A DNA stretch of 64,000 bases from positions 1-64,000 of the forward strand of contig JAILQO010000039.1 of assembly GCA_024698925.1 (NCBI GenBank), written 5' to 3'. Positions within the stretch are counted from its first letter, which is position 1. The number at the start of each line of letters is the position of its first letter. Positions 1 through 64,000 of this stretch are shown in pieces. The notes under the pieces are model-generated. The model did no database searches and was not told the origin of the DNA. It was given only the letters and a program-made list of their open reading frames with translations. The stretch is from Bacteroidaceae bacterium (lineage in GTDB: Bacteria; Bacteroidota; Bacteroidia; Bacteroidales; Bacteroidaceae). Both the position numbers and the translations under genes were made by a program.

Positions 1-94
1 CAGAACGGTCTCTCAAAAGCTGTTTTTATACCAATATACCGACTATATAACGCAAAATGCGGCTTCGCGGGTGCTTGTGACAGATTTTACATCA

Positions 95-127
95 AAAAAG
101 CGGCATAGAAAGAATCTTTCCATGCCG
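95..127 (-). terminator. Second (distal) terminator of the cooS-like operon
   Basis: Hairpin with arms CGGCAT/ATGCCG and GAAAG/CTTTC around an AAT loop at 101-127. Read on the minus strand it is followed by CTTTTTTGAT. It lies behind a first terminator and therefore acts as a back-up stop for transcripts leaving the cbiM-like gene. Confidence 0.7.
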
Positions 128-133
128 TGCCTG

Positions 134-177
134 TAAAAAAAACAAATAAGAGGATGTGCCTATTTTGACACACCCTC
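134..177 (-). terminator. First terminator of the cooS-like operon
   Basis: On the minus strand the stem GAGGGTGTG/CACATCCTC (150-177) is followed by TTATTTG and an eight-T run. It begins 15 bp past the cbiM-like stop codon, so the operon ends at cbiM and no CbiN, CbiQ or CbiO gene follows in the same transcript. Confidence 0.85.
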
Positions 178-191
178 ATCTGTAAACGAAA

Positions 192-905
192 TTACTTCAT
201 TCCTCCCAATGCAGCTTCCAAGGCATCAGGAAGTGTTGATGCGAATGGCGATATCACAAATGCAATAAGTATTATCGCAGCTAACGCATATTCTATTTTT
301 CTCTCACCCTTCCACACTGGCACATTCTGCACGTTCACCAGCGCCACTGTCAATGATCCTTCTATCAATGCTATCGGTATGTGAGACACCAGCAGAGTCC
401 TTATCAGTGCTCCGTCAGGTATGCCACCCACTGTCAATTCCACAGCTATCAACCCAACGGCAGCCATTATCGACAGTGCTGCGCCCAAGGCTATTGAAAC
501 ATTCTTGTTTATATATCCTAACCTATTTATAACAAGGCCACCAATGCCTGTTGCCACGACTGCCATGTTCAGTATATTTGCACCCAACTGCAGTGTTCCA
601 CCGTCGTTGAATGCCAAACATTGCACCGTTATCACCAGTGCTACAGACAATATCGCAGCCGGAACGCCCAATATGGTTGCAGCAAATACTGCTCCCAGCA
701 TGTGCCCAGAAAATCCTGCCGGCAGGGCATAGTTCAGTGCCTGCAAGGCAAATACCGCCACCGTCGTCAGCGCGAACTGCCACACTGTCGGTCTCTTCAA
801 CTTATTCTTTTTCAATGTGTAAGCCGCCAGTACTATTGTTCCTGCAGCCACTACTGCTGTTACAGGGCATATAGCCCCATTTAATGATTCTGATGGTAAA
901 TGCAT
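192..905 (-). CDS. cbiM: CbiM/NikM-family Ni/Co-binding membrane protein (orphan S component)
   Basis: Integral membrane protein of 237 residues with about six to seven hydrophobic segments, of the CbiM family (substrate-binding component of energy-coupling-factor transporters for Co2+ or Ni2+). In solved NikM structures the metal is held by the N-terminal amine of Met1, by His2 and by a histidine near residue 67. Here the protein starts Met-His and has His68 in FSGHMLG, so the site looks intact. The requirement for Met1-His2 fixes the start codon. It is the last gene of the operon, 23 bp after the ABC ATPase gene. No CbiN, CbiQ or CbiO is seen next to it and terminators follow at once, so it must work alone, borrow modules from elsewhere, or use the neighbouring ABC genes. 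Cobalt versus nickel cannot be decided from sequence. Confidence 0.88.
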   Translation of the reverse strand: MHLPSESLNGAICPVTAVVAAGTIVLAAYTLKKNKLKRPTVWQFALTTVAVFALQALNYALPAGFSGHMLGAVFAATILGVPAAILSVALVITVQCLAFNDGGTLQLGANILNMAVVATGIGGLVINRLGYINKNVSIALGAALSIMAAVGLIAVELTVGGIPDGALIRTLLVSHIPIALIEGSLTVALVNVQNVPVWKGERKIEYALAAIILIAFVISPFASTLPDALEAALGGMK

Positions 906-928
906 AATATTAAACTTTAATCTTTCAA

Positions 929-1717
929 CTAAATCATATACTCAATATTCGCCTCCTTAATAGAGAAGAGCTTGTTATACACCGCAGCACGATACATACT
1001 AAAGCCGTTAGAGTTTCTATCCCTTGGTCTCTGTATCTTCACCTCGTATATCTTCTGTATCTTGCCTGGATTCGCCTGCATCACAAACACCCTATCAGCC
1101 AGATACACTGCCTCTTCTATATCGTGTGTCACAAATATCACGGTTTTCTTCTGTTCCTTTACTATTGTCAGCAAGTCACCCTGCAGTTTGTTGCGGGTTA
1201 TGGGGTCAAGCGCACCAAACGGCTCGTCCATAAAAAGTATCTCCGGATTCACTGCCAGTCCTCGTGCTATAGCCACACGCTGCTGCTGTCCTCCTGACAA
1301 CTGCGACGGAAACTGCTGTTCCAATCCCTTCAGTCCTACCAGTTCCAGATACTTCTGTGCTGCCTGTTCGCGCTCCTCCCTGCTTATATTCTTGTTCTCC
1401 AGCCCCAGCTCAATGTTCTTCTTCACATTGCGCCACGGCAGCAGTCCATAGTGCTGAAATATGGTGATATACTTTGCCGAAGGCTTCTTTACCTCTTCAC
1501 CATCTATCGACACCGTTCCCTTGGTAGGTTTTTCAAAACCCGCCAACATATTCAGTAGCGTTGATTTTCCGCATCCTGAGAATCCCAGCAGGCATACGAA
1601 CTCACCCTTTTCTACCTCGAAGCTGATATCGTCAAGCACATGTATGGTGCTATCCTTACCCTCAGCATTCCGTCGCTTAAAGTCCTTGCTCACGTTTCTT
1701 ACCTCAATATACGCCAT
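929..1717 (-). CDS. NitT/TauT-type ABC transporter ATP-binding protein
   Basis: Cytoplasmic ATPase of 262 residues that would power the import system encoded by the two genes before it. Visible motifs: Walker A GFSGCGKST (45-53), Q-loop FQHYGLLPW (Gln88), signature LSGGQQQR (140-147), Walker B ILFMDEP (160-166) and switch His198 (VTHD). Sequence and gene order (lipoprotein, permease, ATPase) place it with the TauB/SsuB/NrtD group, whose known substrates are sulfonates, nitrate, bicarbonate, pyrimidine precursors and others. The substrate is not readable from the ATPase. The start overlaps the permease gene by 14 bp, indicating translational coupling. Confidence 0.92.
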   Translation of the reverse strand: MAYIEVRNVSKDFKRRNAEGKDSTIHVLDDISFEVEKGEFVCLLGFSGCGKSTLLNMLAGFEKPTKGTVSIDGEEVKKPSAKYITIFQHYGLLPWRNVKKNIELGLENKNISREEREQAAQKYLELVGLKGLEQQFPSQLSGGQQQRVAIARGLAVNPEILFMDEPFGALDPITRNKLQGDLLTIVKEQKKTVIFVTHDIEEAVYLADRVFVMQANPGKIQKIYEVKIQRPRDRNSNGFSMYRAAVYNKLFSIKEANIEYMI

Positions 1718-2453
1718 AATGTGTCAATACCTTCTTTTCAAATTTACCAATCAGGAAGTCCAGCACAAATCCTATTCCTCCTATCACTATCATCGTTGCC
1801 AGCAGTATGTCAGGTCTCAGGTTGTTCCTCGCATCGATAATCATATATCCCAATCCCGACTGCGTCCCAACCATCTCGCCTGACACCAGGAATATCCATG
1901 CAGACCCCAGTGCTATGTGTAGCGAGTTCGCTATCTGCGGAAATGCTGCCGGCAGTATTATTCCGAACACTGTCTTCAGCCTTGATATGCCATAGTTGCT
2001 TGCCACCTTCAGATATGTTGTGTCCACACTATGCACCCCTCTTGCTGTCGTCAGCAATACTGGAAAAAATCCCGCCAGGAATATTATCACTATCGCCGGA
2101 GCGTCGCCAATGCCTATCAGCAGTACTATGAACGGCATCCATGCCACAGGTGCTATCGGTCTTATCATCTGCACCACAGGGTTGGTCAGCCTGAACAGCA
2201 CGTTTACATTGCCTATCAGCAGTCCCAGCGCTATTCCCGCCACCACAGATATCAAGTAGCCTATGACAAATCTCAGCATGCTCGCTGCTATGCCATCGTA
2301 TAGTGTGCCGTTAGCCACTATCTCGCCAAATGCCTTTGCCACATCCTGCGGAGCGGGAAACAGTGCACTGTCAAAGTCGCCTGCCAGCACCGCCAACTCC
2401 CATAGTGCCAGTGTTACAGCAAATGATGCTATCGTATATATCACCGTCTTCAT
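1704..2453 (-). CDS. NitT/TauT-type ABC transporter permease
   Basis: Inner-membrane permease of 249 residues with about six transmembrane segments, related to TauC/SsuC. The cytoplasmic coupling loop reads GISRLKTVFGIILPAAFPQI, a good match to the EAA motif (G and LP spacing conserved). It shares an ATGA overlap with the binding-lipoprotein gene upstream and overlaps the ATPase gene downstream. It would form the translocation channel for the ligand delivered by the lipoprotein. Isoleucine is often coded by ATA and arginine by AGA/AGG, as in the rest of this operon but not in later genes. Confidence 0.92.
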   Translation of the reverse strand: MKTVIYTIASFAVTLALWELAVLAGDFDSALFPAPQDVAKAFGEIVANGTLYDGIAASMLRFVIGYLISVVAGIALGLLIGNVNVLFRLTNPVVQMIRPIAPVAWMPFIVLLIGIGDAPAIVIIFLAGFFPVLLTTARGVHSVDTTYLKVASNYGISRLKTVFGIILPAAFPQIANSLHIALGSAWIFLVSGEMVGTQSGLGYMIIDARNNLRPDILLATMIVIGGIGFVLDFLIGKFEKKVLTHYGVY

Positions 2454-3343
2454 TTCACAAAATCTTCAAATGTTGGCGGGTTATCTATTATTCCATATTT
2501 CTTCACCTTCTCACTCAGGTCGTCATAAGCCTCTTTCTTTATTTTCAGATTGGCATAGTTTATCCATTGCAGCGACTGCCTCAGCACCTCCTCGCCCTGT
2601 GTAAGCAGTGTCTTTGCCTTGCTCAGTGCCACCTCCTTGTCTGATAGCTCCTTGCCCTGTTTCTCATACAGTGTTATCACCTTGTCTATCAGTGCTTTCT
2701 TCTCCTTGTATGCCTTATCGTTCACCACCAGCCCGCAGCATATACTCTCATGCCACAGCTCATCGCTTCTGTACAGCACCTTACCCTTGCTCGTCAGCAC
2801 TCCGGCAGCACCAAAAGGCTCAGCAACACAGTATCCTGCTATCTGCTTGTTGGCAAGTGCCGACGGCATCTCTGGCGGAGCCATCTCCACCACATTCACA
2901 TCGTCTATGGTCAGTCCGTCCTTTGCCAGTGCCTCCTGCAGCAGTATGTGGTGCGACGAAGCCCTGTGCGGAATAGCAAATGTCTTTCCTTTCAGGTCTT
3001 TAGCACTGTTCACATCCTGTGTCACCACTATCACATTACCATCGGTATGTCCCAGCGCCACCGCCGTCAGCCCTATGCCCTGTGCCTTCGCCTTCATAGC
3101 CAGTTCTATCAGTACCGATGCCGCATCCACACGCCCAGTGTTCAGTGCGTCAAGCAGTTCGGGCCATGAGCCGTACTTCACCAGTTCCACCTTCACTCCG
3201 TCAGCCTTCTCCAGTCCTGCCAGTGGCAGAGCGTGAGTTATGGGCAGATATGCTATCCTCACCACATTCTCATCGTTCTTCTTGCCACATGCAGTCAGCA
3301 GCAGAACTGTCAGTGTTGCAATTATATACAGTCTTGTTTTCAT
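2450..3343 (-). CDS. SsuA/NMT1-like substrate-binding lipoprotein of the ABC importer
   Basis: Lipoprotein of 297 residues: positively charged start, hydrophobic stretch and lipobox LLTAC with Cys19 as the lipidated residue. The mature part resembles the NMT1/SsuA/NrtA periplasmic-binding fold: an opening strand with AYLPITHALPL (about 32-42), an ALNTGRVDAA segment, a SSHH turn and a CVAEPFGA motif in the second lobe. The family binds small anions (sulfonates, nitrate, bicarbonate) or pyrimidine precursors. Histidines in ITHALP and SSHH and the adjacent cysteines in ESICCG could favour a metal or unusual ligand, but that is inference. It is the first gene after the cooS-like gene, 59 bp downstream, so the importer probably feeds that enzyme. 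Confidence 0.88.
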   Translation of the reverse strand: MKTRLYIIATLTVLLLTACGKKNDENVVRIAYLPITHALPLAGLEKADGVKVELVKYGSWPELLDALNTGRVDAASVLIELAMKAKAQGIGLTAVALGHTDGNVIVVTQDVNSAKDLKGKTFAIPHRASSHHILLQEALAKDGLTIDDVNVVEMAPPEMPSALANKQIAGYCVAEPFGAAGVLTSKGKVLYRSDELWHESICCGLVVNDKAYKEKKALIDKVITLYEKQGKELSDKEVALSKAKTLLTQGEEVLRQSLQWINYANLKIKKEAYDDLSEKVKKYGIIDNPPTFEDFVK

Positions 3344-3402
3344 CGTCTTTCTATCCTTTCTTATATTAATGGTTTGTGTTTATATTCTTTCTCTGCATAA
3401 AT

Positions 3403-5493
3403 CTATTTCCAACCCAGCAGTCGCCTCTTCTCGTTCAGGTCGTCCACCAGTTGCTGTGCCAGTGCCTTGGTGTCCACATTCACAATCATCTCGCTGCCCA
3501 GTATCGGCTTTGTGCCGTGTGCCATAAACTCGTGCACATTGGGTGCTCCCTGCGTAGGTGCATATACACTGTGATATGAGTTCATTCCTAACAGCCTGAA
3601 TGCCAGCGCTGCACAGATGCCCTTCTCATTGCTCCACTCAGGCGACATGAAGGCATACGGCAGTTCCTTTATCGGTATGCCAAATGCTCCACTGATACCG
3701 TTGAAGAATCCGCTGGCTCTGGCGTTGTCCAGGCACTCGCCCAGGTGCCACACAGGCGGAATGTTCCCGTGCTCCTCGCAAAATTGTCTCAGGCTGTCTC
3801 CTGTTACGGCAAGCGCCTTGGTTGAGCAGAACCCCAGCTTCAGCAGTGCAAACGAAGCACATCCGTTAGTCAGTATCAGTATATTGTTCTTCAGCAGTAT
3901 CTCTGCCGCCTCCACTATATGCTTCTCGTATATCAGTCGTGGGTTGTTACATCCCACAAGGTTCACTATGCCTCGTATCCTGCCCTCTCTCAGCGCATCG
4001 GCAAGGTCTCTCAGGCCTCGTTCAAAGTGTCCTGTTGCCCACTCCACCGAGAAGCCCATCTCCGCCTCCACCTCATACTGTGGTATCTTCACTGGTACAT
4101 CGCGGCGGTCTTTGAACGCCTCTATAGCCCTTTCCACTATTCGCCTTGCCAGGTTCTTTATGTCGCCAATGTTCGAGTGCTCATGGTCAAAGCCATAGTG
4201 CTCAGCGCCAGGCAGTCGTGCCGAGTCGCTGGTGGTCACCACTACGGTGCGGAAGCATCGCGCCACATCCATTATCGTTGGGAATACATCCTGCACATCT
4301 GCCACCCATAGGTCTAGTGCTCCTGTGCCCAACACCAGTTCCGAACCCACTGCATTGCTCAGCGGTATCACTCCGCCATAGCGGTACATCGCGCTCAGTC
4401 CTGAGCAACAGATGCCATAGAACTGTATGCCCTCAGCGCCTGCCTCGCGTGCCTTGCCCTGATATTCGTCGCTCTGTCCTATCTTCACTATTTCGCGTAT
4501 CAGCAGCGGCGAGTGTCCGTGTACTGCAATGTTCACCCATCCCTTTTTCAGTGCTCCGAGGTTCACCTTTGACGTAGAGCGGTGCGGCAGCCCATACAGG
4601 CAGTCCATTGCTATTCCGCTGCCCAGGCATGATGTCCATGCAAAGCTCACTCCTGTGCGCAGAAACTGCTGCATCACATTGCGCCAGTCGCCGTCGGTGC
4701 CTGTTGTGGTGCGGTGCAGGCTCTCAAACACCTCGTGGTATGGCGATATGGGTATAATGCCAGCCTTCTCCCATGCCTCTATCCTCTCTTTTGGTGCATG
4801 GCTGTATATGGTCTTGTGCTTACCTGGCACCGTTCTGCTGAGGTCCTCCAGCAGTATGTCGGCTATCTCGCCCGCAAGCTGTCTTATGTCCTTGCCCTCG
4901 GTGTCCAGTCCGTATGTCTTTGCCTCAGCCAGTATCTTCTTCTCACCCTCTATGTCTATAGGCGCCTTGCCCTCCGCGGCATATTTCAGTGCCACCATGC
5001 TTGCCCTGCCTCGTGCTCCGTGGCTGGCTGTTCCTGCGGCAAGGTGCCTCAGCAGGTTACGGGCTGCTATGAGGTCAGCATCGGCACCACACACGCCGCG
5101 AGGTGCTTTCTTCGTTATCCTGCATGGACCCATGAAGCAGTTCTTGCAACAGGTGCCTGCAATACCGAAGTTACACTGTGGCTGCTGACTGTCAAAGCGG
5201 TCAAACACCGTCTCTATGCCCATATCCTGCAGGTGCAGCAGCATCTCCCTCACAGCAGGGTCAGGCGTCTGCTCTATCTGTTGCTGCTTATTGGGAAATG
5301 TCTTGCGATATTCGTTTACAGCCGACATATAATCCTTAGTATCTCCGTGCACATGAGGGTGCTCGGGATCATGATGGTGGTGGGCATGCGACCGCTGATG
5401 GGCTATAATCTCCTCATCGCTTCGCTTGCCTGAGAACACCTCCTCAAACTGTTCGTTGAGGTCATGATGGTGCTGATGATGTTGTTCTGCCAT
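3403..5493 (-). CDS. Non-canonical CooS-like (carbon monoxide dehydrogenase scaffold) protein with His-rich N-terminus
   Basis: 696 residues with the Ni-CODH catalytic-subunit fold. Cys107 and Cys115 match the D-cluster ligands. Cys116, Cys119, Cys124 and Cys135 match the B-cluster. For the C-cluster, His325/His327 (AVHGHSP), Cys362/Cys363 (GICCSG), Cys515 (VGCN), Cys545 (NGCA), Cys587 (LGEC) and catalytic Lys624 are present. However, the position of Cys333 of the C. hydrogenoformans enzyme (motif DYQCIQPS) is Asp402 here (DVQDVFPT). Of the four-histidine proton relay only His158 remains, and the others align with Arg161, Ala164 and Val167. A His-rich stretch (13 of the first 49 residues) precedes the conserved domain. 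Known enzymes lacking one C-cluster cysteine (CooS-V) hold an Fe-S-O hybrid cluster and do not oxidise CO. No CooF, CooC or acetyl-CoA synthase gene is nearby. It has its own promoter, and codon use differs from the rest of the window. True CO chemistry is doubtful. Confidence 0.85.
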   Translation of the reverse strand: MAEQHHQHHHDLNEQFEEVFSGKRSDEEIIAHQRSHAHHHHDPEHPHVHGDTKDYMSAVNEYRKTFPNKQQQIEQTPDPAVREMLLHLQDMGIETVFDRFDSQQPQCNFGIAGTCCKNCFMGPCRITKKAPRGVCGADADLIAARNLLRHLAAGTASHGARGRASMVALKYAAEGKAPIDIEGEKKILAEAKTYGLDTEGKDIRQLAGEIADILLEDLSRTVPGKHKTIYSHAPKERIEAWEKAGIIPISPYHEVFESLHRTTTGTDGDWRNVMQQFLRTGVSFAWTSCLGSGIAMDCLYGLPHRSTSKVNLGALKKGWVNIAVHGHSPLLIREIVKIGQSDEYQGKAREAGAEGIQFYGICCSGLSAMYRYGGVIPLSNAVGSELVLGTGALDLWVADVQDVFPTIMDVARCFRTVVVTTSDSARLPGAEHYGFDHEHSNIGDIKNLARRIVERAIEAFKDRRDVPVKIPQYEVEAEMGFSVEWATGHFERGLRDLADALREGRIRGIVNLVGCNNPRLIYEKHIVEAAEILLKNNILILTNGCASFALLKLGFCSTKALAVTGDSLRQFCEEHGNIPPVWHLGECLDNARASGFFNGISGAFGIPIKELPYAFMSPEWSNEKGICAALAFRLLGMNSYHSVYAPTQGAPNVHEFMAHGTKPILGSEMIVNVDTKALAQQLVDDLNEKRRLLGWK

Positions 5494-5531
5494 AGTTTGG
5501 TTGAAGTAATTTCGTTATATAATTTCGAGTG

Positions 5532-5563
5532 CAAAATTACAAACTTTGGCATATTCCACCAAA
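5532..5563 (-). promoter_or_regulatory. Promoter of the cooS-like operon
   Basis: On the minus strand TTTG (5563-5560), a 20-bp spacer and TAATTTTG (5539-5532) match the Bacteroidetes consensus. The predicted transcript would start near 5525, leaving a leader of about 30 bases before the ATG at 5493. Confidence 0.8.
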
Positions 5564-6187
5564 TTATCTTTAAAAACGCAGAAAATATCGCCAAACACTC
5601 CTAATTCACAGAACAATTTTCTTTTTTTCGTAATGATTTAAGTGCCTCAAAAGAACAATATTCTTCAGATGCGCCTACATCCCTGATTCATGCTACGTTT
5701 CCGCCATCCTTCAATCTTTTGATTTTGGTTTACTATACTTTATTATGTATATAAGAACATCTAAACTTAAACCTAAACCAGCAAAGATGGAATGCAACTG
5801 TTTCTCTTTTTATTGAAAGTATGCAATAGATATGCAGCTTTAGTTTTTTTGTTAAAATCAAACTCATTCTGCAAGAAAAACGCGTCGAATGAACGTAAAG
5901 TCAGATGAAATCATCAACTTTGCAAACAAGGTTTGCAGAACATGCTGCATAGTCGTAATGCAATCTGTGTTCTAACAATAGTGTTTAACACTTAAAATAT
6001 CGAAAAGTAGTCGAAGTGGCAAAAATGGTCGGATATTTTGAGGAAATCGGGTGCAGAATGTGAAGTTCATGCTCATAATGTTTCCCAAATGTTTCCCATA
6101 TTCGCCGTAATGTACTGATAATCAGTTCCCGCTAGCCGCCGCACAGGCTGCTGTGGAAGGATAATTTCATAGCAAATCATAGATTGA
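5564..6187. other. Intergenic stretch without a recognisable gene
   Basis: About 620 bp of AT-rich sequence between the divergent cooS-like operon and the epimerase gene. No reading frame here resembles a protein, and no tRNA or known riboswitch was recognised. A short direct repeat (TTTGCAAAC / GGTTTGCAG) occurs near 5920-5938. The strong hairpin just after this stretch is listed separately. Confidence 0.5.
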
Positions 6188-6219
6188 CAAGCTCCGCTCA
6201 CAATAGTGAGTGGGGCTTG
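6188..6219. terminator. Strong hairpin, possible terminator of an unannotated small RNA
   Basis: A 14-bp stem (12 Watson-Crick and two G-T pairs) closes on an AATA loop. On the plus strand it is followed by TTGCAT and later a T-run at 6235-6242. On the minus strand TTGTCAATCT follows. No upstream gene on either strand needs it: the cooS-like operon points away and the epimerase starts downstream. It may end a small RNA from 5564-6187 or form part of the epimerase leader. Confidence 0.4.
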
Positions 6220-6276
6220 TTGCATATAAAACGCATTTTTTTGGCTCAAGAATGAACAAGCCATAAAATCTTTTCG

Positions 6277-6284
6277 TATATTTG
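6277..6284 (+). promoter_or_regulatory. -7 element upstream of the aldose-epimerase-like gene
   Basis: TATATTTG matches TAnnTTTG and lies 27 bp before the ATG at 6312. No TTTG is found at the usual -33 distance, so the call rests on one box. Confidence 0.55.
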
Positions 6285-6311
6285 CAGCGCAGAACGTAAT
6301 CATTTTAGGAT

Positions 6312-7187
6312 ATGAATTATTTATCGAATGGTATCATAGAGCTCATTATTGACTCCAAAGGAGCGGAATTACAGAGCATCCGCCGTGTAGCATCACCGGA
6401 CGAGTACCTTTGGCAGGGCGACGATACGTATTGGGACCGTCGCGCCCCAATACTCTTCCCGATTGTGGGCAAGGTCTGGAATAATACCTTCATCGTTGAT
6501 GGTAAGGAATACGCCATGTCACAGCACGGATTTGTACGCGACATGTCCTTCGAGAAGATCATCGACGAAGATCGCCACATGGCCTTCTGCTATCGTAGTG
6601 ATGACGACTCACGCAAGCTGTGGCCCTTCGATTTTGAACTACGCATTGATTACACACTGCTGCGAAACGTCATAACCGTTGGATGGAAGGTTACCAATCT
6701 TAGCAACAAAACGATGCCTTTCCAAATTGGTGCACATCCAGGCTTCCTTTATCGTCATTACAACGCTGATGACGAATTGCATGGTTTCCTGTCATTTGAC
6801 GCAGACAGTCCTCTTGTCAGCACTGAGATTGTGCCAGGCGGCTTTGCTGGAAGCAGCACCTTCGATGTCGAGATTCCAGCAGATGGCCTACTTCCACTGA
6901 CAAACGAGACCTTCGCTTGTGACACAATTGTTGACGCCACAAACCGTGTACACCGTATTACCCTACACGACAAGAACGGAAAGCCGATGGTGACAGTTCG
7001 CCATACTATGCCCATTATTGCTCTTTGGTCTCCCTGTAACGGACGAGCTCCATTCATGTGTATAGAGCCTTGGCATGGTCGCTGCGATGACGAAGGCTTC
7101 CGTGGCGAGTTCTCACAACGTCCAGATATTGAGAATGTGGAAGCTGGTCAGACATGGGAAACATCCTATGACATCATCATCGAATGA
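6312..7187 (+). CDS. Aldose 1-epimerase family protein (LacX/YeaD-like)
   Basis: Cytoplasmic protein of 291 residues with the galactose-mutarotase-like beta-sandwich. Recognisable features are GAELQSI near the start, the LFPIVGKVWNN segment (about 54-64), HGFVRDM around residue 76 with a conserved histidine, the AHPGFLY segment near 144, and the late C-terminal motif IEPWHGRCD. This group acts on the anomeric carbon of sugars or sugar phosphates, but substrates differ and none can be assigned here. It overlaps the next gene by four bases (ATGA), so the two are translated together. Confidence 0.85.
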   Translation: MNYLSNGIIELIIDSKGAELQSIRRVASPDEYLWQGDDTYWDRRAPILFPIVGKVWNNTFIVDGKEYAMSQHGFVRDMSFEKIIDEDRHMAFCYRSDDDSRKLWPFDFELRIDYTLLRNVITVGWKVTNLSNKTMPFQIGAHPGFLYRHYNADDELHGFLSFDADSPLVSTEIVPGGFAGSSTFDVEIPADGLLPLTNETFACDTIVDATNRVHRITLHDKNGKPMVTVRHTMPIIALWSPCNGRAPFMCIEPWHGRCDDEGFRGEFSQRPDIENVEAGQTWETSYDIIIE

Positions 7188-8068
7188 CACTCTCTATCCT
7201 TATTCCCACCTATAATTATAACGCGCGCGCGCTCGTGCACGAGCTGTTGCAAGTTATTGAACGAGAAAGTATTGATGCGGAAATCATCATTGGCGATGAT
7301 GCATCCTCGTGCGAAACAGCATGGATGGATGAGGTGACAGCATGGAACCGTGTACAAGTAGTCCACTACGCCGAGAATGCTGGAAGAGCTGCACATAGAA
7401 ACCGAATGGCGGAAGCGGCTGAAGGTAAATGGTTGCTATTCATAGACTGCGACGCGAGCGTGGAAAATGATTTTTCCATAAAGGCATATTTAAATAAGAC
7501 TTCTGAGGCGAACGTTATCTGTGGAGGTTTACGCCATCCCGACATTAATCCAACTCCCGAAGCGACGTTACGGTACAAATACGAGCGTGCTGCCGATCGA
7601 CATCGTACAGCAACAGAGCGCAACAAAAATCCTTATGCAAACTTCACGCCCTTTAACCTCTTTATCCTTCGCGACGTATTTCTGTCTATCCGATTTAACG
7701 AAGATTGTAAAGAGTATGGCTACGAAGATGCTCTTCTTGGTGTTGAATTAAAGCAACAACATATACCTGTCCTACACATTGACAACCCACTCGTTCATAC
7801 AGGTTTAGAGTCTAATGAGATTTATCTCAAAAAGACGGAAACGGCTTTGAGGACATTGAAGAGTCTTCATGGAAAAATGCATGGTTATAGTCTGTTGGAG
7901 AATACAGCCAACAAGCTACAACGATGGCATCTGGCAGGAATCTACAGATATGTTTTCAAAGTTTCCTCAAACTGTATGAGACGTAACCTGCTGGGACAAC
8001 ACCCCAACCTTACAATCTTTTCTCTCTACAAACTTGGCTATTTCTTAAACCTCTCTCCCCAAAGTTGA
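7184..8068 (+). CDS. Glycosyltransferase family 2 protein
   Basis: 294-residue GT-A glycosyltransferase. The N-terminal LSILIPTYNY strand, IIGDDASS (about 34-41), ENAGRAAHRN and FIDCDASVEND, which carries the metal-binding acidic motif, are all typical of GT2. The mid-protein YEDALLG matches the segment with the catalytic base in GT2 enzymes. It has no clear transmembrane segment and probably adds a sugar to an envelope glycan or lipid; donor and acceptor are unknown. Its start overlaps the epimerase gene by ATGA. Its last 31 bp overlap the 3' end of rarA on the other strand. Confidence 0.87.
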   Translation: MTLSILIPTYNYNARALVHELLQVIERESIDAEIIIGDDASSCETAWMDEVTAWNRVQVVHYAENAGRAAHRNRMAEAAEGKWLLFIDCDASVENDFSIKAYLNKTSEANVICGGLRHPDINPTPEATLRYKYERAADRHRTATERNKNPYANFTPFNLFILRDVFLSIRFNEDCKEYGYEDALLGVELKQQHIPVLHIDNPLVHTGLESNEIYLKKTETALRTLKSLHGKMHGYSLLENTANKLQRWHLAGIYRYVFKVSSNCMRRNLLGQHPNLTIFSLYKLGYFLNLSPQS

Positions 8069-9309
8069 ATCATTCGCTCATGTAGTTTACTCTCCGCAGG
8101 ATTCTGCTGGGCGTGCCAAAAACGTTGGATAATGCCATCTGGCAAGAATTGTTGCTCTACGAAATTGCCCTCATAATCATGCGCATATTTGTAGTTCTTG
8201 GCATACCCTAACTCCTCCATGAGTTCTGTAGGCGCGTTGCGCAGATGTAATGGAACAGGTTGATTACCAGTCTGCCGGACAAATGCCATAGCATCATTTA
8301 TTGCCATATAAGCAGAGTTGCTCTTGGGTGATGTAGCAAGATAAATAGTAGCTTCAGCCAAAGGGATACGTCCCTCTGGCCATCCTATTTTCTGAACCGT
8401 ATCAAAAGCAGCATTTGCCAAGAGTAATGCATTAGGATTTGCCAAGCCGATATCCTCAGAGGCAGAAATGACAAGGCGACGGGCAATGAACGCAGGATCT
8501 TCCCCACCCTCTATCATACGGGCAAGCCAATAAATGGCTCCATCAGGATCACTGCCACGTATGCTTTTGATGAATGCGGAAATAATGTCATAGTGCATTT
8601 CACCATCCTTGTCATAGGCCATCGGATTCTGTTGCAAGCGCTCTGCGACAAGTTCATCAGTAATGATAATTGGACGGTTTTCACTACCCGTATCTGTAAC
8701 CAGTTCCAGAATATTCAAAAGCTTGCGTGCATCACCGCCGCTGTAGCGTAAAAGAGCATCTGTTTCCTTAACTTCTATCTGCTTCTCTTTCAAGACGAGA
8801 TCTTCCCGTACGGCACGATCGACAAGCTGCAGAAGGTCGTCCTTTCCAAGTGATTTAAGGACATAGACAGCACAGCGTGATAACAGCGGACGAATCACCT
8901 CAAAAGAAGGATTCTCTGTCGTCGCGCCGATGAGTGTCACGACCCCTTGTTCTACGGCACCAAGCAAAGAATCTTGCTGAGACTTTGAGAAACGATGAAT
9001 CTCATCAATAAAGAGAATGGGACTATTCTGCTGGAAGAAGCGGTTTCCTTTGGCACGCTCAATAATATCACGAACATCCTTCACACCACTCGTCACAGCG
9101 GAGAGTGTATAGAACGGAGTCTCCAACGTATGAGCAATAATCTGTGCCAACGTGGTCTTTCCGACTCCCGGAGGCCCCCATAGAATAAAACTGGACACAT
9201 GTCCGCTCTCTATCATCCTACGTAACACTGCATTGGGGCCAACAAGATGTTGCTGACCAATATAACCGTCAAGAGTGACGGGGCGCATTCGTTCGGCGAG
9301 AGGTTTCAT
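8038..9309 (-). CDS. rarA: Replication-associated recombination protein A (RarA/MgsA AAA ATPase)
   Basis: AAA+ ATPase of 423 residues that acts at stalled replication forks with SSB. Motifs: IGQQHLVGP near the N-terminus, Walker [10 protein letters not shown], Walker B LFIDEIHRFSKSQQD, sensor 1 IGATTENPSFEV, arginine-finger segment RPLLSRC, then the MgsA C-terminal domain (ISAFIKSIRGSDPDGAIYWLARM). The open frame extends 22 codons further upstream, but those codons lie inside the tRNA-Gly gene, so MKPLAERMRP at 9309 is taken as the start. The ATG is only 8 bases from the tRNA 3' end and no Shine-Dalgarno is visible. The two genes share the promoter at 9414-9445. The 3' end overlaps the convergent glycosyltransferase gene. 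Confidence 0.95.
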   Translation of the reverse strand: MKPLAERMRPVTLDGYIGQQHLVGPNAVLRRMIESGHVSSFILWGPPGVGKTTLAQIIAHTLETPFYTLSAVTSGVKDVRDIIERAKGNRFFQQNSPILFIDEIHRFSKSQQDSLLGAVEQGVVTLIGATTENPSFEVIRPLLSRCAVYVLKSLGKDDLLQLVDRAVREDLVLKEKQIEVKETDALLRYSGGDARKLLNILELVTDTGSENRPIIITDELVAERLQQNPMAYDKDGEMHYDIISAFIKSIRGSDPDGAIYWLARMIEGGEDPAFIARRLVISASEDIGLANPNALLLANAAFDTVQKIGWPEGRIPLAEATIYLATSPKSNSAYMAINDAMAFVRQTGNQPVPLHLRNAPTELMEELGYAKNYKYAHDYEGNFVEQQFLPDGIIQRFWHAQQNPAESKLHERMIQLWGERFKK

Positions 9310-9317
9310 GGGGAAAG

Positions 9318-9390
9318 AGCGATAGACGGGACTCGAACCCGCGACCCTCGGCTTGGGAAGCCAATGCTCTACCAACTGAGCTACTATCGC
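9318..9390 (-). tRNA. tRNA-Gly (anticodon CCC)
   Basis: On the minus strand: 7-bp acceptor stem GCGATAG/CTATCGC, D-arm AGCTCAGTTGGTAGAGC, anticodon stem TTGGC/GCCGA with loop TTCCCAA giving anticodon CCC, and T-arm with the TTCGAGT loop. The discriminator base is T, as usual for glycine. No 3' CCA is encoded. It decodes GGG. rarA begins 8 bases later on the same strand. Confidence 0.95.
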
Positions 9391-9413
9391 ATAGTTTTAT
9401 GCTTAAAGTTGTG

Positions 9414-9445
9414 CAAAGGTAGTGCAAGGAGGCCAAAAAAACAAA
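9414..9445 (-). promoter_or_regulatory. Promoter of tRNA-Gly and rarA
   Basis: On the minus strand TTTG (9445-9442), a 20-bp spacer and TACCTTTG (9421-9414) match the Bacteroidetes consensus. Transcription would begin about 17 bp before the tRNA. Confidence 0.8.
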
Positions 9446-9505
9446 TTTATCGATTGAAAAGTGAAAAAACTCGCTAGGAAAAGGCGATAATCGCACAGAA
9501 AGCGC

Positions 9506-9513
9506 TATCTTTG
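9506..9513 (+). promoter_or_regulatory. -7 element upstream of nhaD
   Basis: TATCTTTG lies 24 bp before the ATG at 9538. A matching -33 TTTG was not found. The position fits a short leader typical of this group. Confidence 0.6.
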
Positions 9514-9537
9514 CCGAGAAAATAGAGTACTACGACT

Positions 9538-10950
9538 ATGACTATTGCCATCCTATCTCTTATCATCATAGGATATGTGCTTATTGCCTACGAGCACATT
9601 ACCCGTATCAACAAAGCAACTATTGCCGTATTTGCTGCGGCACTGGGATGGGTGCTGTTTATCAGTACCGGTACAGATTTCGTACTGAAAATGCACGGCG
9701 CTGAATTCTTAACGTTCACGGGTGGCGCAGCCTATACCTCGGAGACAATCAAAGAATTCATCGCCACACACGTTTTTGTTCGCTATGGAGCCACGCTCTG
9801 TAGTATAGCACTTTACCTGTTAGCCACACTGAACATTGTCAGCGTCTTAAATGTCAATGGATGCTTTGATTTCATTACGGACACCGTACGCGCCAAAGAC
9901 AGTCGCATCCTGTTATGGGGATTGGTTGCTTTTACTTGCTTGCTATCCATCAACTTAGACAACTTAACCACGACGGTTTTGATGCTCATGATTATGCGGC
10001 GTATTGTGCAGCAGACTCGTTGGCGAATGTGGATAGGCTCAGCCATTGTCATAGCCGCCAACTGTGGTGGAGCCGTCTCTGTGATTGGCGACCCCACCTC
10101 ATTAGTCGTATGGATGAAGGGAGCCGTTACGCCGACAGATTTCTCCGCAGCCCTTATCCTGCCATCACTTGTCGCTACCATCATACCGACTTATCTCATC
10201 AGTCGTTCCCTACCCGAACATATAGATATTATCCGCCCAGCAGCACGCTATCGCGGAGATGCCAGTCCGTTGCGCCTATGGCAGAAGATCACCATGTTGG
10301 TTGTTGGACTCGGCGGTTTGTGGTTTGTACCAACATTTCATCGCATCACGCAGCTACCTCCTTTCCTCGGTGCACTCTGCGTATTGGGCGTCATGTGGGT
10401 GTTGCATGAACTCATGAACCATAAGCGTATCAAGAGCAATCAGCCCATCGAAGCAATCGACGGCCAGCAGATTCAGTATGTGAGCATCCAATCTATTATG
10501 TACTTTGTTGGCGTCTTTATGTGTGTGGCACTGCTCATTGAGACTGGCGTCATGCAGTCTATTTCGGAATGGTGCGATGAATGGATACATAATATATACA
10601 TTATGAGCGTTGCAATGGGTGCTATCAGTGCCGTGCTCGATAATGTCGCATTAGTTCTCACGTCTATCAATATCTACCCGGTAGCAGAGAACATTACCTC
10701 ACTTTCTCCATCCCTTGATCCTTCTTATGCGGCATCGTTCCTTGAGAACGGACAATACTGGCACTTAATCATTTACAGCGGTTGCGTTGCAGGTTGCCTG
10801 CTACCCATTGGTAACCTCAGTGGCTTTACGCTCATGAAAGTGGAAGAGGTTACAATTGCGTGGTATGCACGTCATATTCTTCCCAAAGTACTGATAGGTT
10901 GGTTGGTGGGACTCGGTGTCTATTTCCTAGTTGACTTATGGTTAAGATAA
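9538..10950 (+). CDS. nhaD: NhaD-type Na+/H+ antiporter
   Basis: Inner-membrane protein of 470 residues with about 11-12 hydrophobic segments, of the NhaD branch of the ion-transporter superfamily. It would exchange cytoplasmic Na+ (or Li+) for protons. Supporting segments are YVLIAYEHITRINKATIAV at the N-terminus, SINLDNLTTTVLMLMI, the NCGGAVSVIGDPTSLVVW segment, SAVLDNVALVL and the late GCLLPIGNLSGFTLMK segment, typical of NhaD. It is a single gene with its own -7 box. A role in sodium homeostasis fits with the Rnf complex in the same window, which may pump Na+ or H+. Confidence 0.9.
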   Translation: MTIAILSLIIIGYVLIAYEHITRINKATIAVFAAALGWVLFISTGTDFVLKMHGAEFLTFTGGAAYTSETIKEFIATHVFVRYGATLCSIALYLLATLNIVSVLNVNGCFDFITDTVRAKDSRILLWGLVAFTCLLSINLDNLTTTVLMLMIMRRIVQQTRWRMWIGSAIVIAANCGGAVSVIGDPTSLVVWMKGAVTPTDFSAALILPSLVATIIPTYLISRSLPEHIDIIRPAARYRGDASPLRLWQKITMLVVGLGGLWFVPTFHRITQLPPFLGALCVLGVMWVLHELMNHKRIKSNQPIEAIDGQQIQYVSIQSIMYFVGVFMCVALLIETGVMQSISEWCDEWIHNIYIMSVAMGAISAVLDNVALVLTSINIYPVAENITSLSPSLDPSYAASFLENGQYWHLIIYSGCVAGCLLPIGNLSGFTLMKVEEVTIAWYARHILPKVLIGWLVGLGVYFLVDLWLR

Positions 10951-11000
10951 CCTATAGAAAAGAATAAAAAGAATAAAGGACGTTAAAAAACAATTAATTG

Positions 11001-11032
11001 TTTGCAGCGGTTCAAGAATGTTCGTATATTGC
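11001..11032 (+). promoter_or_regulatory. Promoter of the 89-residue conserved protein gene
   Basis: TTTG (11001-11004), a 20-bp spacer and TATATTGC, which is one T short of TAnnTTTG. A transcript from here would begin near 11038, after the upstream in-frame ATG at 10998. That is why the start at 11061 is preferred. Confidence 0.6.
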
Positions 11033-11060
11033 AGCCAATTTCAACGAAATACGTACTACT

Positions 11061-11330
11061 ATGGCTAAAAGAAGGACTCTGAAGAAAGCAATCAATGAGG
11101 TGAGCGCAGACCTGCTCATAGAGCTGATTGCGAACAAACAAGGGCATCCCAACATTGCCGATGCCGATGTCGAGAATATCGCATTGAGTATTCTCACCAT
11201 GCAAGAAGATTTCATCAGTCGACTCAGTCACGTGGACAAACGTCAAGTAAAGCGTTTCTTCAACCAGCTGACAGAAGACTTGAATGTTTGCACCAACGAG
11301 ATTATTGATCAAATCTATCATCTCATCTAA
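11061..11330 (+). CDS. Small conserved hypothetical protein
   Basis: 89-residue soluble protein beginning MAKRRTLKKAINEV, with a predicted all-helical composition and no signal peptide. Charged N-terminus, then LLIELIANK, a helix with ILTMQEDFISRLSHVD and a last helix LNVCTNEIIDQIYHLI. Proteins of this look are common in Bacteroides and Prevotella but I know of no function. The frame is open from 10998. The promoter geometry and the basic MAKRR start favour 11061. The acyltransferase gene follows 24 bp later. Confidence 0.7.
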   Translation: MAKRRTLKKAINEVSADLLIELIANKQGHPNIADADVENIALSILTMQEDFISRLSHVDKRQVKRFFNQLTEDLNVCTNEIIDQIYHLI

Positions 11331-11354
11331 CTCGTGTTATTTTAATCTGAATTA

Positions 11355-11897
11355 ATGCAACGTTTTTATCGTTTCATTCTCTATCGACTCATGGGTTGGC
11401 AGGTCAATGTGCAAATACCCCTACCCAAGAAATATATCATAGCCCTCGCTCCTCACACCAGCAACTGGGATTTTGTCTTAGGTCAGCTTTACAGCCGTGC
11501 TGAGGGCTTTCGTTGTGGTTTCATGATGAAGAAAGAGTGGTTTTTCTGGCCGCTTGGTCCCATTTTCCGCCGTATGGGTGGTGTTCCTGTTCAGCGTTCC
11601 AAACACACAAGTCTTACAGATCAACTTGCAGACATCGCCCGTCGTCAGGACACCTTCAATCTCTGCATCACACCCGAGGGAACACGTAAACCAGTGACGG
11701 AGTGGAAGCGTGGCTTCTACTACATTGCGCTGAAGGCCGAAATCCCTATTTTACTGTTTGGTCTCGATTATGCCAAGAAGCGCATCATCTGCACACGTGC
11801 AATCATCCCAACAGGGGACATAGAGACGCAAATGAAAGAAATCAAAGACTATTTCCGCGAGTTCCAAGGAAAACATCCCGAGAAATTCGCTATATAA
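11355..11897 (+). CDS. PlsC-type acyltransferase (lysophospholipid acyltransferase family)
   Basis: 180-residue acyltransferase with the two signature blocks of the PlsC family: HTSNWD (His34, Asp39), the HX4D catalytic pair, and PEGTR (107-111), which binds the phosphate of the acceptor. It lacks the long N-terminal membrane region of PlsC proper and is shorter than E. coli PlsC. It may acylate a lysophospholipid or glycerol-3-phosphate derivative at the inner membrane, and the exact acceptor is uncertain. It lies 3 bp upstream of the secreted amidase-like gene and is likely co-transcribed with it. Confidence 0.85.
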   Translation: MQRFYRFILYRLMGWQVNVQIPLPKKYIIALAPHTSNWDFVLGQLYSRAEGFRCGFMMKKEWFFWPLGPIFRRMGGVPVQRSKHTSLTDQLADIARRQDTFNLCITPEGTRKPVTEWKRGFYYIALKAEIPILLFGLDYAKKRIICTRAIIPTGDIETQMKEIKDYFREFQGKHPEKFAI

Positions 11898-11900
11898 AAT

Positions 11901-14825
11901 ATGAAGGCACAAACAATCATCAGACTCATTACTATCATAGGGCTTCTGTCTCTTGCAGAAGCCGTTTGTTTTTCTCAGAACGCATCTGTTCAAAGCATCC
12001 TCCAACAGTATTTTTCGGACTATCCGTTAGCTTGTAGTTCTCGCGGCGAAAACATCAAAATCGAGAACTTCAAAATTATCAATGAACAAAACCAGATACG
12101 CATCTTCTTGAACGAGACTTTTGGTGTACAGCCTTTTACGTCTGAAAGTGTACGTAAGATATATGATGACATCCAACTCCTGCTACCCGATACTTACCAG
12201 AGCTACCGCGTATTCATTTACGCCAAAGGCGTACTCATCGACGACCTCGTTTTAGGTGGCTGTGCAGAGGGTACAGCAGCCATACGTACATGGCCACGCC
12301 AGCACTTGAATGTCAGCCCCTGGGTTACTCTGGTAGATCGCCCCTACTCTGTCCACAACGGACTAGACGGGCGCCATCTTTCGATTTGGGCCAGTCATGG
12401 TATCTATTATGCGCTCAACGAAAAAGTATGGCGATGGCAACGCCCACGGCTCTATTGCACCACAGAAGATTTGTTTACGCAGACAATCGTCGTCCCATAT
12501 CTGATTCCCATGTTGGAAAATGCTGGTGCGATTGTCTATACACCTCGTGAGCGCGACTGGCAGAAACGTGAAGTAATTGTTGACAATGACACACCATTCC
12601 AAAACGGAGTTTACAAAGAGAGCAACGGTGCATGCAATTGGACTGACGCTGGCATCGGTTTTGCACATCGTAAACTTTCCTACCTTGACGGAGAAAATCC
12701 TTTCACCGACGGTACCGTGCGTCAGGCCGAAACGATGTCACGCCAATCTATGACAAGTAAGATAACATGGACTCCTGACATTCCCGCAGACGGGCGCTAT
12801 GCAGTCTATGTCTCTTATGCCACATTACCTACCAGCGTCAGTGATGCCCTTTATATCGTCCGCCATCGTGGACAAGACACCCAGTTCCGCGTGAATCAGC
12901 AGATGGGAGGCGGCACATGGGTTTATCTCGGCACTTTCGATTTTGCAGCAGGTAACAGTAGTGACAACTGTGTGACACTTAGCAACCAAAGCAATTTCCA
13001 AGGGCATGTAACCGCCGACGCGGTACGCTTCGGTGGAGGCATGGGCAATATAGCACGCGGCAAGAATGCTCCAGTCATCAGCGGTTTTCCGCGTTTCTTA
13101 GAGGGAGCACGCTACAGCGCGCAATGGGCCGGTATGCCTTATGAGGTTTATGCCAACAAAAACTCCGAGAACGATTACGCAGAAGATATCAATGTCCGTT
13201 CTCACACCATTAACTACCTCGCCCGTGGCTCAGAATACCAGCCTGGCGACAGTGGCCTTCACGTACCCATCGAGATGAGTATTGCTGTTCACAGCGATGC
13301 CGGAGCCTCAGCTGAGGACAATATTATCGGTACACTTGGCATCTATACAACGGCCCACGAAGATGGCATCTATCCCTCTGGACTGTCACGTTTTACCTCT
13401 CGCGACCTTTGCGACGTGGTAGTCAGCCAATTGGTAAAAGACATGTTGGCCAACTATCGTCAATGGACACGTCGTCAGATGTGGGATCGCAACTACAGCG
13501 AGACACGCGAGCCTGCCATGCCTTCAATGATTCTGGAAATGCTTTCTCACCAGAATTTCGCAGATATGCGTCTGGCTCATGACCCCAATTTCAAATTTAC
13601 CATTGCACGTTCTATCTACAAAGGCATTCTTCGCGCTAATCATATGCTTCACCGTGATGATAACGCTGTCGTACAGCCGCTTCCCGTCACAGCTCCTGCG
13701 GCTTATGTACCATCTCAGAGTAATCGCATCAAATTGAGTTGGCTGGCTGTAGATGACCCATTGGAGCCTTCTGCTAATGCAACCGGTTTTGTTGTTTATC
13801 ATGCTGTTGGCGACGGCGACTTTGACAATGGTACCTACGTGAACAAAGCGTCCTATACCATCAATAATGCAACACCGGATGTGCTTCATCGTTTCCGTAT
13901 CACAGCATGCAATGCAGGTGGACAGAGTATGCCGTCTCAGGAGGTTTGCGCCTACGTGCCGCTCCGTGGCAATCGCCAAATATTGATTATTGATGCCTTT
14001 GATCGTCTTGCTGCCCCGCAGAGTTTTGAGAACGATTCGTTGCTCGGCTTTGATCTTGATTCCGACCCTGGCGTTCCCATGGCTCAGATGCCGGGGTTCT
14101 GCGGTAGGCAAATCTGCTTCAATCGCGACGGTTTCGGACGTGAAGGATACGGAGGATTAGGTTACAGCACAAGCGAGCTGGAAGGAATGATCATCGCTGG
14201 CAACACGTTGGATTGGAGTACTCGCCACGCGCGCGATATCATTGCCGCAACTGGTGGACGTGTTGCTATTAGTAGTTGCGCACAGAATGCTGTCGGGCGC
14301 GCCAACTTCGACACCCGCAGTATCAACCTGATTGACATTATTTTTGGCCTTGATAAATATGATGGATACAGTTACCGCCAGAGCAAGGTTTTCGCGCCGC
14401 AGCTCATTCAGTCCACTGCCGAGTTTGTCCGATCTGGCGGCAATCTTTTGGTGAGTGGTGCCTTTGTTGGTTCAGACATGACAGCGGAGAGCGATCGTCT
14501 TTTCACACGCTCTATTCTCAAATATGAATATGCTGGTGCATTAGGCTCCGATTCCATTTCACATATCACGGGCCTGAATACGGATTTCGACATCTATCGC
14601 GAGCTCAACGAGCAGAGCTATTGTGTCCCAGCCGTTGACTGTCTGGCACCCACCAATGACGCTTTCTGTCCAATGGTCTATTGCCCGAGTGGACAGTCAG
14701 CCGCTGCTGCTTACCAAGGGTCAGACTACCGCTGTTTCACCATGGGATTTCCTTTTGAGTCCATCAAGGATCAGCACACTCGCGTCGCACTTCTCCAAGG
14801 AATCCTCCAATTCTTAATCCCTTAG
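11901..14825 (+). CDS. Secreted N-acetylmuramoyl-L-alanine amidase-like protein with golvesin-type and Fn3-like domains
   Basis: 974-residue exported protein with an N-terminal signal peptide (to about residue 25). An Amidase_3-like catalytic fold seems split by insertions: the opening strands with ASHGIYY and YTPRERD near 155-215, a golvesin-C-terminal-like beta domain (about 240-375, YAVYVSYATLP, GGGTWVYLG), then the rest of the amidase with IAVHSDAG near 460 and ILEMLSHQNF near 545, the likely Zn-histidine and catalytic-glutamate blocks. A fibronectin-III-like domain covers about 605-695, followed by an unassigned 280-residue C-terminal domain. Bacteroidetes relatives are often labelled xanthan lyase, a name I would not use. 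It may cleave the peptide from muramic acid in peptidoglycan. It ends four bases before trmN6. Confidence 0.75.
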   Translation: MKAQTIIRLITIIGLLSLAEAVCFSQNASVQSILQQYFSDYPLACSSRGENIKIENFKIINEQNQIRIFLNETFGVQPFTSESVRKIYDDIQLLLPDTYQSYRVFIYAKGVLIDDLVLGGCAEGTAAIRTWPRQHLNVSPWVTLVDRPYSVHNGLDGRHLSIWASHGIYYALNEKVWRWQRPRLYCTTEDLFTQTIVVPYLIPMLENAGAIVYTPRERDWQKREVIVDNDTPFQNGVYKESNGACNWTDAGIGFAHRKLSYLDGENPFTDGTVRQAETMSRQSMTSKITWTPDIPADGRYAVYVSYATLPTSVSDALYIVRHRGQDTQFRVNQQMGGGTWVYLGTFDFAAGNSSDNCVTLSNQSNFQGHVTADAVRFGGGMGNIARGKNAPVISGFPRFLEGARYSAQWAGMPYEVYANKNSENDYAEDINVRSHTINYLARGSEYQPGDSGLHVPIEMSIAVHSDAGASAEDNIIGTLGIYTTAHEDGIYPSGLSRFTSRDLCDVVVSQLVKDMLANYRQWTRRQMWDRNYSETREPAMPSMILEMLSHQNFADMRLAHDPNFKFTIARSIYKGILRANHMLHRDDNAVVQPLPVTAPAAYVPSQSNRIKLSWLAVDDPLEPSANATGFVVYHAVGDGDFDNGTYVNKASYTINNATPDVLHRFRITACNAGGQSMPSQEVCAYVPLRGNRQILIIDAFDRLAAPQSFENDSLLGFDLDSDPGVPMAQMPGFCGRQICFNRDGFGREGYGGLGYSTSELEGMIIAGNTLDWSTRHARDIIAATGGRVAISSCAQNAVGRANFDTRSINLIDIIFGLDKYDGYSYRQSKVFAPQLIQSTAEFVRSGGNLLVSGAFVGSDMTAESDRLFTRSILKYEYAGALGSDSISHITGLNTDFDIYRELNEQSYCVPAVDCLAPTNDAFCPMVYCPSGQSAAAAYQGSDYRCFTMGFPFESIKDQHTRVALLQGILQFLIP

Positions 14826-14829
14826 ATAT

Positions 14830-15549
14830 TTGAGCAATACATGGTTCCAGTTTAAGCAGTTCTGTATCCATCATGACCGCTGTGCCATGAAGGTCGGTAC
14901 GGATGGTGTATTGCTTGGCGCCTGGGCCCCATTGAGCGACGATGAGCACATCTTGGATGTTGGAACGGGCAGTGGACTGATTGCACTGATGTTAGCCCAG
15001 CGCTATCCTCATAGCACGTTACTCGGTATTGATATTGACAAGGATGCCATAGAGCAGGCGCAGGAGAACATTGCCGCGTCGCCCTTCGCTGAACGCGTCA
15101 GCGTCAAGACACAATCTCTTCAGGAGTTGCTTCTGGCGCAGAACGGTTCTACAGAGCCGCCATTCACGTCCATCGTCTGCAATCCTCCCTTTTTCGAGGA
15201 TTCATTGCTTCCGCCCGATGCCTCCCGCACAGCTGCACGCCACACCACATCGTTACCCTTCTCTGAATTGATTTCTGCGGCATCCTCACTGCTCTCCCGC
15301 GGTGGACGTTTCTGTGTCATCCTGCCCACACCGGCCTTTGATGCCTTCCATTTGAGTTGCTTCGCCAATGGGCTGCATCTTGAAATCCGTTGTGATGTGC
15401 AGACAACGATTCGCAAGGCACACAAGCGCACGATGGCCTGCTTCCGTAAGGACTTGGAAGTATCTCGCCGCGATGAGCACCTCATACTCATGGAAAACGG
15501 CCAACGCAGTCAGGCTTATGCCCAGTTAACACGTGATTTCTACTTATAA
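14830..15549 (+). CDS. trmN6: tRNA1(Val) A37 N6-methyltransferase
   Basis: 239-residue SAM-dependent methyltransferase of the TrmN6 (YfiC) family, which methylates N6 of A37 in tRNA-Val1. N-terminal FQFKQFCIHHDRCAMKVGTDGVLLGAW is the family opening. The SAM motif is LDVGTGSGLIAL (about 39-50) and the target-base motif NPPFF (about 115-119). The conserved opening begins only six residues after the chosen TTG codon at 14830, and no ATG exists between it and the upstream stop, so a TTG start is required; the next ATG would delete the conserved FKQF block. It lies four bases after the amidase-like gene. Confidence 0.9.
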   Translation: MSNTWFQFKQFCIHHDRCAMKVGTDGVLLGAWAPLSDDEHILDVGTGSGLIALMLAQRYPHSTLLGIDIDKDAIEQAQENIAASPFAERVSVKTQSLQELLLAQNGSTEPPFTSIVCNPPFFEDSLLPPDASRTAARHTTSLPFSELISAASSLLSRGGRFCVILPTPAFDAFHLSCFANGLHLEIRCDVQTTIRKAHKRTMACFRKDLEVSRRDEHLILMENGQRSQAYAQLTRDFYL

Positions 15550-15590
15550 GCCACTAATTCTACCCCCTAAACAATCGTTTATCGGTAGTT

Positions 15591-15624
15591 TTTGAGGCTA
15601 TTTCAGAAAAAATCACTACCTTTG
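15591..15624 (+). promoter_or_regulatory. Promoter of lon
   Basis: TTTG (15591-15594), 22-bp spacer and TACCTTTG (15617-15624), 20 bp before the ATG of lon. The lon-tgt-lpt-helicase genes that follow could all be read from it. No heat-shock-type element (CIRCE) was seen. Confidence 0.7.
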
Positions 15625-15644
15625 CGCGCTTTTATTGGCTATCT

Positions 15645-18101
15645 ATGAGTAACAATCCCCAAAATCCATTCTCTTTCATTGCTGAATACAATGGTGATGA
15701 AAAGAGTATATATGACATCGAATTCCCTGAGACACTGCCCGTTCTGCCATTACGTGACAGCGTGCTATTCCCAGGTGTTATTCTACCCATTTCTGTAGGT
15801 CGTACCGGATCGCTCAAGGTTTGCAAAGAATCTTTCGAGCGGTCATCGTTTATTGTATGTGCCACGCAGAAAGACCCGGCTACCGACTACCCCAAAACCG
15901 AGGACTTGTATCCCGTAGCCGTCGTTGCACGCATAGTGCGCATATATGAACTTCCTGAGGACACAACTACCGTGATTATTCAGGGTTTCACGCCTGTGAA
16001 TATCATAGAGACCTTCCCCGACGGCAATACCTTAATGGCGACGGTCAAGGCAAAAGCGGAGTACTATGAGGAGATGAATGGCGAGTCATATATGCTTATG
16101 AAGCAGACGCTTCAGAACCGACTCCGTGAATATATTCACGTCAACGACCAGTTGCCGGATGATGCGCAGTTGGCGTTGAACAATGCTTATTCGATGCCTT
16201 TCTTCGTCAACTTCATCTGTGCCAACTTCCCGCTTGAGACACACATCAAGATGCGTTTGCTGAGAGAGGCACACCCAATTGTCCGCACGACAAAGTTGTT
16301 GACGGAGGTCTCTCGCGAGATTCAGTATGCCCGCATCCGTAGTGACATCAAGCAGAAAACACAACGCGATATCGACAAGCAACAGCGCGACTATTTCCTT
16401 CAGCGTCAGCTGCAAAACATACAGGAAGAACTTGGTTCTGCTACGACGGGCGATGTCAATAAACTGCGCCGCAAGGCACAAAACCTGCTATGGAGCGCTG
16501 ACGTCAAGGCTACTTTCGAGCAAGAGCTGGGGAAATTGGAGCGAATGAATGCCCAAAGTCCAGACTATCAGGTACAACTCACCTATCTGGAGACCCTTGT
16601 ACAACTGCCGTGGGGCAAGCGGACCAAATGCAACTACAACCTGCCACGTGCCGAGAAGATTCTCGAGAAGAACCATTATGGTATGAAGGAGGTGAAGGAA
16701 CGCATTCTCGAGCATATCGCCGTGCGCTACTACAGCCACGACAAGGCACGTCCCACCATCCTCTGCCTCTATGGCCCTCCAGGCGTAGGTAAGACATCAC
16801 TATGCCGCAGCATTGCCGATGCGATGGGACGCAAATATGTTCGCGCCTCTTTAGGAGGTCTGCATGACGAAGCTGAAATCCGCGGACATCGCCGCACCTA
16901 TATCGGCGCGATGCCTGGACGCATTATCAAGAGTCTGATCAAGGCCGACTCGAGCAATCCCGTCTTCGTGCTCGACGAGATTGACAAGATTACCGAAAAT
17001 ACCCACAACGGTGATCCCGCCAGTGCATTGCTCGAAGTGCTCGACCCCGAGCAGAACAAAGCCTTCCACGATAACTTCCTCGAGGTGGATGTTGACCTCT
17101 CCGATGTGATGTTCATCGCGACAGCCAACACCATCGGCTCCATCCCACGTCCGCTCCTCGACCGCATGGAACTCATCGAGGTCAACGGCTATATTACTGA
17201 GGAAAAGATAGAGATTGCCAAACGCCATCTGGTGCCGCGCGTCAAGGAGGGTTGCGGACTCAAAGATGACAAGACCATCCGCCTGAACAAAGCCTCATTG
17301 GAGTTCCTCATCGAGAAATACACCCGCGAGAGCGGTGTGCGCGGTTTGGAGAAGGAGCTGGACCGCTTCTTCCGCAAGATGGTGCTCCATCACGAACGTC
17401 ACGGCGTCTTCCCTGCTACCAGCGTCACACCCGCTGATGTCGAGCAGATTTTGGGCAAGCCCAAGTACCAGCGCGATATCTACCAGGGCAACGGCTTTGC
17501 CGGTGTTGTCACGGGTCTCGCATGGACCAGCGTTGGAGGCGAGATTCTCTATATCGAGAGCAGTCTGAGCCGCGGCAAGGGCCAGAAACTGACGCTCACA
17601 GGCAACCTTGGAGACGTGATGAAGGAGTCTGCTGTGTTGGCGCTGGAGTTCATCAAGGCACACGCTGACGCCATCGGTGTCGACCTCCGCATCTTCGACT
17701 CCTACAATATCCACATCCATGTTCCTGAAGGCGCCGTACCCAAGGACGGCCCCAGCGCCGGTATCACCATGACGACCTCGCTCGTCTCTGCCCTCACCCA
17801 GCGCAAAGTCCGCAAGGGCATCGCTATGACAGGCGAGATTACGTTGCGCGGAAAGGTACTGCCCGTAGGTGGCATCAAGGAGAAAATCCTCGCTGCCAAG
17901 CGCGCTGGCATCACCGATATCGTTCTGTGTGCAGACAACCGCAAGGATATCGAGGTGATTGATGAGCTCTACCTGCGCGGACTCACCTTCCACTACGTGG
18001 AGACTGTACTCCAAGTGCTTGACTACGCGCTGCTGAAAGAGAAGGTCGAGCATCCGATTGAATTTAAGTTGGACGACGAAAAAGGGAAGGACGAGCAATG
18101 A
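15645..18101 (+). CDS. lon: ATP-dependent protease Lon
   Basis: 818-residue cytoplasmic AAA+ protease that degrades misfolded and regulatory proteins. N-terminal substrate domain (about 30-225, [14 protein letters not shown]), coiled-coil linker, AAA module with Walker A GPPGVGKT (377-384) and Walker [10 protein letters not shown], and a C-terminal protease domain. The catalytic dyad is Ser704 in DGPSAG and Lys747 in GGIKEK, spaced 43 residues apart as in E. coli (679/722). Length is normal for the family. The stop overlaps the tgt start (ATGA), so the two are coupled. The promoter lies directly upstream. Confidence 0.97.
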
Positions 18102-19228
18102 CGTTTGATTTACAACATACTGACCCACAAACTTCTGCGCGCGCAGGCGTCATCCACACGGATCACGGCGACATCCAGACGCCTATCTTCATGCCTGTCG
18201 GCACCGTAGGTTCTGTCAAGGGTGTACAATTGCGCGACCTCAAGGACGATATCAACGCCGAGATCATCCTTGGCAACACCTATCACCTTTACCTGCGTCC
18301 AGGTACCCCTACCCTTGAAGCCGCAGGAGGACTGCACAAGTTCAACGGTTTCGACCGTCCTATGCTGACCGATAGCGGCGGCTTTCAGGTTTTCTCCCTC
18401 ACGGGTATCCGCAAGTTACGCGAGGAAGGTTGCGAGTTCCGCAGCCATATCGATGGCAGCAAGCACTTCTTCTCGCCGGAACGCGTCATCGACATCGAGC
18501 GTAGCATCGGAGCCGACATCATGATGGCCTTCGACGAGTGCCCTCCTGGTACAGCCCCCTACGATTATGCTAAGAAGAGCCTCGCGCTCACCCACAACTG
18601 GCTTGGTCGCTGTGTCCGCCGCTTCAACGAGACCGAACCCAAGTACGGCTACCATCAGGCCCTCTTCCCCATCGTGCAGGGCTGCACCTATCGCGACCTA
18701 CGTACACAAAGTGCTGAATTTGTGGCCGATAAGAATGCCGAGGGCAACGCCATTGGCGGCCTTGCCGTAGGCGAACCGGCCGAGGTCATGTACGAGATGA
18801 TAGAACTTGTCAACGGTATTCTCCCGCAGGACCGTCCCCGCTACCTCATGGGTGTAGGCACACCTGTCAATATCCTCGAGGCCATCAGCCTCGGCGTGGA
18901 TATGTTCGACTGTGTAATGCCTACGCGTAATGGCCGCAATGCGATGCTCTTCACCGCCGAGGGCACCATCAATATGCGCAATGCCAAATGGGCCGACGAC
19001 TTCTCGCCGCTCGACCCTGCCGGCCACAGCTACGTGGATACAGCCTACACACGTGCTTACGTCCACCATCTCTATAAGGCACAGGAACTGCTGGCGCTGC
19101 AGATTGGCAGCATCCACAACCTCGCCTTCTACCTCTGGCTCGTTCGCGAAGCCCGCCGCCACATTCTTGCAGGCGACTTCCGCCAGTGGAAAGAGATGAT
19201 GATTCCAAAATTGAGTCAGAGATTATAG
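18098..19228 (+). CDS. tgt: tRNA-guanine (queuine) transglycosylase lacking the usual zinc cysteines
   Basis: 376-residue enzyme that exchanges G34 for preQ1 in tRNAs with GUN anticodons. The TIM-barrel motifs are present: LTDSGGFQVFSL with Asp92, GGLAVGEP, MGVGTP and GVDMFDCVMPTRNGRN with nucleophile Asp271. The zinc site of bacterial Tgt (CxCxxC plus a histidine about 30 residues on) would fall at 305-340. Here that stretch reads PLDPAGHSYVDTAYTRAY and contains no cysteine. The rest of the subdomain (YVHHL, IGSIHNLAFY) is conserved, so the enzyme is probably active without structural zinc, or uses another clamp. It overlaps lon by four bases and precedes the LptF/G gene by one base. Confidence 0.93.
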   Translation: MTFDLQHTDPQTSARAGVIHTDHGDIQTPIFMPVGTVGSVKGVQLRDLKDDINAEIILGNTYHLYLRPGTPTLEAAGGLHKFNGFDRPMLTDSGGFQVFSLTGIRKLREEGCEFRSHIDGSKHFFSPERVIDIERSIGADIMMAFDECPPGTAPYDYAKKSLALTHNWLGRCVRRFNETEPKYGYHQALFPIVQGCTYRDLRTQSAEFVADKNAEGNAIGGLAVGEPAEVMYEMIELVNGILPQDRPRYLMGVGTPVNILEAISLGVDMFDCVMPTRNGRNAMLFTAEGTINMRNAKWADDFSPLDPAGHSYVDTAYTRAYVHHLYKAQELLALQIGSIHNLAFYLWLVREARRHILAGDFRQWKEMMIPKLSQRL

Positions 19229-19229
19229 T

Positions 19230-20405
19230 ATGAGAAGTCAAGAATGCTCTTCTTCACGCCAGCCGCACACTTCCTTGACGGGCAAAGTCAAGGGGTGGTT
19301 GCGTTTTGTGCGCCGCGAGCTTTTCTCAAGGTTTGACCGCTACATCATGCTCAAATTCCTTGGGACCTACTTCTTCAGCATCCTGCTCATCATCTCCATC
19401 GCTGTTGTCTTTGACTTCTCCGAGAACTCTGATAAGTTCACGATGAACCACGCCCCGTTCATGGGCCTCGTGAACTACTATATGAACTTCATCCCGTTCT
19501 ATAGCAACCTGTTCTCGGCGCTCTTCGTATTCATTGCCGTCATCTTCTTCACGTCCAAGCTGGCCGAGAACTCCGAGATTATAGCGATGATGAGCACCGG
19601 TATCAGCTTCGGTCGCCTGCTACGCCCCTATATGGTCGCCTCCGCCCTCCTCGCTGCCATCAGCTTCTATCTGGGCGCAGAGGTCATCCCACGCGGTTCT
19701 GTGAAGCGTCTGGAGTTTGAGATGCGCTACAAGAGCCGTCGCAAGCCGCAGGTGGCAGAGCACATCCAGCTGCAGGTAGATACTGGCGTCATCGCCTACA
19801 TAGACCACTTCGACGGGCAGATCAAGACTGGCTACCGCTTCTCGCTCGACAAGTTCCAGAACAAGAGCCTCGTCAGCCACCTCACGGCGCAACGTATCCA
19901 GTATGATACCCTTGCCGACGAGCGTTTCCACTGGAAGCTCTACGACGTGAAAATCCGCACCTTGCAGGGTCTGCGTGAGGAGATTACCCGCAAGAACTAT
20001 ATCGACACATTAATCTATATGGAGCCACGCGATTTCATGGCCACCGAGAACCAGCAGCAGGCACTCACCAACAGTCAGCTACTAGATTACATCGAACGCC
20101 AGCGGCTCCGCGGTTCCGGCAACGTAAAGGTGTTCCAGGTGGAGTACCACAAGCGCTACGCCGCGCCCTTTGCCACCTTCATTCTCTCTGCCATCGGCCT
20201 TTGCCTCTCCTTCCGCAAACGCAAGGGCGGCATGGGTGGTGCCCTTGGCGTGGGTCTCGGACTTACAGCCAGCTACATCCTGCTGCAGACCATCAGCTCC
20301 ACCTTCGCCGTCAACAGCAACTGGCCCCCCATCCTTGCAGCTTGGATGCCCAATATCCTCTTCGCTCTCATCGCCTTCTGGCTCTATCGTAAAGCACTAA
20401 GATAA
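19230..20405 (+). CDS. LptF/LptG-family lipopolysaccharide export permease (YjgP/YjgQ)
   Basis: 391-residue inner-membrane protein with three N-terminal transmembrane segments, a periplasmic beta-jellyroll part (about 150-290) and three C-terminal segments, the YjgP/YjgQ architecture. With LptB it would extract lipopolysaccharide from the inner membrane and hand it to the LptC/LptA bridge. Whether it is LptF or LptG is not decidable; Bacteroidetes commonly carry such genes singly next to tgt, as here. The open frame begins MRSQECSSSRQ; a later in-frame ATG at residue 40 (MLKFLGTYF) is close to the usual N-terminus, so the first 39 residues could be a basic extension or be untranslated. Confidence 0.88.
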   Translation: MRSQECSSSRQPHTSLTGKVKGWLRFVRRELFSRFDRYIMLKFLGTYFFSILLIISIAVVFDFSENSDKFTMNHAPFMGLVNYYMNFIPFYSNLFSALFVFIAVIFFTSKLAENSEIIAMMSTGISFGRLLRPYMVASALLAAISFYLGAEVIPRGSVKRLEFEMRYKSRRKPQVAEHIQLQVDTGVIAYIDHFDGQIKTGYRFSLDKFQNKSLVSHLTAQRIQYDTLADERFHWKLYDVKIRTLQGLREEITRKNYIDTLIYMEPRDFMATENQQQALTNSQLLDYIERQRLRGSGNVKVFQVEYHKRYAAPFATFILSAIGLCLSFRKRKGGMGGALGVGLGLTASYILLQTISSTFAVNSNWPPILAAWMPNILFALIAFWLYRKALR

Positions 20406-20409
20406 ACAC

Positions 20410-21771
20410 ATGCAATTTGAAGATTTAGACCTCAATTACGATGTCCTCGATGCGCTGGACGACATGCATTTCATCGAATGTACGCCGATTCAGGAGCAAG
20501 CTATACCCCCACTTTTGGAAGGCCGCGACCTCATCGGCGTAGCACAGACAGGTACCGGCAAGACAGCCGCCTACCTGCTCCCCGTCCTCTCCCAGCTACG
20601 CGACGGCGGCTTTCCGCATGATGCCATCAACTGCGTCATCATGGCCCCCACACGCGAGCTTGCACAACAGATAGACCAGGCCATGCAGGGCTTTGCCTAC
20701 TATCTCGATGGCATCTCCAGCGTCAGCGTCTATGGCGGCAACGACGGTATTCGTTACGAGCAGGAAAAGCGCGCGCTGCAGCTGGGCGCCGATGTCGTGA
20801 TAGCCACACCTGGCCGCCTTATCAGCCACCTCTCACTGGGCAACGTCAATCTCTCCCGCGTCAGTTTCTTCATCCTTGACGAGGCTGACCGCATGCTCGA
20901 TATGGGCTTCTCCGAGGATATCATGCAGATAGCCTCCTTCCTGCCCAAACAGCGCCAGACCATCATGTTTTCCGCCACGATGCCCGATAAGATTGTAGAG
21001 CTGGCACGGACTATCCTCACCGATCCAGTCGAGGTCAAGATCGCCCTCAACAAGCCCGCCGAGGGCATCCGTCAGAGTGCCTTCGTATGCTACGAGGCCC
21101 AGAAGCTCAAGATTGTAGAATACCTGTTCTCGCAGCGCAAGCCGGAACGTGTCATCGTTTTCGTGGGCAAGAAAGTCCACACCAAGGACGTTGCCATCTC
21201 CCTCAAACGCAAGGGCTACAATGCCGAGGCTATGCATAGCGACCTCCTGCAGGAGCAACGCGACGATGTGATGTACCGGTTCAAGACGGGTCAGATAGAC
21301 ATCCTCGTGGCAACAGACATCGTAGCGCGTGGCATCGACATTGATGATATCCAGCTAGTTATCAACTACGACGTGCCGCAGGACGAGGAGGACTATGTCC
21401 ACCGCATCGGGCGTACAGCCCGTGCCGGCAAGGACGGCCGCGCCGTCACCCTCATATCGGAGAAGGACCAGCCCCTCTTTGCCGACATCGAACGCTTCTT
21501 AGAGAAGGAAGTCACCAAGGAGCCCGTTCCGGAATCCCTCGGAGCAGCGCCCGCCTATACCGGTCGTGGTCCTTCTTCGCGCAACGGCCATAAGCGTCGC
21601 AAGGGGCACCATAAGTCCAACGGGAAGAAAAAACCTTCCAACGCCCCCACCCCTCAGATATCTCAAGCCTCAGGCGCGGAACAAGTCAAGAAAAAGAAGC
21701 CCAAACACCACAAGAAAAAACACACCAATCATAGCAGTAAGCTAGAAGATAATAGCATTTCTGCCTCTTGA
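20410..21771 (+). CDS. DEAD-box RNA helicase (RhlE-like)
   Basis: 453-residue ATP-dependent RNA helicase. Q-motif around residue 20 (ECTPIQEQAIPPLLEG), motif I AQTGTGKT, Ia PTRELAQQ, II DEAD, III SAT, IV VIVFVG, V ATDIVARGID and VI HRIGRTARAG are all present in order. After about residue 375 comes a lysine/histidine-rich tail (KKKKPKHHKKKH) likely to bind RNA non-specifically. Probable work: ribosome assembly or RNA turnover. It starts five bases after the LptF/G gene, suggesting one lon-to-helicase transcript. Confidence 0.93.
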   Translation: MQFEDLDLNYDVLDALDDMHFIECTPIQEQAIPPLLEGRDLIGVAQTGTGKTAAYLLPVLSQLRDGGFPHDAINCVIMAPTRELAQQIDQAMQGFAYYLDGISSVSVYGGNDGIRYEQEKRALQLGADVVIATPGRLISHLSLGNVNLSRVSFFILDEADRMLDMGFSEDIMQIASFLPKQRQTIMFSATMPDKIVELARTILTDPVEVKIALNKPAEGIRQSAFVCYEAQKLKIVEYLFSQRKPERVIVFVGKKVHTKDVAISLKRKGYNAEAMHSDLLQEQRDDVMYRFKTGQIDILVATDIVARGIDIDDIQLVINYDVPQDEEDYVHRIGRTARAGKDGRAVTLISEKDQPLFADIERFLEKEVTKEPVPESLGAAPAYTGRGPSSRNGHKRRKGHHKSNGKKKPSNAPTPQISQASGAEQVKKKKPKHHKKKHTNHSSKLEDNSISAS

Positions 21772-21791
21772 TGAAAAAAAATGGGCAAAAC

Positions 21792-21824
21792 CTTGTCCAT
21801 TTTGCAGAATAATACCTAAATTTG
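21792..21824 (+). promoter_or_regulatory. Promoter of the envelope gene cluster
   Basis: TAAATTTG (21817-21824) matches the -7 box. A CTTG lies 21 bp upstream as a weak -33 element. Transcription near 21831 supports the ATG at 21853 rather than the TTG at 21835. Confidence 0.6.
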
Positions 21825-21852
21825 CGCCAAACTCTTGACTTTTTATGCAGAT

Positions 21853-23763
21853 ATGGCACATCGGTATATGCTGAGTGGTTCAATCGCTCGATGGACTTTA
21901 CGTGTATTTCTTGTTTTTTCCCCGCTGTTGGCATGGTCGCAGAACTGGGACCTGATTCAGACCTCTGGCGAGTATTATTATGGTGTAGGACATGCTGCCA
22001 CAGAGGCCGAAGCCGACCAGACGGCTATGGCCTTGCTGACCAGCCAGATTGCCACCCATGTCTCCAACGATTTCATGCAGGTTGACGACCAGACAACGAC
22101 CAATGGCGAACTCGACCACAAATCCCGTGTACTTAATTGCGTCAAGACCTATTCCCAGGCCACGCTGACCAATACCGAGCGATGGGTCGTTGGCAAAGCG
22201 CCCAACATCACCGTGCGCCGTTACATCAAGCGCTCTGAGTTGGCTCGCATCTTTGAGAATCGCATCGAGAAAGCCAAGGGCATGGTAGAGATTGCCGACG
22301 AGTGCCTGGAGAAGCGCAAGATAGATATGGCGCTTCAGTACTACTATTGGGCTTATTCACTCATCCGCTCCGTACAATTCCCCAACGAGGTGAAGAACGA
22401 GAAGGGCCGCATTCTCGTGGATATCCTACCCATCAAGATTCGCGATATCTTGTCTAATATCCGCGTAGACTTCCTGGACCGCACGGACGAGCGTGTCAAT
22501 CTGCGATTCCTCTATGATGGAAAACCTGTCTCCAGTCTGGAATTCACCTATAACGACGGCCGCTCGGACGACTGCGAGGGTATTGCCAAAGATGGTCGTG
22601 GCATGTTGGAGATGGCTCCCGGCTTTGAGAACAAGGAAGTGCTGAACATCCATATCAATTATGAATATGTAGAGCAGGCACGTGGCGATTCCGAGATGGA
22701 GAGCGTGCTGAACGTCATCACCAAGAAAGTGATTCCACAAGCAGGCTTCAAGGTTCAAGCCGGTGGAGGCTCCTTGAAAGCAGAGGCTACAGCCAAGAAA
22801 GGAGAGAATACCCAAAAAGCGAATGTCTCAGAGAAGCAGCTGGCACAGTTGGATATGAAGCTGAAGCCGGAACAGGCACAGGTCGTGGCCCAAGCCGAAG
22901 ACTATGCCGACATCATGGCCAAAGTGATTGAAGCCGCCCGTACGCGTAACCTCTCCAATGTGGACCGTTATTTCACCATTGACGGCGGCCTCCCCCGTTA
23001 CCGCACGCTCCTGAAGATGGGTGTTGCCCGTGTCGTAGGCACCCCGAATATCACGTTCTTCAAGGGTGCTGACGGACAGGTCGTGGCTCGTGGCCTTCAG
23101 ATGTCCCTGACCTACAACAGTCGTGGGCGCAAAAAGACTTTCGTTGAGGACATTGTCTTTACGTTCAATGCTAAGAAGAAGATTGAGAATGTCACCTTCG
23201 GGCTTGGGCAACGGGCAACAGACGACATCCTGTGCAAGCATCCCGGCTGGAACGACGAGACAAAGGAGTTGCTGATGGAGTTCCTGGAGAACTACAAGAC
23301 GGCTTACTGCATGAAGGACTCGGCCTATATCCGCCAGATCTTTGCGGACGATGCCGTCATCATCATCGGTAATGTTGCCAAGAAGGCAGCAGCTGGCGGA
23401 GCCGGCACCGTGAACCGCGAACACGCCGTTTCGCTGAAGGGGCAGGAAGTCATCCGCTACAACCGTTACACCAAGGACCAGTATCTGGCCAACCTGCGCC
23501 GTTGCTTCGACCGCAACGAGTTCATCAACCTGCGCTTCACGAACAATGACATCCAGCGTTTGGAGAAGTTCCAGGACAAGGAACTCTTCGGCATCCAGAT
23601 TGGACAGGAATACACCTCCTCCACCTATAGCGACATCGGTTATCTGTTCCTGCTAACAGACCTCACCGATCACAACCAGCCCCAGATTAAAGTGAGGACC
23701 TGGCAACCCAACGAGGTTGAGATGGACAAACTCTACCACGCGGGCTATTTCTATGATAATTAA
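21853..23763 (+). CDS. Secreted LPP20-like protein of unknown function
   Basis: 636-residue exported protein with signal peptide (about 1-28, FLVFSPLLAWSQ). The segment right after it (YYYGVGHAATEAEADQTAMA) looks like the LPP20/LPP20-like lipoprotein domain, in which a repeated alpha-helix with alternating Ala and Asp packs on a small sheet. There is no lipobox. The middle (about 190-300) is beta-rich, a lysine/alanine-rich linker follows (about 315-340), and the C-terminal 300 residues contain two SnoaL/NTF2-like-looking stretches (VDRYFTIDGGLPRYRTLL and SAYIRQIFADDAVIIIG), which is only a suggestion. It begins the cluster with the PEGA and FISUMP genes, 18 bp before the first PEGA gene. I do not recognise a known function. 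Confidence 0.75.
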   Translation: MAHRYMLSGSIARWTLRVFLVFSPLLAWSQNWDLIQTSGEYYYGVGHAATEAEADQTAMALLTSQIATHVSNDFMQVDDQTTTNGELDHKSRVLNCVKTYSQATLTNTERWVVGKAPNITVRRYIKRSELARIFENRIEKAKGMVEIADECLEKRKIDMALQYYYWAYSLIRSVQFPNEVKNEKGRILVDILPIKIRDILSNIRVDFLDRTDERVNLRFLYDGKPVSSLEFTYNDGRSDDCEGIAKDGRGMLEMAPGFENKEVLNIHINYEYVEQARGDSEMESVLNVITKKVIPQAGFKVQAGGGSLKAEATAKKGENTQKANVSEKQLAQLDMKLKPEQAQVVAQAEDYADIMAKVIEAARTRNLSNVDRYFTIDGGLPRYRTLLKMGVARVVGTPNITFFKGADGQVVARGLQMSLTYNSRGRKKTFVEDIVFTFNAKKKIENVTFGLGQRATDDILCKHPGWNDETKELLMEFLENYKTAYCMKDSAYIRQIFADDAVIIIGNVAKKAAAGGAGTVNREHAVSLKGQEVIRYNRYTKDQYLANLRRCFDRNEFINLRFTNNDIQRLEKFQDKELFGIQIGQEYTSSTYSDIGYLFLLTDLTDHNQPQIKVRTWQPNEVEMDKLYHAGYFYDN

Positions 23764-23781
23764 GAAACAAACTGCATCCAG

Positions 23782-25464
23782 ATGAGAATAAAACACCTCT
23801 TAGGTATTATCCTCCTATTGCTTTTGCAAGCGACACCACTCGTAGCGCAGCAGCTACGCACGTTTCGCGTAACAGATTTCCATCGCGACGTCTTGGACCT
23901 GACAGCACGTAACGAACATTTCCGAAAGACAGATGACAGTGGCTCGCTCTATGCCATCATCAAGGTGAAATCCGACCTCCCCGACGATGACCTCCAGAGT
24001 TATCGTTTCGATTTCGGCATGATGAACAGTTTTGTGGAACCACACCTCGAAGACGGGGAAATCTGGGTTTATGTGCAGAAGAATGCCCGTACGGCTACGA
24101 TTCGCCGTGAAGGCTTTACCTCTGTCAACAAGTATGACCTGAAGACCACCATCGAAGCTGGCTCTACATATGTCATGCAACTCTCGGTATCGGCACCACA
24201 GCTCTATCTGCAGATGGTGATGTTCCGCATCCAGCCAGCTACCGCCAAAGCCGTTGTGATGGTGAAGCCTGAACGTAACGGAGCCTTTGAGGAAATGTTC
24301 GGTATTGTGGACGAGACCGGCTCTGTAGCCAAGAATCTGGAATATGGGAGCTACACCTACCGCGTAACAGCCGAGAACCACTACCCTTCCGAGGGCCGCT
24401 TCACGCTGAACAATCAGGACGAGACCCATATCGAAGAAGTCACGCTACGCTCCAATTCCGGTACCGTCAACTTGAAGGTTGAATCCGATGCAGATATCTA
24501 TGTCGATGGTGAGAAGAAAGGCAAGCGCTCCTGGATGGGCGCCTTGAAGGCCGGGCAGCATCGTGTAGAATGCCGACAGGCGAATCATAAGACCAGTGTG
24601 CAAGCCATTACCATCAAGGAAAACGAGACACGCACTTTCACGCTCACCCCTCCCACCCCGATTACAGGCACACTCTCCATCACCTCACGTCCACTTGGAG
24701 CCGACATCACCATTGATGGTAAGAGCTATGGTCAGACACCACGCAACATCAAGAATTTGCTCATCGGGCAGCACGCCCTGAAGCTTTCCAAGGCCAATTA
24801 CAAGTCAGCCAGCAAGACGATTGAGATTCGGGAGAAGCAGACCACCGAGGAAGAACTCACCCTCTCGAAAGGTTCTGACGCCCCCCAGCCGACTACGGTC
24901 GTCGTCAAGAACAATCAACAGAAGGGCACTCGTCCCACAAAGAATACCGGCTACCAGAAGCCGACATGTTTCTATGGCCAACTCGGTATGCACGTAGGCA
25001 ACATGATGGCCCCTATGTTGACCTTTGGAACCTACTTCAATAATATCAATATAGAGGCTTCATTCCTATATGGTTATGGAATCACCTCCGATGAGTACAT
25101 CTACTGGTACGATTCAACAGGGAAGTCTTACCAGACCATCTATTCGCCCTCCTGGGCCGTAAGTGGTAAAGTGGGCTATGGTCTCACGTTTGGCGAGCGC
25201 TTGCGTCTGACCCCACAGGTCGGTGGCATGCTTGTGAATGTTTTTGATTCCAACTACAATGCTTCCACGAATGCCGTGACGTGTAATATTGGTGCACGCC
25301 TGGATTTTGCGATACTACCCTTCTTGGGTGTGTACGTCGCCCCTGAGTTCATGTTCCCCCTCTCCAAGGGCGATGTCTATCAGACTCTCTCTGACAGCTC
25401 CGACGCCATCAAGGGCTGGTCCAATGGTATTGCCCTGCGTGCAGGCATCAGTTTCTCGTTCTAA
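23782..25464 (+). CDS. PEGA-domain envelope protein, copy 1
   Basis: 560-residue exported protein with signal peptide ending at AQQ (about 1-23). The N-terminal 200 residues form an unassigned domain. Two PEGA domains follow (about 226-292 and 295-360), seen from IYVDGEKKGKRSW and ITIDGKSYGQTP, a surface-exposed beta domain found in bacterial envelope proteins. The last 165 residues alternate Gly and aromatic residues and end in FSF, like an outer-membrane beta-barrel, with KPTCFYGQLGMHVG at its start. So it may be anchored in the outer membrane with PEGA domains in the periplasm. It is about two-thirds identical to the protein at 27153-28844 and is followed by the FISUMP lipoprotein. Confidence 0.85.
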   Translation: MRIKHLLGIILLLLLQATPLVAQQLRTFRVTDFHRDVLDLTARNEHFRKTDDSGSLYAIIKVKSDLPDDDLQSYRFDFGMMNSFVEPHLEDGEIWVYVQKNARTATIRREGFTSVNKYDLKTTIEAGSTYVMQLSVSAPQLYLQMVMFRIQPATAKAVVMVKPERNGAFEEMFGIVDETGSVAKNLEYGSYTYRVTAENHYPSEGRFTLNNQDETHIEEVTLRSNSGTVNLKVESDADIYVDGEKKGKRSWMGALKAGQHRVECRQANHKTSVQAITIKENETRTFTLTPPTPITGTLSITSRPLGADITIDGKSYGQTPRNIKNLLIGQHALKLSKANYKSASKTIEIREKQTTEEELTLSKGSDAPQPTTVVVKNNQQKGTRPTKNTGYQKPTCFYGQLGMHVGNMMAPMLTFGTYFNNINIEASFLYGYGITSDEYIYWYDSTGKSYQTIYSPSWAVSGKVGYGLTFGERLRLTPQVGGMLVNVFDSNYNASTNAVTCNIGARLDFAILPFLGVYVAPEFMFPLSKGDVYQTLSDSSDAIKGWSNGIALRAGISFSF

Positions 25465-25485
25465 CCTCTTAAGCCTATTGTCATT

Positions 25486-27108
25486 ATGCGCATACTACGA
25501 TACATACCTCTCTTTCTGCTCCTGACCCTCTGGTCCTGCCAAGATGAGTTTCCCATCAAGGGCACCGTGGGTAGTATGGAAGAACTGACGCCTTCCAAAT
25601 ATAAATTATACCCCAATATGTCCTTGATGGCACATAGCGGAGAGGCTCATGAGTTGGGGATGCAAGCCTCTATCACACATAATACATCATGGATCATCAC
25701 CGGCCTCCCCTCGTGGCTGACCATAACCCCAAGTCAAGGAAGTGGCGAGGGCACCACGTTCGTCACGATCTCCTTTGCCGAGAACACCACAGGCGACGTC
25801 AGATCCTGCAAGTTCTATCTGAAATCGAATGATGGCAAGGTCAGCGTCCCCATCGAAGCCAGTCAGTTCCCGACTTCGTCCTCGCAGTCGTCTGATATCT
25901 CCAACTTATGTCCTGACAACAATCACCCCCACCAGATTGACCTCGGTCTCAGCGTGAAGTGGACCTGTTGCAACGTAGGTGCTTCCTCGCCCGCAGACTA
26001 TGGCGGCTACTACGCCTGGGGCGAGACGGCAACAAAAGGGAACTATGAGTGGGAAACTTATAAATGGTGCAACGGCCGATATGATACCATGTCCAAATAC
26101 TGCACCGATAGTGAATTAGGCACGGTCGATAACCTCACACAGTTGGAAATGTCCGATGATGCGGCACGCGTTTACATGGGATCTCCCTATCGCATACCCA
26201 CGATTGAAGAACTGACAGAACTCAATGATAATTGCACATGGACATGGGTAACAATCAACAATATTAATGGCTATAAGGTCACAGCCTCAAATGGCAACAG
26301 CATTTTCCTGCCTGTTGCTGGAGAGCGCTCTGGGAACGGTTCGGGCATGACTGACGATGGTATATATATGTCATCATCGCTCTATACATCGACACCTTTT
26401 CAGGCACGTATCCTTAGCTTCAGCAACAACTTTCACATTACAACTGGTAGAGAATATCGCTACTATGGCATGAGTGTCCGTGCAGTTGTTGGAGGAAGTG
26501 CCGACCCAGATCCCCTTGGCCTCTGCCCGGACAACAATCACCCCCACCAGATTGACCTCGGTCTCAACGTGAAGTGGGCCTGCTGTAACGTTGGTGCCAC
26601 CTCGCCTATACAATATGGCAGTTACTACGCCTGGGGCGAAACATCTGAGAAGACTAACTATACCTGGACAACCTACAAATGGTGTAATGGAACATCCAAT
26701 ACCCTGACAAGATATTGTACAGATGCGAGCTACGGTACTGTCGATACCAGGACTACGCTCTTAACCGCTGATGATGCCGCTACTGCCAATTTAGGCACCG
26801 GATGGCGAACACCGTCACAAACGGAATGGACACAGATCCGCTCCAAGTGCACCTGGACCTGGACCACCAAGAGTGGCGTAGCTGGATGCTTAGTGACTGG
26901 CACTAATGGTAATTCTATTTTCCTTCCCGCTGCAGGCTCCCGCGTTGAAAGTGGTGAGATAGACTTAGGTTCCAAAGGCAATTACTGGGTCAATTCCCTC
27001 TCTTATAGTCCAGAAACCGCAGAAATCGTTGAATTTGATGCAGACGGGAAAAGGAGCGAGGTCTGCGGTCGAATAGACGGCCATACCGTCCGCGCAGTCG
27101 CGAAATAG
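25486..27108 (+). CDS. Lipoprotein with BACON-like domain and two FISUMP-type domains, copy 1
   Basis: 540-residue lipoprotein with lipobox LWSC (Cys18). A BACON-like beta domain (about 45-130: HNTSWIITGLPSWLTITPSQ, then FVTISFAENTTG) is known from Bacteroidetes surface proteins. Two copies of a 200-residue unit follow (about 141-340 and 345-540), each opening with LCPDNNHPHQIDLGL and continuing with YYAWGET, a threonine/proline stretch such as WRTPSQTEW, GNSIFLPAAG and a final SVRAV or TVRAV. These are FISUMP-type (Fibrobacter succinogenes major paralogous) domains, whose role is unknown; the Cys pairs may be structural. It lies 21 bp after the PEGA gene. Confidence 0.8.
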   Translation: MRILRYIPLFLLLTLWSCQDEFPIKGTVGSMEELTPSKYKLYPNMSLMAHSGEAHELGMQASITHNTSWIITGLPSWLTITPSQGSGEGTTFVTISFAENTTGDVRSCKFYLKSNDGKVSVPIEASQFPTSSSQSSDISNLCPDNNHPHQIDLGLSVKWTCCNVGASSPADYGGYYAWGETATKGNYEWETYKWCNGRYDTMSKYCTDSELGTVDNLTQLEMSDDAARVYMGSPYRIPTIEELTELNDNCTWTWVTINNINGYKVTASNGNSIFLPVAGERSGNGSGMTDDGIYMSSSLYTSTPFQARILSFSNNFHITTGREYRYYGMSVRAVVGGSADPDPLGLCPDNNHPHQIDLGLNVKWACCNVGATSPIQYGSYYAWGETSEKTNYTWTTYKWCNGTSNTLTRYCTDASYGTVDTRTTLLTADDAATANLGTGWRTPSQTEWTQIRSKCTWTWTTKSGVAGCLVTGTNGNSIFLPAAGSRVESGEIDLGSKGNYWVNSLSYSPETAEIVEFDADGKRSEVCGRIDGHTVRAVAK

Positions 27109-27152
27109 TTTACTCATTAATTATATATATAATACGCCAAAGCGAATTCCAT

Positions 27153-28844
27153 ATGAGAATAAAAAGCCTTTTAGGTCTAATCATATTATTCCTCTTACAA
27201 ACGTCTCCCCTCCTGGCGCAGCAGTTACGGACGTTTCGCGTAACAGATTTCCATCGCGATGCCTTAGCGCTCACTGCCCGTAATGAACAATATAAGAAGA
27301 CCGATGATAGCGGCTCGCTCTATGCCATCATTAAGGTGAAATCCGATCTCCCTGACGATGACCTCCAGAGCTATCGCTTCGATTTCGGGCTGATGAATAG
27401 TATTGTTGTCCATCATCCCGAGACAGAAGAACTATGGGTCTATGTGCAAAAGAATGCAAAGACCGTCACCATCAGCCGCGAAGGCTTCGTTTCCGTCAAC
27501 AAATATGATTTGCAGACCACCATCGAAGCTGGCACGACATATCTCATGCAGCTCTCGGTATCGGCACCACAAATCTATCTGCAGATGGTGATGTTCCGCA
27601 TCCAGCCAACTACCGCCAAAGCGTTCATCATGGTAAAAAGCGAAAGTGATGAGCAAGAAGAAGTGTTTGGCGCTGTGGACGAGACAGGCTCGGTGGCCAA
27701 GAGCTTACCTTTAGGCAACTACACCTATCGGGTAGCAGCAGAGAATTTCTATCCTTCCGAGGGCCGTCTCACGTTGAACCGTCAGAACGAAACGCATATT
27801 GAGGAAGTGACACTACGCTCCAATGTCGGCATGATTACCCTGCAGGTTGATACGGACGCAGAGATCTATGTTGATGGTGAGAAAAAAGGCACACGTTCCT
27901 GGAGTGGTTCCCTCAAGAGTGGCCAGCATCGTGTAGAATGCCGACAGGCGAATCATAAGACCAGCGTGCAAGCCATTACCATCAAGGAAAACGAGACTCG
28001 CACTTTCACACTCACCCCACCGACTCCGATTACAGGCACACTCTCCATTACCTCACGCCCGCTTGGAGCCGACATCACCATCGACGGTAAGAATTATGGC
28101 CAGACACCTAAGATGATTGACAACTTAGTGATTGGACAGCATACTGCTACGCTCTCCAAATCGCAATACGCTGCTGAGAAAAAAACTTTTGATATTAGAG
28201 AAAATCAGACCACGCAGCTGGATATTACGCTGAAACAAAACAATAGCGAGGTACAAAAGCCTAAGCCGGCAAAGAAAGAGAAGAAGCCCGCTATAGCCAA
28301 CAGCTCTGCTTATCAAAAGCCTACCTGCTTCTACGGAATGGTAGGCACACAAGTGGGCACATGGATGGCAGCCAATGCCACCGTTGGCGCTTACTTCAAT
28401 CAATTTAATATGGAAGCCTCATTCCTGTATGGCTTAAGTTTTAGCGATGATATCTATTGGTTGGATAGCACCAATACTGGATATTACTGCGACTATAGAG
28501 CTTGGGGCTTTGGCGGTAAGTTCGGTTATGGCTTCAATCTGCTGAACGACCGTCTCCGTCTGACTCCTCAAGTAGGCGTCACCCTCTTGAACATCCATAG
28601 CGACGATATGTTCTATGATACCACTCCCAGTACTGAGACATCCAGCGGTTATGCGCTTTCAGCAGCCATTGGAGCTCGTGCCGACTATGCCATCACGCGG
28701 TCCTTTGGTGTTTACCTTGCACCAGAAATAGACTTTGCTGTCACCAAGTCCGATGTATTCTCCCAAATCGCTGATGTGTCCAACGAGATATCCAATTGGG
28801 CCAACGGCTTCAATGTTCGCTTAGGTTTCCGTCTGTCCTTCTAA
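27153..28844 (+). CDS. PEGA-domain envelope protein, copy 2
   Basis: 563-residue paralogue of the protein at 23782-25464 with the same layout: signal peptide to AQQ, N-terminal domain of about 200 residues, two PEGA domains (about 227-295 and 295-360), a lysine-rich linker (PKPAKKEKKPA) and a C-terminal barrel-like domain that starts with KPTCFYGMVGTQVG. The N-terminal 190 and the PEGA stretches are nearly identical to copy 1. The linker and barrel diverge strongly, which suggests different partners or surface selection. It begins 44 bp after the first FISUMP lipoprotein. Confidence 0.85.
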   Translation: MRIKSLLGLIILFLLQTSPLLAQQLRTFRVTDFHRDALALTARNEQYKKTDDSGSLYAIIKVKSDLPDDDLQSYRFDFGLMNSIVVHHPETEELWVYVQKNAKTVTISREGFVSVNKYDLQTTIEAGTTYLMQLSVSAPQIYLQMVMFRIQPTTAKAFIMVKSESDEQEEVFGAVDETGSVAKSLPLGNYTYRVAAENFYPSEGRLTLNRQNETHIEEVTLRSNVGMITLQVDTDAEIYVDGEKKGTRSWSGSLKSGQHRVECRQANHKTSVQAITIKENETRTFTLTPPTPITGTLSITSRPLGADITIDGKNYGQTPKMIDNLVIGQHTATLSKSQYAAEKKTFDIRENQTTQLDITLKQNNSEVQKPKPAKKEKKPAIANSSAYQKPTCFYGMVGTQVGTWMAANATVGAYFNQFNMEASFLYGLSFSDDIYWLDSTNTGYYCDYRAWGFGGKFGYGFNLLNDRLRLTPQVGVTLLNIHSDDMFYDTTPSTETSSGYALSAAIGARADYAITRSFGVYLAPEIDFAVTKSDVFSQIADVSNEISNWANGFNVRLGFRLSF

Positions 28845-28856
28845 ACCGCCTGCCCT

Positions 28857-29993
28857 ATGAAACAACGAATCCTATACTTATTATTATATACAGTCACCAT
28901 CTTGACCCCTTCAGCTTGTCAGGACGAGAACTCATTTGGAACCGATCATAAACCCGCCATTTCGCGATATGGCTCGTCTTCCACAAACGTTGGCAGCGGT
29001 GATTTGGCTACACAGATTATTGGTTCATGGTATTACACAGAGGAGAGTACTGACAAGGTAGTTGTCACCGTAATCCGATTTAATTCCGGTGGTCAAGGAA
29101 CCGTTTCTGAAATCAAAGCAAAAGCCAATAATAATTGGTCAAAAACTGAAGAGGGTTTCAGTTTCACTTATACCATTAGCGGTAGCCACTTCACGATGGC
29201 TTATTTTCTAGATGGATACTCGGAAACGCGTGAAGGCATTATCATCCTAAACAGCGATGGAAGCGCATCTGTCACGTTCCTTGAAGATGGTGATATATCC
29301 ACAGCTACAAAGAATATGAAACGGCTCGACGGCAAAACAGTGCGCGACATCATGGATGAATTGATCCAAAATCAGGATAATATATCTAACTTTTGCCCAG
29401 ACAACAATCACCCCCACCAGATTGACCTCGGTCTCAGCGTGAGTTGGGCCTGCTGTAACGTTGGCGCCTCCTCTCCCGAGGAGCATGGTGGATACTACGC
29501 ATGGGGTGAAACCACAGAGAAGAGCAAATATGAATGGGAAAACTATAAATGGTGCAACGGCTATTGGGATTCCATGACAAAATACTGTACCGACAGCGAA
29601 TACGGCACGGTCGATCATTTAACGACGCTGGCACTTAGCGATGATGCCGCACGCGTCAACATGGGATCACCCTATCGGATGCCCACGATTGAAGAGTTGA
29701 CAGAACTCAATGATAATTGCACATGGACTTGGGTAACAATCAACAATATTAATGGCTATAAGGTCACAGCCTCAAATGGCAACAGCATTTTCCTGCCTGT
29801 TGCTGGAGAGCGCTCTGGAGAAAGTTTGAGTATGACTGACTGTGGCTTATATTGGTCATCATTGCTCTATCCCGAGAAGTCTTTCTATGCGTGTGTGCTT
29901 AGCTTCGGCCACGACTATCACATCACAACGGCTTACGATTACCGCAATAGGGGTAAAAGTGTCCGTGCAGTCCGTCCCGCCACAACGCGCTAA
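28857..29993 (+). CDS. Lipoprotein with lipocalin-like and FISUMP-type domains, copy 2
   Basis: 378-residue lipoprotein, lipobox PSAC (Cys21). Instead of the BACON-like domain of its paralogue it has a lipocalin-like or DUF-type beta domain (about 50-160: IIGSWYYTEESTDKVVV, TVSEIKAK). One FISUMP-type domain follows (about 178-375), opening FCPDNNHPHQIDLGL and ending SVRAVRPATTR. A 121-bp part of the FISUMP coding region is identical but for one base to the copy-1 gene. The stop is six bases from the stop of the convergent symporter gene. Confidence 0.8.
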   Translation: MKQRILYLLLYTVTILTPSACQDENSFGTDHKPAISRYGSSSTNVGSGDLATQIIGSWYYTEESTDKVVVTVIRFNSGGQGTVSEIKAKANNNWSKTEEGFSFTYTISGSHFTMAYFLDGYSETREGIIILNSDGSASVTFLEDGDISTATKNMKRLDGKTVRDIMDELIQNQDNISNFCPDNNHPHQIDLGLSVSWACCNVGASSPEEHGGYYAWGETTEKSKYEWENYKWCNGYWDSMTKYCTDSEYGTVDHLTTLALSDDAARVNMGSPYRMPTIEELTELNDNCTWTWVTINNINGYKVTASNGNSIFLPVAGERSGESLSMTDCGLYWSSLLYPEKSFYACVLSFGHDYHITTAYDYRNRGKSVRAVRPATTR

Positions 29994-29999
29994 AGCACC

Positions 30000-31418
30000 T
30001 TATTCCCAGCAATCTATATCCGCTTCAATCTCAGGGAGCAGGCCGCGATGGAAGGTCGGTTCCTTGATGCCGCTACGTTTCTGTGCGCGGTAGTCATCAA
30101 GCAGCCTGAACACATACTTGCCCAGCGTGACAATCGCGATGAGGTTGCAGGCCGTCAGTAGCGCCATACACAAGTCACCCACGCTCCACACCATCTCCAG
30201 ACTCACCAGTGCACCGAACATCACCAGCACGCCGCCCGAGAAGAGACGATAAATGGTGAGCACCGTCCGGCTGGAGGTCAAGAAACGGATATTTGCCTCA
30301 CCATAGTAATAGTTGCCAATGATGCTGGAGAAGGCGAAGAGTAAGATGGCCACCGCGATGAATGTCGGCCCTAGCGCGCCTATCTCGGAGTTCAGGGCCG
30401 CCTGCGTCAGGGCGATACCATTCAACTCGGGCACCTCGTACAAGCCACTAATCAGGATGATAAACGCCGTGCACGAGCAAACCAGCAACGTATCCGTAAA
30501 CACGCCCAGCGCCTGAATCAGTCCCTGCTTGACGGGATGCGAGACGGTAGCCGTAGCCGCCACGTTAGGCGCACTACCCTCGCCCGCCTCGTTGCTGAAC
30601 AGCCCTCGCTTCACGCCGTTCATGATCGTAGCGCCCAACGCGCCGCCAATGCCCTGTTTCAGACCGAAGGCACTCGTCACGATGACCTTCATCACATGAG
30701 GGATATGCTCGATATTCATGATAATAATGACGACAGCCAGCACGAAATAACCTATCGCCATGATAGGTACCAAAATGGAACTGACGTTGGCGATGCGATG
30801 GATGCCGCCAAAGACGGTGGCAAGCGTCACCATCGTCAGTACGATGCCTACCACCAACGGATCCCATCCGAATGCCTCGTGCATCGCGCCGCAGATGGTA
30901 TTACTCTGAATACTGTTGTACGACAGCCCGAAGGTGATGGTCAGCAGGATGGCAAAGAGACACGCCATCCAGCGGCAATGCAACCCCTTTTGAATATAGT
31001 AAGCTGGTCCGCCGATGAACGAGTTGTTATGCCGTTGTTTGAACAACTGACCTAACGTAGATTCCACGAACGCCGTCGCCGATCCCAGCAGCGCAATCAT
31101 CCACATCCAGAACACTGCCCCTGGGCCGCCGATGGCGATGGCCGTGGCCACACCTGCCAGATTACCCGTCCCCACCCTTGTTGCCACCGAAACGGCAAAA
31201 GCCTGGAACGAAGAGATATGCTGATGATTCTTGTTCGCGTCGTCCAGATTGCTGGTACCATTCGTCGCCGAGTCCGTCAGCAGTCTGAACATCTCACCCA
31301 CCATACGGAACTGGACGCCCTTGGTGCGCCACGTGAACCATAGTCCACACGCCACCAACGCGCCTATCAGCACATAGCCCCACAGGGCATCATTCACGAT
31401 CGATATTACCTCGTTCAA
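30000..31418 (-). CDS. Alanine/glycine:cation symporter (AGCS family)
   Basis: 472-residue inner-membrane transporter with about 11 hydrophobic segments. Hallmarks of the sodium/proton:alanine symporters are TRVGTGNLAGVATAIAIGGPGA near 90-110, FIGGPAYYIQKG, NEAGEGSAPNVAATA and FAFSSIIGNYYYGEAN. It takes up Ala or Gly with Na+ or H+. It is preceded by the fucosidase gene with an 18-bp gap, so the two are probably co-transcribed, an odd pairing of an amino-acid carrier and a glycosidase. Its 3' end faces the FISUMP lipoprotein gene. Confidence 0.93.
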   Translation of the reverse strand: MNEVISIVNDALWGYVLIGALVACGLWFTWRTKGVQFRMVGEMFRLLTDSATNGTSNLDDANKNHQHISSFQAFAVSVATRVGTGNLAGVATAIAIGGPGAVFWMWMIALLGSATAFVESTLGQLFKQRHNNSFIGGPAYYIQKGLHCRWMACLFAILLTITFGLSYNSIQSNTICGAMHEAFGWDPLVVGIVLTMVTLATVFGGIHRIANVSSILVPIMAIGYFVLAVVIIIMNIEHIPHVMKVIVTSAFGLKQGIGGALGATIMNGVKRGLFSNEAGEGSAPNVAATATVSHPVKQGLIQALGVFTDTLLVCSCTAFIILISGLYEVPELNGIALTQAALNSEIGALGPTFIAVAILLFAFSSIIGNYYYGEANIRFLTSSRTVLTIYRLFSGGVLVMFGALVSLEMVWSVGDLCMALLTACNLIAIVTLGKYVFRLLDDYRAQKRSGIKEPTFHRGLLPEIEADIDCWE

Positions 31419-31436
31419 ATCATCGTTTGTAATTTG

Positions 31437-33197
31437 TCATTCCACATCAATGTCCCCATAGCCCATGCGCTCGCCCTCTGCCAGACGATCGGCATCTAGC
31501 TTGATGATGCGTGCCTTCGTAGCAGGGAACTTGATGGTCTGCCAGATGGGATTGTTGACGACGTTGGAAAATTCGCCCGAAGCGAGCTTCGTCCAATGCG
31601 TCCAGTCGGTAGAAGCCCAAAGGGTGTAATGGGTAATCAGTCCGTCGCGGGTATTCTGTGGCGGCAGGTAGCGGAAAGTGGTAAAGGTCTGCTCCGTGTC
31701 CCAGTCAATCATCAACTGCTTGGGCGAGCTGAAGAAGATGTGCAGGCCAGAGGATTTCTTCTCGCCCGAGTCAGCGATGTCTGCCGTGATTTCAGGTGCC
31801 AGATACAGTCCCAGTTTCTTGATGATGGGCTCGGCCTTAGCGTCACCAACGGTGAAGCGGAATTGTGTAGCCTTGACCGTCGGGAAGCAGATGATACGCC
31901 GATGGCCGATGGTGGTAAGACCGTCGCCGTTCTCCACGAGTTCGTCCTTTAGCGGCTGCCACTGACCATCGACAAGGGCTTCGAGCGTGAATTTCTTCAC
32001 ACGCTGTCCTTGCGCGATGTCCTCCTCTGCCAAGAAGCGGTTGAGCTCAACAGGCTTTTTGAATGCAAGGACGTAAGAACTGTTCTTGAGTTTCGGGCGT
32101 TTCACTTCCTTGACCACTCCCTTCTTAAACACTTCGTCGATCATCCGTTTAAAGGCGATGCCGCGCAGGCTGTCTGTAGGATGGATGCGTCCGTTGGGTG
32201 CGACGGGGAAATTCAGGAGCAGGCATGAATTGCGGCCCACACTCTTATAATAAGTATCCATCAATTTGGAGAGGCTCTTCACGTGCTCGTTCTCCGTCTC
32301 GTGGTAGAACCAGCCTGGTCGGATGCTCGTGTTCGTTTCGCCTGGCACCCACAGTTCACCGTTCTCGTCGCCATAGTGTAGCAACTGGTAGGTCAGACGT
32401 CCCTCGCGAGGCACCATGCTCCAGTTGGTCTCGCCAACATTGCCCGCCTCGGTACCTACCCAGCGCAGGTCTCCGCGGTCGCCGCCGGCATCGCTCCAGA
32501 TGACACATTGGGGCTGCAGTTCGCGAATCATCTTGAATGTCTCGGGCCAGCCATAGTAGTCCTTGGTGATCTGGCGCCGCCCGTTGGCGCCACCATACCA
32601 GCCGTCGCCACCATTGGCGCCGTCAAACCATACCTCAAAGATGTCACCATACTCCGTCAGCAGTTCACGCAGCTGGTTGCGGAAATAGGTGACGTATTCG
32701 GGTTTGCCGTAGTCCTTGTGGTTTCTGTCCCACGGCGAGAGGTAAACCGCAAACTTCAAGCCCTCTGCCTTGCAGGCATCCGCCAACTCGCGCACCACAT
32801 CACCCTTACCGCCCTTCCAAGGCGTATTCTTCACGCTATATTCCGTATATTTCGACGGCCACATACAGAAACCGCAATGATGCTTGGCTGTGAAGATGAT
32901 GCCTTTCATGCCCGCCTGCTTACAGACACGAGCCCACTGACGGCAGTCGAGATCTGAGGGGTTGAAGAGGCTGAGGTCTTCGTTGCCGAAGCCCCATTCC
33001 TGATCCGTATAGGTGTTCATGGAGTAATGGATAAAAGCATACATCTCCATCTCCTGCCACCGTAACTGGTTCTTACTAGGTAGCGGGCCGTATGGTTTGT
33101 TAAGTGATGACGCCTGTGCAAAAGCGCCAAGCCCCATTGACAGCAACGCGACCGACATCAGGACGGCTGCGAATCCCCTCATTTGTAACTTTTTCAT
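31437..33197 (-). CDS. Secreted alpha-L-fucosidase (GH29)
   Basis: 586-residue exported enzyme, signal peptide to about residue 28 (SMGLGAFAQA). The GH29 TIM-barrel is clear: MYAFIHYSMNTYTDQEWG near 52, FTAKHHCGFCMWPS near 102, YLSPWDRN near 152 and the nucleophile Asp192 in EVWFDGANGG. After the catalytic domain (to about 355) comes a C-terminal beta domain and a discoidin-like end, common in Bacteroidetes enzymes. It would release fucose from mucin-type or plant glycans in the periplasm or at the surface. The -7 box at 33281-33288 and a leader of about 80 bases precede it. No other glycan-degrading genes lie next to it. Confidence 0.9.
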   Translation of the reverse strand: MKKLQMRGFAAVLMSVALLSMGLGAFAQASSLNKPYGPLPSKNQLRWQEMEMYAFIHYSMNTYTDQEWGFGNEDLSLFNPSDLDCRQWARVCKQAGMKGIIFTAKHHCGFCMWPSKYTEYSVKNTPWKGGKGDVVRELADACKAEGLKFAVYLSPWDRNHKDYGKPEYVTYFRNQLRELLTEYGDIFEVWFDGANGGDGWYGGANGRRQITKDYYGWPETFKMIRELQPQCVIWSDAGGDRGDLRWVGTEAGNVGETNWSMVPREGRLTYQLLHYGDENGELWVPGETNTSIRPGWFYHETENEHVKSLSKLMDTYYKSVGRNSCLLLNFPVAPNGRIHPTDSLRGIAFKRMIDEVFKKGVVKEVKRPKLKNSSYVLAFKKPVELNRFLAEEDIAQGQRVKKFTLEALVDGQWQPLKDELVENGDGLTTIGHRRIICFPTVKATQFRFTVGDAKAEPIIKKLGLYLAPEITADIADSGEKKSSGLHIFFSSPKQLMIDWDTEQTFTTFRYLPPQNTRDGLITHYTLWASTDWTHWTKLASGEFSNVVNNPIWQTIKFPATKARIIKLDADRLAEGERMGYGDIDVE

Positions 33198-33280
33198 TGT
33201 TAGTGTTATTTGTATTCGATAAATGAATGGGTAGTCTTCCCAAACGCCATAGATTGTATATCTTTTTGACTTTTGCTCCG

Positions 33281-33288
33281 CAAAGCTA
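33281..33288 (-). promoter_or_regulatory. -7 element of the fucosidase-symporter operon
   Basis: On the minus strand TAGCTTTG, directly after the T-run of the terminator hairpin at 33295-33321. No TTTG at the -33 distance. Leader length would be about 80 bases. Confidence 0.55.
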
Positions 33289-33289
33289 C

Positions 33290-33321
33290 AAAAAATCCCA
33301 CACCTACGAGCAGATGTGGGA
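33290..33321 (-). terminator. Terminator facing the fucosidase promoter
   Basis: Hairpin of seven pairs TCCCACA/TGTGGGA (33296-33321), followed on the minus strand by TTTTTTG. It would stop transcripts that come from the right before they reach the fucosidase operon. Confidence 0.65.
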
Positions 33322-33390
33322 GATTATTAAGAAGAATTATGAAATCAGGCTGTCACCCGTCATTTTCAAAAGAAATGTATAGGTTTTATC

Positions 33391-33441
33391 AGGTCGGAGC
33401 GGATGGGGAGTCAGGTCGGAGCGGATGGGGAGTCAGGTCGG
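33391..33441. repeat. 22-bp direct tandem repeat, 2.3 copies
   Basis: Two identical 22-bp units start at 33391 and 33413; a seven-base start of a third follows at 33435. It sits in front of the remnant reading frame. A 22-bp unit shifts the frame with each copy. Confidence 0.8.
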
Positions 33442-33607
33442 CAACACCGGCTGGACTGGTATGCGTGCCTATCACGATCAGGCCCTCTTCGACGAGTTCC
33501 AGCGTCGTGGTATTGATGTCTCAGCCGTCTATGACGGCAAGGCCATCAACTTCGCTCGTCCCGTTAGGTACAATATTACTGACAATCGGCTAATCACCAC
33601 CAGCTGA
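33425..33607 (+). pseudogene. Possible C-terminal gene remnant, unidentified
   Basis: A plus-strand frame of about 60 codons (VGNTGWTGMRAYHDQALF..., ending RLITTS, stop TGA at 33605-33607) has protein-like composition (varied residues, GC-rich codons like neighbouring genes) but no promoter, no start context and no upstream part. It follows the 22-bp tandem repeat. I do not recognise the family. It may be the tail of a deleted gene. Confidence 0.35.
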
Positions 33608-33618
33608 AGTCACTCTAT

Positions 33619-33663
33619 TAAAAAATACTCCACCCCTGCCGTCTGCTCTTGGTAAGGGTGGAG
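33619..33663 (-). terminator. Terminator of the small secreted-protein operon
   Basis: Eight-base stem CTCCACCC/GGGTGGAG (33628-33663), followed on the minus strand by TATTTTTTAATAG. It lies 75 bp after the stop codon of the gene at 33738. Confidence 0.85.
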
Positions 33664-33737
33664 CTTATACTTATTTCTTACAATTATATATATGAGTATC
33701 GATACATGGTGTCAATATTACTCGCTCATATTTTCTA

Positions 33738-34331
33738 TCATTCTGCGAGTGTCATGACAATTTCTTCGTTAGGTAATATTTTGGCCTTTGAGCCAGCAAT
33801 GAACAATGGAATAATCAGTGGAGCTGTCCACTCCTTCACATTCGTTCTATTCAGCCCACGACGATAAATATCGTTCGGCACAAGAGGAATTTGCTCAGAG
33901 TCTTTATCAACATACAGGGGGCGGAGCACCAATTGACCTTCAGCACCAGACAGATTCGACTTTCGAGTAAGCATAACCTGACATGCCACATTTTTGCCCT
34001 TGAGAGACGAATCCGCACACTTTACGACTTCAAACAGATAGTAATTCATCCCTGCTTCTAGACCCGAAGAAGTGGTAATCCGGCTGCCGCGAATGGGTTT
34101 AACAGTTATCTGTTTCGAATTTTTCTGTTTTGGCGCGAGCTCAAATATTCCTTTTATTATATTGTTCTTCTCGCTTTTGATTTTTCCACCTCGCTCTTCT
34201 ATTTCCCAGTTATTGAGTTGATGACCGTTTTCATCAACATAAACAACTTTCTCGTCCGTGTTTTTAACGTCTTGAGCACTGATGTTCTGCACCATAAAGG
34301 TCGCAATGAATAAAATGATAAAGTTTTTCAT
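33738..34331 (-). CDS. Secreted hypothetical protein
   Basis: 197-residue protein with a signal peptide (MKNFIILFIATFMVQNISAQ). The open frame extends 21 codons upstream, but that part has no signal-like or protein-like features and would overlap the preceding lipoprotein gene; the ATG at 34331 starts a clean signal peptide. The mature protein is basic and beta-rich, with a KPIRGSRITTSSGLEAGMNYYLFEVVK segment. No domain is recognised. It follows the lipoprotein gene by 28 bp and is followed by a strong terminator, so the two form a short operon. Confidence 0.7.
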   Translation of the reverse strand: MKNFIILFIATFMVQNISAQDVKNTDEKVVYVDENGHQLNNWEIEERGGKIKSEKNNIIKGIFELAPKQKNSKQITVKPIRGSRITTSSGLEAGMNYYLFEVVKCADSSLKGKNVACQVMLTRKSNLSGAEGQLVLRPLYVDKDSEQIPLVPNDIYRRGLNRTNVKEWTAPLIIPLFIAGSKAKILPNEEIVMTLAE

Positions 34332-34359
34332 AATTAATTGTTTTTGATAATTGAAATAA

Positions 34360-34770
34360 TTATTTGTTAGTCTGCTGAATTTTTGTTCCTTCAATATAGA
34401 ATCTTGTTTGGTTGGGTTTGCTTACACTATTAGTAATCAAATCAACGCCCCAACCTATTAAGCCACCTATGACAATGTTTCCAAATGTCCATTCATTTAT
34501 TCTTTTCTCAAGCATAATATCCTGATAATCATATTTATCAGATTTGATAATTATGCGTTGTCCATCTATCTTATGACGTCTAACTTTTACTTGATATGGC
34601 AATTTGACATCGCTGTATACCTCTTTTTCTGTTATAATTGTTACCGGCTCATTTCTATCGCCATAAATAGAAATTTTCGGACTTCCTCCAGCAATAATTG
34701 TTGCACATGAAGTTAATGACAAGGGAACGCTTAGGAGCAGAAATAAACACATAGACGTTTTCTTTTTCAT
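34360..34770 (-). CDS. Small lipoprotein of unknown function
   Basis: 136-residue lipoprotein beginning MKKKTSMCLF, with lipobox LTSC (Cys21 if counted from this start). The mature part opens with ATIIAGGSPKISI, then a short beta domain (DVKLPYQVKVRRHKIDG, IIIKSDKYDY) and a glycine-rich hydrophobic stretch GNIVIGGLIGWGVDLIT, a pattern seen in several Bacteroidetes envelope lipoproteins related to PEGA-type proteins. The alternative ATG three codons upstream (34779) is weaker. No function known. Confidence 0.72.
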   Translation of the reverse strand: MKKKTSMCLFLLLSVPLSLTSCATIIAGGSPKISIYGDRNEPVTIITEKEVYSDVKLPYQVKVRRHKIDGQRIIIKSDKYDYQDIMLEKRINEWTFGNIVIGGLIGWGVDLITNSVSKPNQTRFYIEGTKIQQTNK

Positions 34771-34848
34771 AATGAACATACCCTATTCCGTGTCGGGCAC
34801 AACAACTTGCGTATTATATTTGTTAGTAGTTCTTTGCACCGACTATCA

Positions 34849-34879
34849 ATCACGCTATAGCGCAAAAAAAGAGCGTGAT
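34849..34879. repeat. Hairpin upstream of the lipoprotein operon
   Basis: Perfect 8-base arms ATCACGCT and AGCGTGAT (34849-34856, 34872-34879) with an A-rich loop. It adjoins the larger nested inverted repeat. Confidence 0.6.
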
Positions 34880-34886
34880 GCACTTT

Positions 34887-35068
34887 GCGCATAGCAAGAG
34901 GCAAGCCTCGCAATTGGTACCTCTGTCCAGCTGTATATGCACCACGCATAAACGTGTGCATCACTATTAACAGCTGGAACAGGAAACTCCATACGAGCTA
35001 CCTGTCACTTATTATTCCGATGCTTGTTATACCAATAAAAGGTTGCGAGGCTTTTTGGCTATGCGCGA
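34887..35068. repeat. Nested imperfect inverted repeat (about 180 bp)
   Basis: Outer arms: GCGCATAGC...GCCTCGCAA at 34888-34913 pair with TTGCGAGGC...GCTATGCGC at 35043-35066. Inner arms: CTGTCCAGCTGT at 34923-34934 with a matching TAACAGCTGGAACAG at 34968-34982, and ATGCAC/GTGCAT inside. Transcribed from the minus-strand box at 35192-35199, it would lie in the leader of the lipoprotein operon. It could be a structured leader, a small RNA or a non-autonomous mobile repeat; no target duplication was found. Confidence 0.5.
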
Positions 35069-35756
35069 AATAATAGCGAATGCTTTTTTCAATATGTCAG
35101 CCCGGATTTAGATGACCAGTTTCCACTCTGCAGAGTCGAAGCAAGCTACACTCTGCTCTCACTTAATCGTCGTTTTTACCCGAACATGGTGCAAAGATAT
35201 GAAAAAGTTGGGAAAGTGATTCTCTTTTGGACGAAAAAGTGAAAAAAAAGCAAAAAGTTTGGAAGATAAGTGGAAAAGGCATGTAAAAACGGTCCATCAA
35301 TTCAAACGATCCAATGAATCAATTCAATCGATTGTTTGAAACGATTCACTTGATTTTGGCAGACGAAATAGAAACTTTGCATTTTGATTTGGCTAAAGGC
35401 AAATGATTGTCTGCCTCCAGCTGCATAATCATCTGCCTCAAGGCACGCGATTGTTTGCCTCTAGGGCCGTTCCTAAATGAGGTAACTAAATGCCCCAATT
35501 GAGGCGGCTTAACGCCCCATTTTAGGTTGACCAATGTTCCCATAAATCCTATATGTGATTACCTATTTGTAATATACCTTTTATGTATCATTTGATAGCC
35601 TATTTTTTGCAGCCACAAGGCTGAATGTGAATGAAAACAGGAAGCATCAGAGGCGAATGTGCACAGTTTCAGAAAGAAATTGACATAAATGGGCATATAA
35701 ACAGTCAATTTAGGTCGCTAAATCAAGGGGGATAAAAAATGTATAGGTTTTAGGGT
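35069..35756. other. Gene-poor spacer
   Basis: AT-rich, no recognised gene on either strand. It contains the minus-strand -7 box and a degenerate repeat: GATTGTCTGCCTC at 35405, AATCATCTGCCTC at 35427 and GATTGTTTGCCTC at 35449, period about 22 bp. Several short ACGATTCA/AATCGATT-like motifs lie at 35293-35348. Confidence 0.45.
35192..35199 (-). promoter_or_regulatory. Possible -7 element of the small lipoprotein operon
   Basis: TATCTTTG on the minus strand. No TTTG at -33. It would give a leader of about 420 bases that includes the inverted repeats. Confidence 0.4.
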
Positions 35757-35799
35757 AAGAAATGTGCACATTTCTGGGTATAAAATGTGCACATTTCTT
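35757..35799. promoter_or_regulatory. Paired palindromes, possible operator
   Basis: AGAAATGTGCACATTTCT (35758-35775) is a perfect 18-bp palindrome. AAATGTGCACATTT (35783-35796) is a second copy, centre-to-centre distance 23 bp. As a whole the 43 bp form a perfect 17-bp inverted repeat (35757-35773 and 35783-35799). About two helical turns between centres would suit two dimers bound on one face. The nearest promoter is at 35879. Confidence 0.45.
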
Positions 35800-35878
35800 G
35801 GTGCGATTACTTAAGGCAATATCATTTTTGCCTTCCATCTTGCATTTTTGCGCACGAAAATGCGCGCGCAGCTGGAAA

Positions 35879-35923
35879 ATTGCAGGTTTGTAACCGAGTG
35901 CGTAAATTTGCACTGAGTTACAA
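35879..35923 (+). promoter_or_regulatory. Plus-strand promoter covered by a 36-bp dyad
   Basis: ATTG (35879-35882), a 20-bp spacer and TAAATTTG (35903-35910) fit the Bacteroidetes consensus. The -7 box lies in the centre of a dyad: TTGTAAC-cg-AGTGC-gtaaattt-GCACT-ga-GTTACAA (35888-35923). A protein bound there would block RNA polymerase, or the transcript start may fold. An SD-led ATG follows at 35974. Confidence 0.5.
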
Positions 35924-35960
35924 CCCTCAACTCATTTTTGTCCAACCTCAAAACAACAAG

Positions 35961-36165
35961 AAAGGAGAGCAACATGAAAACGAAAGAACAAGAAAGAAGC
36001 AAAGAAAAAGAAAGGGAGGTGGAGGCTTTATTTCCCTTAGAAGAAAAAGGAAGCTACGCTTCCCAAAAAGGAGAGGTTCCAGAGCCTATCTTAAACATAA
36101 AAAAACCGCCAGTCCTCACACAAGGACCAGCGGGGGTACATTATTTAACCGAACGGAGCGGAGAA
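35961..36165 (+). other. SD-led reading frame of uncertain reality, running antisense into carB
   Basis: AAAGGAG (35961-35967) is 6 bases before ATG 35974, one of the few good Shine-Dalgarno sequences in the window. The frame (MKTKEQERSKEKEREVEALF...) stays open for 64 codons of otherwise non-coding DNA and then through the antisense of carB to 37398. The first 30 residues are Lys/Glu-rich. It includes the carB terminator. It may be a short peptide gene, a regulatory leader or chance. Confidence 0.2.
36099..36133 (-). terminator. Terminator of carB
   Basis: On the minus strand the stem CCGCTGGTCCT/AGGACTGGCGG with loop TGTGTG is followed by a seven-T run. It begins 33 bp after the carB stop. 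Confidence 0.9.
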
Positions 36166-39100
36166 TCAGGAATTGTATTCCTGCCAGCTCTTGATCTTGA
36201 TATCCTCGAGATCGAGCGTGGTGAAGGCTTCGATGAAGGCCTTGGCCAGACGGGTGTTGGTCATCAAGGGGATATTGTGGTCAATAGCGGCACGACGGAT
36301 GCGATAGCCGTTGGTCAGCTCACGCTTGGTGCGATTCTTGGGCACGTTGACAATCAGGTCGAAGCGGTGCTGGGCAATCAAGTGGATGACGTTCTGGTCA
36401 TCTTCCTCGTCGGGCCAGCTGACGCTGCGGGCGAAGACGCCATTCTCGTTCAGGAAGGCTGCAGTGCCGGCGGTTGCATAGACCTCCAGACCTTTCTTGA
36501 CCAACTGACGGGCGGGCTCCAACAGGTCGAGCTTGCCCTTGACACCACCAGAGGAGATGAGGACGGCCTTCTTGGGGAGACGGTAGCCAGTAGCGATGAG
36601 GGCGTTGAGCAGGGCCTCGTTGAGGTCGTCGCCCAAGCAGCCTACCTCACCCGTGGAGCTCATATCCACACCGAGGACGGGGTCAGCGTTCTGCAGACGT
36701 GCGAAGCTGAACTGGCTGGCCTTGACGCCGATGCGGTCGATGTCGAACTCACTCTTCTCAGCACGCTGGTAGGGAGCGTCGAGCATGATCTTCGTAGCGG
36801 TCTCGATGAAATTGCGCTTGAGGATCTTGCTGACGAAGGGGAAGGAACGGGAAGCGCGGAGGTTGCACTCGATGACCTTCACCTCGCGGTTCTTAGCCAG
36901 GAACTGGATATTGAACGGTCCGCTGATGTTGAGCTCGGCAGCAATCTTGCGTGCAATCTTCTTCATCTGGCGGATAGTGGAGAAATAGACGTTCTGAGCG
37001 GGGAAGACCATCGTGGCGTCACCAGAGTGAACACCGGCATACTCAACGTGCTCGGAGATGGCGTACTCTACGATTTCGCCCTTGTCGGCAACGGCGTCGA
37101 ACTCGATCTCCTTGGTCTCGGTCATGAACTTGGAAACCACAACGGGGAACTCCTTGGAGACCTCGGTGGCCATATCAAGGAAGCGATGCAGTTCCTCCTC
37201 GTCATAGCAGACATTCATGGCAGCGCCAGAGAGGACGTAGCTGGGACGTACGAGGACGGGATAGTCCACCTCGGCCACGAACTCCTTGATATCGTCGAAC
37301 GAGGTCAGCGCACGCCATGCGGGCTGGTCGATGCCGAGTTTGTCGAGCATGGCAGAGAACTTGTCACGGTTTTCGGCACGGTCGATGTCAACCGGTGAGG
37401 TACCGAGGACGGGCACGCCCTGACGATAGAGCTTCATCGCAAGGTTATTGGGAATCTGACCACCCACGGAGACAATCACGCCACGGGGCTGCTCGAGGTC
37501 GAGGACATCGAGCACGCGCTCCAACGTCAACTCGTCGAAATAGAGGCGGTCACACATGTCATAGTCGGTGGAGACGGTCTCGGGGTTATAGTTGATCATG
37601 ATGGACTTATAACCCAGCTTGCGGGCCGTATTGATAGCGTTGACCGAGCACCAGTCAAACTCTACGCTGGAACCGATACGGTAGGCGCCGGAGCCGAGGA
37701 CAATCACGGACTTCTCGTTGTTGAAGTAGTTGATGTCGTGGGCTGCAGTATATTTCTCGCCAACAGGATTGCCGAATGCGGGAACATGCGTGTAGGTGAA
37801 ATAGAGGTAGTTGGTCAACTCGGGATGCTCGGAAGCAACAGTCGGGATACGCTTCACGCTGGGCATGATGCCACGCTGCTTGCGGTGACGGCGCACTTCC
37901 AGGTTCTCCTTCTCCAAATTACCACTCTGGGGCTTGAGGACAAAGCGTGCAATCTGGAAATCGCTGAAGCCTGCCTGCTTCACCTCGAGTAGGAATGCAT
38001 CGGGCAGGGCCTCCAGGCTGTCGTAGCTCTCCAGCTGGTGCTTGAGGTCCACGATGTGCTTCATGCGGCTGATGAACCAGGGATCAATCTTGGTCAACTC
38101 CTCGATGCGCTCGATGGTGTAGCCCTGCTCGAGTGCCTGGGCGATGGCGAAGATGCGGAGGTCGGTGGGATTCTCGAGGGCATCGTCGAGGTTATCGAAA
38201 TGAACATGGTCATTACCGACGAAGCCGTGCATGCCCTGACCAATCATGCGGAGACCCTTCTGGAGCATCTCCTCGAAGGAGCGACCGATACTCATGATCT
38301 CGCCGACACTCTTCATGGAAGAACCGATCTGGCGGCTAACGCCAACGAACTTGGTGAGGTCCCAGCGAGGAATCTTGCAAATCATATAGTCTAGCGAGGG
38401 TGCGACGTAAGCGGAATTGGTCGTTCCCATTTCACCAATCTGGTCGAGCGTGTAGCCCAGCGCAATCTTAGCAGCTACGAAGGCAAGGGGATAGCCGGTG
38501 GCCTTGGAGGCAAGGGCGCTGGAACGTGACAGACGGGCGTTGATCTCGATGATACGGTAGTCGTTGGTCACGGCGTTGAACGCGAACTGGATGTTGCACT
38601 CGCCGACGATGCCGAGGTGCTTGACGCACTTGATGGTAATCTCCTGCAGCATCTTGACCTGCTCCTCAGTGAGGGAGCAGGTGGGAGCCACAACGATCGA
38701 CTCGCCGGTGTGGATGCCGAGGGGGTCGAAGTTCTCCATGGAAGCAACGGTGAAACAACGGTCATTGGCGTCACGGATGCACTCGAACTCTATCTCCTTC
38801 CAACCCTTGAGGCTCTCTTCGACGAGAATCTGGGGTGCGAAGGTGAAGGCGCTCTCAGCGAGTTCAATGAACTTCTCCTCGTTGGGGCAAATACCGCTAC
38901 CAAGGCCGCCGAGGGCGTAGGCAGAGCGAATCATGATGGGGAAGCCAATCTCGTGGGCAGCCTTGAGGGCATCGTCCATATTCTCTACGGCGTGGCTCAC
39001 GGGCACCTTCAAATCGACCTCGGCGAGCTTCTTCACGAAGAGGTCGCGGTCCTCGGTGTTCATGATAGCCTCAACGCTGGTGCCAAGCACCTCAACGCCA

Positions 39101-39426
39101 TACTCCTTGAGCGTACCATTGAGGTAGAGCTCCGTACCACAGTTGAGGGCCGTCTGTCCGCCGAAAGCGAGAAGGATACCATCGGGGCGCTCCTTCTTGA
39201 TAATTTCAGTAACAAAATAAGGGGTTACGGGTTGGAAATAAACCTTGTCGGCAATACCCTCGGAGGTTTGGATTGTTGCGATGTTGGGGTTGACGAGTAC
39301 GCTGGAGATGCCTTCCTCACGCAGCGCCTTCAGCGCCTGTGATCCAGAGTAGTCAAACTCACCTGCCTGTCCTATCTTCAAGGCTCCGCTGCCCAAGACA
39401 AGCACTTTTTTCATGTTCTTTTTCAT
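36166..39426 (-). CDS. carB: Carbamoyl-phosphate synthase large subunit
   Basis: 1086 residues, the full length of CarB, which makes carbamoyl phosphate from ammonia (released by CarA from glutamine), bicarbonate and two ATP for pyrimidines and arginine. Two homologous ATP-grasp halves: first with GSGALKIGQAGEFDYSGSQA, FGGQTALNCG and the IMIRSAYALGGLGSG loop (about 170); second from about residue 560 with VLGSGAYRIGSSVEFDW. The MGS-like regulatory domain covers the last 150 residues. Start could be 39426 or the Met at 39414, which is the usual N-terminus. It lies 18 bp after purU and probably shares its transcript. No carA is nearby. Confidence 0.96.
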   Translation of the reverse strand: MKKNMKKVLVLGSGALKIGQAGEFDYSGSQALKALREEGISSVLVNPNIATIQTSEGIADKVYFQPVTPYFVTEIIKKERPDGILLAFGGQTALNCGTELYLNGTLKEYGVEVLGTSVEAIMNTEDRDLFVKKLAEVDLKVPVSHAVENMDDALKAAHEIGFPIMIRSAYALGGLGSGICPNEEKFIELAESAFTFAPQILVEESLKGWKEIEFECIRDANDRCFTVASMENFDPLGIHTGESIVVAPTCSLTEEQVKMLQEITIKCVKHLGIVGECNIQFAFNAVTNDYRIIEINARLSRSSALASKATGYPLAFVAAKIALGYTLDQIGEMGTTNSAYVAPSLDYMICKIPRWDLTKFVGVSRQIGSSMKSVGEIMSIGRSFEEMLQKGLRMIGQGMHGFVGNDHVHFDNLDDALENPTDLRIFAIAQALEQGYTIERIEELTKIDPWFISRMKHIVDLKHQLESYDSLEALPDAFLLEVKQAGFSDFQIARFVLKPQSGNLEKENLEVRRHRKQRGIMPSVKRIPTVASEHPELTNYLYFTYTHVPAFGNPVGEKYTAAHDINYFNNEKSVIVLGSGAYRIGSSVEFDWCSVNAINTARKLGYKSIMINYNPETVSTDYDMCDRLYFDELTLERVLDVLDLEQPRGVIVSVGGQIPNNLAMKLYRQGVPVLGTSPVDIDRAENRDKFSAMLDKLGIDQPAWRALTSFDDIKEFVAEVDYPVLVRPSYVLSGAAMNVCYDEEELHRFLDMATEVSKEFPVVVSKFMTETKEIEFDAVADKGEIVEYAISEHVEYAGVHSGDATMVFPAQNVYFSTIRQMKKIARKIAAELNISGPFNIQFLAKNREVKVIECNLRASRSFPFVSKILKRNFIETATKIMLDAPYQRAEKSEFDIDRIGVKASQFSFARLQNADPVLGVDMSSTGEVGCLGDDLNEALLNALIATGYRLPKKAVLISSGGVKGKLDLLEPARQLVKKGLEVYATAGTAAFLNENGVFARSVSWPDEEDDQNVIHLIAQHRFDLIVNVPKNRTKRELTNGYRIRRAAIDHNIPLMTNTRLAKAFIEAFTTLDLEDIKIKSWQEYNS

Positions 39427-39444
39427 AATGCTAGACGAATTTTG

Positions 39445-40308
39445 TTAACTGAAAATAATGGTCTTATTCTTGTATGTGAGAATTTTACGTTCTATGTGTT
39501 TGGTAACGGCACGCGAGAGGACAATCTTCTCCAAGTCCTTACCCTTGTGGGCCAGGCTGGCTGGGGTGTCCTTATGCGAGATGCGGGCCACGTCCTGTTC
39601 GATGATGGGACCGGCATCGAGCTCGGCTGTTACGTAGTGACTGGTAGCACCAATAATCTTCACGCCACGCTCCCATGCCTGATGGTAGGGCTTTGCACCC
39701 ACGAAGGCGGGCAGGAACGAATGGTGTATATTTATAATATGGTGTGGGTAACGCTCGATCATTTCATCGCTGATAATCTGCATATAGCGCGCCAATACGA
39801 TGAAGGTGATGTGCTCGCGCTCCAGCAGTTCCATCTCAGCGGCTTCCACCTCGGCCTTGTTGGAGTGATCCTTTTTGATGGACCAGACATAGTAAGGGAT
39901 ATTGAACTGCTCGGCGACGAAGCGCAGGTCCTCATGATTGCTCACGATGCATGGGATGTCAACGTTCCATTCTCCTGCCTTGTAGCGTGCCAGCAGGTCA
40001 TAAAGACAATGGCTCATCTTACTGACAAAGATGGCCATTCGCGGACGCTCATCAGAAAAATAGAGATTGAACGTCATCTGGTAACGTTGTGCATAGAGCG
40101 TTGAAAGATATTCCTTGATTTTGGGCTTGGGGACGAGAAAATTCTGGAGTTCCCATTCAATACGCATGAAGAACATGCCATCCTCGCGATCTACGTATTG
40201 ATCCAAATAAACAATATTACCCTGATTATCAGTGATGAATTTAGTTACTTCCGAGATAATTCCCGGCTGGTCGGGGCAGTGAAGTAACAGAATTGCGGTA
40301 GATTGCAT
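39445..40308 (-). CDS. purU: Formyltetrahydrofolate deformylase
   Basis: 287-residue enzyme that hydrolyses 10-formyl-tetrahydrofolate to formate and tetrahydrofolate, balancing one-carbon pools for purine synthesis. N-terminal ACT domain (about 1-80, ILLLHCPDQPGIISEVTKFI) and a C-terminal formyltransferase domain with the catalytic block INIHHSFLPAF and the later ELDAGPII. The open frame begins at 40371, but a -7 box at 40345-40352 lies inside that extension, so initiation at 40326 or 40308 is required; 40308 (MQSTAILLLHCP) is the family N-terminus and is preferred. Confidence 0.92.
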   Translation of the reverse strand: MQSTAILLLHCPDQPGIISEVTKFITDNQGNIVYLDQYVDREDGMFFMRIEWELQNFLVPKPKIKEYLSTLYAQRYQMTFNLYFSDERPRMAIFVSKMSHCLYDLLARYKAGEWNVDIPCIVSNHEDLRFVAEQFNIPYYVWSIKKDHSNKAEVEAAEMELLEREHITFIVLARYMQIISDEMIERYPHHIINIHHSFLPAFVGAKPYHQAWERGVKIIGATSHYVTAELDAGPIIEQDVARISHKDTPASLAHKGKDLEKIVLSRAVTKHIERKILTYKNKTIIFS

Positions 40309-40344
40309 ACTGACTGATTTACGCATTTTTTCTAATTCCGCGTG

Positions 40345-40352
40345 CAAAGGTA
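40345..40352 (-). promoter_or_regulatory. -7 element of the purU-carB operon
   Basis: TACCTTTG on the minus strand. It gives a start site near 40338 and a leader of about 30 bases to the ATG at 40308. The nearest TTTG upstream is only 16 bp away, shorter than usual. Confidence 0.6.
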
Positions 40353-40520
40353 CAAAAAAGTTCATTCCCAAAGGTGGAAAAGCGTAAACTTTTTACGAAA
40401 AATTTGCTTCTTTCTTATCATTTGTCATTTTTTAGGTTGTTTTCATTAACAATTGTCAATTTTCATGTCGTCGCGACAAGTTCAGAAGATGGAGCTCGCG
40501 CTCGGAAAAAGTCCAATAAA

Positions 40521-40552
40521 TTTGTTTATTCACGCACTTCATCGTATCTTTG
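40521..40552 (+). promoter_or_regulatory. Promoter of mutS2
   Basis: TTTG (40521-40524), exact 20-bp spacer, TATCTTTG (40545-40552). The site shows that the open frame beginning at 40550 cannot be translated from its first Met, so the start is placed at 40577. Confidence 0.85.
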
Positions 40553-40576
40553 CCCCGAAAAAAGCAAAAAAAACGA

Positions 40577-43153
40577 ATGATTTACCCTGATCGTTTCGAA
40601 GAGAAGATAGGCATGACGGATATCCGCCAGCTACTGCGGCAACAATGCCTAAGCACGCTGGGTGAACAACGGGTGGACGAAATGACCTTCCTCACGGACG
40701 TGGACCAGCTGCGCGAACTACACGCACAGGTGGGCGAATTCCTACGTCTGCTGGAGGAGGAAGATTCCTTCCCCGAGCAGGGCTACTACGACCTGCGCCC
40801 TACCCTTCAACGCATCCGCATCGAGGGTACATTCATGGAGACGGACGAGATGTTTGCCTTCAAGCGTTCGCTGGAGACGATTGAGGGAATACAGAACACC
40901 CTCAGAGCCACCTCCACCGAAGGGAGCAACCAGCTCTCGGATGAGAGCCCTACGGATATTCCCTACCCAGCCCTTTCACGCTTAGTCGCCGCCAGGTCTA
41001 CGCTCCCTCAACGGGAGGGCTCTGGTCTGCTCCGTCTGATTAACCAGATTCTGGACAAGTTCGGAAAGGTCAAGGATACGGCCTCGCCCGAGCTGGCCCG
41101 CATCCGCCACGAGATGGCCAGCGCCGAGGGCAGCGTCAGCCGCATCCTAAATCATATATTAAGGAACGCGCAGGCGGAAGGGACTGTAGCGAGCGACGTT
41201 GCACCGACGATGCGTGACGGACGACTGGTGATTCCCGTAGCACCCGCGCTCAAGCGTAAAATCAAGGGTATTGTTCATGACGAGAGCGCCACAGGCAAGA
41301 CGGTTTTCATTGAACCCCAAGAGGTGGTAGAGGCGAACAACCGTATCCGCGAACTCGAAGGTGAGGAGCGGCGCGAAATCATTCGCATCCTGATGGCTTT
41401 CGCTGATGAGGTAAGGCCACAGGTGCCGCAACTCATGGAGAGCTACGAGATGCTGGCCGACGTGGAATTTGTACGCGCCAAAGCGAAACTCTCACAGCAG
41501 CTTGGCGCCTTCACAACCACAAATCCGCAGATCCGCAACCACCCCTTCATCGACTGGACGCTGGCCGTACATCCGCTCCTCAAGCGATCACTGGTGAAGC
41601 ATGGTAAGAAAGTGGTACCGCTAGAGATCGAACTTACCCGCCAGCGTCGCATCCTACTCATCTCCGGTCCCAATGCAGGCGGAAAGAGTGTCTGCCTGAA
41701 GACGGTAGGATTGCTGCAATACATGTTCCAATGCGGATTGCCCATCAGCGTCGGCGAACGTTCACAGCTGGGTATCTTTGAAAACATCATGATGGATATC
41801 GGTGACGAGCAGAGCATTGAAGATGAACTTTCAACATACAGCTCTCACCTGCTGAATATGAAGCAGATGATGCGCCACGCAAATCCCGCATCGCTCCTAC
41901 TTATCGACGAGTTCGGAGGGGGCACGGAGCCGCAGATTGGAGGTGCAATGGCAGAGGCTATCCTCAAGCGTTACGTAGAATGCGGCACCTTCGGCATCAT
42001 CACTACACACTATCAGAACCTGAAGCATTTTGCGGAAGAGACAGGAGGCGTCGTCAATGGAGCGATGCTCTATGACCGTCACCTGATGCAACCTTTATTC
42101 ATGTTGCAAATCGGCAATCCCGGCTCATCGTTTGCCGTAGAGATTGCCCGCAAGATCGGTATTCCGGAAGAGGTCATCAACGATGCTTCAGAGATTGTAG
42201 GGCGCGATTATATCAACGCGGACAAATGGCTGCAGGACATCGTGCGCGACAAGCGTTACTGGGAAAGCAAACGACAGAATATCCATAGCCGCGAGAAGCA
42301 GATGGAACAGGCTATTGCCCGCTACGAGCAGGAAATCGCCGAACTGCAGCGCCAGCGCAAGGACATCCTCCGCAAAGCCAAAGAGGAAGCCGAACAGCTG
42401 CTGCAAGACTCCAACGCCCGCATCGAAAATACCATTCGCGAAATCCGTGAGGCGCAAGCCGAAAAGGAACAGACTCGACGCGTACGCCAACAACTTGACG
42501 ATTTCAAGATCAAGAACGTAGAGAGCGATATCAACACGGAAGACAACGCGATTACCCGCAAGATGGAAAAGATCAGGCAGCGGCAGGAAAGGAAAGAAAA
42601 CAGAAAGACAGAGACTCCCCATACGGCCCCTGAGGGAGCTTCTGTTGCTGCCCTAAAAGGGAAAACAACCGCATCACCCCTAGGGATTGAAAGTGGTGCC
42701 TCCCCTTATGTCCGCATCAAAGGCCAGACCTCTGTGGGACAGCTACTCTCTGTTGACGGCAAGAACGCGACGGTTCTGTTTGGACAGATGAGGACGACGG
42801 TGAAGGTGGACAGACTCGTTCCGGCACAAGCACCGAAGAAAGCGGAATCACCCACGGGCATCACGTTCCTTGGACGTGAGACGCAAAACGCGATGCGCGA
42901 GAAATCCCTTGCCTTCAAACAAGACATCGATGTACGAGGCATGAGAGGCGAAGAAGCCCTCAACGCCATAATGCATTTCATTGATGACGCTACCCAAGTG
43001 GGCGTGCAACGTGTGCGAATTCTGCACGGCACAGGTACAGGCATCCTCAGACAACTCATACGTCAATACCTCAAGACCGTGCCAACGGTCCGTGACGCAC
43101 GTGATGAGCACGTACAGTTCGGCGGCGCTGGCATCACGGTGGTAGAGTTCTAA
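40577..43153 (+). CDS. mutS2: Endonuclease MutS2 (Smr-domain MutS homologue) with two probable inserts
   Basis: 858-residue MutS2, which limits recombination or acts on collided ribosomes in other bacteria. N-terminal core and clamp helices, ATPase with Walker A GPNAGGKS and Walker B LLIDEFGGGTEP, a long coiled coil (about 570-670, Glu/Gln/Arg rich), and the C-terminal Smr nuclease domain (last 80 residues, DVRGMRGEEA, ILHGTGTGILR). Two places do not look like family sequence. Residues around 139-151 read ARSTLPQREGSG, replacing a short loop. Residues around 678-715 read TPHTAPEGASVAALKGKTTASPLGIESGASP, between the coiled coil and the KOW-like VRIKGQTSVG. Both are encoded by GC-rich, partly palindromic DNA (40991-41031, 42607-42705). 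Confidence 0.92.
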   Translation: MIYPDRFEEKIGMTDIRQLLRQQCLSTLGEQRVDEMTFLTDVDQLRELHAQVGEFLRLLEEEDSFPEQGYYDLRPTLQRIRIEGTFMETDEMFAFKRSLETIEGIQNTLRATSTEGSNQLSDESPTDIPYPALSRLVAARSTLPQREGSGLLRLINQILDKFGKVKDTASPELARIRHEMASAEGSVSRILNHILRNAQAEGTVASDVAPTMRDGRLVIPVAPALKRKIKGIVHDESATGKTVFIEPQEVVEANNRIRELEGEERREIIRILMAFADEVRPQVPQLMESYEMLADVEFVRAKAKLSQQLGAFTTTNPQIRNHPFIDWTLAVHPLLKRSLVKHGKKVVPLEIELTRQRRILLISGPNAGGKSVCLKTVGLLQYMFQCGLPISVGERSQLGIFENIMMDIGDEQSIEDELSTYSSHLLNMKQMMRHANPASLLLIDEFGGGTEPQIGGAMAEAILKRYVECGTFGIITTHYQNLKHFAEETGGVVNGAMLYDRHLMQPLFMLQIGNPGSSFAVEIARKIGIPEEVINDASEIVGRDYINADKWLQDIVRDKRYWESKRQNIHSREKQMEQAIARYEQEIAELQRQRKDILRKAKEEAEQLLQDSNARIENTIREIREAQAEKEQTRRVRQQLDDFKIKNVESDINTEDNAITRKMEKIRQRQERKENRKTETPHTAPEGASVAALKGKTTASPLGIESGASPYVRIKGQTSVGQLLSVDGKNATVLFGQMRTTVKVDRLVPAQAPKKAESPTGITFLGRETQNAMREKSLAFKQDIDVRGMRGEEALNAIMHFIDDATQVGVQRVRILHGTGTGILRQLIRQYLKTVPTVRDARDEHVQFGGAGITVVEF
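40991..41031. repeat. Putative in-frame repeat insertion 1 in mutS2
   Basis: Contains CTCCCTCAACGGGAG, a short palindrome (CTCCC/GGGAG), then GGCTCTGGTCTG. The encoded ARSTLPQREGSG is foreign to MutS2 but resembles peptides encoded by short dispersed repeats in Prevotella genomes (from memory). Confidence 0.35.
42607..42705. repeat. Putative in-frame repeat insertion 2 in mutS2
   Basis: 99 bp, GC-rich, with GGCCCCTGAGGGAGC and CTGCCCTAAAAGGG, encoding the proline/alanine/serine-rich linker before the KOW-like segment. Divisible by three, so the frame is kept. Confidence 0.35.
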
Positions 43154-43204
43154 AAGCACATTTTTCTAAAGACTAACACACTATTTTAAAAAACTACAGA
43201 TACT

Positions 43205-45892
43205 ATGAAAAGAAATTGTTTAATGATGGTTTTATTGGCCGTAAGCACCATGCTCATGGCAGCTCCCATCAGTTTGAAGCAAGCACAACAGCGTGCCTAC
43301 GCTTTTGCACGCGAGAAAGGCCACATGATCACCACGTCGCAGCCACATCGCGCGCTACGACGCGCCAAAGCACAGACGGAAACGGTTGCCAATCCCTATT
43401 ACATCTTTGATTTGGATGACCAGAACGGTTTCGTCATCATCTCCGGCGATGACCGTACTCCAGAGGTGCTGGGCTACACAGAAGAAGGACCATTCAATGA
43501 ACAGGAGATACCCGAGGCGCTACGCTACTGGCTGGATTTCTACGCAGAAGAGATAGAGCATCTCGACAATAGAGTAGTCGCCGCACCACTACAGGAAGAA
43601 CCGAAGCGCGCCTATCTGGCAGACTACTCTGACAACCGTCCCGTGGTGAAGCCACTGCTCAAGACAACCTGGAACCAAGGAACGCCCTATAACAACCAAT
43701 GCCCGAAGGTAGATGGACAGTCCGTGCCTTGCGGCTGTGTAGCAACTGCTACGGCCCAAGTCATGTTCTATCACAAATGGCCGGCACGAACCACTAAGAT
43801 TCCTGGTTATACATGGAAATACAACGACGAGATCTACGCCCTGCCAGAACTACCAGAACTGGATATAGAATGGAGTAAGATGCGCAACAGCTACTCGGGT
43901 AGCGAGACGACGGAAAAGGTCATGTCCACCTTTATGCTCTATGTGGCACAAGCGGAGAAGATGGGATTCAAGCCTGGTGGATCAGGCACCAATGGAGGTG
44001 CGGCAAAAGATGCCCTGCGTAAATACTTCGACTATGAAGTATATTACTATGAACGTAACAGGTTCACCATCGAAGAATGGGAGAACATGATTGTCAGCGA
44101 GTTGGCGATAGGGCATCCTGTGTATTATGGAGGTTCCACGACAAGTGGAGGTCATGCATTTGTCTGTGATGGCATTAATGCCGACGGTCTGTTCCATATC
44201 AACTGGGGCTGGGGCGGCGGCTCAAACGGTTATTTCCGCCTGTCTATCCTCAACCCTGGCGATAACACAGGCTACGGAGCAGCAGCTACTGAGGACGGCT
44301 ATTCCATGGGGCAGGATATCATTATCGGATGGCGTCACGCCTCGGAGATGGAAAAGCCCAATCAAGATCCCATCATGATGAAATTCAATAATATGGCTTT
44401 AAATAATAACAAGCTGACATATAACGCCTGGTCCACAGCAAGCGTAGATATGGGCTACGATATCGTTTTGGCCTCACTCGAGGAGGACGGTTCTCTGATA
44501 TCAAGATACACGCAGACCACGAATGGCAGTAAGCTGTCTCCCGGATGGGGATGGGTCAACCAATCCATTGACATCAGTTCCATCCGCCTACCCGAAGGAA
44601 CCTATCACCTCTATCTGGCATCACGCAAAGGTGGAAGCAAACTTGACTGGCAGGTGTGGGACTGGCATCGCTATCTGGAAGCCACTTTCAACGCCAGCAA
44701 ACGACTCACCGACTGTATTCTTCACCCCGTCATTGATGTGGAGAAAGTGGAGTTTGTATTCCCTGGTGACAACCTCGTCTATGAGAAGCAACGGGCAGAT
44801 ATCACCATCTACAACCGAGGGGACGAGATCAACACCGAGGTCCAAATCTTTGTCAGCACGGACGAACAGAACCCAGGCGAGGCGCAGATGCGCACAGGAC
44901 TCTTTGTTCCTCGAGATACAGCAGAGACCATCGCGATGTGGTTTGAGCCGCAACACACGGGAACCACTTACGTATGGCTCGCGTTGGACAGCGAATGTAA
45001 GAACATCATCGCCCAGACCACCTACGAAGTTGGCGGTAAGGAACGCCTACACACAGACTGCGGTGTAGCCACATTCTATGCAAGCAAAAACTTTAAAGAC
45101 CTTGCCATCAGCCTTCCGGTAGGTGATTACAAGCTGACCCATCTGGCAGATTGGGGTATTCGTGATAATGACATTGAGTCAATTGAGATACTCCCTGGCT
45201 ATCGTGTTGTCTGCTACGACAGCGGCGCACTCGTTGGAACATACAAGCGCTTTGACCGTACCCAGGACTTTGTCGGTTCCGACTGGAGCAACAAAATCTC
45301 TTCCATTCGCGTCCAACCCGTTGGCACCAGTGGATACGACGGCACCTATCTCATCCAAAACGCCAAGAGTGCTTTATGCTGGGACACCTATAATAATAAG
45401 ACCGAGGGTGGCTACCTGCAGCAACGCCGCTACACCTCCACACGCCGCTCGTTTATTTTCGAGGTGAAAAACATCGGAAGGGGATTCTATACGATTCAGA
45501 ATCACGACTCAGGAATGTACATGACCGTCAAAGACGGTGGTACGGAGAAAGGTACAAGGATCTGTCAGTTGCCGCGCGACCCTGAGAATGAGTCACAAGA
45601 ATTCATCATCGTGAAGAATAGTGAAGGTACCTGCCAAATCATCTCGCGAGCTACTGGAAAAGTCATTGAAAGCCCAGGCAATTCTACTGGCGCCATCTTG
45701 TCCATCGCTGACAACGAGCTGCAGGAGTTGTCCTACTGGAAACTCGTGGAGACGACCGATGCCGTCAAGTCGTTGACGGAAGACTCCAAGACTGATACGG
45801 AAGACATATATTATGACCTCGGCGGACGTCGGATCTCGAAGCCACAAAAGGGCATTTATGTGCTCAAAGGAAAGAAAGTAGTGATAAAATAG
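43205..45892 (+). CDS. Secreted C10-family (streptopain-like) cysteine peptidase with ricin-type lectin domain
   Basis: 895-residue exported peptidase. Signal peptide to about residue 20. Prodomain (Spi-like) about 20-145. Catalytic domain with TTWNQGTPYNNQCP, nucleophile Cys178 in CGCVATATAQ and His317 in SGGHAFVCDG, then WGWGGGSNGYF. The middle part is beta-rich. A RicinB-lectin-like domain lies at about 715-855 (YLIQNAKSALCWDTYNN, YTIQNHDSGMYMTVKDGG). The end YYDLGGRRISKPQKGIYVLKGKK is the C-terminal sorting-type motif common in Prevotella, suggesting type IX secretion or surface display. It would degrade host or dietary proteins. No separate inhibitor gene is next to it. Confidence 0.9.
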   Translation: MKRNCLMMVLLAVSTMLMAAPISLKQAQQRAYAFAREKGHMITTSQPHRALRRAKAQTETVANPYYIFDLDDQNGFVIISGDDRTPEVLGYTEEGPFNEQEIPEALRYWLDFYAEEIEHLDNRVVAAPLQEEPKRAYLADYSDNRPVVKPLLKTTWNQGTPYNNQCPKVDGQSVPCGCVATATAQVMFYHKWPARTTKIPGYTWKYNDEIYALPELPELDIEWSKMRNSYSGSETTEKVMSTFMLYVAQAEKMGFKPGGSGTNGGAAKDALRKYFDYEVYYYERNRFTIEEWENMIVSELAIGHPVYYGGSTTSGGHAFVCDGINADGLFHINWGWGGGSNGYFRLSILNPGDNTGYGAAATEDGYSMGQDIIIGWRHASEMEKPNQDPIMMKFNNMALNNNKLTYNAWSTASVDMGYDIVLASLEEDGSLISRYTQTTNGSKLSPGWGWVNQSIDISSIRLPEGTYHLYLASRKGGSKLDWQVWDWHRYLEATFNASKRLTDCILHPVIDVEKVEFVFPGDNLVYEKQRADITIYNRGDEINTEVQIFVSTDEQNPGEAQMRTGLFVPRDTAETIAMWFEPQHTGTTYVWLALDSECKNIIAQTTYEVGGKERLHTDCGVATFYASKNFKDLAISLPVGDYKLTHLADWGIRDNDIESIEILPGYRVVCYDSGALVGTYKRFDRTQDFVGSDWSNKISSIRVQPVGTSGYDGTYLIQNAKSALCWDTYNNKTEGGYLQQRRYTSTRRSFIFEVKNIGRGFYTIQNHDSGMYMTVKDGGTEKGTRICQLPRDPENESQEFIIVKNSEGTCQIISRATGKVIESPGNSTGAILSIADNELQELSYWKLVETTDAVKSLTEDSKTDTEDIYYDLGGRRISKPQKGIYVLKGKKVVIK

Positions 45893-45914
45893 ACGTTGAA
45901 TAACGAAAAATCAC

Positions 45915-45922
45915 TACCTTTG
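45915..45922 (+). promoter_or_regulatory. -7 element of the DUF4199 operon
   Basis: TACCTTTG 20 bp before the ATG at 45942. A GTTG lies 16 bp upstream, too close for a normal -33. Confidence 0.6.
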
Positions 45923-45941
45923 CGGGCTCAAAGACAAAAGA

Positions 45942-46526
45942 ATGACAGAACAGAATAGAAAAGAAATCAGCGAAAGCCGCCAGACGCGCGCCTACGCCGC
46001 CAACTACGGATGGTGGGTCGGACTATCTTGGATAGGCAGTTTCGCACTCTTTATCTTAGGACTCAAAGAACCGCTGGCCGGTAATCTGGGACTGCTGCTT
46101 GGGCTGAGTTCCCTACTCCAGATGATTTACCTTTTGCGCGGTTTCCGCGATAATGTCGCACCCCTTTCCCTTGGACGTGCTTTCCGGATGGCATGGCTGG
46201 CTTTCATGGCTGCAGCCCTCCTCACCACTGCCGCACAGTACATCTATATGGCATACATCGACGATGGCCTCATGATGCGCAGCTTCAGCGAGATCATACA
46301 ACAGCCCGAAATGGCCGAGGCCATGCGGCAAATGATGCCCGGCCAGGACGGCGAGAAAATACTGAACGAGAGTTTCCAAGCCCTCTTGGCAACCACGCCT
46401 ACGCAGTTCGCATTCTCTTTTCTGTTCTGGAATATGGTTCTAGCCACACTCTTTGCTTTCCCCACAGCGCTGTTCTCCTTCTCGCGTCCCAAGACCGATG
46501 CGACGAAACAGAGACCGCAAGTATAG
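45942..46526 (+). CDS. DUF4199 membrane protein
   Basis: 194-residue inner-membrane protein with about four to five hydrophobic segments (YGWWVGLSWIGSFALFILG, LGLLLGLSSLLQMIYLL, MAWLAFMAAALL, and a final WNMVLATLFAFPTALFSF). In Bacteroidetes this family of unknown function is very often encoded just before a polyprenyl-phosphate glycosyltransferase, as here (23-bp gap), suggesting a shared role in cell-envelope glycolipid synthesis. A flippase-like or partner role is inference only. Confidence 0.85.
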   Translation: MTEQNRKEISESRQTRAYAANYGWWVGLSWIGSFALFILGLKEPLAGNLGLLLGLSSLLQMIYLLRGFRDNVAPLSLGRAFRMAWLAFMAAALLTTAAQYIYMAYIDDGLMMRSFSEIIQQPEMAEAMRQMMPGQDGEKILNESFQALLATTPTQFAFSFLFWNMVLATLFAFPTALFSFSRPKTDATKQRPQV

Positions 46527-46549
46527 AAACAACTTAAAATCATTGATAG

Positions 46550-47500
46550 ATGGATCTCTCCGTCATTGTCCCACTTTACAACGAAGCCGAATCCCTGCCT
46601 GAGCTCCACGCATGGATCAAGCGCATCATGGATGCCAACGGCTTCTCCTATGAGATTATTTTCGTTAACGACGGCTCCACGGATTCCTCATGGTCGGTCA
46701 TTGAGCAACTCAGCGCCCAGTATCCGGAAGTAAAAGGCATCAAATTCCGCCGCAACTACGGCAAGAGCCCGGCTCTCTTCTGCGGGTTCCGCAAGGCAGA
46801 AGGCGACGTCGTCATCACGATGGATGCCGACCTTCAGGATTCTCCCGACGAGATTCCCGAACTGCGCCGCATGATTGTAGAGGACGGCTATGACCTTGTC
46901 AGCGGATACAAGCAGAAGCGCTACGACCCGCTCTCGAAAACGATTCCCACCAAATTGTTCAACGCGACAGCCCGCTGCGTCAGCGGTATCAAGAACCTGC
47001 ACGATTTCAATTGCGGACTGAAGGCCTATCGCCGCGATGTCATCAAGAACATAGAGGTTTACGGAGAGATGCATCGCTATATCCCCTATCTAGCCAAGAA
47101 TGCCGGCTTCGACAAGATCGGCGAGAAGGTGGTGCACCATCAGGCACGTAAGTATGGTAAGACCAAATTCGGACTGGACCGTTTCGTCAATGGTTACCTG
47201 GACCTGCTTTCACTATGGTTCCTCAGTCGCTTCGGTCTGAAGCCCATGCACGTCTTCGGCCTTCTTGGCACGGTGATGTTTCTCATCGGCTTCATAGCCG
47301 TAATCATCGTTGGCGCCAACAAGCTCTATGCCCTCGCCAACGGTATCCCGGCCCGTCTCGTCACCGATTCCCCATACTTCTACATCTCGCTGACAATGAT
47401 GCTGTTGGGAACACAGCTCTTTGTAGCAGGATTCCTCGGCGACCTCATCAGCCGCAGTTCAGAACAACGCAACAACTACCAGATTGAGAAGGAGATCTAA
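46550..47500 (+). CDS. Polyprenyl-phosphate glycosyltransferase (GT2, DPM1/GtrB-like)
   Basis: 316-residue membrane glycosyltransferase that would move a hexose from a nucleotide sugar to undecaprenyl phosphate. GT-A motifs: LSVIVPLYNEAESL, IIFVNDGSTDSS, the metal-binding MDADLQDSP (about 85-93) and HDFNCGLKAYRRD. Two transmembrane segments at the C-terminus (about 233-260 and 278-305) place the active site at the cytoplasmic face. Its end overlaps the next gene by 17 bases. Confidence 0.9.
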   Translation: MDLSVIVPLYNEAESLPELHAWIKRIMDANGFSYEIIFVNDGSTDSSWSVIEQLSAQYPEVKGIKFRRNYGKSPALFCGFRKAEGDVVITMDADLQDSPDEIPELRRMIVEDGYDLVSGYKQKRYDPLSKTIPTKLFNATARCVSGIKNLHDFNCGLKAYRRDVIKNIEVYGEMHRYIPYLAKNAGFDKIGEKVVHHQARKYGKTKFGLDRFVNGYLDLLSLWFLSRFGLKPMHVFGLLGTVMFLIGFIAVIIVGANKLYALANGIPARLVTDSPYFYISLTMMLLGTQLFVAGFLGDLISRSSEQRNNYQIEKEI

Positions 47501-48008
47501 AAGAGCAATCGTCTGGGCGGTGGGGCTAATCATGCTTCCACTTCTCCTCGCATGTGACAATGTCTCATGCCCGCTGAACAATACAGTGGAATGTGTGTAT
47601 GGGTTCTATGCCTCTGCGCGCACGGCTGGTGGTCCATTTGTCGCTGGCAACGCCGTGAGCGTGGCTGATACACTGACCGTCACAGCACTTGGCGCTGACT
47701 CCGTGCTGATCAATCGTCTATACAATAAGAGCGGCATGAAACTGCCCGTCAGTTTTTACGCTGAAATGGACTCGATTATGCTTACCTTCAAAGATACTTT
47801 GGGCCAGGTTGCAAGGGACACCATCTATGTCAGCAAGACCAATCAGGCTCACCTCGACGACCCCTCCTGCCCACTCCACATGTGGCATACGGTTACCGCC
47901 GTCAGTTCCTCGCACAACCTCATTGACTCCATCCTCATCAATCATCCTGAGATTAACTATGATGGCCTCGAGAATCTACAGATTTATTTCCGCACGGCTG
48001 CTGAGTAG
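47484..48008 (+). CDS. DUF6452-family lipoprotein
   Basis: 174-residue lipoprotein. With the TTG start at 47484 it has an ideal signal: RRRSKR, then IVWAVGLIMLPLLLAC with Cys24 in the lipobox. The first ATG (47532) would leave only seven hydrophobic residues. So TTG, or a nearby rare start, must be used. The mature domain carries CPLNNTVECVYGFY and a beta fold typical of DUF6452. It overlaps both the upstream glycosyltransferase and the downstream DUF6048 gene; this pair is common in Bacteroidetes and its role is unknown. Confidence 0.75.
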   Translation: MRRRSKRAIVWAVGLIMLPLLLACDNVSCPLNNTVECVYGFYASARTAGGPFVAGNAVSVADTLTVTALGADSVLINRLYNKSGMKLPVSFYAEMDSIMLTFKDTLGQVARDTIYVSKTNQAHLDDPSCPLHMWHTVTAVSSSHNLIDSILINHPEINYDGLENLQIYFRTAAE

Positions 48009-48657
48009 CCTTCTGCTGTTGACGCTGATGCCCGCACTGACGGCAACAGCACAACAGTTACCGGCGCCCAAGGAGGAGAAGCCCGTTCCGCTCATCGACG
48101 GTATCGCCGTCGGCGCGAATCTGCTGGGCTTGGGCCAACAGTTTCTGGGTAGTGACTGGATGCAGCTGGAGGCTATGGCACGCCTGAATCTCAAGGACAA
48201 ATACTTTCCTATCTTCGAGATGGGAATTGGACAAGCGGATCACGAAGGTAAGGACCTGGACAATCACTTTACTACGCGAGCGCCATTCTTCCGTGTCGGT
48301 TGCGACTACAATTTCACCAAGAAGCACAACGGCAACCGCCTCTTCACCGGCCTGCGCTATGGATTCTCCTATTTCACCTACGACATCGATGCCGCCACTC
48401 CTCTCGCCGACCCTATCTGGGGCACGAAGCAGGAAGTGAACTTCACGAACCTCAGCGGCAACCAGCACTGGGCAGAAGTCGTCTTTGGTCTGGAGACACG
48501 CCTGTGGAGCATCGTCCGTCTGGGATGGGACGTGCGTATCAAATTCCGCATCGTTGAGAATAGCAGTACGCTCGGCTCTGCCTGGTATGTCCCCGGCTTT
48601 GGAATTAACGATACCAGTTGTTGGGGAGGTTCCTTTAAAATATTATTTGACATTTAG
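47959..48657 (+). CDS. DUF6048-family outer-membrane-like protein
   Basis: 232-residue exported protein. The open frame starts at 47809, but those codons lie inside the DUF6452 gene; the ATG at 47959 (or the next codon) begins a signal peptide (RLLSSLLLLTLMPALTATAQQ). The mature protein alternates aromatic and polar residues (YFPIFEMGIGQA, FFRVGCDYNF, LFTGLRYGFSYFTY) and ends in FKILFDI, as in small outer-membrane beta-barrels. It overlaps the DUF6452 gene by 50 bases, indicating coupled translation. Confidence 0.78.
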   Translation: MMASRIYRFISARLLSSLLLLTLMPALTATAQQLPAPKEEKPVPLIDGIAVGANLLGLGQQFLGSDWMQLEAMARLNLKDKYFPIFEMGIGQADHEGKDLDNHFTTRAPFFRVGCDYNFTKKHNGNRLFTGLRYGFSYFTYDIDAATPLADPIWGTKQEVNFTNLSGNQHWAEVVFGLETRLWSIVRLGWDVRIKFRIVENSSTLGSAWYVPGFGINDTSCWGGSFKILFDI

Positions 48658-48668
48658 TAGCTACAGAC

Positions 48669-49751
48669 ATGAACGATCCCCTCAATCCTCGTTTTACAGA
48701 GGACGGCGAGCCTATTAAAACGACACCTCTGACACCCGCTGACGAGCCACGGTCCCAATGGCGTAATTGGCACATACCGGTATTGCTCGCCTTAGTCATA
48801 GCTTCCTTCCTGATCATCAACAAACGAAATGCACCCGCACCATTCCAAGAAGCCGAGGGTGCCATATTCGGAACATTCTACCACATCACCTATCAGTCCC
48901 ATGAAGACCTTCAGGACGAGGTGGTGGCTGCGCTCCAACGCGTGGACTCAAGCCTGAGTATGTTTAATCCACAGAGTGTAGTCAGCCGCATCAATCGCGG
49001 CGAGGATGTAACCACCGACTCGCTATTCCGTACCGTCTTCAGACTTAGTCAGGCAGTAAGCCGTGCTACCGACGGCGCTTTCGATATCACAGTCGCACCA
49101 TTGGTTAACGCATGGGGATTCGGTTTCAAAAGCGGTAACCTGCCCGACAGCGCAGCTGTAGATAGTCTGCGTCAACTCATCGGTTTTGAGCGGGTTCAAC
49201 TCACATCAGACGGTCGCCTCGTCAAGGAAGATCCACGCATCATCCTGGACTGCTCAGCCGTTGCCAAAGGCTTCGGCGTAGATGTGGCAGCGAATGTGCT
49301 TCGCCGAAAGGGCGTTGAGAACTTCATGGTTGAAATCGGTGGCGAGGTTGTCGTCAGCGGGATGAATCCCAAGGGGAACCCCTGGCGCGTAGGTGTCAAT
49401 AAGCCCATCGATGATCCTACCAGCCAAAGCAACGAACTGGAAACCGTGCTCTCACTCACAGACTGCGCAATGGCTACGAGCGGCAACTACCGTAACTACT
49501 ATACGACAGAGGATGGCCGTCGCATAGCCCATACCATCGACCCCGCCACAGGCTATCCTGCCCAGCAGTCCATCCTCTCGGCTACCGTATTGGCTCCCAC
49601 TTGCGCTGAGGCTGATGCCTTTGCCACATCTTTCATGGTCATGGGTCTGGAACGTGCGCAGGCGGTGCTTGACGCTCACCCTGAGCTACAAGTTTATTTC
49701 ATCTGCGACTCTGTAGGACAATACAAGATATTCTCCACCGTCAAGGAATGA
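48669..49751 (+). CDS. apbE: FAD:protein FMN transferase (ApbE)
   Basis: 360-residue membrane-anchored enzyme (one transmembrane segment about 37-53, no lipobox). ApbE splits FAD and attaches FMN to a threonine of proteins such as RnfG, RnfD and NqrB/C. Landmarks: GTFYHITYQS, the MFNPQSVVSRIN segment, DITVAPLVNAWGFG, LDCSAVAKGFGVD, MVEIGGEVVVSG and HTIDPATGYPA followed by CAEADAFATSF. It lies one gene away from the convergent rnf operon, whose RnfG and RnfD are the natural substrates. It overlaps the DUF4421 gene by four bases. Confidence 0.95.
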   Translation: MNDPLNPRFTEDGEPIKTTPLTPADEPRSQWRNWHIPVLLALVIASFLIINKRNAPAPFQEAEGAIFGTFYHITYQSHEDLQDEVVAALQRVDSSLSMFNPQSVVSRINRGEDVTTDSLFRTVFRLSQAVSRATDGAFDITVAPLVNAWGFGFKSGNLPDSAAVDSLRQLIGFERVQLTSDGRLVKEDPRIILDCSAVAKGFGVDVAANVLRRKGVENFMVEIGGEVVVSGMNPKGNPWRVGVNKPIDDPTSQSNELETVLSLTDCAMATSGNYRNYYTTEDGRRIAHTIDPATGYPAQQSILSATVLAPTCAEADAFATSFMVMGLERAQAVLDAHPELQVYFICDSVGQYKIFSTVKE

Positions 49752-50803
49752 ATCGCCCTAAACACGCATATTCCTTTCTTCGCCGCATGGCGCTATGCCT
49801 ATCATTAGTGACAGGTATCGGCACGGCACATGCTGAAAACTGGTTCCGACAGTTCGACCGTTGGCTTGAGAAAGGAATGCGTTCAGGGATAGACTCCAGC
49901 TATCAGGCCGTACCCAAACTGATGAACCAAGTCTATGTCGGCAGCTACGTCTATTGGCAGAACTATCGGATGAATATGCCACTCTTTGGTGACAACGTCA
50001 ACACCATCGTACCAGATATTCAAGATGACGATCACTACATGATCAACGCGCATTCCGTACAGGCCGAGGCTGACGTAGCCATTGACTGGAAAGGACTCAC
50101 GCTGGAGCTGCCCATCCCCATTCAGGACAAATACCACCTTGCCCTTGGGTTAGCCAAGAACGGCTCCGTGTGGGGGTTCCGTCTGCGCTATAAAGATCTT
50201 CACCAGATGGAAGGCGACTGCAACATCGGCAACCGTTTGATTAATCAGGAGAACAACTCGCTGCAAACGTTTCTGGCAGAGGGCTACTATGTCTTCAACC
50301 ATCGCAAATTTTCGTTAGCGGCAGGCCTTTATTCGGATATGATCCAAAAGCGCAGTGCAGGCAGTCCGCTGGTCTATCTTAATTACTTCCAGACGAACTA
50401 TTCCGTCAACAAGACATTCCCCGCCAATTCCGACCATTTCCAGACACACCAGCTCTCACTCGGTGCCGGTTACGCCTACAACTTTGCGCTGATGGGCGGA
50501 CGGTTGGTATTCCATGCCTCTTTTGTTCCGATGTTCACCCTCTACTCCCACATGGAACATCAGACCGATCTTGACAATGGACAGAACACATCACAATGGA
50601 ATGAGTTTTACAAAGCTGCCGATACAGGTCATGCACGCTTTCGCATCAACAATTTTACACGCTTGGCAGCGAACTATAGCTTTGACCGCTACATTATCAC
50701 ATTCCTATTCAACCACCGCTATACAGGATATAGTAATGACCTGAACCTCCAAATCAGTCATTTAGACATGGATGCTCAGGTCAATTTCTGCACTCGCTTC
50801 TAA
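49748..50803 (+). CDS. DUF4421-family outer-membrane-like protein
   Basis: 351-residue exported protein. Signal peptide to about AHA (29). Rich in Tyr and alternating hydrophobics (YVGSYVYWQNYRMNMPL, GSVWGFRLRYKD, GLYSDMIQK, FLFNHRYTGYS) and ending VNFCTRF, which fits an outer-membrane barrel of the DUF4421 family. Function unknown. Co-transcribed with apbE (ATGA overlap). It ends 22 bp before the convergent fetB-like gene. Confidence 0.78.
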   Translation: MNRPKHAYSFLRRMALCLSLVTGIGTAHAENWFRQFDRWLEKGMRSGIDSSYQAVPKLMNQVYVGSYVYWQNYRMNMPLFGDNVNTIVPDIQDDDHYMINAHSVQAEADVAIDWKGLTLELPIPIQDKYHLALGLAKNGSVWGFRLRYKDLHQMEGDCNIGNRLINQENNSLQTFLAEGYYVFNHRKFSLAAGLYSDMIQKRSAGSPLVYLNYFQTNYSVNKTFPANSDHFQTHQLSLGAGYAYNFALMGGRLVFHASFVPMFTLYSHMEHQTDLDNGQNTSQWNEFYKAADTGHARFRINNFTRLAANYSFDRYIITFLFNHRYTGYSNDLNLQISHLDMDAQVNFCTRF

Positions 50804-50825
50804 GTATATAAGCAATCTGTATTCT

Positions 50826-51602
50826 CTATGGTTTCATCACCTCGTGCAAGCGGCCATAGGAATCGAAGGCTTGACGTGTGGACAACCACAGCGCCAGGAT
50901 CAGTGACAGCATAGAAGCTGACATAGTTATCACCACAATCATCATCTGGTATTTCACAGCGACATCAGGTGCCGAGCCACCCAATATCTGTCCAATCATC
51001 GTACCAGGCAACGCCACAATTCCCATCACAGCCATATTGGCTATACAAGGTGTAAAACTCTTGATGACAGCTTCGCGCATGAATGGCAACCAAGCCTCGA
51101 AGCGAGTTGCGCCGTTACCCAGGAGATAATAGTAAGTAGCCTGTTCGCGTTGAACGCCGCTATAGAATGTACTCAATGTCAAAACATTGACGCCCAACAT
51201 GTTTCCCATTAGGATTCCCATGATGGGAATGAAATAGCGAGCCGTGAAGGGATGATCCAACTGGAGTACGAAGCAGAGGAAGAAGAAGCCTATCAGCAAC
51301 GCAGAGATAACGAAACTTAGGAAGGCAGGCATCGCCACAACGCGCCAACGCAGGCGTGTCCGCTCTCCTACTGTATGCGTTGCTATCACTGCCATGATAA
51401 CCACCCAAAGTGAATTCAGCCAAGGGTTGTCCCACTCAAAGAGATAGCGCAAATAGATACTGATCAGGAACAGCTGCACAATCATCCGTGCGGCAGCTAT
51501 CAGTGTCGCACGAACTAAGCCCGTCCGTAGCAGTCGCAAGAACAGCAACGGAATGAGCAAGAGTAGCAGGCCGATGGCCAGTGATAGGATACTGATGTCC
51601 AC
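50826..51602 (-). CDS. FetB-like (UPF0014) ABC transporter permease
   Basis: 258-residue inner-membrane permease with about seven hydrophobic segments, of the FetB/YbbM family (iron export with FetA in E. coli). Family landmarks: TLIAAARMIVQLFLIS near 40, IPIMGILMGNMLGVN near 130, and MVALPGTMIGQILGGSAP-like sequence near 195. The ATG follows the rnfA stop by only two bases, so it is read as the last gene of the rnf operon. No FetA-type ATPase gene is present here. Its link to Rnf (for instance iron balance or metal export) is inference. Confidence 0.85.
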   Translation of the reverse strand: MDISILSLAIGLLLLLIPLLFLRLLRTGLVRATLIAAARMIVQLFLISIYLRYLFEWDNPWLNSLWVVIMAVIATHTVGERTRLRWRVVAMPAFLSFVISALLIGFFFLCFVLQLDHPFTARYFIPIMGILMGNMLGVNVLTLSTFYSGVQREQATYYYLLGNGATRFEAWLPFMREAVIKSFTPCIANMAVMGIVALPGTMIGQILGGSAPDVAVKYQMMIVVITMSASMLSLILALWLSTRQAFDSYGRLHEVMKP

Positions 51603-51604
51603 GC

Positions 51605-52222
51605 TTAGATGCCAAAGACGTGCGCAAGGCCGTTATCAACGCCGCCGAAGCCCATGAAGGCCATCGCCAGCAAGCCTGCAACGACAAGGGCTATGGGCAT
51701 ACCTTGCATCCCCTTGGGAACATCCATCATAGCCAACTGCTCGCGAATGGCAGCAAAGATGGTGAGGGCAAGACCAAAGCCGAGGGCGGTGCTCACGGCG
51801 AAGATCACACCTGTCAGCAGGTTGGGCTCCAGACCCTGTGCATTGTAAGTACCCTGTGCCACGAGAATGGCGACACCAAGGATAGCACAGTTGGTCGTAA
51901 TCAAGGGCAAAAAGACACCAAGCGCCTGATACAATGCAGGCGATACCTTCTTCAGTACAATCTCCACCATCTGCACGAGGGCTGCGATGACGAGAATGAA
52001 GGCAATGGTCTGCAAGTATTCAAGATGGTAGCTCTCCAAGAGGCCCTGAATCAGATAAGTGACAATCGTGGCAATGGTCAGCACGAAAGCTACGGCAGCA
52101 GACATTCCGAGCGCCGTATCAACCTTCTTCGAAACACCGAGGAACGGGCAGATTCCGAGGAACTGCGAGAACACGATGTTATTGACGAAGATGGCAGAGA
52201 AGAATATGAGTAAATATGCCAT
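51605..52222 (-). CDS. rnfA: Rnf complex subunit RnfA
   Basis: 205-residue membrane subunit with six transmembrane segments. Part of the Rnf complex, which moves electrons from reduced ferredoxin to NAD+ and pumps Na+ or H+. Features: FVNNIVFSQFLGICPFLGVS with the conserved cysteine that helps bind the membrane [2Fe-2S] cluster with RnfE, and LPLITTNCAILGVA with the second cysteine. It follows rnfE by four bases and precedes the fetB-like gene. Confidence 0.95.
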   Translation of the reverse strand: MAYLLIFFSAIFVNNIVFSQFLGICPFLGVSKKVDTALGMSAAVAFVLTIATIVTYLIQGLLESYHLEYLQTIAFILVIAALVQMVEIVLKKVSPALYQALGVFLPLITTNCAILGVAILVAQGTYNAQGLEPNLLTGVIFAVSTALGFGLALTIFAAIREQLAMMDVPKGMQGMPIALVVAGLLAMAFMGFGGVDNGLAHVFGI

Positions 52223-52226
52223 ATCT

Positions 52227-52811
52227 TTAAATCTTTGCTACTTTTTTAACAACTGCGATGAGATAACCTAGGGCAATGAAGGCACCAGGGGCAAGCACGA
52301 AGAGGAGCATACCATAGTCCTCAGAGTAGATGGTGGCCCCAAACAACTTGCCTGTGCCAAGCAATTCACGAATGCCGCCCAGCAACGTCAAAGCGATGGT
52401 GAAGCCCAAGCCAATACCGATGCCATCGAAGAGACTCTCAACAGGCCCGTTCTTGGCAGCAAAAGCCTCAGCACGACCCAGGATGATGCAATTTACAACA
52501 ATCAGCGGTATGAATAGGCCGAGTGTCTTATAGACTTCAGGCGTAAAGGCTTGCATAATCATCTGCAAAGCCGTCACCAACGAGGCAATCACCACAATGT
52601 ATGAGGGGATGCGAACCATGTCGGGGACGAGGCTCTTAATGCAGGAGATGATAAGATTCGAGAAGATGAGCACAGCCATCGTAGCAAGACCCATCGACAT
52701 ACCGTTTATGGCGCTGGAAGTCGTTCCCAGCGTGGGGCACATACCAAGAAGAAGAACGAAGGTGGGGTTCTCCTTAAGGATGCCATTCCATAGGATTTTA
52801 AAATATTTCAT
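52227..52811 (-). CDS. rnfE: Rnf complex subunit RnfE
   Basis: 194-residue membrane subunit, inverted homologue of RnfA. LKENPTFVLLLGMCPTLGTT and FIPLIVVNCIILGRAEAF carry the two conserved cysteines that with RnfA hold the intramembrane iron-sulfur cluster. The C-terminal GGIRELLGTGKL motif is typical. It lies 12 bp after rnfG. Confidence 0.95.
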   Translation of the reverse strand: MKYFKILWNGILKENPTFVLLLGMCPTLGTTSSAINGMSMGLATMAVLIFSNLIISCIKSLVPDMVRIPSYIVVIASLVTALQMIMQAFTPEVYKTLGLFIPLIVVNCIILGRAEAFAAKNGPVESLFDGIGIGLGFTIALTLLGGIRELLGTGKLFGATIYSEDYGMLLFVLAPGAFIALGYLIAVVKKVAKI

Positions 52812-52823
52812 AATCGTTCCTCC

Positions 52824-53435
52824 TTAGTTTTTAGGTTGTTGCTGAACAGAAGCACCAGTCTGGCCATCTGCGCCGGCTGAGGCTCCAGCATAAGCGTGGA
52901 AAGCCACATTGACGGCACGGAGGAAGGCACGGGAGGTGATCGTAGAAGCAGTGATGGCATCCACATCGCCACCATCCTTGCTGACGGTCAGCTCCTTCTC
53001 ACCTGGGTTTTTACCAATAATATTGCCCTTCTCGCCCTCCTGGAACCAGAAGTCTGCCTTGGCGCCAAGGCCGGGGGTCTCGGCGTGTTCCAGCACGGTG
53101 TAACCCTTGATTGTTCCTTCATCGGCAAAGCCTACGAGCACAGTCAGTTTACCACCGAAGCCGTTGGGATCGATAGCCTTCACGGCAACGCCTTTATCAG
53201 TCGCATAAATCGTGACCGGATTGCCATTGGCATCTTCGGCTTCAGTCGTAGCCTGTACTTGGGCATCGCTAACGCCAAGCACACGATTGATACCTTCGGC
53301 CAACGTGCGGGCTTTATTCTCTTCAATAGGACCTGCCGTTACTTCATTCACGTAGGCCAAAGCTCCAGCGGCAATGACCGAGATGAGGGTCAGCACACAG
53401 AGCATATTGGGAAGTGTAGATGGTAACTTTTTCAT
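52824..53435 (-). CDS. rnfG: Rnf complex subunit RnfG (covalent FMN)
   Basis: 203-residue protein with one N-terminal membrane anchor and a periplasmic FMN-binding domain. Electron carrier between RnfD and the membrane clusters. The flavinylation site is read as DAITASTIT, with Thr165 as the residue that would receive FMN from ApbE. The usual motif is S-G-A-T-x-T; here the Gly and Ala positions are Ala and Ser. A short Ala/Gly/Gln-rich tail ends the protein. It overlaps rnfD by four bases. Confidence 0.93.
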   Translation of the reverse strand: MKKLPSTLPNMLCVLTLISVIAAGALAYVNEVTAGPIEENKARTLAEGINRVLGVSDAQVQATTEAEDANGNPVTIYATDKGVAVKAIDPNGFGGKLTVLVGFADEGTIKGYTVLEHAETPGLGAKADFWFQEGEKGNIIGKNPGEKELTVSKDGGDVDAITASTITSRAFLRAVNVAFHAYAGASAGADGQTGASVQQQPKN

Positions 53436-54409
53436 TTCTTGACCTCCCCGAAGCGTTTAGGTTTAACATAAGTGTTGATGAGCGGAGTGAAGCCGTTCAT
53501 GATAAGGATTGCAAAGCTCATGCCCTCGGGATAGCTGCCGAAATCACGAATGAGCACCGTCAGCACACCGATGGCGACACCATAGATAAGTTGTCCTTTG
53601 GCCGTCATGGGTGATGTGACATAGTCCGTTGCCATGAAGCAGGCACCAAGCATCAGACCACCAGAGAGAATCACCTGTGTGGGATCAGCATAGCTGGGGT
53701 CGATGAGGTGGAAAAGGCCAGCGAGCACAAAGACCGTACCAAGAATTGAAACGGGAATGTGCCAGGTGATGATCTTACGGCAGAGCATGAAGATGCAACC
53801 GATGAGCAGGCAGATAGCGCTGACCTCACCGAGTGAACCACCCGTCTGTCCCAACAGCATATCGAGGGAAGAAGGAAGATCGTTCAACAAGCTGGCATCA
53901 CCAGTCTTGATGGCATTCTTCATGATGGCTAGCGGCGTAGCGGCTGTCTCCACATCCACATAGCCCATCTGACCGCTGACGGGCCATGATGTCATCTGAA
54001 CAGGGAAAGAAATCAGCAAAAATACGCGGCCGACAAGTGCCGGATTGAAAGGATTCGTACCAAGACCGCCAAACGTCAGTTTGCCGATACCGATGGCAAC
54101 GAGGGCACCGATGATGATAATCCAAAGAGGAAGATTCGAGGGCAGGTTAAAGCCGAGCAGTAAACCGGTAAGTACGGCTGAACCGTCGCAGATGGTCAAC
54201 TGCTTGCGACCAAGGATGAAGCGTGTAATGGCCCACTCAAAGAACACGCAAGCTACCACTGACGTCGCCATGACAATGGCAGCGCCCAGTCCAAAAAAGA
54301 CAATCGAAGCAACCAGTGCAGGAATGAGCGCAATGCATACGCCGTACATATTCTTCTGCACCGAGTCGCCACCGTGGACGTGGGGTGAAAGGGAAATGAT
54401 GGGTTTCAT
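53432..54409 (-). CDS. rnfD: Rnf complex subunit RnfD (covalent FMN)
   Basis: 325-residue membrane subunit with about nine to ten transmembrane segments. GGLGTNPFNPALVGRVF (about 114-130) is the family signature. ETAATPLA holds Thr158, the expected site of covalent FMN attachment by ApbE. It carries electrons across the membrane to RnfG. It ends overlapping rnfG and starts 12 bp after rnfC. Confidence 0.94.
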   Translation of the reverse strand: MKPIISLSPHVHGGDSVQKNMYGVCIALIPALVASIVFFGLGAAIVMATSVVACVFFEWAITRFILGRKQLTICDGSAVLTGLLLGFNLPSNLPLWIIIIGALVAIGIGKLTFGGLGTNPFNPALVGRVFLLISFPVQMTSWPVSGQMGYVDVETAATPLAIMKNAIKTGDASLLNDLPSSLDMLLGQTGGSLGEVSAICLLIGCIFMLCRKIITWHIPVSILGTVFVLAGLFHLIDPSYADPTQVILSGGLMLGACFMATDYVTSPMTAKGQLIYGVAIGVLTVLIRDFGSYPEGMSFAILIMNGFTPLINTYVKPKRFGEVKK

Positions 54410-54421
54410 ATTTCTTTTCTT

Positions 54422-55792
54422 TTATTTCTTACTAATTGATTCCATGTGCCGAGCCTTGATAATACCCATCACGGTCTGCTTGGCCACACGAATGTTGTCG
54501 AGAAGCGGACGGTTGGAGGGGCAGGTAAAGGCGCAGGAGCCACATTCAATACAGGAAGTGACATCGTTCTTCTCGCAGCCGTCCCAATCTTTGAGGCGGG
54601 TGTAGGAAGCGAGGAGGTAAGGCTCAAGGCCCATGGGGCAAGCACTGACACACTTGGCGCAACGGATGCAAGGCGATACCTCACCGCGGCGGCTCTCCTT
54701 TTCAGTCATCAGCAGCAGACCGCTGGAGCCCTTGGTGACAGGTACTTCAAGCGACATCAGCGCACGTCCCATCATCGGACCGCCACCGATAATCTTTCCC
54801 GTATCCTCTGGCAGACCGCCAGCCTCGTCAATGAGCTGTTGCATGGGCGTGCCGATGCGGGCGAGGAAATTGCTGGGATTCTTGACGCTTTTGCCCGTTA
54901 CGGTGATGATGCGTTCGATGAGCGGCTTACGCTTCGTGACAGCTTCATAGATTGCATAGACCGTACCCACGTTCTGCACGATGGCACCTACATTGATAGG
55001 CAATGCAGGAGGCGCTGGTACCTGACGACCGATAACAGCGTCGATGAGCTGCTTTTCACCACCTTGCGGATACTTGACCTTCAAAGGAACAACCTCTATA
55101 CCGGGGTACTGTGCAGCCTTCTCTTTGAGCAGGTCTGTGAGCAATTTGATGGCATCGGGCTTATTCATTTCAATACCGATGAACGCGCGGGGGCAGTTCA
55201 CAGCGTGCTTGATGAGCTGAATACCAACGAGTATCTGTTCGGGCTTCTCGAGCATCAGACGATGGTCTGCCGTCAGATACGGCTCACACTCTACAGCATT
55301 AACAATGATGGCTTCAGCTTTCGTGCCTGGAGGCGGCAACAGTTTGACGCCTGTGGGGAAAGTGGCTCCACCCATACCTACGATGCCGGCAGCCTTGATG
55401 CGGTTCACGACCTCCTCGGCCGTAATGCCGCCGAGATCCTTCATCGTTACGAGCTTGTCGGAACGGTCAATGCTTTCTTCCCATTCATCACCTTCAACAT
55501 CGACCACAACGGCCATACGGCGTGTACCGCTTGAGTCAAGCACGACATCAACCTTATTGACCTTACCGCTGACGCTGGAGAAAACGGGAACACTGAGACC
55601 CTTTCCAGCTTCGCCGAGCAACGTGCCGACCTTCACTTCGTCGCCTTTCTTCACGACAGGCACCGCGGGAGCCCCGATGTGCTGAAACATCGAGAAGACA
55701 GCCTGCTTAGGGATTGCAGCAGTCTTTATTGGACTGGCAGCAGATAATTTGTTTTCGGCGGGATGAACACCGCCTATGTGGAATGTCTTCAT
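54422..55792 (-). CDS. rnfC: Rnf complex subunit RnfC (NADH-binding)
   Basis: 456-residue cytoplasmic subunit that binds FMN and NAD(H). N-terminal KTFHIGGVHPAENK opening, GGATFPTGVKL segment, GGGPMMG and two ferredoxin-type motifs near the C-terminus: CIRCAKCVSACP and CIECGSCAFTCP, each ligating a [4Fe-4S] cluster. The open frame begins with TTG at 55810, but ATG 55792 is the family N-terminus and is chosen. Directly upstream lies a duplicated TTGTCAAAT. Confidence 0.95.
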   Translation of the reverse strand: MKTFHIGGVHPAENKLSAASPIKTAAIPKQAVFSMFQHIGAPAVPVVKKGDEVKVGTLLGEAGKGLSVPVFSSVSGKVNKVDVVLDSSGTRRMAVVVDVEGDEWEESIDRSDKLVTMKDLGGITAEEVVNRIKAAGIVGMGGATFPTGVKLLPPPGTKAEAIIVNAVECEPYLTADHRLMLEKPEQILVGIQLIKHAVNCPRAFIGIEMNKPDAIKLLTDLLKEKAAQYPGIEVVPLKVKYPQGGEKQLIDAVIGRQVPAPPALPINVGAIVQNVGTVYAIYEAVTKRKPLIERIITVTGKSVKNPSNFLARIGTPMQQLIDEAGGLPEDTGKIIGGGPMMGRALMSLEVPVTKGSSGLLLMTEKESRRGEVSPCIRCAKCVSACPMGLEPYLLASYTRLKDWDGCEKNDVTSCIECGSCAFTCPSNRPLLDNIRVAKQTVMGIIKARHMESISKK

Positions 55793-55819
55793 TATTTGAC
55801 AATTTGACAATTTACAATT

Positions 55820-56689
55820 TTACGATTGAGCTGGCGCTGCGGGAGCCTCCACCTTTGGCTTCCGTGGCGGGAAGTTGAAGGCATGGATGGCGTTCTGCGG
55901 ACATTCATCCTCACACTTGCGACAAAGCTTGCATTTCTCAGCGTCAATGTAGGCCAAGTTGGCATCTACGGTAATCGCTTCGAACTTGCAGACCTTCACG
56001 CACTTCTGGCAAGCAATACAGCCTACGCTGCAGGCTTTACGCGTCTGTGCACCCTTGTCCTTGTTGTTACAAAGAACCACGACACGACGGTTCTTCAAGC
56101 CCTTCAGACGGATTTCTATCACGCCACGCGGACAAGCCTTGGAGCAAGCACCGCAAGCGGTACATTTCTCTTCGTCCACCTCAGGCAGACCCGTTTCGGG
56201 ATTCATGCGGATGGCATCGAACTGACAAGCTGCTACGCAGTCGCCACAGCCCAGACAGCCATAGGCACAAGCCGTCTCGCCCGAACCCAGCATCTGCTGC
56301 ACGCGGCAACTCTGGGCTCCGTCGAACTCAGCAATGCGGGGACGGCTCTCGCAAGTGCCGTTGCATCGCACGACAGCAACCTTCGGTGCACTGGCTTCGG
56401 CCTTCATACCAAGGATGTCAGCCACCTGTTCCATCACGGGCTGTCCGCCCACGGGGCAGAGCAAGCCTTCGAGCGAGCCCTTGTCAGCAGCCTTCACGCA
56501 GGCTCCGGCAAAACCGCTACAGCCCGGGAAACCGCAGCCGCCGCAGTTGGCCTGGGGCAGCACTTCTGCCACTTTACCGATGCGCTCGTCTTCATGGACA
56601 GCAAATTTCTTGCCAGCAAGGAACAGGATGAGCGCAGCCACCAGTCCGATGCTTCCAAGAACAATCACTGCAATCAGAATTACATTCAT
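55820..56689 (-). CDS. rnfB: Rnf complex subunit RnfB (polyferredoxin)
   Basis: 289-residue electron-entry subunit. N-terminal membrane helix (1-25), then the ANCGGCGFPGCSGFAGACVKA block (CxxCxxxxC, with a downstream LLCP) for a [4Fe-4S] cluster, followed by ferredoxin motifs: CAYGCLGCGDCVAACQFDA, CTACGACSKACPRGV, CIACQKCVKVCKFEA and CKLCRKCEDECPQNA. So about five clusters are expected, taking electrons from reduced ferredoxin. It begins 49 bp after the rseC-like gene. Confidence 0.95.
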   Translation of the reverse strand: MNVILIAVIVLGSIGLVAALILFLAGKKFAVHEDERIGKVAEVLPQANCGGCGFPGCSGFAGACVKAADKGSLEGLLCPVGGQPVMEQVADILGMKAEASAPKVAVVRCNGTCESRPRIAEFDGAQSCRVQQMLGSGETACAYGCLGCGDCVAACQFDAIRMNPETGLPEVDEEKCTACGACSKACPRGVIEIRLKGLKNRRVVVLCNNKDKGAQTRKACSVGCIACQKCVKVCKFEAITVDANLAYIDAEKCKLCRKCEDECPQNAIHAFNFPPRKPKVEAPAAPAQS

Positions 56690-56738
56690 AAATAGTTAGA
56701 GTTTTATAGTTATTTGTTTAATATTGTTGCTCGTTATA

Positions 56739-57158
56739 TCATACTTTCCGAATGGTGAAAGAGAAATGTTGCTGGAGCAGCCCTCTAAAAAAGAGGAAAA
56801 CCACGATATAGTAAAGTGCCACTGAGCCCAAAGCCCATAAGGCACCCGTTGTTTCGCTACCCGAAAGACGTGTGGCAAAGAACAGCACAGGCAACATCAG
56901 CAGCAGCGGCAAACCATAGGCGATGATTGCAGCTCGGCGCCCATCTGAGAGGCGTCCTTCCAACTTCACCTTCTGCCCTACTCCATACACGGCGGAATCG
57001 GCCGTGAACACATCCACGTCCTTTTCCTTGGCCTCGGCACTACTGCACATTTGCTTGGCAGCACAACCCGAACAAGCCGACGACTGCAGAATCGTCACTC
57101 GAACACATTCATTGTCAATGGCTTTCACCACAGCATCATGAGTTATTACTTGAGTCAT
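56739..57158 (-). CDS. rseC: RseC/SoxR-reducing-system family membrane protein
   Basis: 139-residue protein starting MTQVITHDAVVKA. Cysteine-rich N-terminus SSACSGCAAKQMCSS (CxxCx5C) followed by two transmembrane segments (about 75-95 and 103-125), as in RseC of the SoxR-reducing system, which works with Rnf-type complexes. It leads the rnf operon here, as in many Bacteroidetes. The first ATG (57161) adds one residue; either start is possible. Confidence 0.85.
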   Translation of the reverse strand: MTQVITHDAVVKAIDNECVRVTILQSSACSGCAAKQMCSSAEAKEKDVDVFTADSAVYGVGQKVKLEGRLSDGRRAAIIAYGLPLLLMLPVLFFATRLSGSETTGALWALGSVALYYIVVFLFFRGLLQQHFSFTIRKV

Positions 57159-57195
57159 CACGTAGTTTTGTAAGGTCTAGTTTGCAAAAGCGCTA

Positions 57196-57203
57196 CAAAG
57201 GTA
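57196..57203 (-). promoter_or_regulatory. -7 element of the rseC-rnfBCDGEA-fetB operon
   Basis: TACCTTTG on the minus strand, leader about 30 bases to the first ATG. No TTTG at the -33 position. Confidence 0.65.
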
Positions 57204-57269
57204 GCATTAAATAATGAGCTTCGCGCGCGCAAGATTAAAGAAATGGTAACACTTTTAATATATTTAACA

Positions 57270-57308
57270 AATGAGAAAGCCCCTGCCGTTCTCTAATACG
57301 ACAGGGGC
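57270..57308 (-). terminator. Terminator of the CotH-protein gene
   Basis: Stem GCCCCTG/CAGGGGC with inner CGT/ACG (57279-57308), followed on the minus strand by CTTTCTCATTTG. It begins about 30 bp after the stop codon. Confidence 0.75.
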
Positions 57309-57337
57309 GTTATCATTTACAAGAATCTTTCACTTGG

Positions 57338-59956
57338 TTATCGCACCATCACCTTGTGGCCATTTACGATGTAAAGGCCAGGAGTAAGGCCGTCACGCCA
57401 ATTGCGGAAATTGGCATTACGCTTGAGCAGGACGCCACGAAGATCATAAACCGTGAAAAGGGTCTCAGAGCGCATCGCAGGGATGCCATCTGTATCTTCC
57501 GGGTCGTCGTTGTCCAAGGTAGATTTGGACGGTTTCCATGCCTTGGGAGGCGTCAATACATCAAGAATGTCATCGTATGGCGTCAACTGTTTATAGATTG
57601 CATTGGCGCGTTGGCGAAGCCATTTCTTGGCGTTTGTGACAACACCAGCATAACTGCGGCCGTCACCCCACAAGTCCGCATTATGGATGAAGGAAGGGTT
57701 GGCGTACTGATAGTAGTCATCGCAGAAATCTATGAGTTCGTCAATGCCACCAAATGTCATGAACTTGGTCCACAGATAGAAGTAGGCGCGATCCACGGCC
57801 TCTGAATTATAGCGTAGTTTCCGCCAGAAAAGCTCCGTACCGTTGCCATCGCCGCTACTACGAAACGTGTGTGCAGGATACTTATAGAAATTGTCCGTAG
57901 CACCCGTGAGGCAATAGTTGTGGTTCGACTCATAGCCGTAACCCCAGTCCAAATCCCAGACAGGGCCGAAGATGTAGTGGCTATCGCCGTAAAGACTTTC
58001 CTTATAGAGATAGGTACTCTTCGGGTGCATGAGTTCATAGTTGATGATGAGGTCATTGACCGAGAGGAAGGATGCCAGATACTCCACATCGACCCAATTG
58101 CTGAGCTCACGATTCATGTACACATCCTCTACAAAGGCATTGAAGTCATTCTGAATAGCTTCGTAGGTCAACTGCGTATCGCTATTCGGATCGTCGAAAT
58201 CCGGCTCTTTGATATTCGTGGGTAAATTGTAGTTCTTAGTTCGGAACTGTCCAGACTCGGAGTAGCTGTCCAATTCTAGGAGGAAAGCCTGGCTCTCATC
58301 ATCCAGATCGACGCTGTTGTTAGAGAAGCCAACTTTCTCATTGAAAATATAGCTACCACGGTATTCGCCGTTGATATAGAGCTCTACGGGTACCACGTGA
58401 TTGGCTGCGACGGCGCCCATCAGATGGGCGGCCTTCATACCAATGGCGTTGGCCATCATGGAGTTGGACTGCTTGTTGGCCTGCAATACCCAGTTTTTAC
58501 CCTTGGTGAGTCCAAAGGGCTTCACCTTCTCCGCGAACTTGAGTCGATAAGGATTCTTGGGGTCATTCCAGTAAGACTCGCCAGTCCGCCAGTCGTAGTA
58601 ACTGCTGGGAGTACTCCAACTGCTATTACCACGGCCCTTAATCTGCACAGGCGTCTCTTCCATATCGGGGAACAGGCCGGCGCCATCAATTCGGAAAGTG
58701 GCGTTCAGATAATAGTCCTTACTGGTAACGATCTCGCCGTCTTCAATGTCAATATAGATGGAAGGGGTCATCACGGTGCGATCCGATGGCCAATCTACGG
58801 TGACGCGGTAGGTGCGACCAAAATGTGTCCACTCCAATTCTTCATCCTCTGAAGGGTCATTAGGCAGCGGTGTCGGTGTCACTGGCGTCGGTGTCTCGAC
58901 TTTAGAGATAGAGAACTCAGCCCAAACGAGATAATTTTTATGGGCACACTGAGTGGCCTCAAAACGCAAGTATTTGTAGCTACCGCTAAGGTCAATCGTA
59001 GGCGATTCATAGACACCAGAGGGATCGGTGGGAAGATTGTCATCATCGGCACTGAAGCTACGCACCGACTTCCACGACTGCCCGTCGTTACTGGCCTGCA
59101 GACTGAGTTCTACCACATGATAGTTATTCGTACCGCGGTTCGTGAAGCTGAACTGTATCTTTGACAGAGATTCGGGAAGTTCCACCTGCAGGTAAGCGCT
59201 CTGATCCTCTGGAAGTTTCTCATAGTCACCAGAGCCCCACGTGCTATGGAAGAAGGTGGAGAGGTCGTCATCGAGGAGTTTGTCAAGTCCTTCACTGTCA
59301 GGATAGTTAGAGGGGGCATTGGTAGAAAGACACTCTGCCGTGAGCGAGACAGGCGTCACGACATCCTCTACCGGATCTACCGGCACCTCGGGTTCAGCCG
59401 ACTTCTTACGACCGATTATCTGCCAGCCGGGACGACTTACGGTGAAATAGAGGGGCTTATCGAAGCGCAGACGGGACTCCTTGCTTTCCTGACGGAAGCT
59501 ATCAACATAAGCCACTGCGAGTTTGTCCGAAAGCTGATAAGAGGGTGTCAGATACTTACCGATAGCGTTCACCGTGACTCGGATGAGACTATCACCCTCA
59601 ATCTCGCCAATGGCATCGGTAAAGACCTGATCATTGAACTTATTATTGAACTTAAAAGAGGTAATCCGGGGGAGGCTGTCGGGCGGACAAGTCGTGATAG
59701 AATCTATCAACGAGAGGCGATATACATGAGCTTCGCCGTCCGTCGTGGTAATCGTCACACGTTTAGAAGTGCGCTTGTAATCCTTCACCACAGATGGGGG
59801 ATAAACGTCAAGGCGCTTCGATCTCGTAAAATACACATAAGTGGTGTCCGTAAGGACCTGTGCTGCCCCGCCTTCAGCGATGAACAGCAGAAGCAGCGAC
59901 AAGACTATCTTGCACTGCTTGAGATATTGTTTTGTCTTTATCATGGTCGTGTTCAA
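57338..59956 (-). CDS. Secreted CotH-kinase-family protein with discoidin-like domain
   Basis: 872-residue exported protein. Signal peptide to about 33 (LLLLFIAEGGAAQ). An N-terminal beta domain (35-190) is followed by a coagulation-factor-5/8-like domain (about 200-355, SEGLDKLLDDDLSTFFHSTW, LRFEATQCAHKNYLVWAEFSI) that may bind glycans. The CotH domain (about 400-800) shows KGRGNSSW, KPFGLTKGKNWVLQANK, VPVELYINGEYRGSY and the DLDWGYGYE active-site-like motif of the atypical kinase family. The C-terminus (LTPGLYIVNGHKVMVR) is a sorting-type end. In spores CotH phosphorylates coat proteins; the target in Bacteroidetes is unknown. A start at the second Met (59944) is also possible. Confidence 0.88.
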   Translation of the reverse strand: MNTTMIKTKQYLKQCKIVLSLLLLFIAEGGAAQVLTDTTYVYFTRSKRLDVYPPSVVKDYKRTSKRVTITTTDGEAHVYRLSLIDSITTCPPDSLPRITSFKFNNKFNDQVFTDAIGEIEGDSLIRVTVNAIGKYLTPSYQLSDKLAVAYVDSFRQESKESRLRFDKPLYFTVSRPGWQIIGRKKSAEPEVPVDPVEDVVTPVSLTAECLSTNAPSNYPDSEGLDKLLDDDLSTFFHSTWGSGDYEKLPEDQSAYLQVELPESLSKIQFSFTNRGTNNYHVVELSLQASNDGQSWKSVRSFSADDDNLPTDPSGVYESPTIDLSGSYKYLRFEATQCAHKNYLVWAEFSISKVETPTPVTPTPLPNDPSEDEELEWTHFGRTYRVTVDWPSDRTVMTPSIYIDIEDGEIVTSKDYYLNATFRIDGAGLFPDMEETPVQIKGRGNSSWSTPSSYYDWRTGESYWNDPKNPYRLKFAEKVKPFGLTKGKNWVLQANKQSNSMMANAIGMKAAHLMGAVAANHVVPVELYINGEYRGSYIFNEKVGFSNNSVDLDDESQAFLLELDSYSESGQFRTKNYNLPTNIKEPDFDDPNSDTQLTYEAIQNDFNAFVEDVYMNRELSNWVDVEYLASFLSVNDLIINYELMHPKSTYLYKESLYGDSHYIFGPVWDLDWGYGYESNHNYCLTGATDNFYKYPAHTFRSSGDGNGTELFWRKLRYNSEAVDRAYFYLWTKFMTFGGIDELIDFCDDYYQYANPSFIHNADLWGDGRSYAGVVTNAKKWLRQRANAIYKQLTPYDDILDVLTPPKAWKPSKSTLDNDDPEDTDGIPAMRSETLFTVYDLRGVLLKRNANFRNWRDGLTPGLYIVNGHKVMVR

Positions 59957-59994
59957 TTCCCGTTAGAAAGTCTATAATTTCCTAAAATTGCGTG

Positions 59995-60002
59995 CAAAGG
60001 TA
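59995..60002 (-). promoter_or_regulatory. -7 element of the CotH-protein gene
   Basis: TACCTTTG on the minus strand, about 39 bases from the first ATG. No clear -33. Confidence 0.6.
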
Positions 60003-60063
60003 TGAAGAATATTGCAACTCGCAAGCTATTCGGCATAAAATATATCAAAAAGGCAGTCGTTTT

Positions 60064-60095
60064 TTTGCTTTTGACAGACTTTCGTATTACTTTTG
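60064..60095 (+). promoter_or_regulatory. Promoter of the Crp/Fnr-family gene
   Basis: TTTG (60064-60067), 20-bp spacer, TACTTTTG (60088-60095). Divergent from the CotH promoter, with about 60 bp between the two -7 boxes. Confidence 0.8.
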
Positions 60096-60116
60096 CACGC
60101 AAATTGACGAACAGGC

Positions 60117-60794
60117 ATGGAGCAATCGATGTTTGATACGCTGTTGGCACTACCCTTGTTTCAGGGATTGAGCCGTTCCGACCTGACACGCATTTTGGAA
60201 TCCACCCATCTGGATTTCGAGACAGTGACAGCGGAGAATTACATCGTTCAACAGGATGCCCTGTGTACAGATGTCACCTTCGTGTTGGAAGGACGCGTGG
60301 AGAGCGTCACCTATGCTGCAGACCGCAGTTGGTATGTGGTGGAGACGCTGAATGTGCCGACCGTCATTGGTGTGGAAACACTTTATGGCATCCACCGCAC
60401 CCAGCAACGTTCCGTCAGGGCGCTGACGACAACACGTCTGCTACGAGTGGATAAGCGCACCATCGCGGCGCTGACAGGATATTTCGAGGTGTTTCGCATC
60501 AATGTACTGAACCTGCTTTCGGCGACCATCGCCCGCCAACGGCAACCCATGTGGCAACCCGCTCGCCACTCTTTGGAAGGGCGCATCGTGCAGTTCCTGA
60601 GGACACACACCTCCTACCCCGCCGGCCGTAAGTTGTTCCACATCTCTCAGCACACACTTGGCGACTATTTGGGCGAAGATTATCGCTATGTTTCCAAGGC
60701 GCTCCACAAACTACAGCGAGGCGGACTTATTGAGTTACAGCGCACCTGCATCATCGTTCCTTCTTTCGAGAAGCTATTACAAGCAAAACTTTAA
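60117..60794 (+). CDS. Crp/Fnr-family transcription regulator
   Basis: 225-residue DNA-binding protein. Cyclic-nucleotide-binding-like beta-roll (about 12-120, LPLFQGLSRSDLTRIL, FVLEGRVESV), dimer helix (about 120-150) and a winged helix near the C-terminus (HISQHTLGDYLGEDYRYVSKALHKLQRGGLIEL). The recognition helix reads DYRYVSKALHKL. It lacks the N-terminal cysteines of Fnr, so it does not look like an oxygen sensor, and the cNMP residues of Crp are not obvious. Effector and target genes unknown. The peptidase gene follows after three bases. Confidence 0.88.
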   Translation: MEQSMFDTLLALPLFQGLSRSDLTRILESTHLDFETVTAENYIVQQDALCTDVTFVLEGRVESVTYAADRSWYVVETLNVPTVIGVETLYGIHRTQQRSVRALTTTRLLRVDKRTIAALTGYFEVFRINVLNLLSATIARQRQPMWQPARHSLEGRIVQFLRTHTSYPAGRKLFHISQHTLGDYLGEDYRYVSKALHKLQRGGLIELQRTCIIVPSFEKLLQAKL

Positions 60795-60797
60795 TCA

Positions 60798-62900
60798 ATG
60801 CATAATAATCCTTTCTATACCAAGCATTACAACACGCCACACGAGACGGCGCCATTCCATGAGATTTTGCTGGAAGATTATGAACCAGCCATGATGGAAG
60901 GCATCCGTCAGGACGAGGCTTTCATTCAAAGTATCATCGATAATCCCGAGGCACCAACCTTTGACAACACGATTGCCGTAACGACACCCGACGATCTGCT
61001 GGAACGTGTCACAAAGGTGTTCTTCAACCTGCTTTCGGCAGAAACGAACGACGAGATGGATGCACTGGCACAAAAGATGTCACCCATCCTCACGGAACAC
61101 GCCAACAACATCATGTTCAACAAGCGCTACTTTGAACGCGTGAAAGCCGTTTATGAGCAGTACCACCCCACCGAAGACACCAAAGGCCCCTCTCCTCGCC
61201 CACTCACGCCCGAGGAAGCGACACTATTGGAAAAGGCCTATGATGGATTTATTCGTGCAGGCGTAGCCCTTGACGACACCCAGCAAACGCGACTCCGCGA
61301 GATTAACAACGAGATGAGTATGCTGACGCTGCAATTCTCACAGAACAACCTCAAGGAAACCAACGCCTATAAACTGCACATCACCGATGAGAAGGATTTG
61401 AGCGGACTGCCCGACTCCGCACGTGAGGCCGCAGCGCTGGCTGCCAAGGAGCACGGGAAAGAGGGATGGCTATTCACCCTCCACGCTCCATCCTACGGTC
61501 CCTTTATCACCTACGCCGACAATCGCGAATTGCGTCGCCAGATGTATATGGCCAAGAACACCATCTGCATCAAACAGAATGAATATAACAACGAGGCCAT
61601 CGTACAACGCATTGTCAACTTACGGCGCGAGCGCGCACAGATGTTGGGCTACAAGACCTTTGCAGACTATGTTCTCAAAGAACGGATGGCAGAGAACGCC
61701 GACAACGTCTATCACCTGATGAATCAGCTTTTAGACGCATACATGACGCCCGCGCGCAAAGAATTAAAGGAAATAGAGGAGATGGCGCGGAAGACCGAAG
61801 GCGACGACTTTGCGTTGCAGCCCTGGGACTTCTCCTACTACGGTCATAAGCTTAAAATGGAGCGCTACAACATCGATGCAGAGATGTTGCGTCCTTATCT
61901 GGAACTGTCACGTGTGAAGGAAGGCGTCTTCGGGCTGGCTACACGCCTCTATGGGATTACTTTCCGCGAGAACAAGGATATACCCGTCTATCATCCTGAC
62001 GTCCAAGCATTCGAGGTGTTAGACCAAGATGGCAGTTTCCTCGCCGTCCTTTATACCGACTTTCACCCGCGCAAGGGTAAGCAGAGTGGCGCATGGATGA
62101 CCAGCTACAAGGAACAATGGATAGGCCCCGAGGACAACTGTCCCGATCCCAAAGACCCGTCGTTGTGGAAGAACAGCCGACCGCACGTCTCGTTGGTGAT
62201 GAACTTCACAAAGCCTACGGAGACGAAGCCCGCACTGCTGACGCTGGCTGAGGTGGAGACGTTCCTCCACGAATTTGGTCATGCGCTGCATGGCATCTTC
62301 GCCAATTCGCGCTTTGCCTCGCTATCTGGCACCAATGTCTATTGGGACTTTGTGGAACTGCCGTCGCAGTTGATGGAGAATTTCGCTGTAGAACCAGACT
62401 TCCTCAATACCTTTGCACGCCACTACCAGACAGGCGAGCCCATTCCACAGGAGTACATTGACCGCATCATCGCCAGCCGCAATTTCCAGGTGGCCTACGC
62501 CTGCATCCGCCAGGTGAGCTTCGGGCTCTTGGATATGGCCTACTATACGCTTTCCGAGCCCTTTGAGGCTGACATCCGCACCTTCGAGCATGAGGCATGG
62601 AAGCGTGCGCAACTGTTTGAGGAAGTGCCAGGCACATGCACGACTGTACAGTTTGGACATATTATTTCTGGAGGCTACGCAGCCGGCTATTATAGTTACA
62701 AATGGGCTGAGGTGTTAGATGCCGACGCCTTCTCGCTGTTCAAGCAGAACGGCATCTTTGACCGCGCCACCGCCCAGCGTTTCCGCGACGAAGTCCTATC
62801 ACGGGGTGGCACAGAGCATCCGATGACGCTCTACAAACGCTTCCGCGGACAGGAGCCCACGATAGATGCGCTGCTGAAGAGAAATGGGATTAAGAAATAG
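60798..62900 (+). CDS. dcp: M3-family metallopeptidase, Dcp-like
   Basis: 700-residue peptidase of the thimet-oligopeptidase clan. The zinc motif HEFGH is at 491-495 (ETFLHEFGHALHGIF) and the downstream helix with the third ligand Glu (YWDFVELPSQLMENF) follows near 520, as expected. No signal peptide. Length and the SGTNVYWDFVELPSQ stretch fit peptidyl-dipeptidase Dcp, which removes C-terminal dipeptides. Directly downstream of the Crp/Fnr-like gene and probably co-transcribed with it. Confidence 0.93.
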   Translation: MHNNPFYTKHYNTPHETAPFHEILLEDYEPAMMEGIRQDEAFIQSIIDNPEAPTFDNTIAVTTPDDLLERVTKVFFNLLSAETNDEMDALAQKMSPILTEHANNIMFNKRYFERVKAVYEQYHPTEDTKGPSPRPLTPEEATLLEKAYDGFIRAGVALDDTQQTRLREINNEMSMLTLQFSQNNLKETNAYKLHITDEKDLSGLPDSAREAAALAAKEHGKEGWLFTLHAPSYGPFITYADNRELRRQMYMAKNTICIKQNEYNNEAIVQRIVNLRRERAQMLGYKTFADYVLKERMAENADNVYHLMNQLLDAYMTPARKELKEIEEMARKTEGDDFALQPWDFSYYGHKLKMERYNIDAEMLRPYLELSRVKEGVFGLATRLYGITFRENKDIPVYHPDVQAFEVLDQDGSFLAVLYTDFHPRKGKQSGAWMTSYKEQWIGPEDNCPDPKDPSLWKNSRPHVSLVMNFTKPTETKPALLTLAEVETFLHEFGHALHGIFANSRFASLSGTNVYWDFVELPSQLMENFAVEPDFLNTFARHYQTGEPIPQEYIDRIIASRNFQVAYACIRQVSFGLLDMAYYTLSEPFEADIRTFEHEAWKRAQLFEEVPGTCTTVQFGHIISGGYAAGYYSYKWAEVLDADAFSLFKQNGIFDRATAQRFRDEVLSRGGTEHPMTLYKRFRGQEPTIDALLKRNGIKK

Positions 62901-62918
62901 AGATAAAAGCACAATATA

Positions 62919-63344
62919 ATGAAAGACGCTACAACATTGGACAAGCGCTATTTGCGCATGGCTCGTATATGGAGCGAGAACAGTTACTGCCAACGTAGGC
63001 AAGTAGGAGCCTTGGTTGTCAAGGACAAAATGATTATCAGCGACGGTTATAACGGCACCCCTTCAGGCTTCGAGAACATCTGCGAGGAGGATGGTGTAAC
63101 CAAGCCTTATGTGCTTCATGCCGAGGCCAACGCCATTACCAAAATAGCCCGTTCTGGCAACAACTCGGAGGGCGCTACACTCTACGTAACCGACTCTCCC
63201 TGCATTGAATGCGCCAAACTGATCATCCAGTCGGGCATTCGTCGCGTCGTCTTCGCACGCTCCTATCGCCTCACGGACGGTATAGACCTTCTGCGCCGCG
63301 CCGGCATTGAGGTGGAACACATGCCCATTGAAGGCTACGAATAA
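62919..63344 (+). CDS. Cytidine/deoxycytidylate deaminase family protein (ComEB/dCMP deaminase-like)
   Basis: 141-residue zinc deaminase. His67 and Glu69 in HAEANAI and Cys95/Cys98 in SPCIECA form the catalytic zinc site. The size and NSYCQRRQVGALVVKDKMIISDGYNGTPSG opening fit dCMP deaminase, which makes dUMP for thymidylate synthesis. No allosteric Gly-rich loop can be confirmed. It is followed by the S41 peptidase gene, 18 bp later. Confidence 0.9.
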   Translation: MKDATTLDKRYLRMARIWSENSYCQRRQVGALVVKDKMIISDGYNGTPSGFENICEEDGVTKPYVLHAEANAITKIARSGNNSEGATLYVTDSPCIECAKLIIQSGIRRVVFARSYRLTDGIDLLRRAGIEVEHMPIEGYE

Positions 63345-63362
63345 TTTTTAGAAGACACAGCA

Positions 63363-64000
63363 ATGAACACGAAATCTCGTCTTGTGCCCTTTTTGCTGGC
63401 ATTAGCTGTGATCCTTGGCATTGGCATCGGTTTATTCTATGCCAACCACTTCTCAGGCAATCGCCTTAGCATCATCAACACGGGCAGCAACAAGTTGAAT
63501 TACTTGCTGCAAATCATTGACAACAACTACGTTGACACCGTAAATGTCAACGACCTTGTAGAAAATGCCATGCCACGAATCCTCTCAGAGTTGGATCCCC
63601 ACTCGAGCTACATCAGCGCCAGTGATGCAGAGGAGACCAACGAAGAATTGAAGGGACGATTCTCCGGCATTGGCGTGCGATTCACGGTGCAGAAAGATAC
63701 CGTCAACGTCATGAACGTCATCAAAGGCGGCCCCTCAGAGAAAGTGGGCATTCTTGCCGGCGACCGCATCATCGCAGCCGATGACAGTACGCTTATCGGG
63801 TGCGAAAACCGCAGTATTCTCAAGCGGCTGCGCGGTCCAAAGGATTCGAAAGTCAAGCTCACCATCGTGAGGACGGGCCACAAAAAGCCTATTGAGATGA
63901 CTGTCGTACGAGGCGATGTTCCCGTAGAGAGTGTGGATGCATATTTCATGCTCAACAAGAAGACCGGATATATCTCTATCGAGAGCTTCGGTGAGAATAC
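63363..64000 (+). CDS. S41-family (C-terminal processing) peptidase, 3' end outside the window
   Basis: The first 212 codons are present, the rest lies beyond the window. Starts MNTKSRLVPFLLALAVILGIGIGLFYA, one membrane-anchoring or signal segment. Then an N-terminal helical part with LDPHSSYISA and a PDZ domain (about 98-185: FSGIGVRFTVQKD, IKGGPSEKVGILAGDRII). Near the end GYISIESFGEN begins the tail-specific-protease core. The catalytic Ser and Lys are not included. It would cut periplasmic proteins at their C-terminus. Confidence 0.9.
   Translation, partial: MNTKSRLVPFLLALAVILGIGIGLFYANHFSGNRLSIINTGSNKLNYLLQIIDNNYVDTVNVNDLVENAMPRILSELDPHSSYISASDAEETNEELKGRFSGIGVRFTVQKDTVNVMNVIKGGPSEKVGILAGDRIIAADDSTLIGCENRSILKRLRGPKDSKVKLTIVRTGHKKPIEMTVVRGDVPVESVDAYFMLNKKTGYISIESFGEN

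What the first reader, a model, noticed from the sequence alone, without database searches (positions are those of the whole stretch)
3403..5493. CooS-like enzyme with Asp in place of a C-cluster cysteine and a lost proton relay
All D- and B-cluster cysteines and five of the six C-cluster ligand positions are present, plus the catalytic Lys624. The position of Cys333 (C. hydrogenoformans CODH-II numbering) is Asp402, and the His96/His99/His102 positions align with Arg161, Ala164 and Val167. Deviant CODHs lacking one C-cluster cysteine are known (CooS-V): they carry an Fe-S-O hybrid cluster, do not turn over CO and slowly reduce hydroxylamine. The sequence suggests a related but not necessarily identical chemistry in a Prevotella-like bacterium. 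The alignment is from memory.
Basis: partly seen in the sequence, partly recalled or inferred. Interest (0 to 1): 0.82.

Follow-up and report, generated by a model that had tools for sequence, protein, structure and literature searches.

The report
Altered CODH relative with sulphur links
A gut-type bacterium carries a known but uncharacterised relative of carbon monoxide dehydrogenase in which one cluster-binding cysteine is an aspartate; its neighbouring genes in other microbes hint that it may help cells obtain sulphur.

Summary
In detail: window 3403-5493 (-) encodes a 696-aa CooS-type protein with Asp402 at the C-cluster Cys333 position, and the other cluster cysteines, His327 and Lys624 in place. 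The comparison offered does not hold: CooS-V changes the FIRST C-cluster cysteine (to Glu), this protein the SECOND. It matches clade B, group B-1 of Inoue et al. 2019 (Asp/Glu at Cys2, His-rich N-terminus, NitT/TauT ABC transporter), function unknown. The 'lost proton relay' is over-read.

New here: the CODH-ABC cassette recurs in many phyla. Sulphur-assimilation genes lie nearby in 21 of 112 loci against 4 of 60 controls. Two of 46 scanned loci have a SAM riboswitch before the CODH gene; Megasphaera has T-box-cysE-cysK-CODH. In nine of nine CODH-less plasmid loci examined, relatives of the transporter sit with an acyl-CoA-dehydrogenase-like protein instead. Nickel-uptake or nickel-cofactor genes also recur. 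My best reading is a nickel enzyme of anaerobic sulphur acquisition; the reaction is not shown. Most loci have no sulphur neighbour, the window's included, and the gene families tested were chosen after seeing them, so the link is suggestive. The rival, nickel import for an ordinary CODH, stays open.

The parts
3403..5493 (-). CooS-type CODH homologue, 696 aa, clade B / group B-1 features
   Evidence: PMC6344411 Table 2
5344..5493 (-). His-rich N-terminus (codons 1-50); 15 His before the D-cluster region
   Evidence: at least 4 His in 106 of 112 relatives against 0 of 20 other-clade CODHs
4288..4290 (-). Asp402 codon (GAT) at the Cys333 position
2450..3343 (-). SsuA/NMT1-type substrate-binding lipoprotein, 60 bp downstream of the CODH gene
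   Evidence: PF13379 106.8 bits; closest solved structure 3un6, E 7.7e-58
2735..2740 (-). Cys202-Cys203 codons of the binding protein, conserved with His37, His99 and His131 (possible metal- or thiol-binding pocket)
   Evidence: 66-sequence alignment: H37 1.0, H99 1.0, H131 0.92, C202 and C203 0.98; the same residues in 3un6
1704..2453 (-). NitT/TauT-type ABC permease
   Evidence: PF00528
929..1717 (-). NitT/TauT-type ABC ATPase
   Evidence: PF00005; ntrCD subfamily 256.7 bits, below its cut-off
192..905 (-). CbiM-type S component of a Ni/Co ECF transporter, last gene before the contig start; only CbiM match in this genome
   Evidence: PF01891 120.5 bits

Best explanation
A clade B (B-1) CODH homologue that probably holds a nickel-iron-sulphur C-cluster with one Asp-ligated iron, made together with its own ABC importer and, in this genome, a Ni/Co uptake component. 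I think it works in anaerobic sulphur acquisition: the importer brings in a sulphur-containing compound and the CODH-like enzyme reductively releases sulphide or a thiol from it, which O-acetylhomoserine or O-acetylserine sulphydrylases then fix. Shown here: the sequence features, the conserved cassette, the neighbour counts, two SAM riboswitches and a T-box. Inferred: that the cluster forms, that it holds Ni, that the imported compound contains sulphur, and the reaction itself.
For: Cassette: all three ABC genes found with the CODH gene in 56 of 78 named loci, at least one in 69. Sulphur genes (CGS/MetY, CysK, CysE, MalY type) in 21 of 112 B-1 loci against 4 of 60 control regions; within 2 kb of the cassette 20 genes in 403 kb against 14 in 992 kb further out. 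SAM riboswitch 206-211 bp upstream of the CODH start in L071 and L109; T-box-cysE-cysK-CODH in L086. MetY 145 bp upstream in Prevotellaceae L036. Nine of nine CODH-less plasmid loci examined pair the ABC family with an acyl-CoA-dehydrogenase-family protein; pANL adds CysK. A TauABC-like operon of S. aureus, probably the one holding the 3un6 protein (my inference), is in the CymR cysteine regulon and sulphide-repressed (PMC5480029, passages). Own genome: no NIR_SIR match, two O-acetylhomoserine sulphydrylase matches. Nickel side: CbiM, LarB, LarC or LarE in 11 of 112 against 1 of 60.
Against: 91 of 112 B-1 loci have no sulphur gene in the stretch fetched, and none was recognised beside the window's operon. 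SAM riboswitches lie before the CODH gene in only 2 of 46 loci scanned and in none of the listed matches of 27 more B-1 genomes (list cut). The families were chosen after seeing them near B-1 loci and relatives are not independent, so p-values (0.024, 2.6e-4) are optimistic. Siroheme genes are not enriched (3 of 112 against 1 of 60). None of 16 Veillonellales loci (L134-L149) has the binding protein nearby. Nothing shows the substrate.
Confidence: 0.38

Rival explanations
1. Nickel import for a Ni-CODH (the published hypothesis of Inoue et al. 2019): the ABC transporter imports Ni2+, the His-rich end stores or inserts it, and the enzyme interconverts CO and CO2, perhaps slowly or at a shifted potential because of the Asp ligand.
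For: His-rich end in 106 of 112; CbiM in the window operon and Ni genes in 11 of 112 loci; conserved His/Cys in the binding protein; acid-base His and Lys kept. Proposed in PMC6344411, Discussion part 1.
Against: The ABC family also occurs without CODH, with a flavoenzyme-family protein, in nine plasmid loci, and a related operon is under a cysteine regulator (PMC5480029, passages). Nickel uptake would not call for SAM-riboswitch or T-box control.
Confidence: 0.32
2. CO oxidation supplies low-potential electrons to sulphide-forming or other reductases, so the link with sulphur genes is indirect.
For: D- and B-cluster cysteines complete (110 of 112, 2 gaps); siroheme genes upstream in L114, L119 and L124.
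Against: No siroheme reductase match in the window's genome (85% complete); siroheme genes not enriched; the dedicated importer is unexplained.
Confidence: 0.12
3. Hybrid-cluster-like enzyme that reduces hydroxylamine or NO.
For: Distant matches to hybrid-cluster families; loss of one C-cluster Cys.
Against: The HCP-like group D-1 has Glu at the first Cys and Glu two residues before the Lys (PMC6344411); here both Cys of the pair are kept in 112 of 112 and position 622 is Asn in 112 of 112.
Confidence: 0.07

Closest known systems
Ni-CODH clade B, structural group B-1 (Inoue et al. 2019, PMC6344411)
   Same: Asp at the second C-cluster Cys, type II D-cluster, acid-base His and Lys, His-rich N-terminus, NitT/TauT ABC neighbour
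   Different: No difference found in the features tabled there; placement on a tree with its reference accessions was not done. The sulphur neighbourhood is not described in the sections I read.
CooS-V (C. hydrogenoformans), group D-1
   Same: CODH fold (PDB entries 7b9a and 7b7q match the model); one C-cluster Cys missing
   Different: CooS-V: first Cys to Glu, type III D-cluster, Tyr for the acid-base His (PMC6344411 Table 2). Here: second Cys to Asp, type II, His kept.
Hybrid cluster protein (1e2u, 1e1d)
   Same: Distant homology, residues 474-657, E 1e-4
   Different: No Glu at the Cys1 position and no Glu two residues before Lys624.
S. aureus substrate-binding protein 3un6
   Same: Closest solved relative of the window's binding protein (E 7.7e-58); conserved His and Cys residues
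   Different: From S. aureus (named in PMC6344411), which as I recall has no CODH; substrate unknown.
Methylthio-alkane reductase (nitrogenase-like; recalled, not tested)
   Same: A metal-cluster enzyme recruited for anaerobic sulphur scavenging would be a parallel
   Different: Unrelated protein family; L118 has a nitrogenase-like gene pair upstream of the cassette, relation unknown.

Membership tests
Clade B group B-1 CODH | Asp or Glu at the second Cys of the C-cluster | tested here: met
   Asp402; D 108 and E 4 of 112 relatives
Clade B group B-1 CODH | Type II D-cluster, Cys-(X)7-13-Cys-Cys | tested here: met
   C107-x7-C115-C116
Clade B group B-1 CODH | N-terminal His-rich region | tested here: met
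   15 His before the D-cluster region
Clade B group B-1 CODH | Acid-base His and Lys present | tested here: met
   H158 and K624
Clade B group B-1 CODH | NitT/TauT-family ABC transporter in the context | tested here: met
   window 929-3343
Clade B group B-1 CODH | Position among the reference sequences of clade B | not tested
   reference accessions were not fetched; in a tree with 20 other-clade CODHs the window protein and 112 relatives form one group (the printed support of that re-rooted node, 0.057, is not relied on)
CooS-V / group D-1 | Glu at the first C-cluster Cys | tested here: not met
   C362-C363
CooS-V / group D-1 | Type III D-cluster and Tyr at the acid-base His | tested here: not met
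   type II; H158
Hybrid cluster protein | Glu two residues before the Lys | tested here: not met
   Asn622
Canonical Ni-CODH | All six C-cluster ligands (His and five Cys) | tested here: not met
   Cys333 position is Asp
Canonical Ni-CODH | Ni-dependent CO oxidation | not testable with these tools
   needs purified protein

The most novel reading that the evidence does not exclude
B-1 'CODHs' are not CO enzymes but nickel-dependent reductive desulphurases: the C-cluster, altered by one Asp ligand, breaks a carbon-sulphur bond of an imported compound under anoxia, replacing the flavoprotein that goes with the same transporter family in aerobes.
Probability: 0.22. Interest if true: 0.88.

Novelty: new member of a known kind. 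Interest (0 to 1): 0.55.

Why it matters
B-1 CODHs are common: match at B-1 level in 18 of 392 Lachnospirales, 19 of 61 Veillonellales and 11 of 225 Clostridiales genomes, and gut surveys count clade B among CO-using genes (PMC11338639). If they work on sulphur compounds, many gut genomes listed as potential CO users are not, and the C-cluster would gain a new chemistry. The SAM riboswitch, the T-box operon and the transporter give simple tests.

Tried and rejected
CooS-V and hybrid-cluster kinship: rejected on the ligand positions. Proton-relay loss as a marker: rejected because controls lack two of the three His as well. Model: AlphaFold2 mean pLDDT 76.4, pTM 0.74, CODH fold by Foldseek, but no coordinates were available, so the direction of Asp402 was not measured. 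Rfam on the window: one tRNA only. The binding protein in class Bacilli: 2 of 395 genomes, one of them the genome of L111 that I had chosen as centre, so staphylococcal neighbours were not seen. Literature: no held paper found for CODH with CooS-V and hydroxylamine; CODH with S-box gave one paper, whose passages concern nickel and S-box separately; the last search listed 20 of 55 papers, titles and starts of abstracts only, none on this link by title. This does not show absence from print.

Full report
What is there. Window 3403-5493 (-) is an intact 696-codon gene for a CooS-type protein (TIGR01702 486.7 bits, cut-off 478). It is followed on the same strand by a substrate-binding lipoprotein (60 bp gap), a permease (4 bp overlap), an ATPase (14 bp overlap) and a CbiM-type ECF component (23 bp gap), which ends 192 bp from the contig start. 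It is the only prismane/CODH-family match and the CbiM the only CbiM match in a genome rated 85% complete. Nearest named locus: Prevotellaceae bacterium UBA7017, 95%. Within the family, 4 of 301 genomes searched have a match at this level (the window's own, G023, G285 and G216), so the gene is patchy.

The residue. Asp402 takes the place of Cys333. D is found in 121 of 121 aligned sequences (120 listed of 3079 hits) and D or E in 112 of 112 relatives, against Cys in 20 of 20 other-clade CODHs from Clostridiales. Among the 225 Clostridiales genomes the B-1 matches score 880 to 1008 bits and the next 417. The other cluster ligands and the acid-base pair are kept. Arg at the His96 position is real but holds for 43 of 112 only.

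Known kind. Inoue et al. 2019 (PMC6344411; Results parts 1-2 of 3 and Discussion part 1 of 2 read) define group B-1 by these marks and note the NitT/TauT transporter, similar to the S. aureus protein 3UN6. They propose that the transporter imports metal ions such as Ni and that the His-rich region inserts them. CooS-V is in their group D-1 and differs at the decisive positions. Katayama et al. 2024 (PMC11338639; abstract, two Results sections and passages) count 493 clade B genes among 1380 in gut genomes and report ABC-transporter and, in Megasphaera, cysteine-synthase contexts; they call the ABC function in CO metabolism unknown. 'Methionine' and 'riboswitch' do not occur in its main text, 'sulfur' once.

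The cassette. I fetched 80 named loci (the best 80 of 386; the two search patterns favour this group). 78 gave a CODH gene with my ORF finder; L046 and L085 did not and were dropped. All three ABC genes pass my thresholds beside it in 56 of 78, in the order CODH-SBP-permease-ATPase in 49 and SBP-permease-ATPase-CODH in 7; 9 of 78 have none, some of them on short contigs. Hosts include Bacteroidales, Lentisphaerae, Clostridia, Selenomonas, Fibrobacteria, a spirochaete, proteobacterial bins, a Synergistaceae bin and a Methanosarcina (titles).

Sulphur. Three duplicate earlier loci (L130, L132, L137) and were dropped, giving 112 loci. Controls are 20 other-clade CODH loci and 40 arbitrary regions of B-1 genomes. 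Genes like CGS/MetY, CysK, CysE or MalY occur in 21 of 112 B-1 loci and 4 of 60 controls (1 of 20 and 3 of 40), Fisher one-sided p 0.024; one positive control, L186, lies on the contig of a B-1 CODH. Within 2 kb of the cassette there are 20 such genes in 403 kb, further out 14 in 992 kb, ratio 3.5, p 2.6e-4; 13 loci. The query genes came from B-1 neighbourhoods and relatives are not independent (three of the 13 loci, L086, L095 and L141, share one Megasphaera-type arrangement), so these values are optimistic. Curated matches: MetY-type 145 bp upstream in Prevotellaceae L036 (606 bits, cut-off 495) and downstream in Lachnospirales L119 (616 bits); CysK in L086 (435 bits, cut-off 351). MetQ-like genes (5 of 112 against 0 of 60) and siroheme genes (3 of 112 against 1 of 60) are not significant; the MetQ-like query was named by eye.

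Control elements. Rfam at gathering level on 46 B-1 loci (8, 8, 10, 11 and 9): SAM riboswitches end 211 and 206 bp upstream of the CODH start in L071 (89.5 bits) and L109 (68.5 bits). A T-box (109.9 bits, threshold 93) precedes cysE-cysK-CODH in L086; near-identical leaders precede cysE in L095 and L141. L091 has a SAM riboswitch before a methionine-type ABC operon (named by eye) about 4 kb before the cassette. In L060 a T-box on the opposite strand precedes a cystathionine-lyase-like gene. Nineteen B-1 genomes carry 78 SAM riboswitches above cut-off in about 66 Mb. By my arithmetic 0.014 would fall within 500 bp upstream on the right strand in 46 loci by chance; counting only operon starts (I assume about 1500 per genome) gives about 0.12. 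In 27 further B-1 genomes none of the listed matches lies near the CODH (list cut).

The same transporter family without CODH. tblastn of the binding protein against plasmids gave 23 records, one with CODH (Ruminococcus albus 7). I looked at 9 loci from the other 22 (Synechococcus, Bartonella, Methylocystis, Agrobacterium, Variovorax, Burkholderia, Paraburkholderia, Roseomonas, Deinococcus): 9 of 9 have an acyl-CoA-dehydrogenase-family protein in the cluster, 6 of 9 also a carboxymuconolactone-decarboxylase-family protein. ORFs of the B-1 loci gave no match to that protein at E 1e-10; one other-clade control did. NCBIfam hits of four of these proteins include SfnB 'sulfur acquisition oxidoreductase' in three, all far below its cut-off. 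The pANL cluster also holds CysK; that its genes respond to sulphur is recalled. His99, His131, Cys202 and Cys203 are shared with the four such binding proteins aligned; His37 is Asp there. Identity is only 31-38%, so the substrate may differ. In S. aureus a TauABC-like operon (NWMN_0115-0119) is in the CymR regulon and repressed by sulphide (PMC5480029, passages); that it holds the 3un6 protein is my inference.

Nickel. CbiM, LarB, LarC or LarE occur in 11 of 112 B-1 loci and 1 of 60 controls, p 0.038; LarE, LarB and LarC of L098 pass NCBIfam cut-offs. The own genome has no NiFe-hydrogenase match, so the CODH homologue is a candidate user of the metal taken up through CbiM; urease was not searched.

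Mechanism. From established knowledge (recalled): Cys333 binds one iron of the [3Fe-4S] part of the C-cluster, not Ni or the pendant iron, and Asp can bind iron in Fe-S clusters, often more loosely. So a Ni-holding cluster remains plausible. The sulphur reading adds that the own genome lacks a siroheme sulphite/nitrite reductase match but has two O-acetylhomoserine sulphydrylase matches above cut-off, so it can use sulphide that must come from elsewhere. The step from imported compound to sulphide is inference.

Verdict. The enzyme is a new member of a known, uncharacterised group. The wider point, that this group may serve sulphur acquisition, I did not find in the papers seen and rate at about 0.38; the specific desulphurase reading at 0.22.

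Noticed in passing
L034 6836-7887, also at L035-L038, L040 and L069 in whole or part: In Prevotellaceae relatives a small ECF-like membrane protein (below its Pfam cut-off; related gene in 7 loci) and an FmdE-domain protein (related gene in 6 loci) lie in the same run of genes as the cassette, where the window has CbiM.
   Followed up: partly
L118 13246-16578: A nitrogenase-like D/K-type gene pair (below nif cut-offs) lies upstream of the binding-protein-ABC-CODH genes, with a cystine-type binding protein downstream.
   Followed up: partly
L169 (G537, Clostridiales): An other-clade CODH homologue with Met-Asp in place of the Cys-Cys pair and Tyr at the His93 position.
   Followed up: no
L134-L149: Veillonellales B-1 CODHs stand without the binding protein nearby; in L139 a LysR-type regulator gene lies upstream, weakly similar to several families.
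   Followed up: partly
L173: Ruminococcus albus 7 carries the complete cassette on a plasmid typed as conjugative, a possible route for its patchy spread.
   Followed up: no
window 9318-9390: A tRNA gene on the - strand, the only Rfam match in the window.
   Followed up: no
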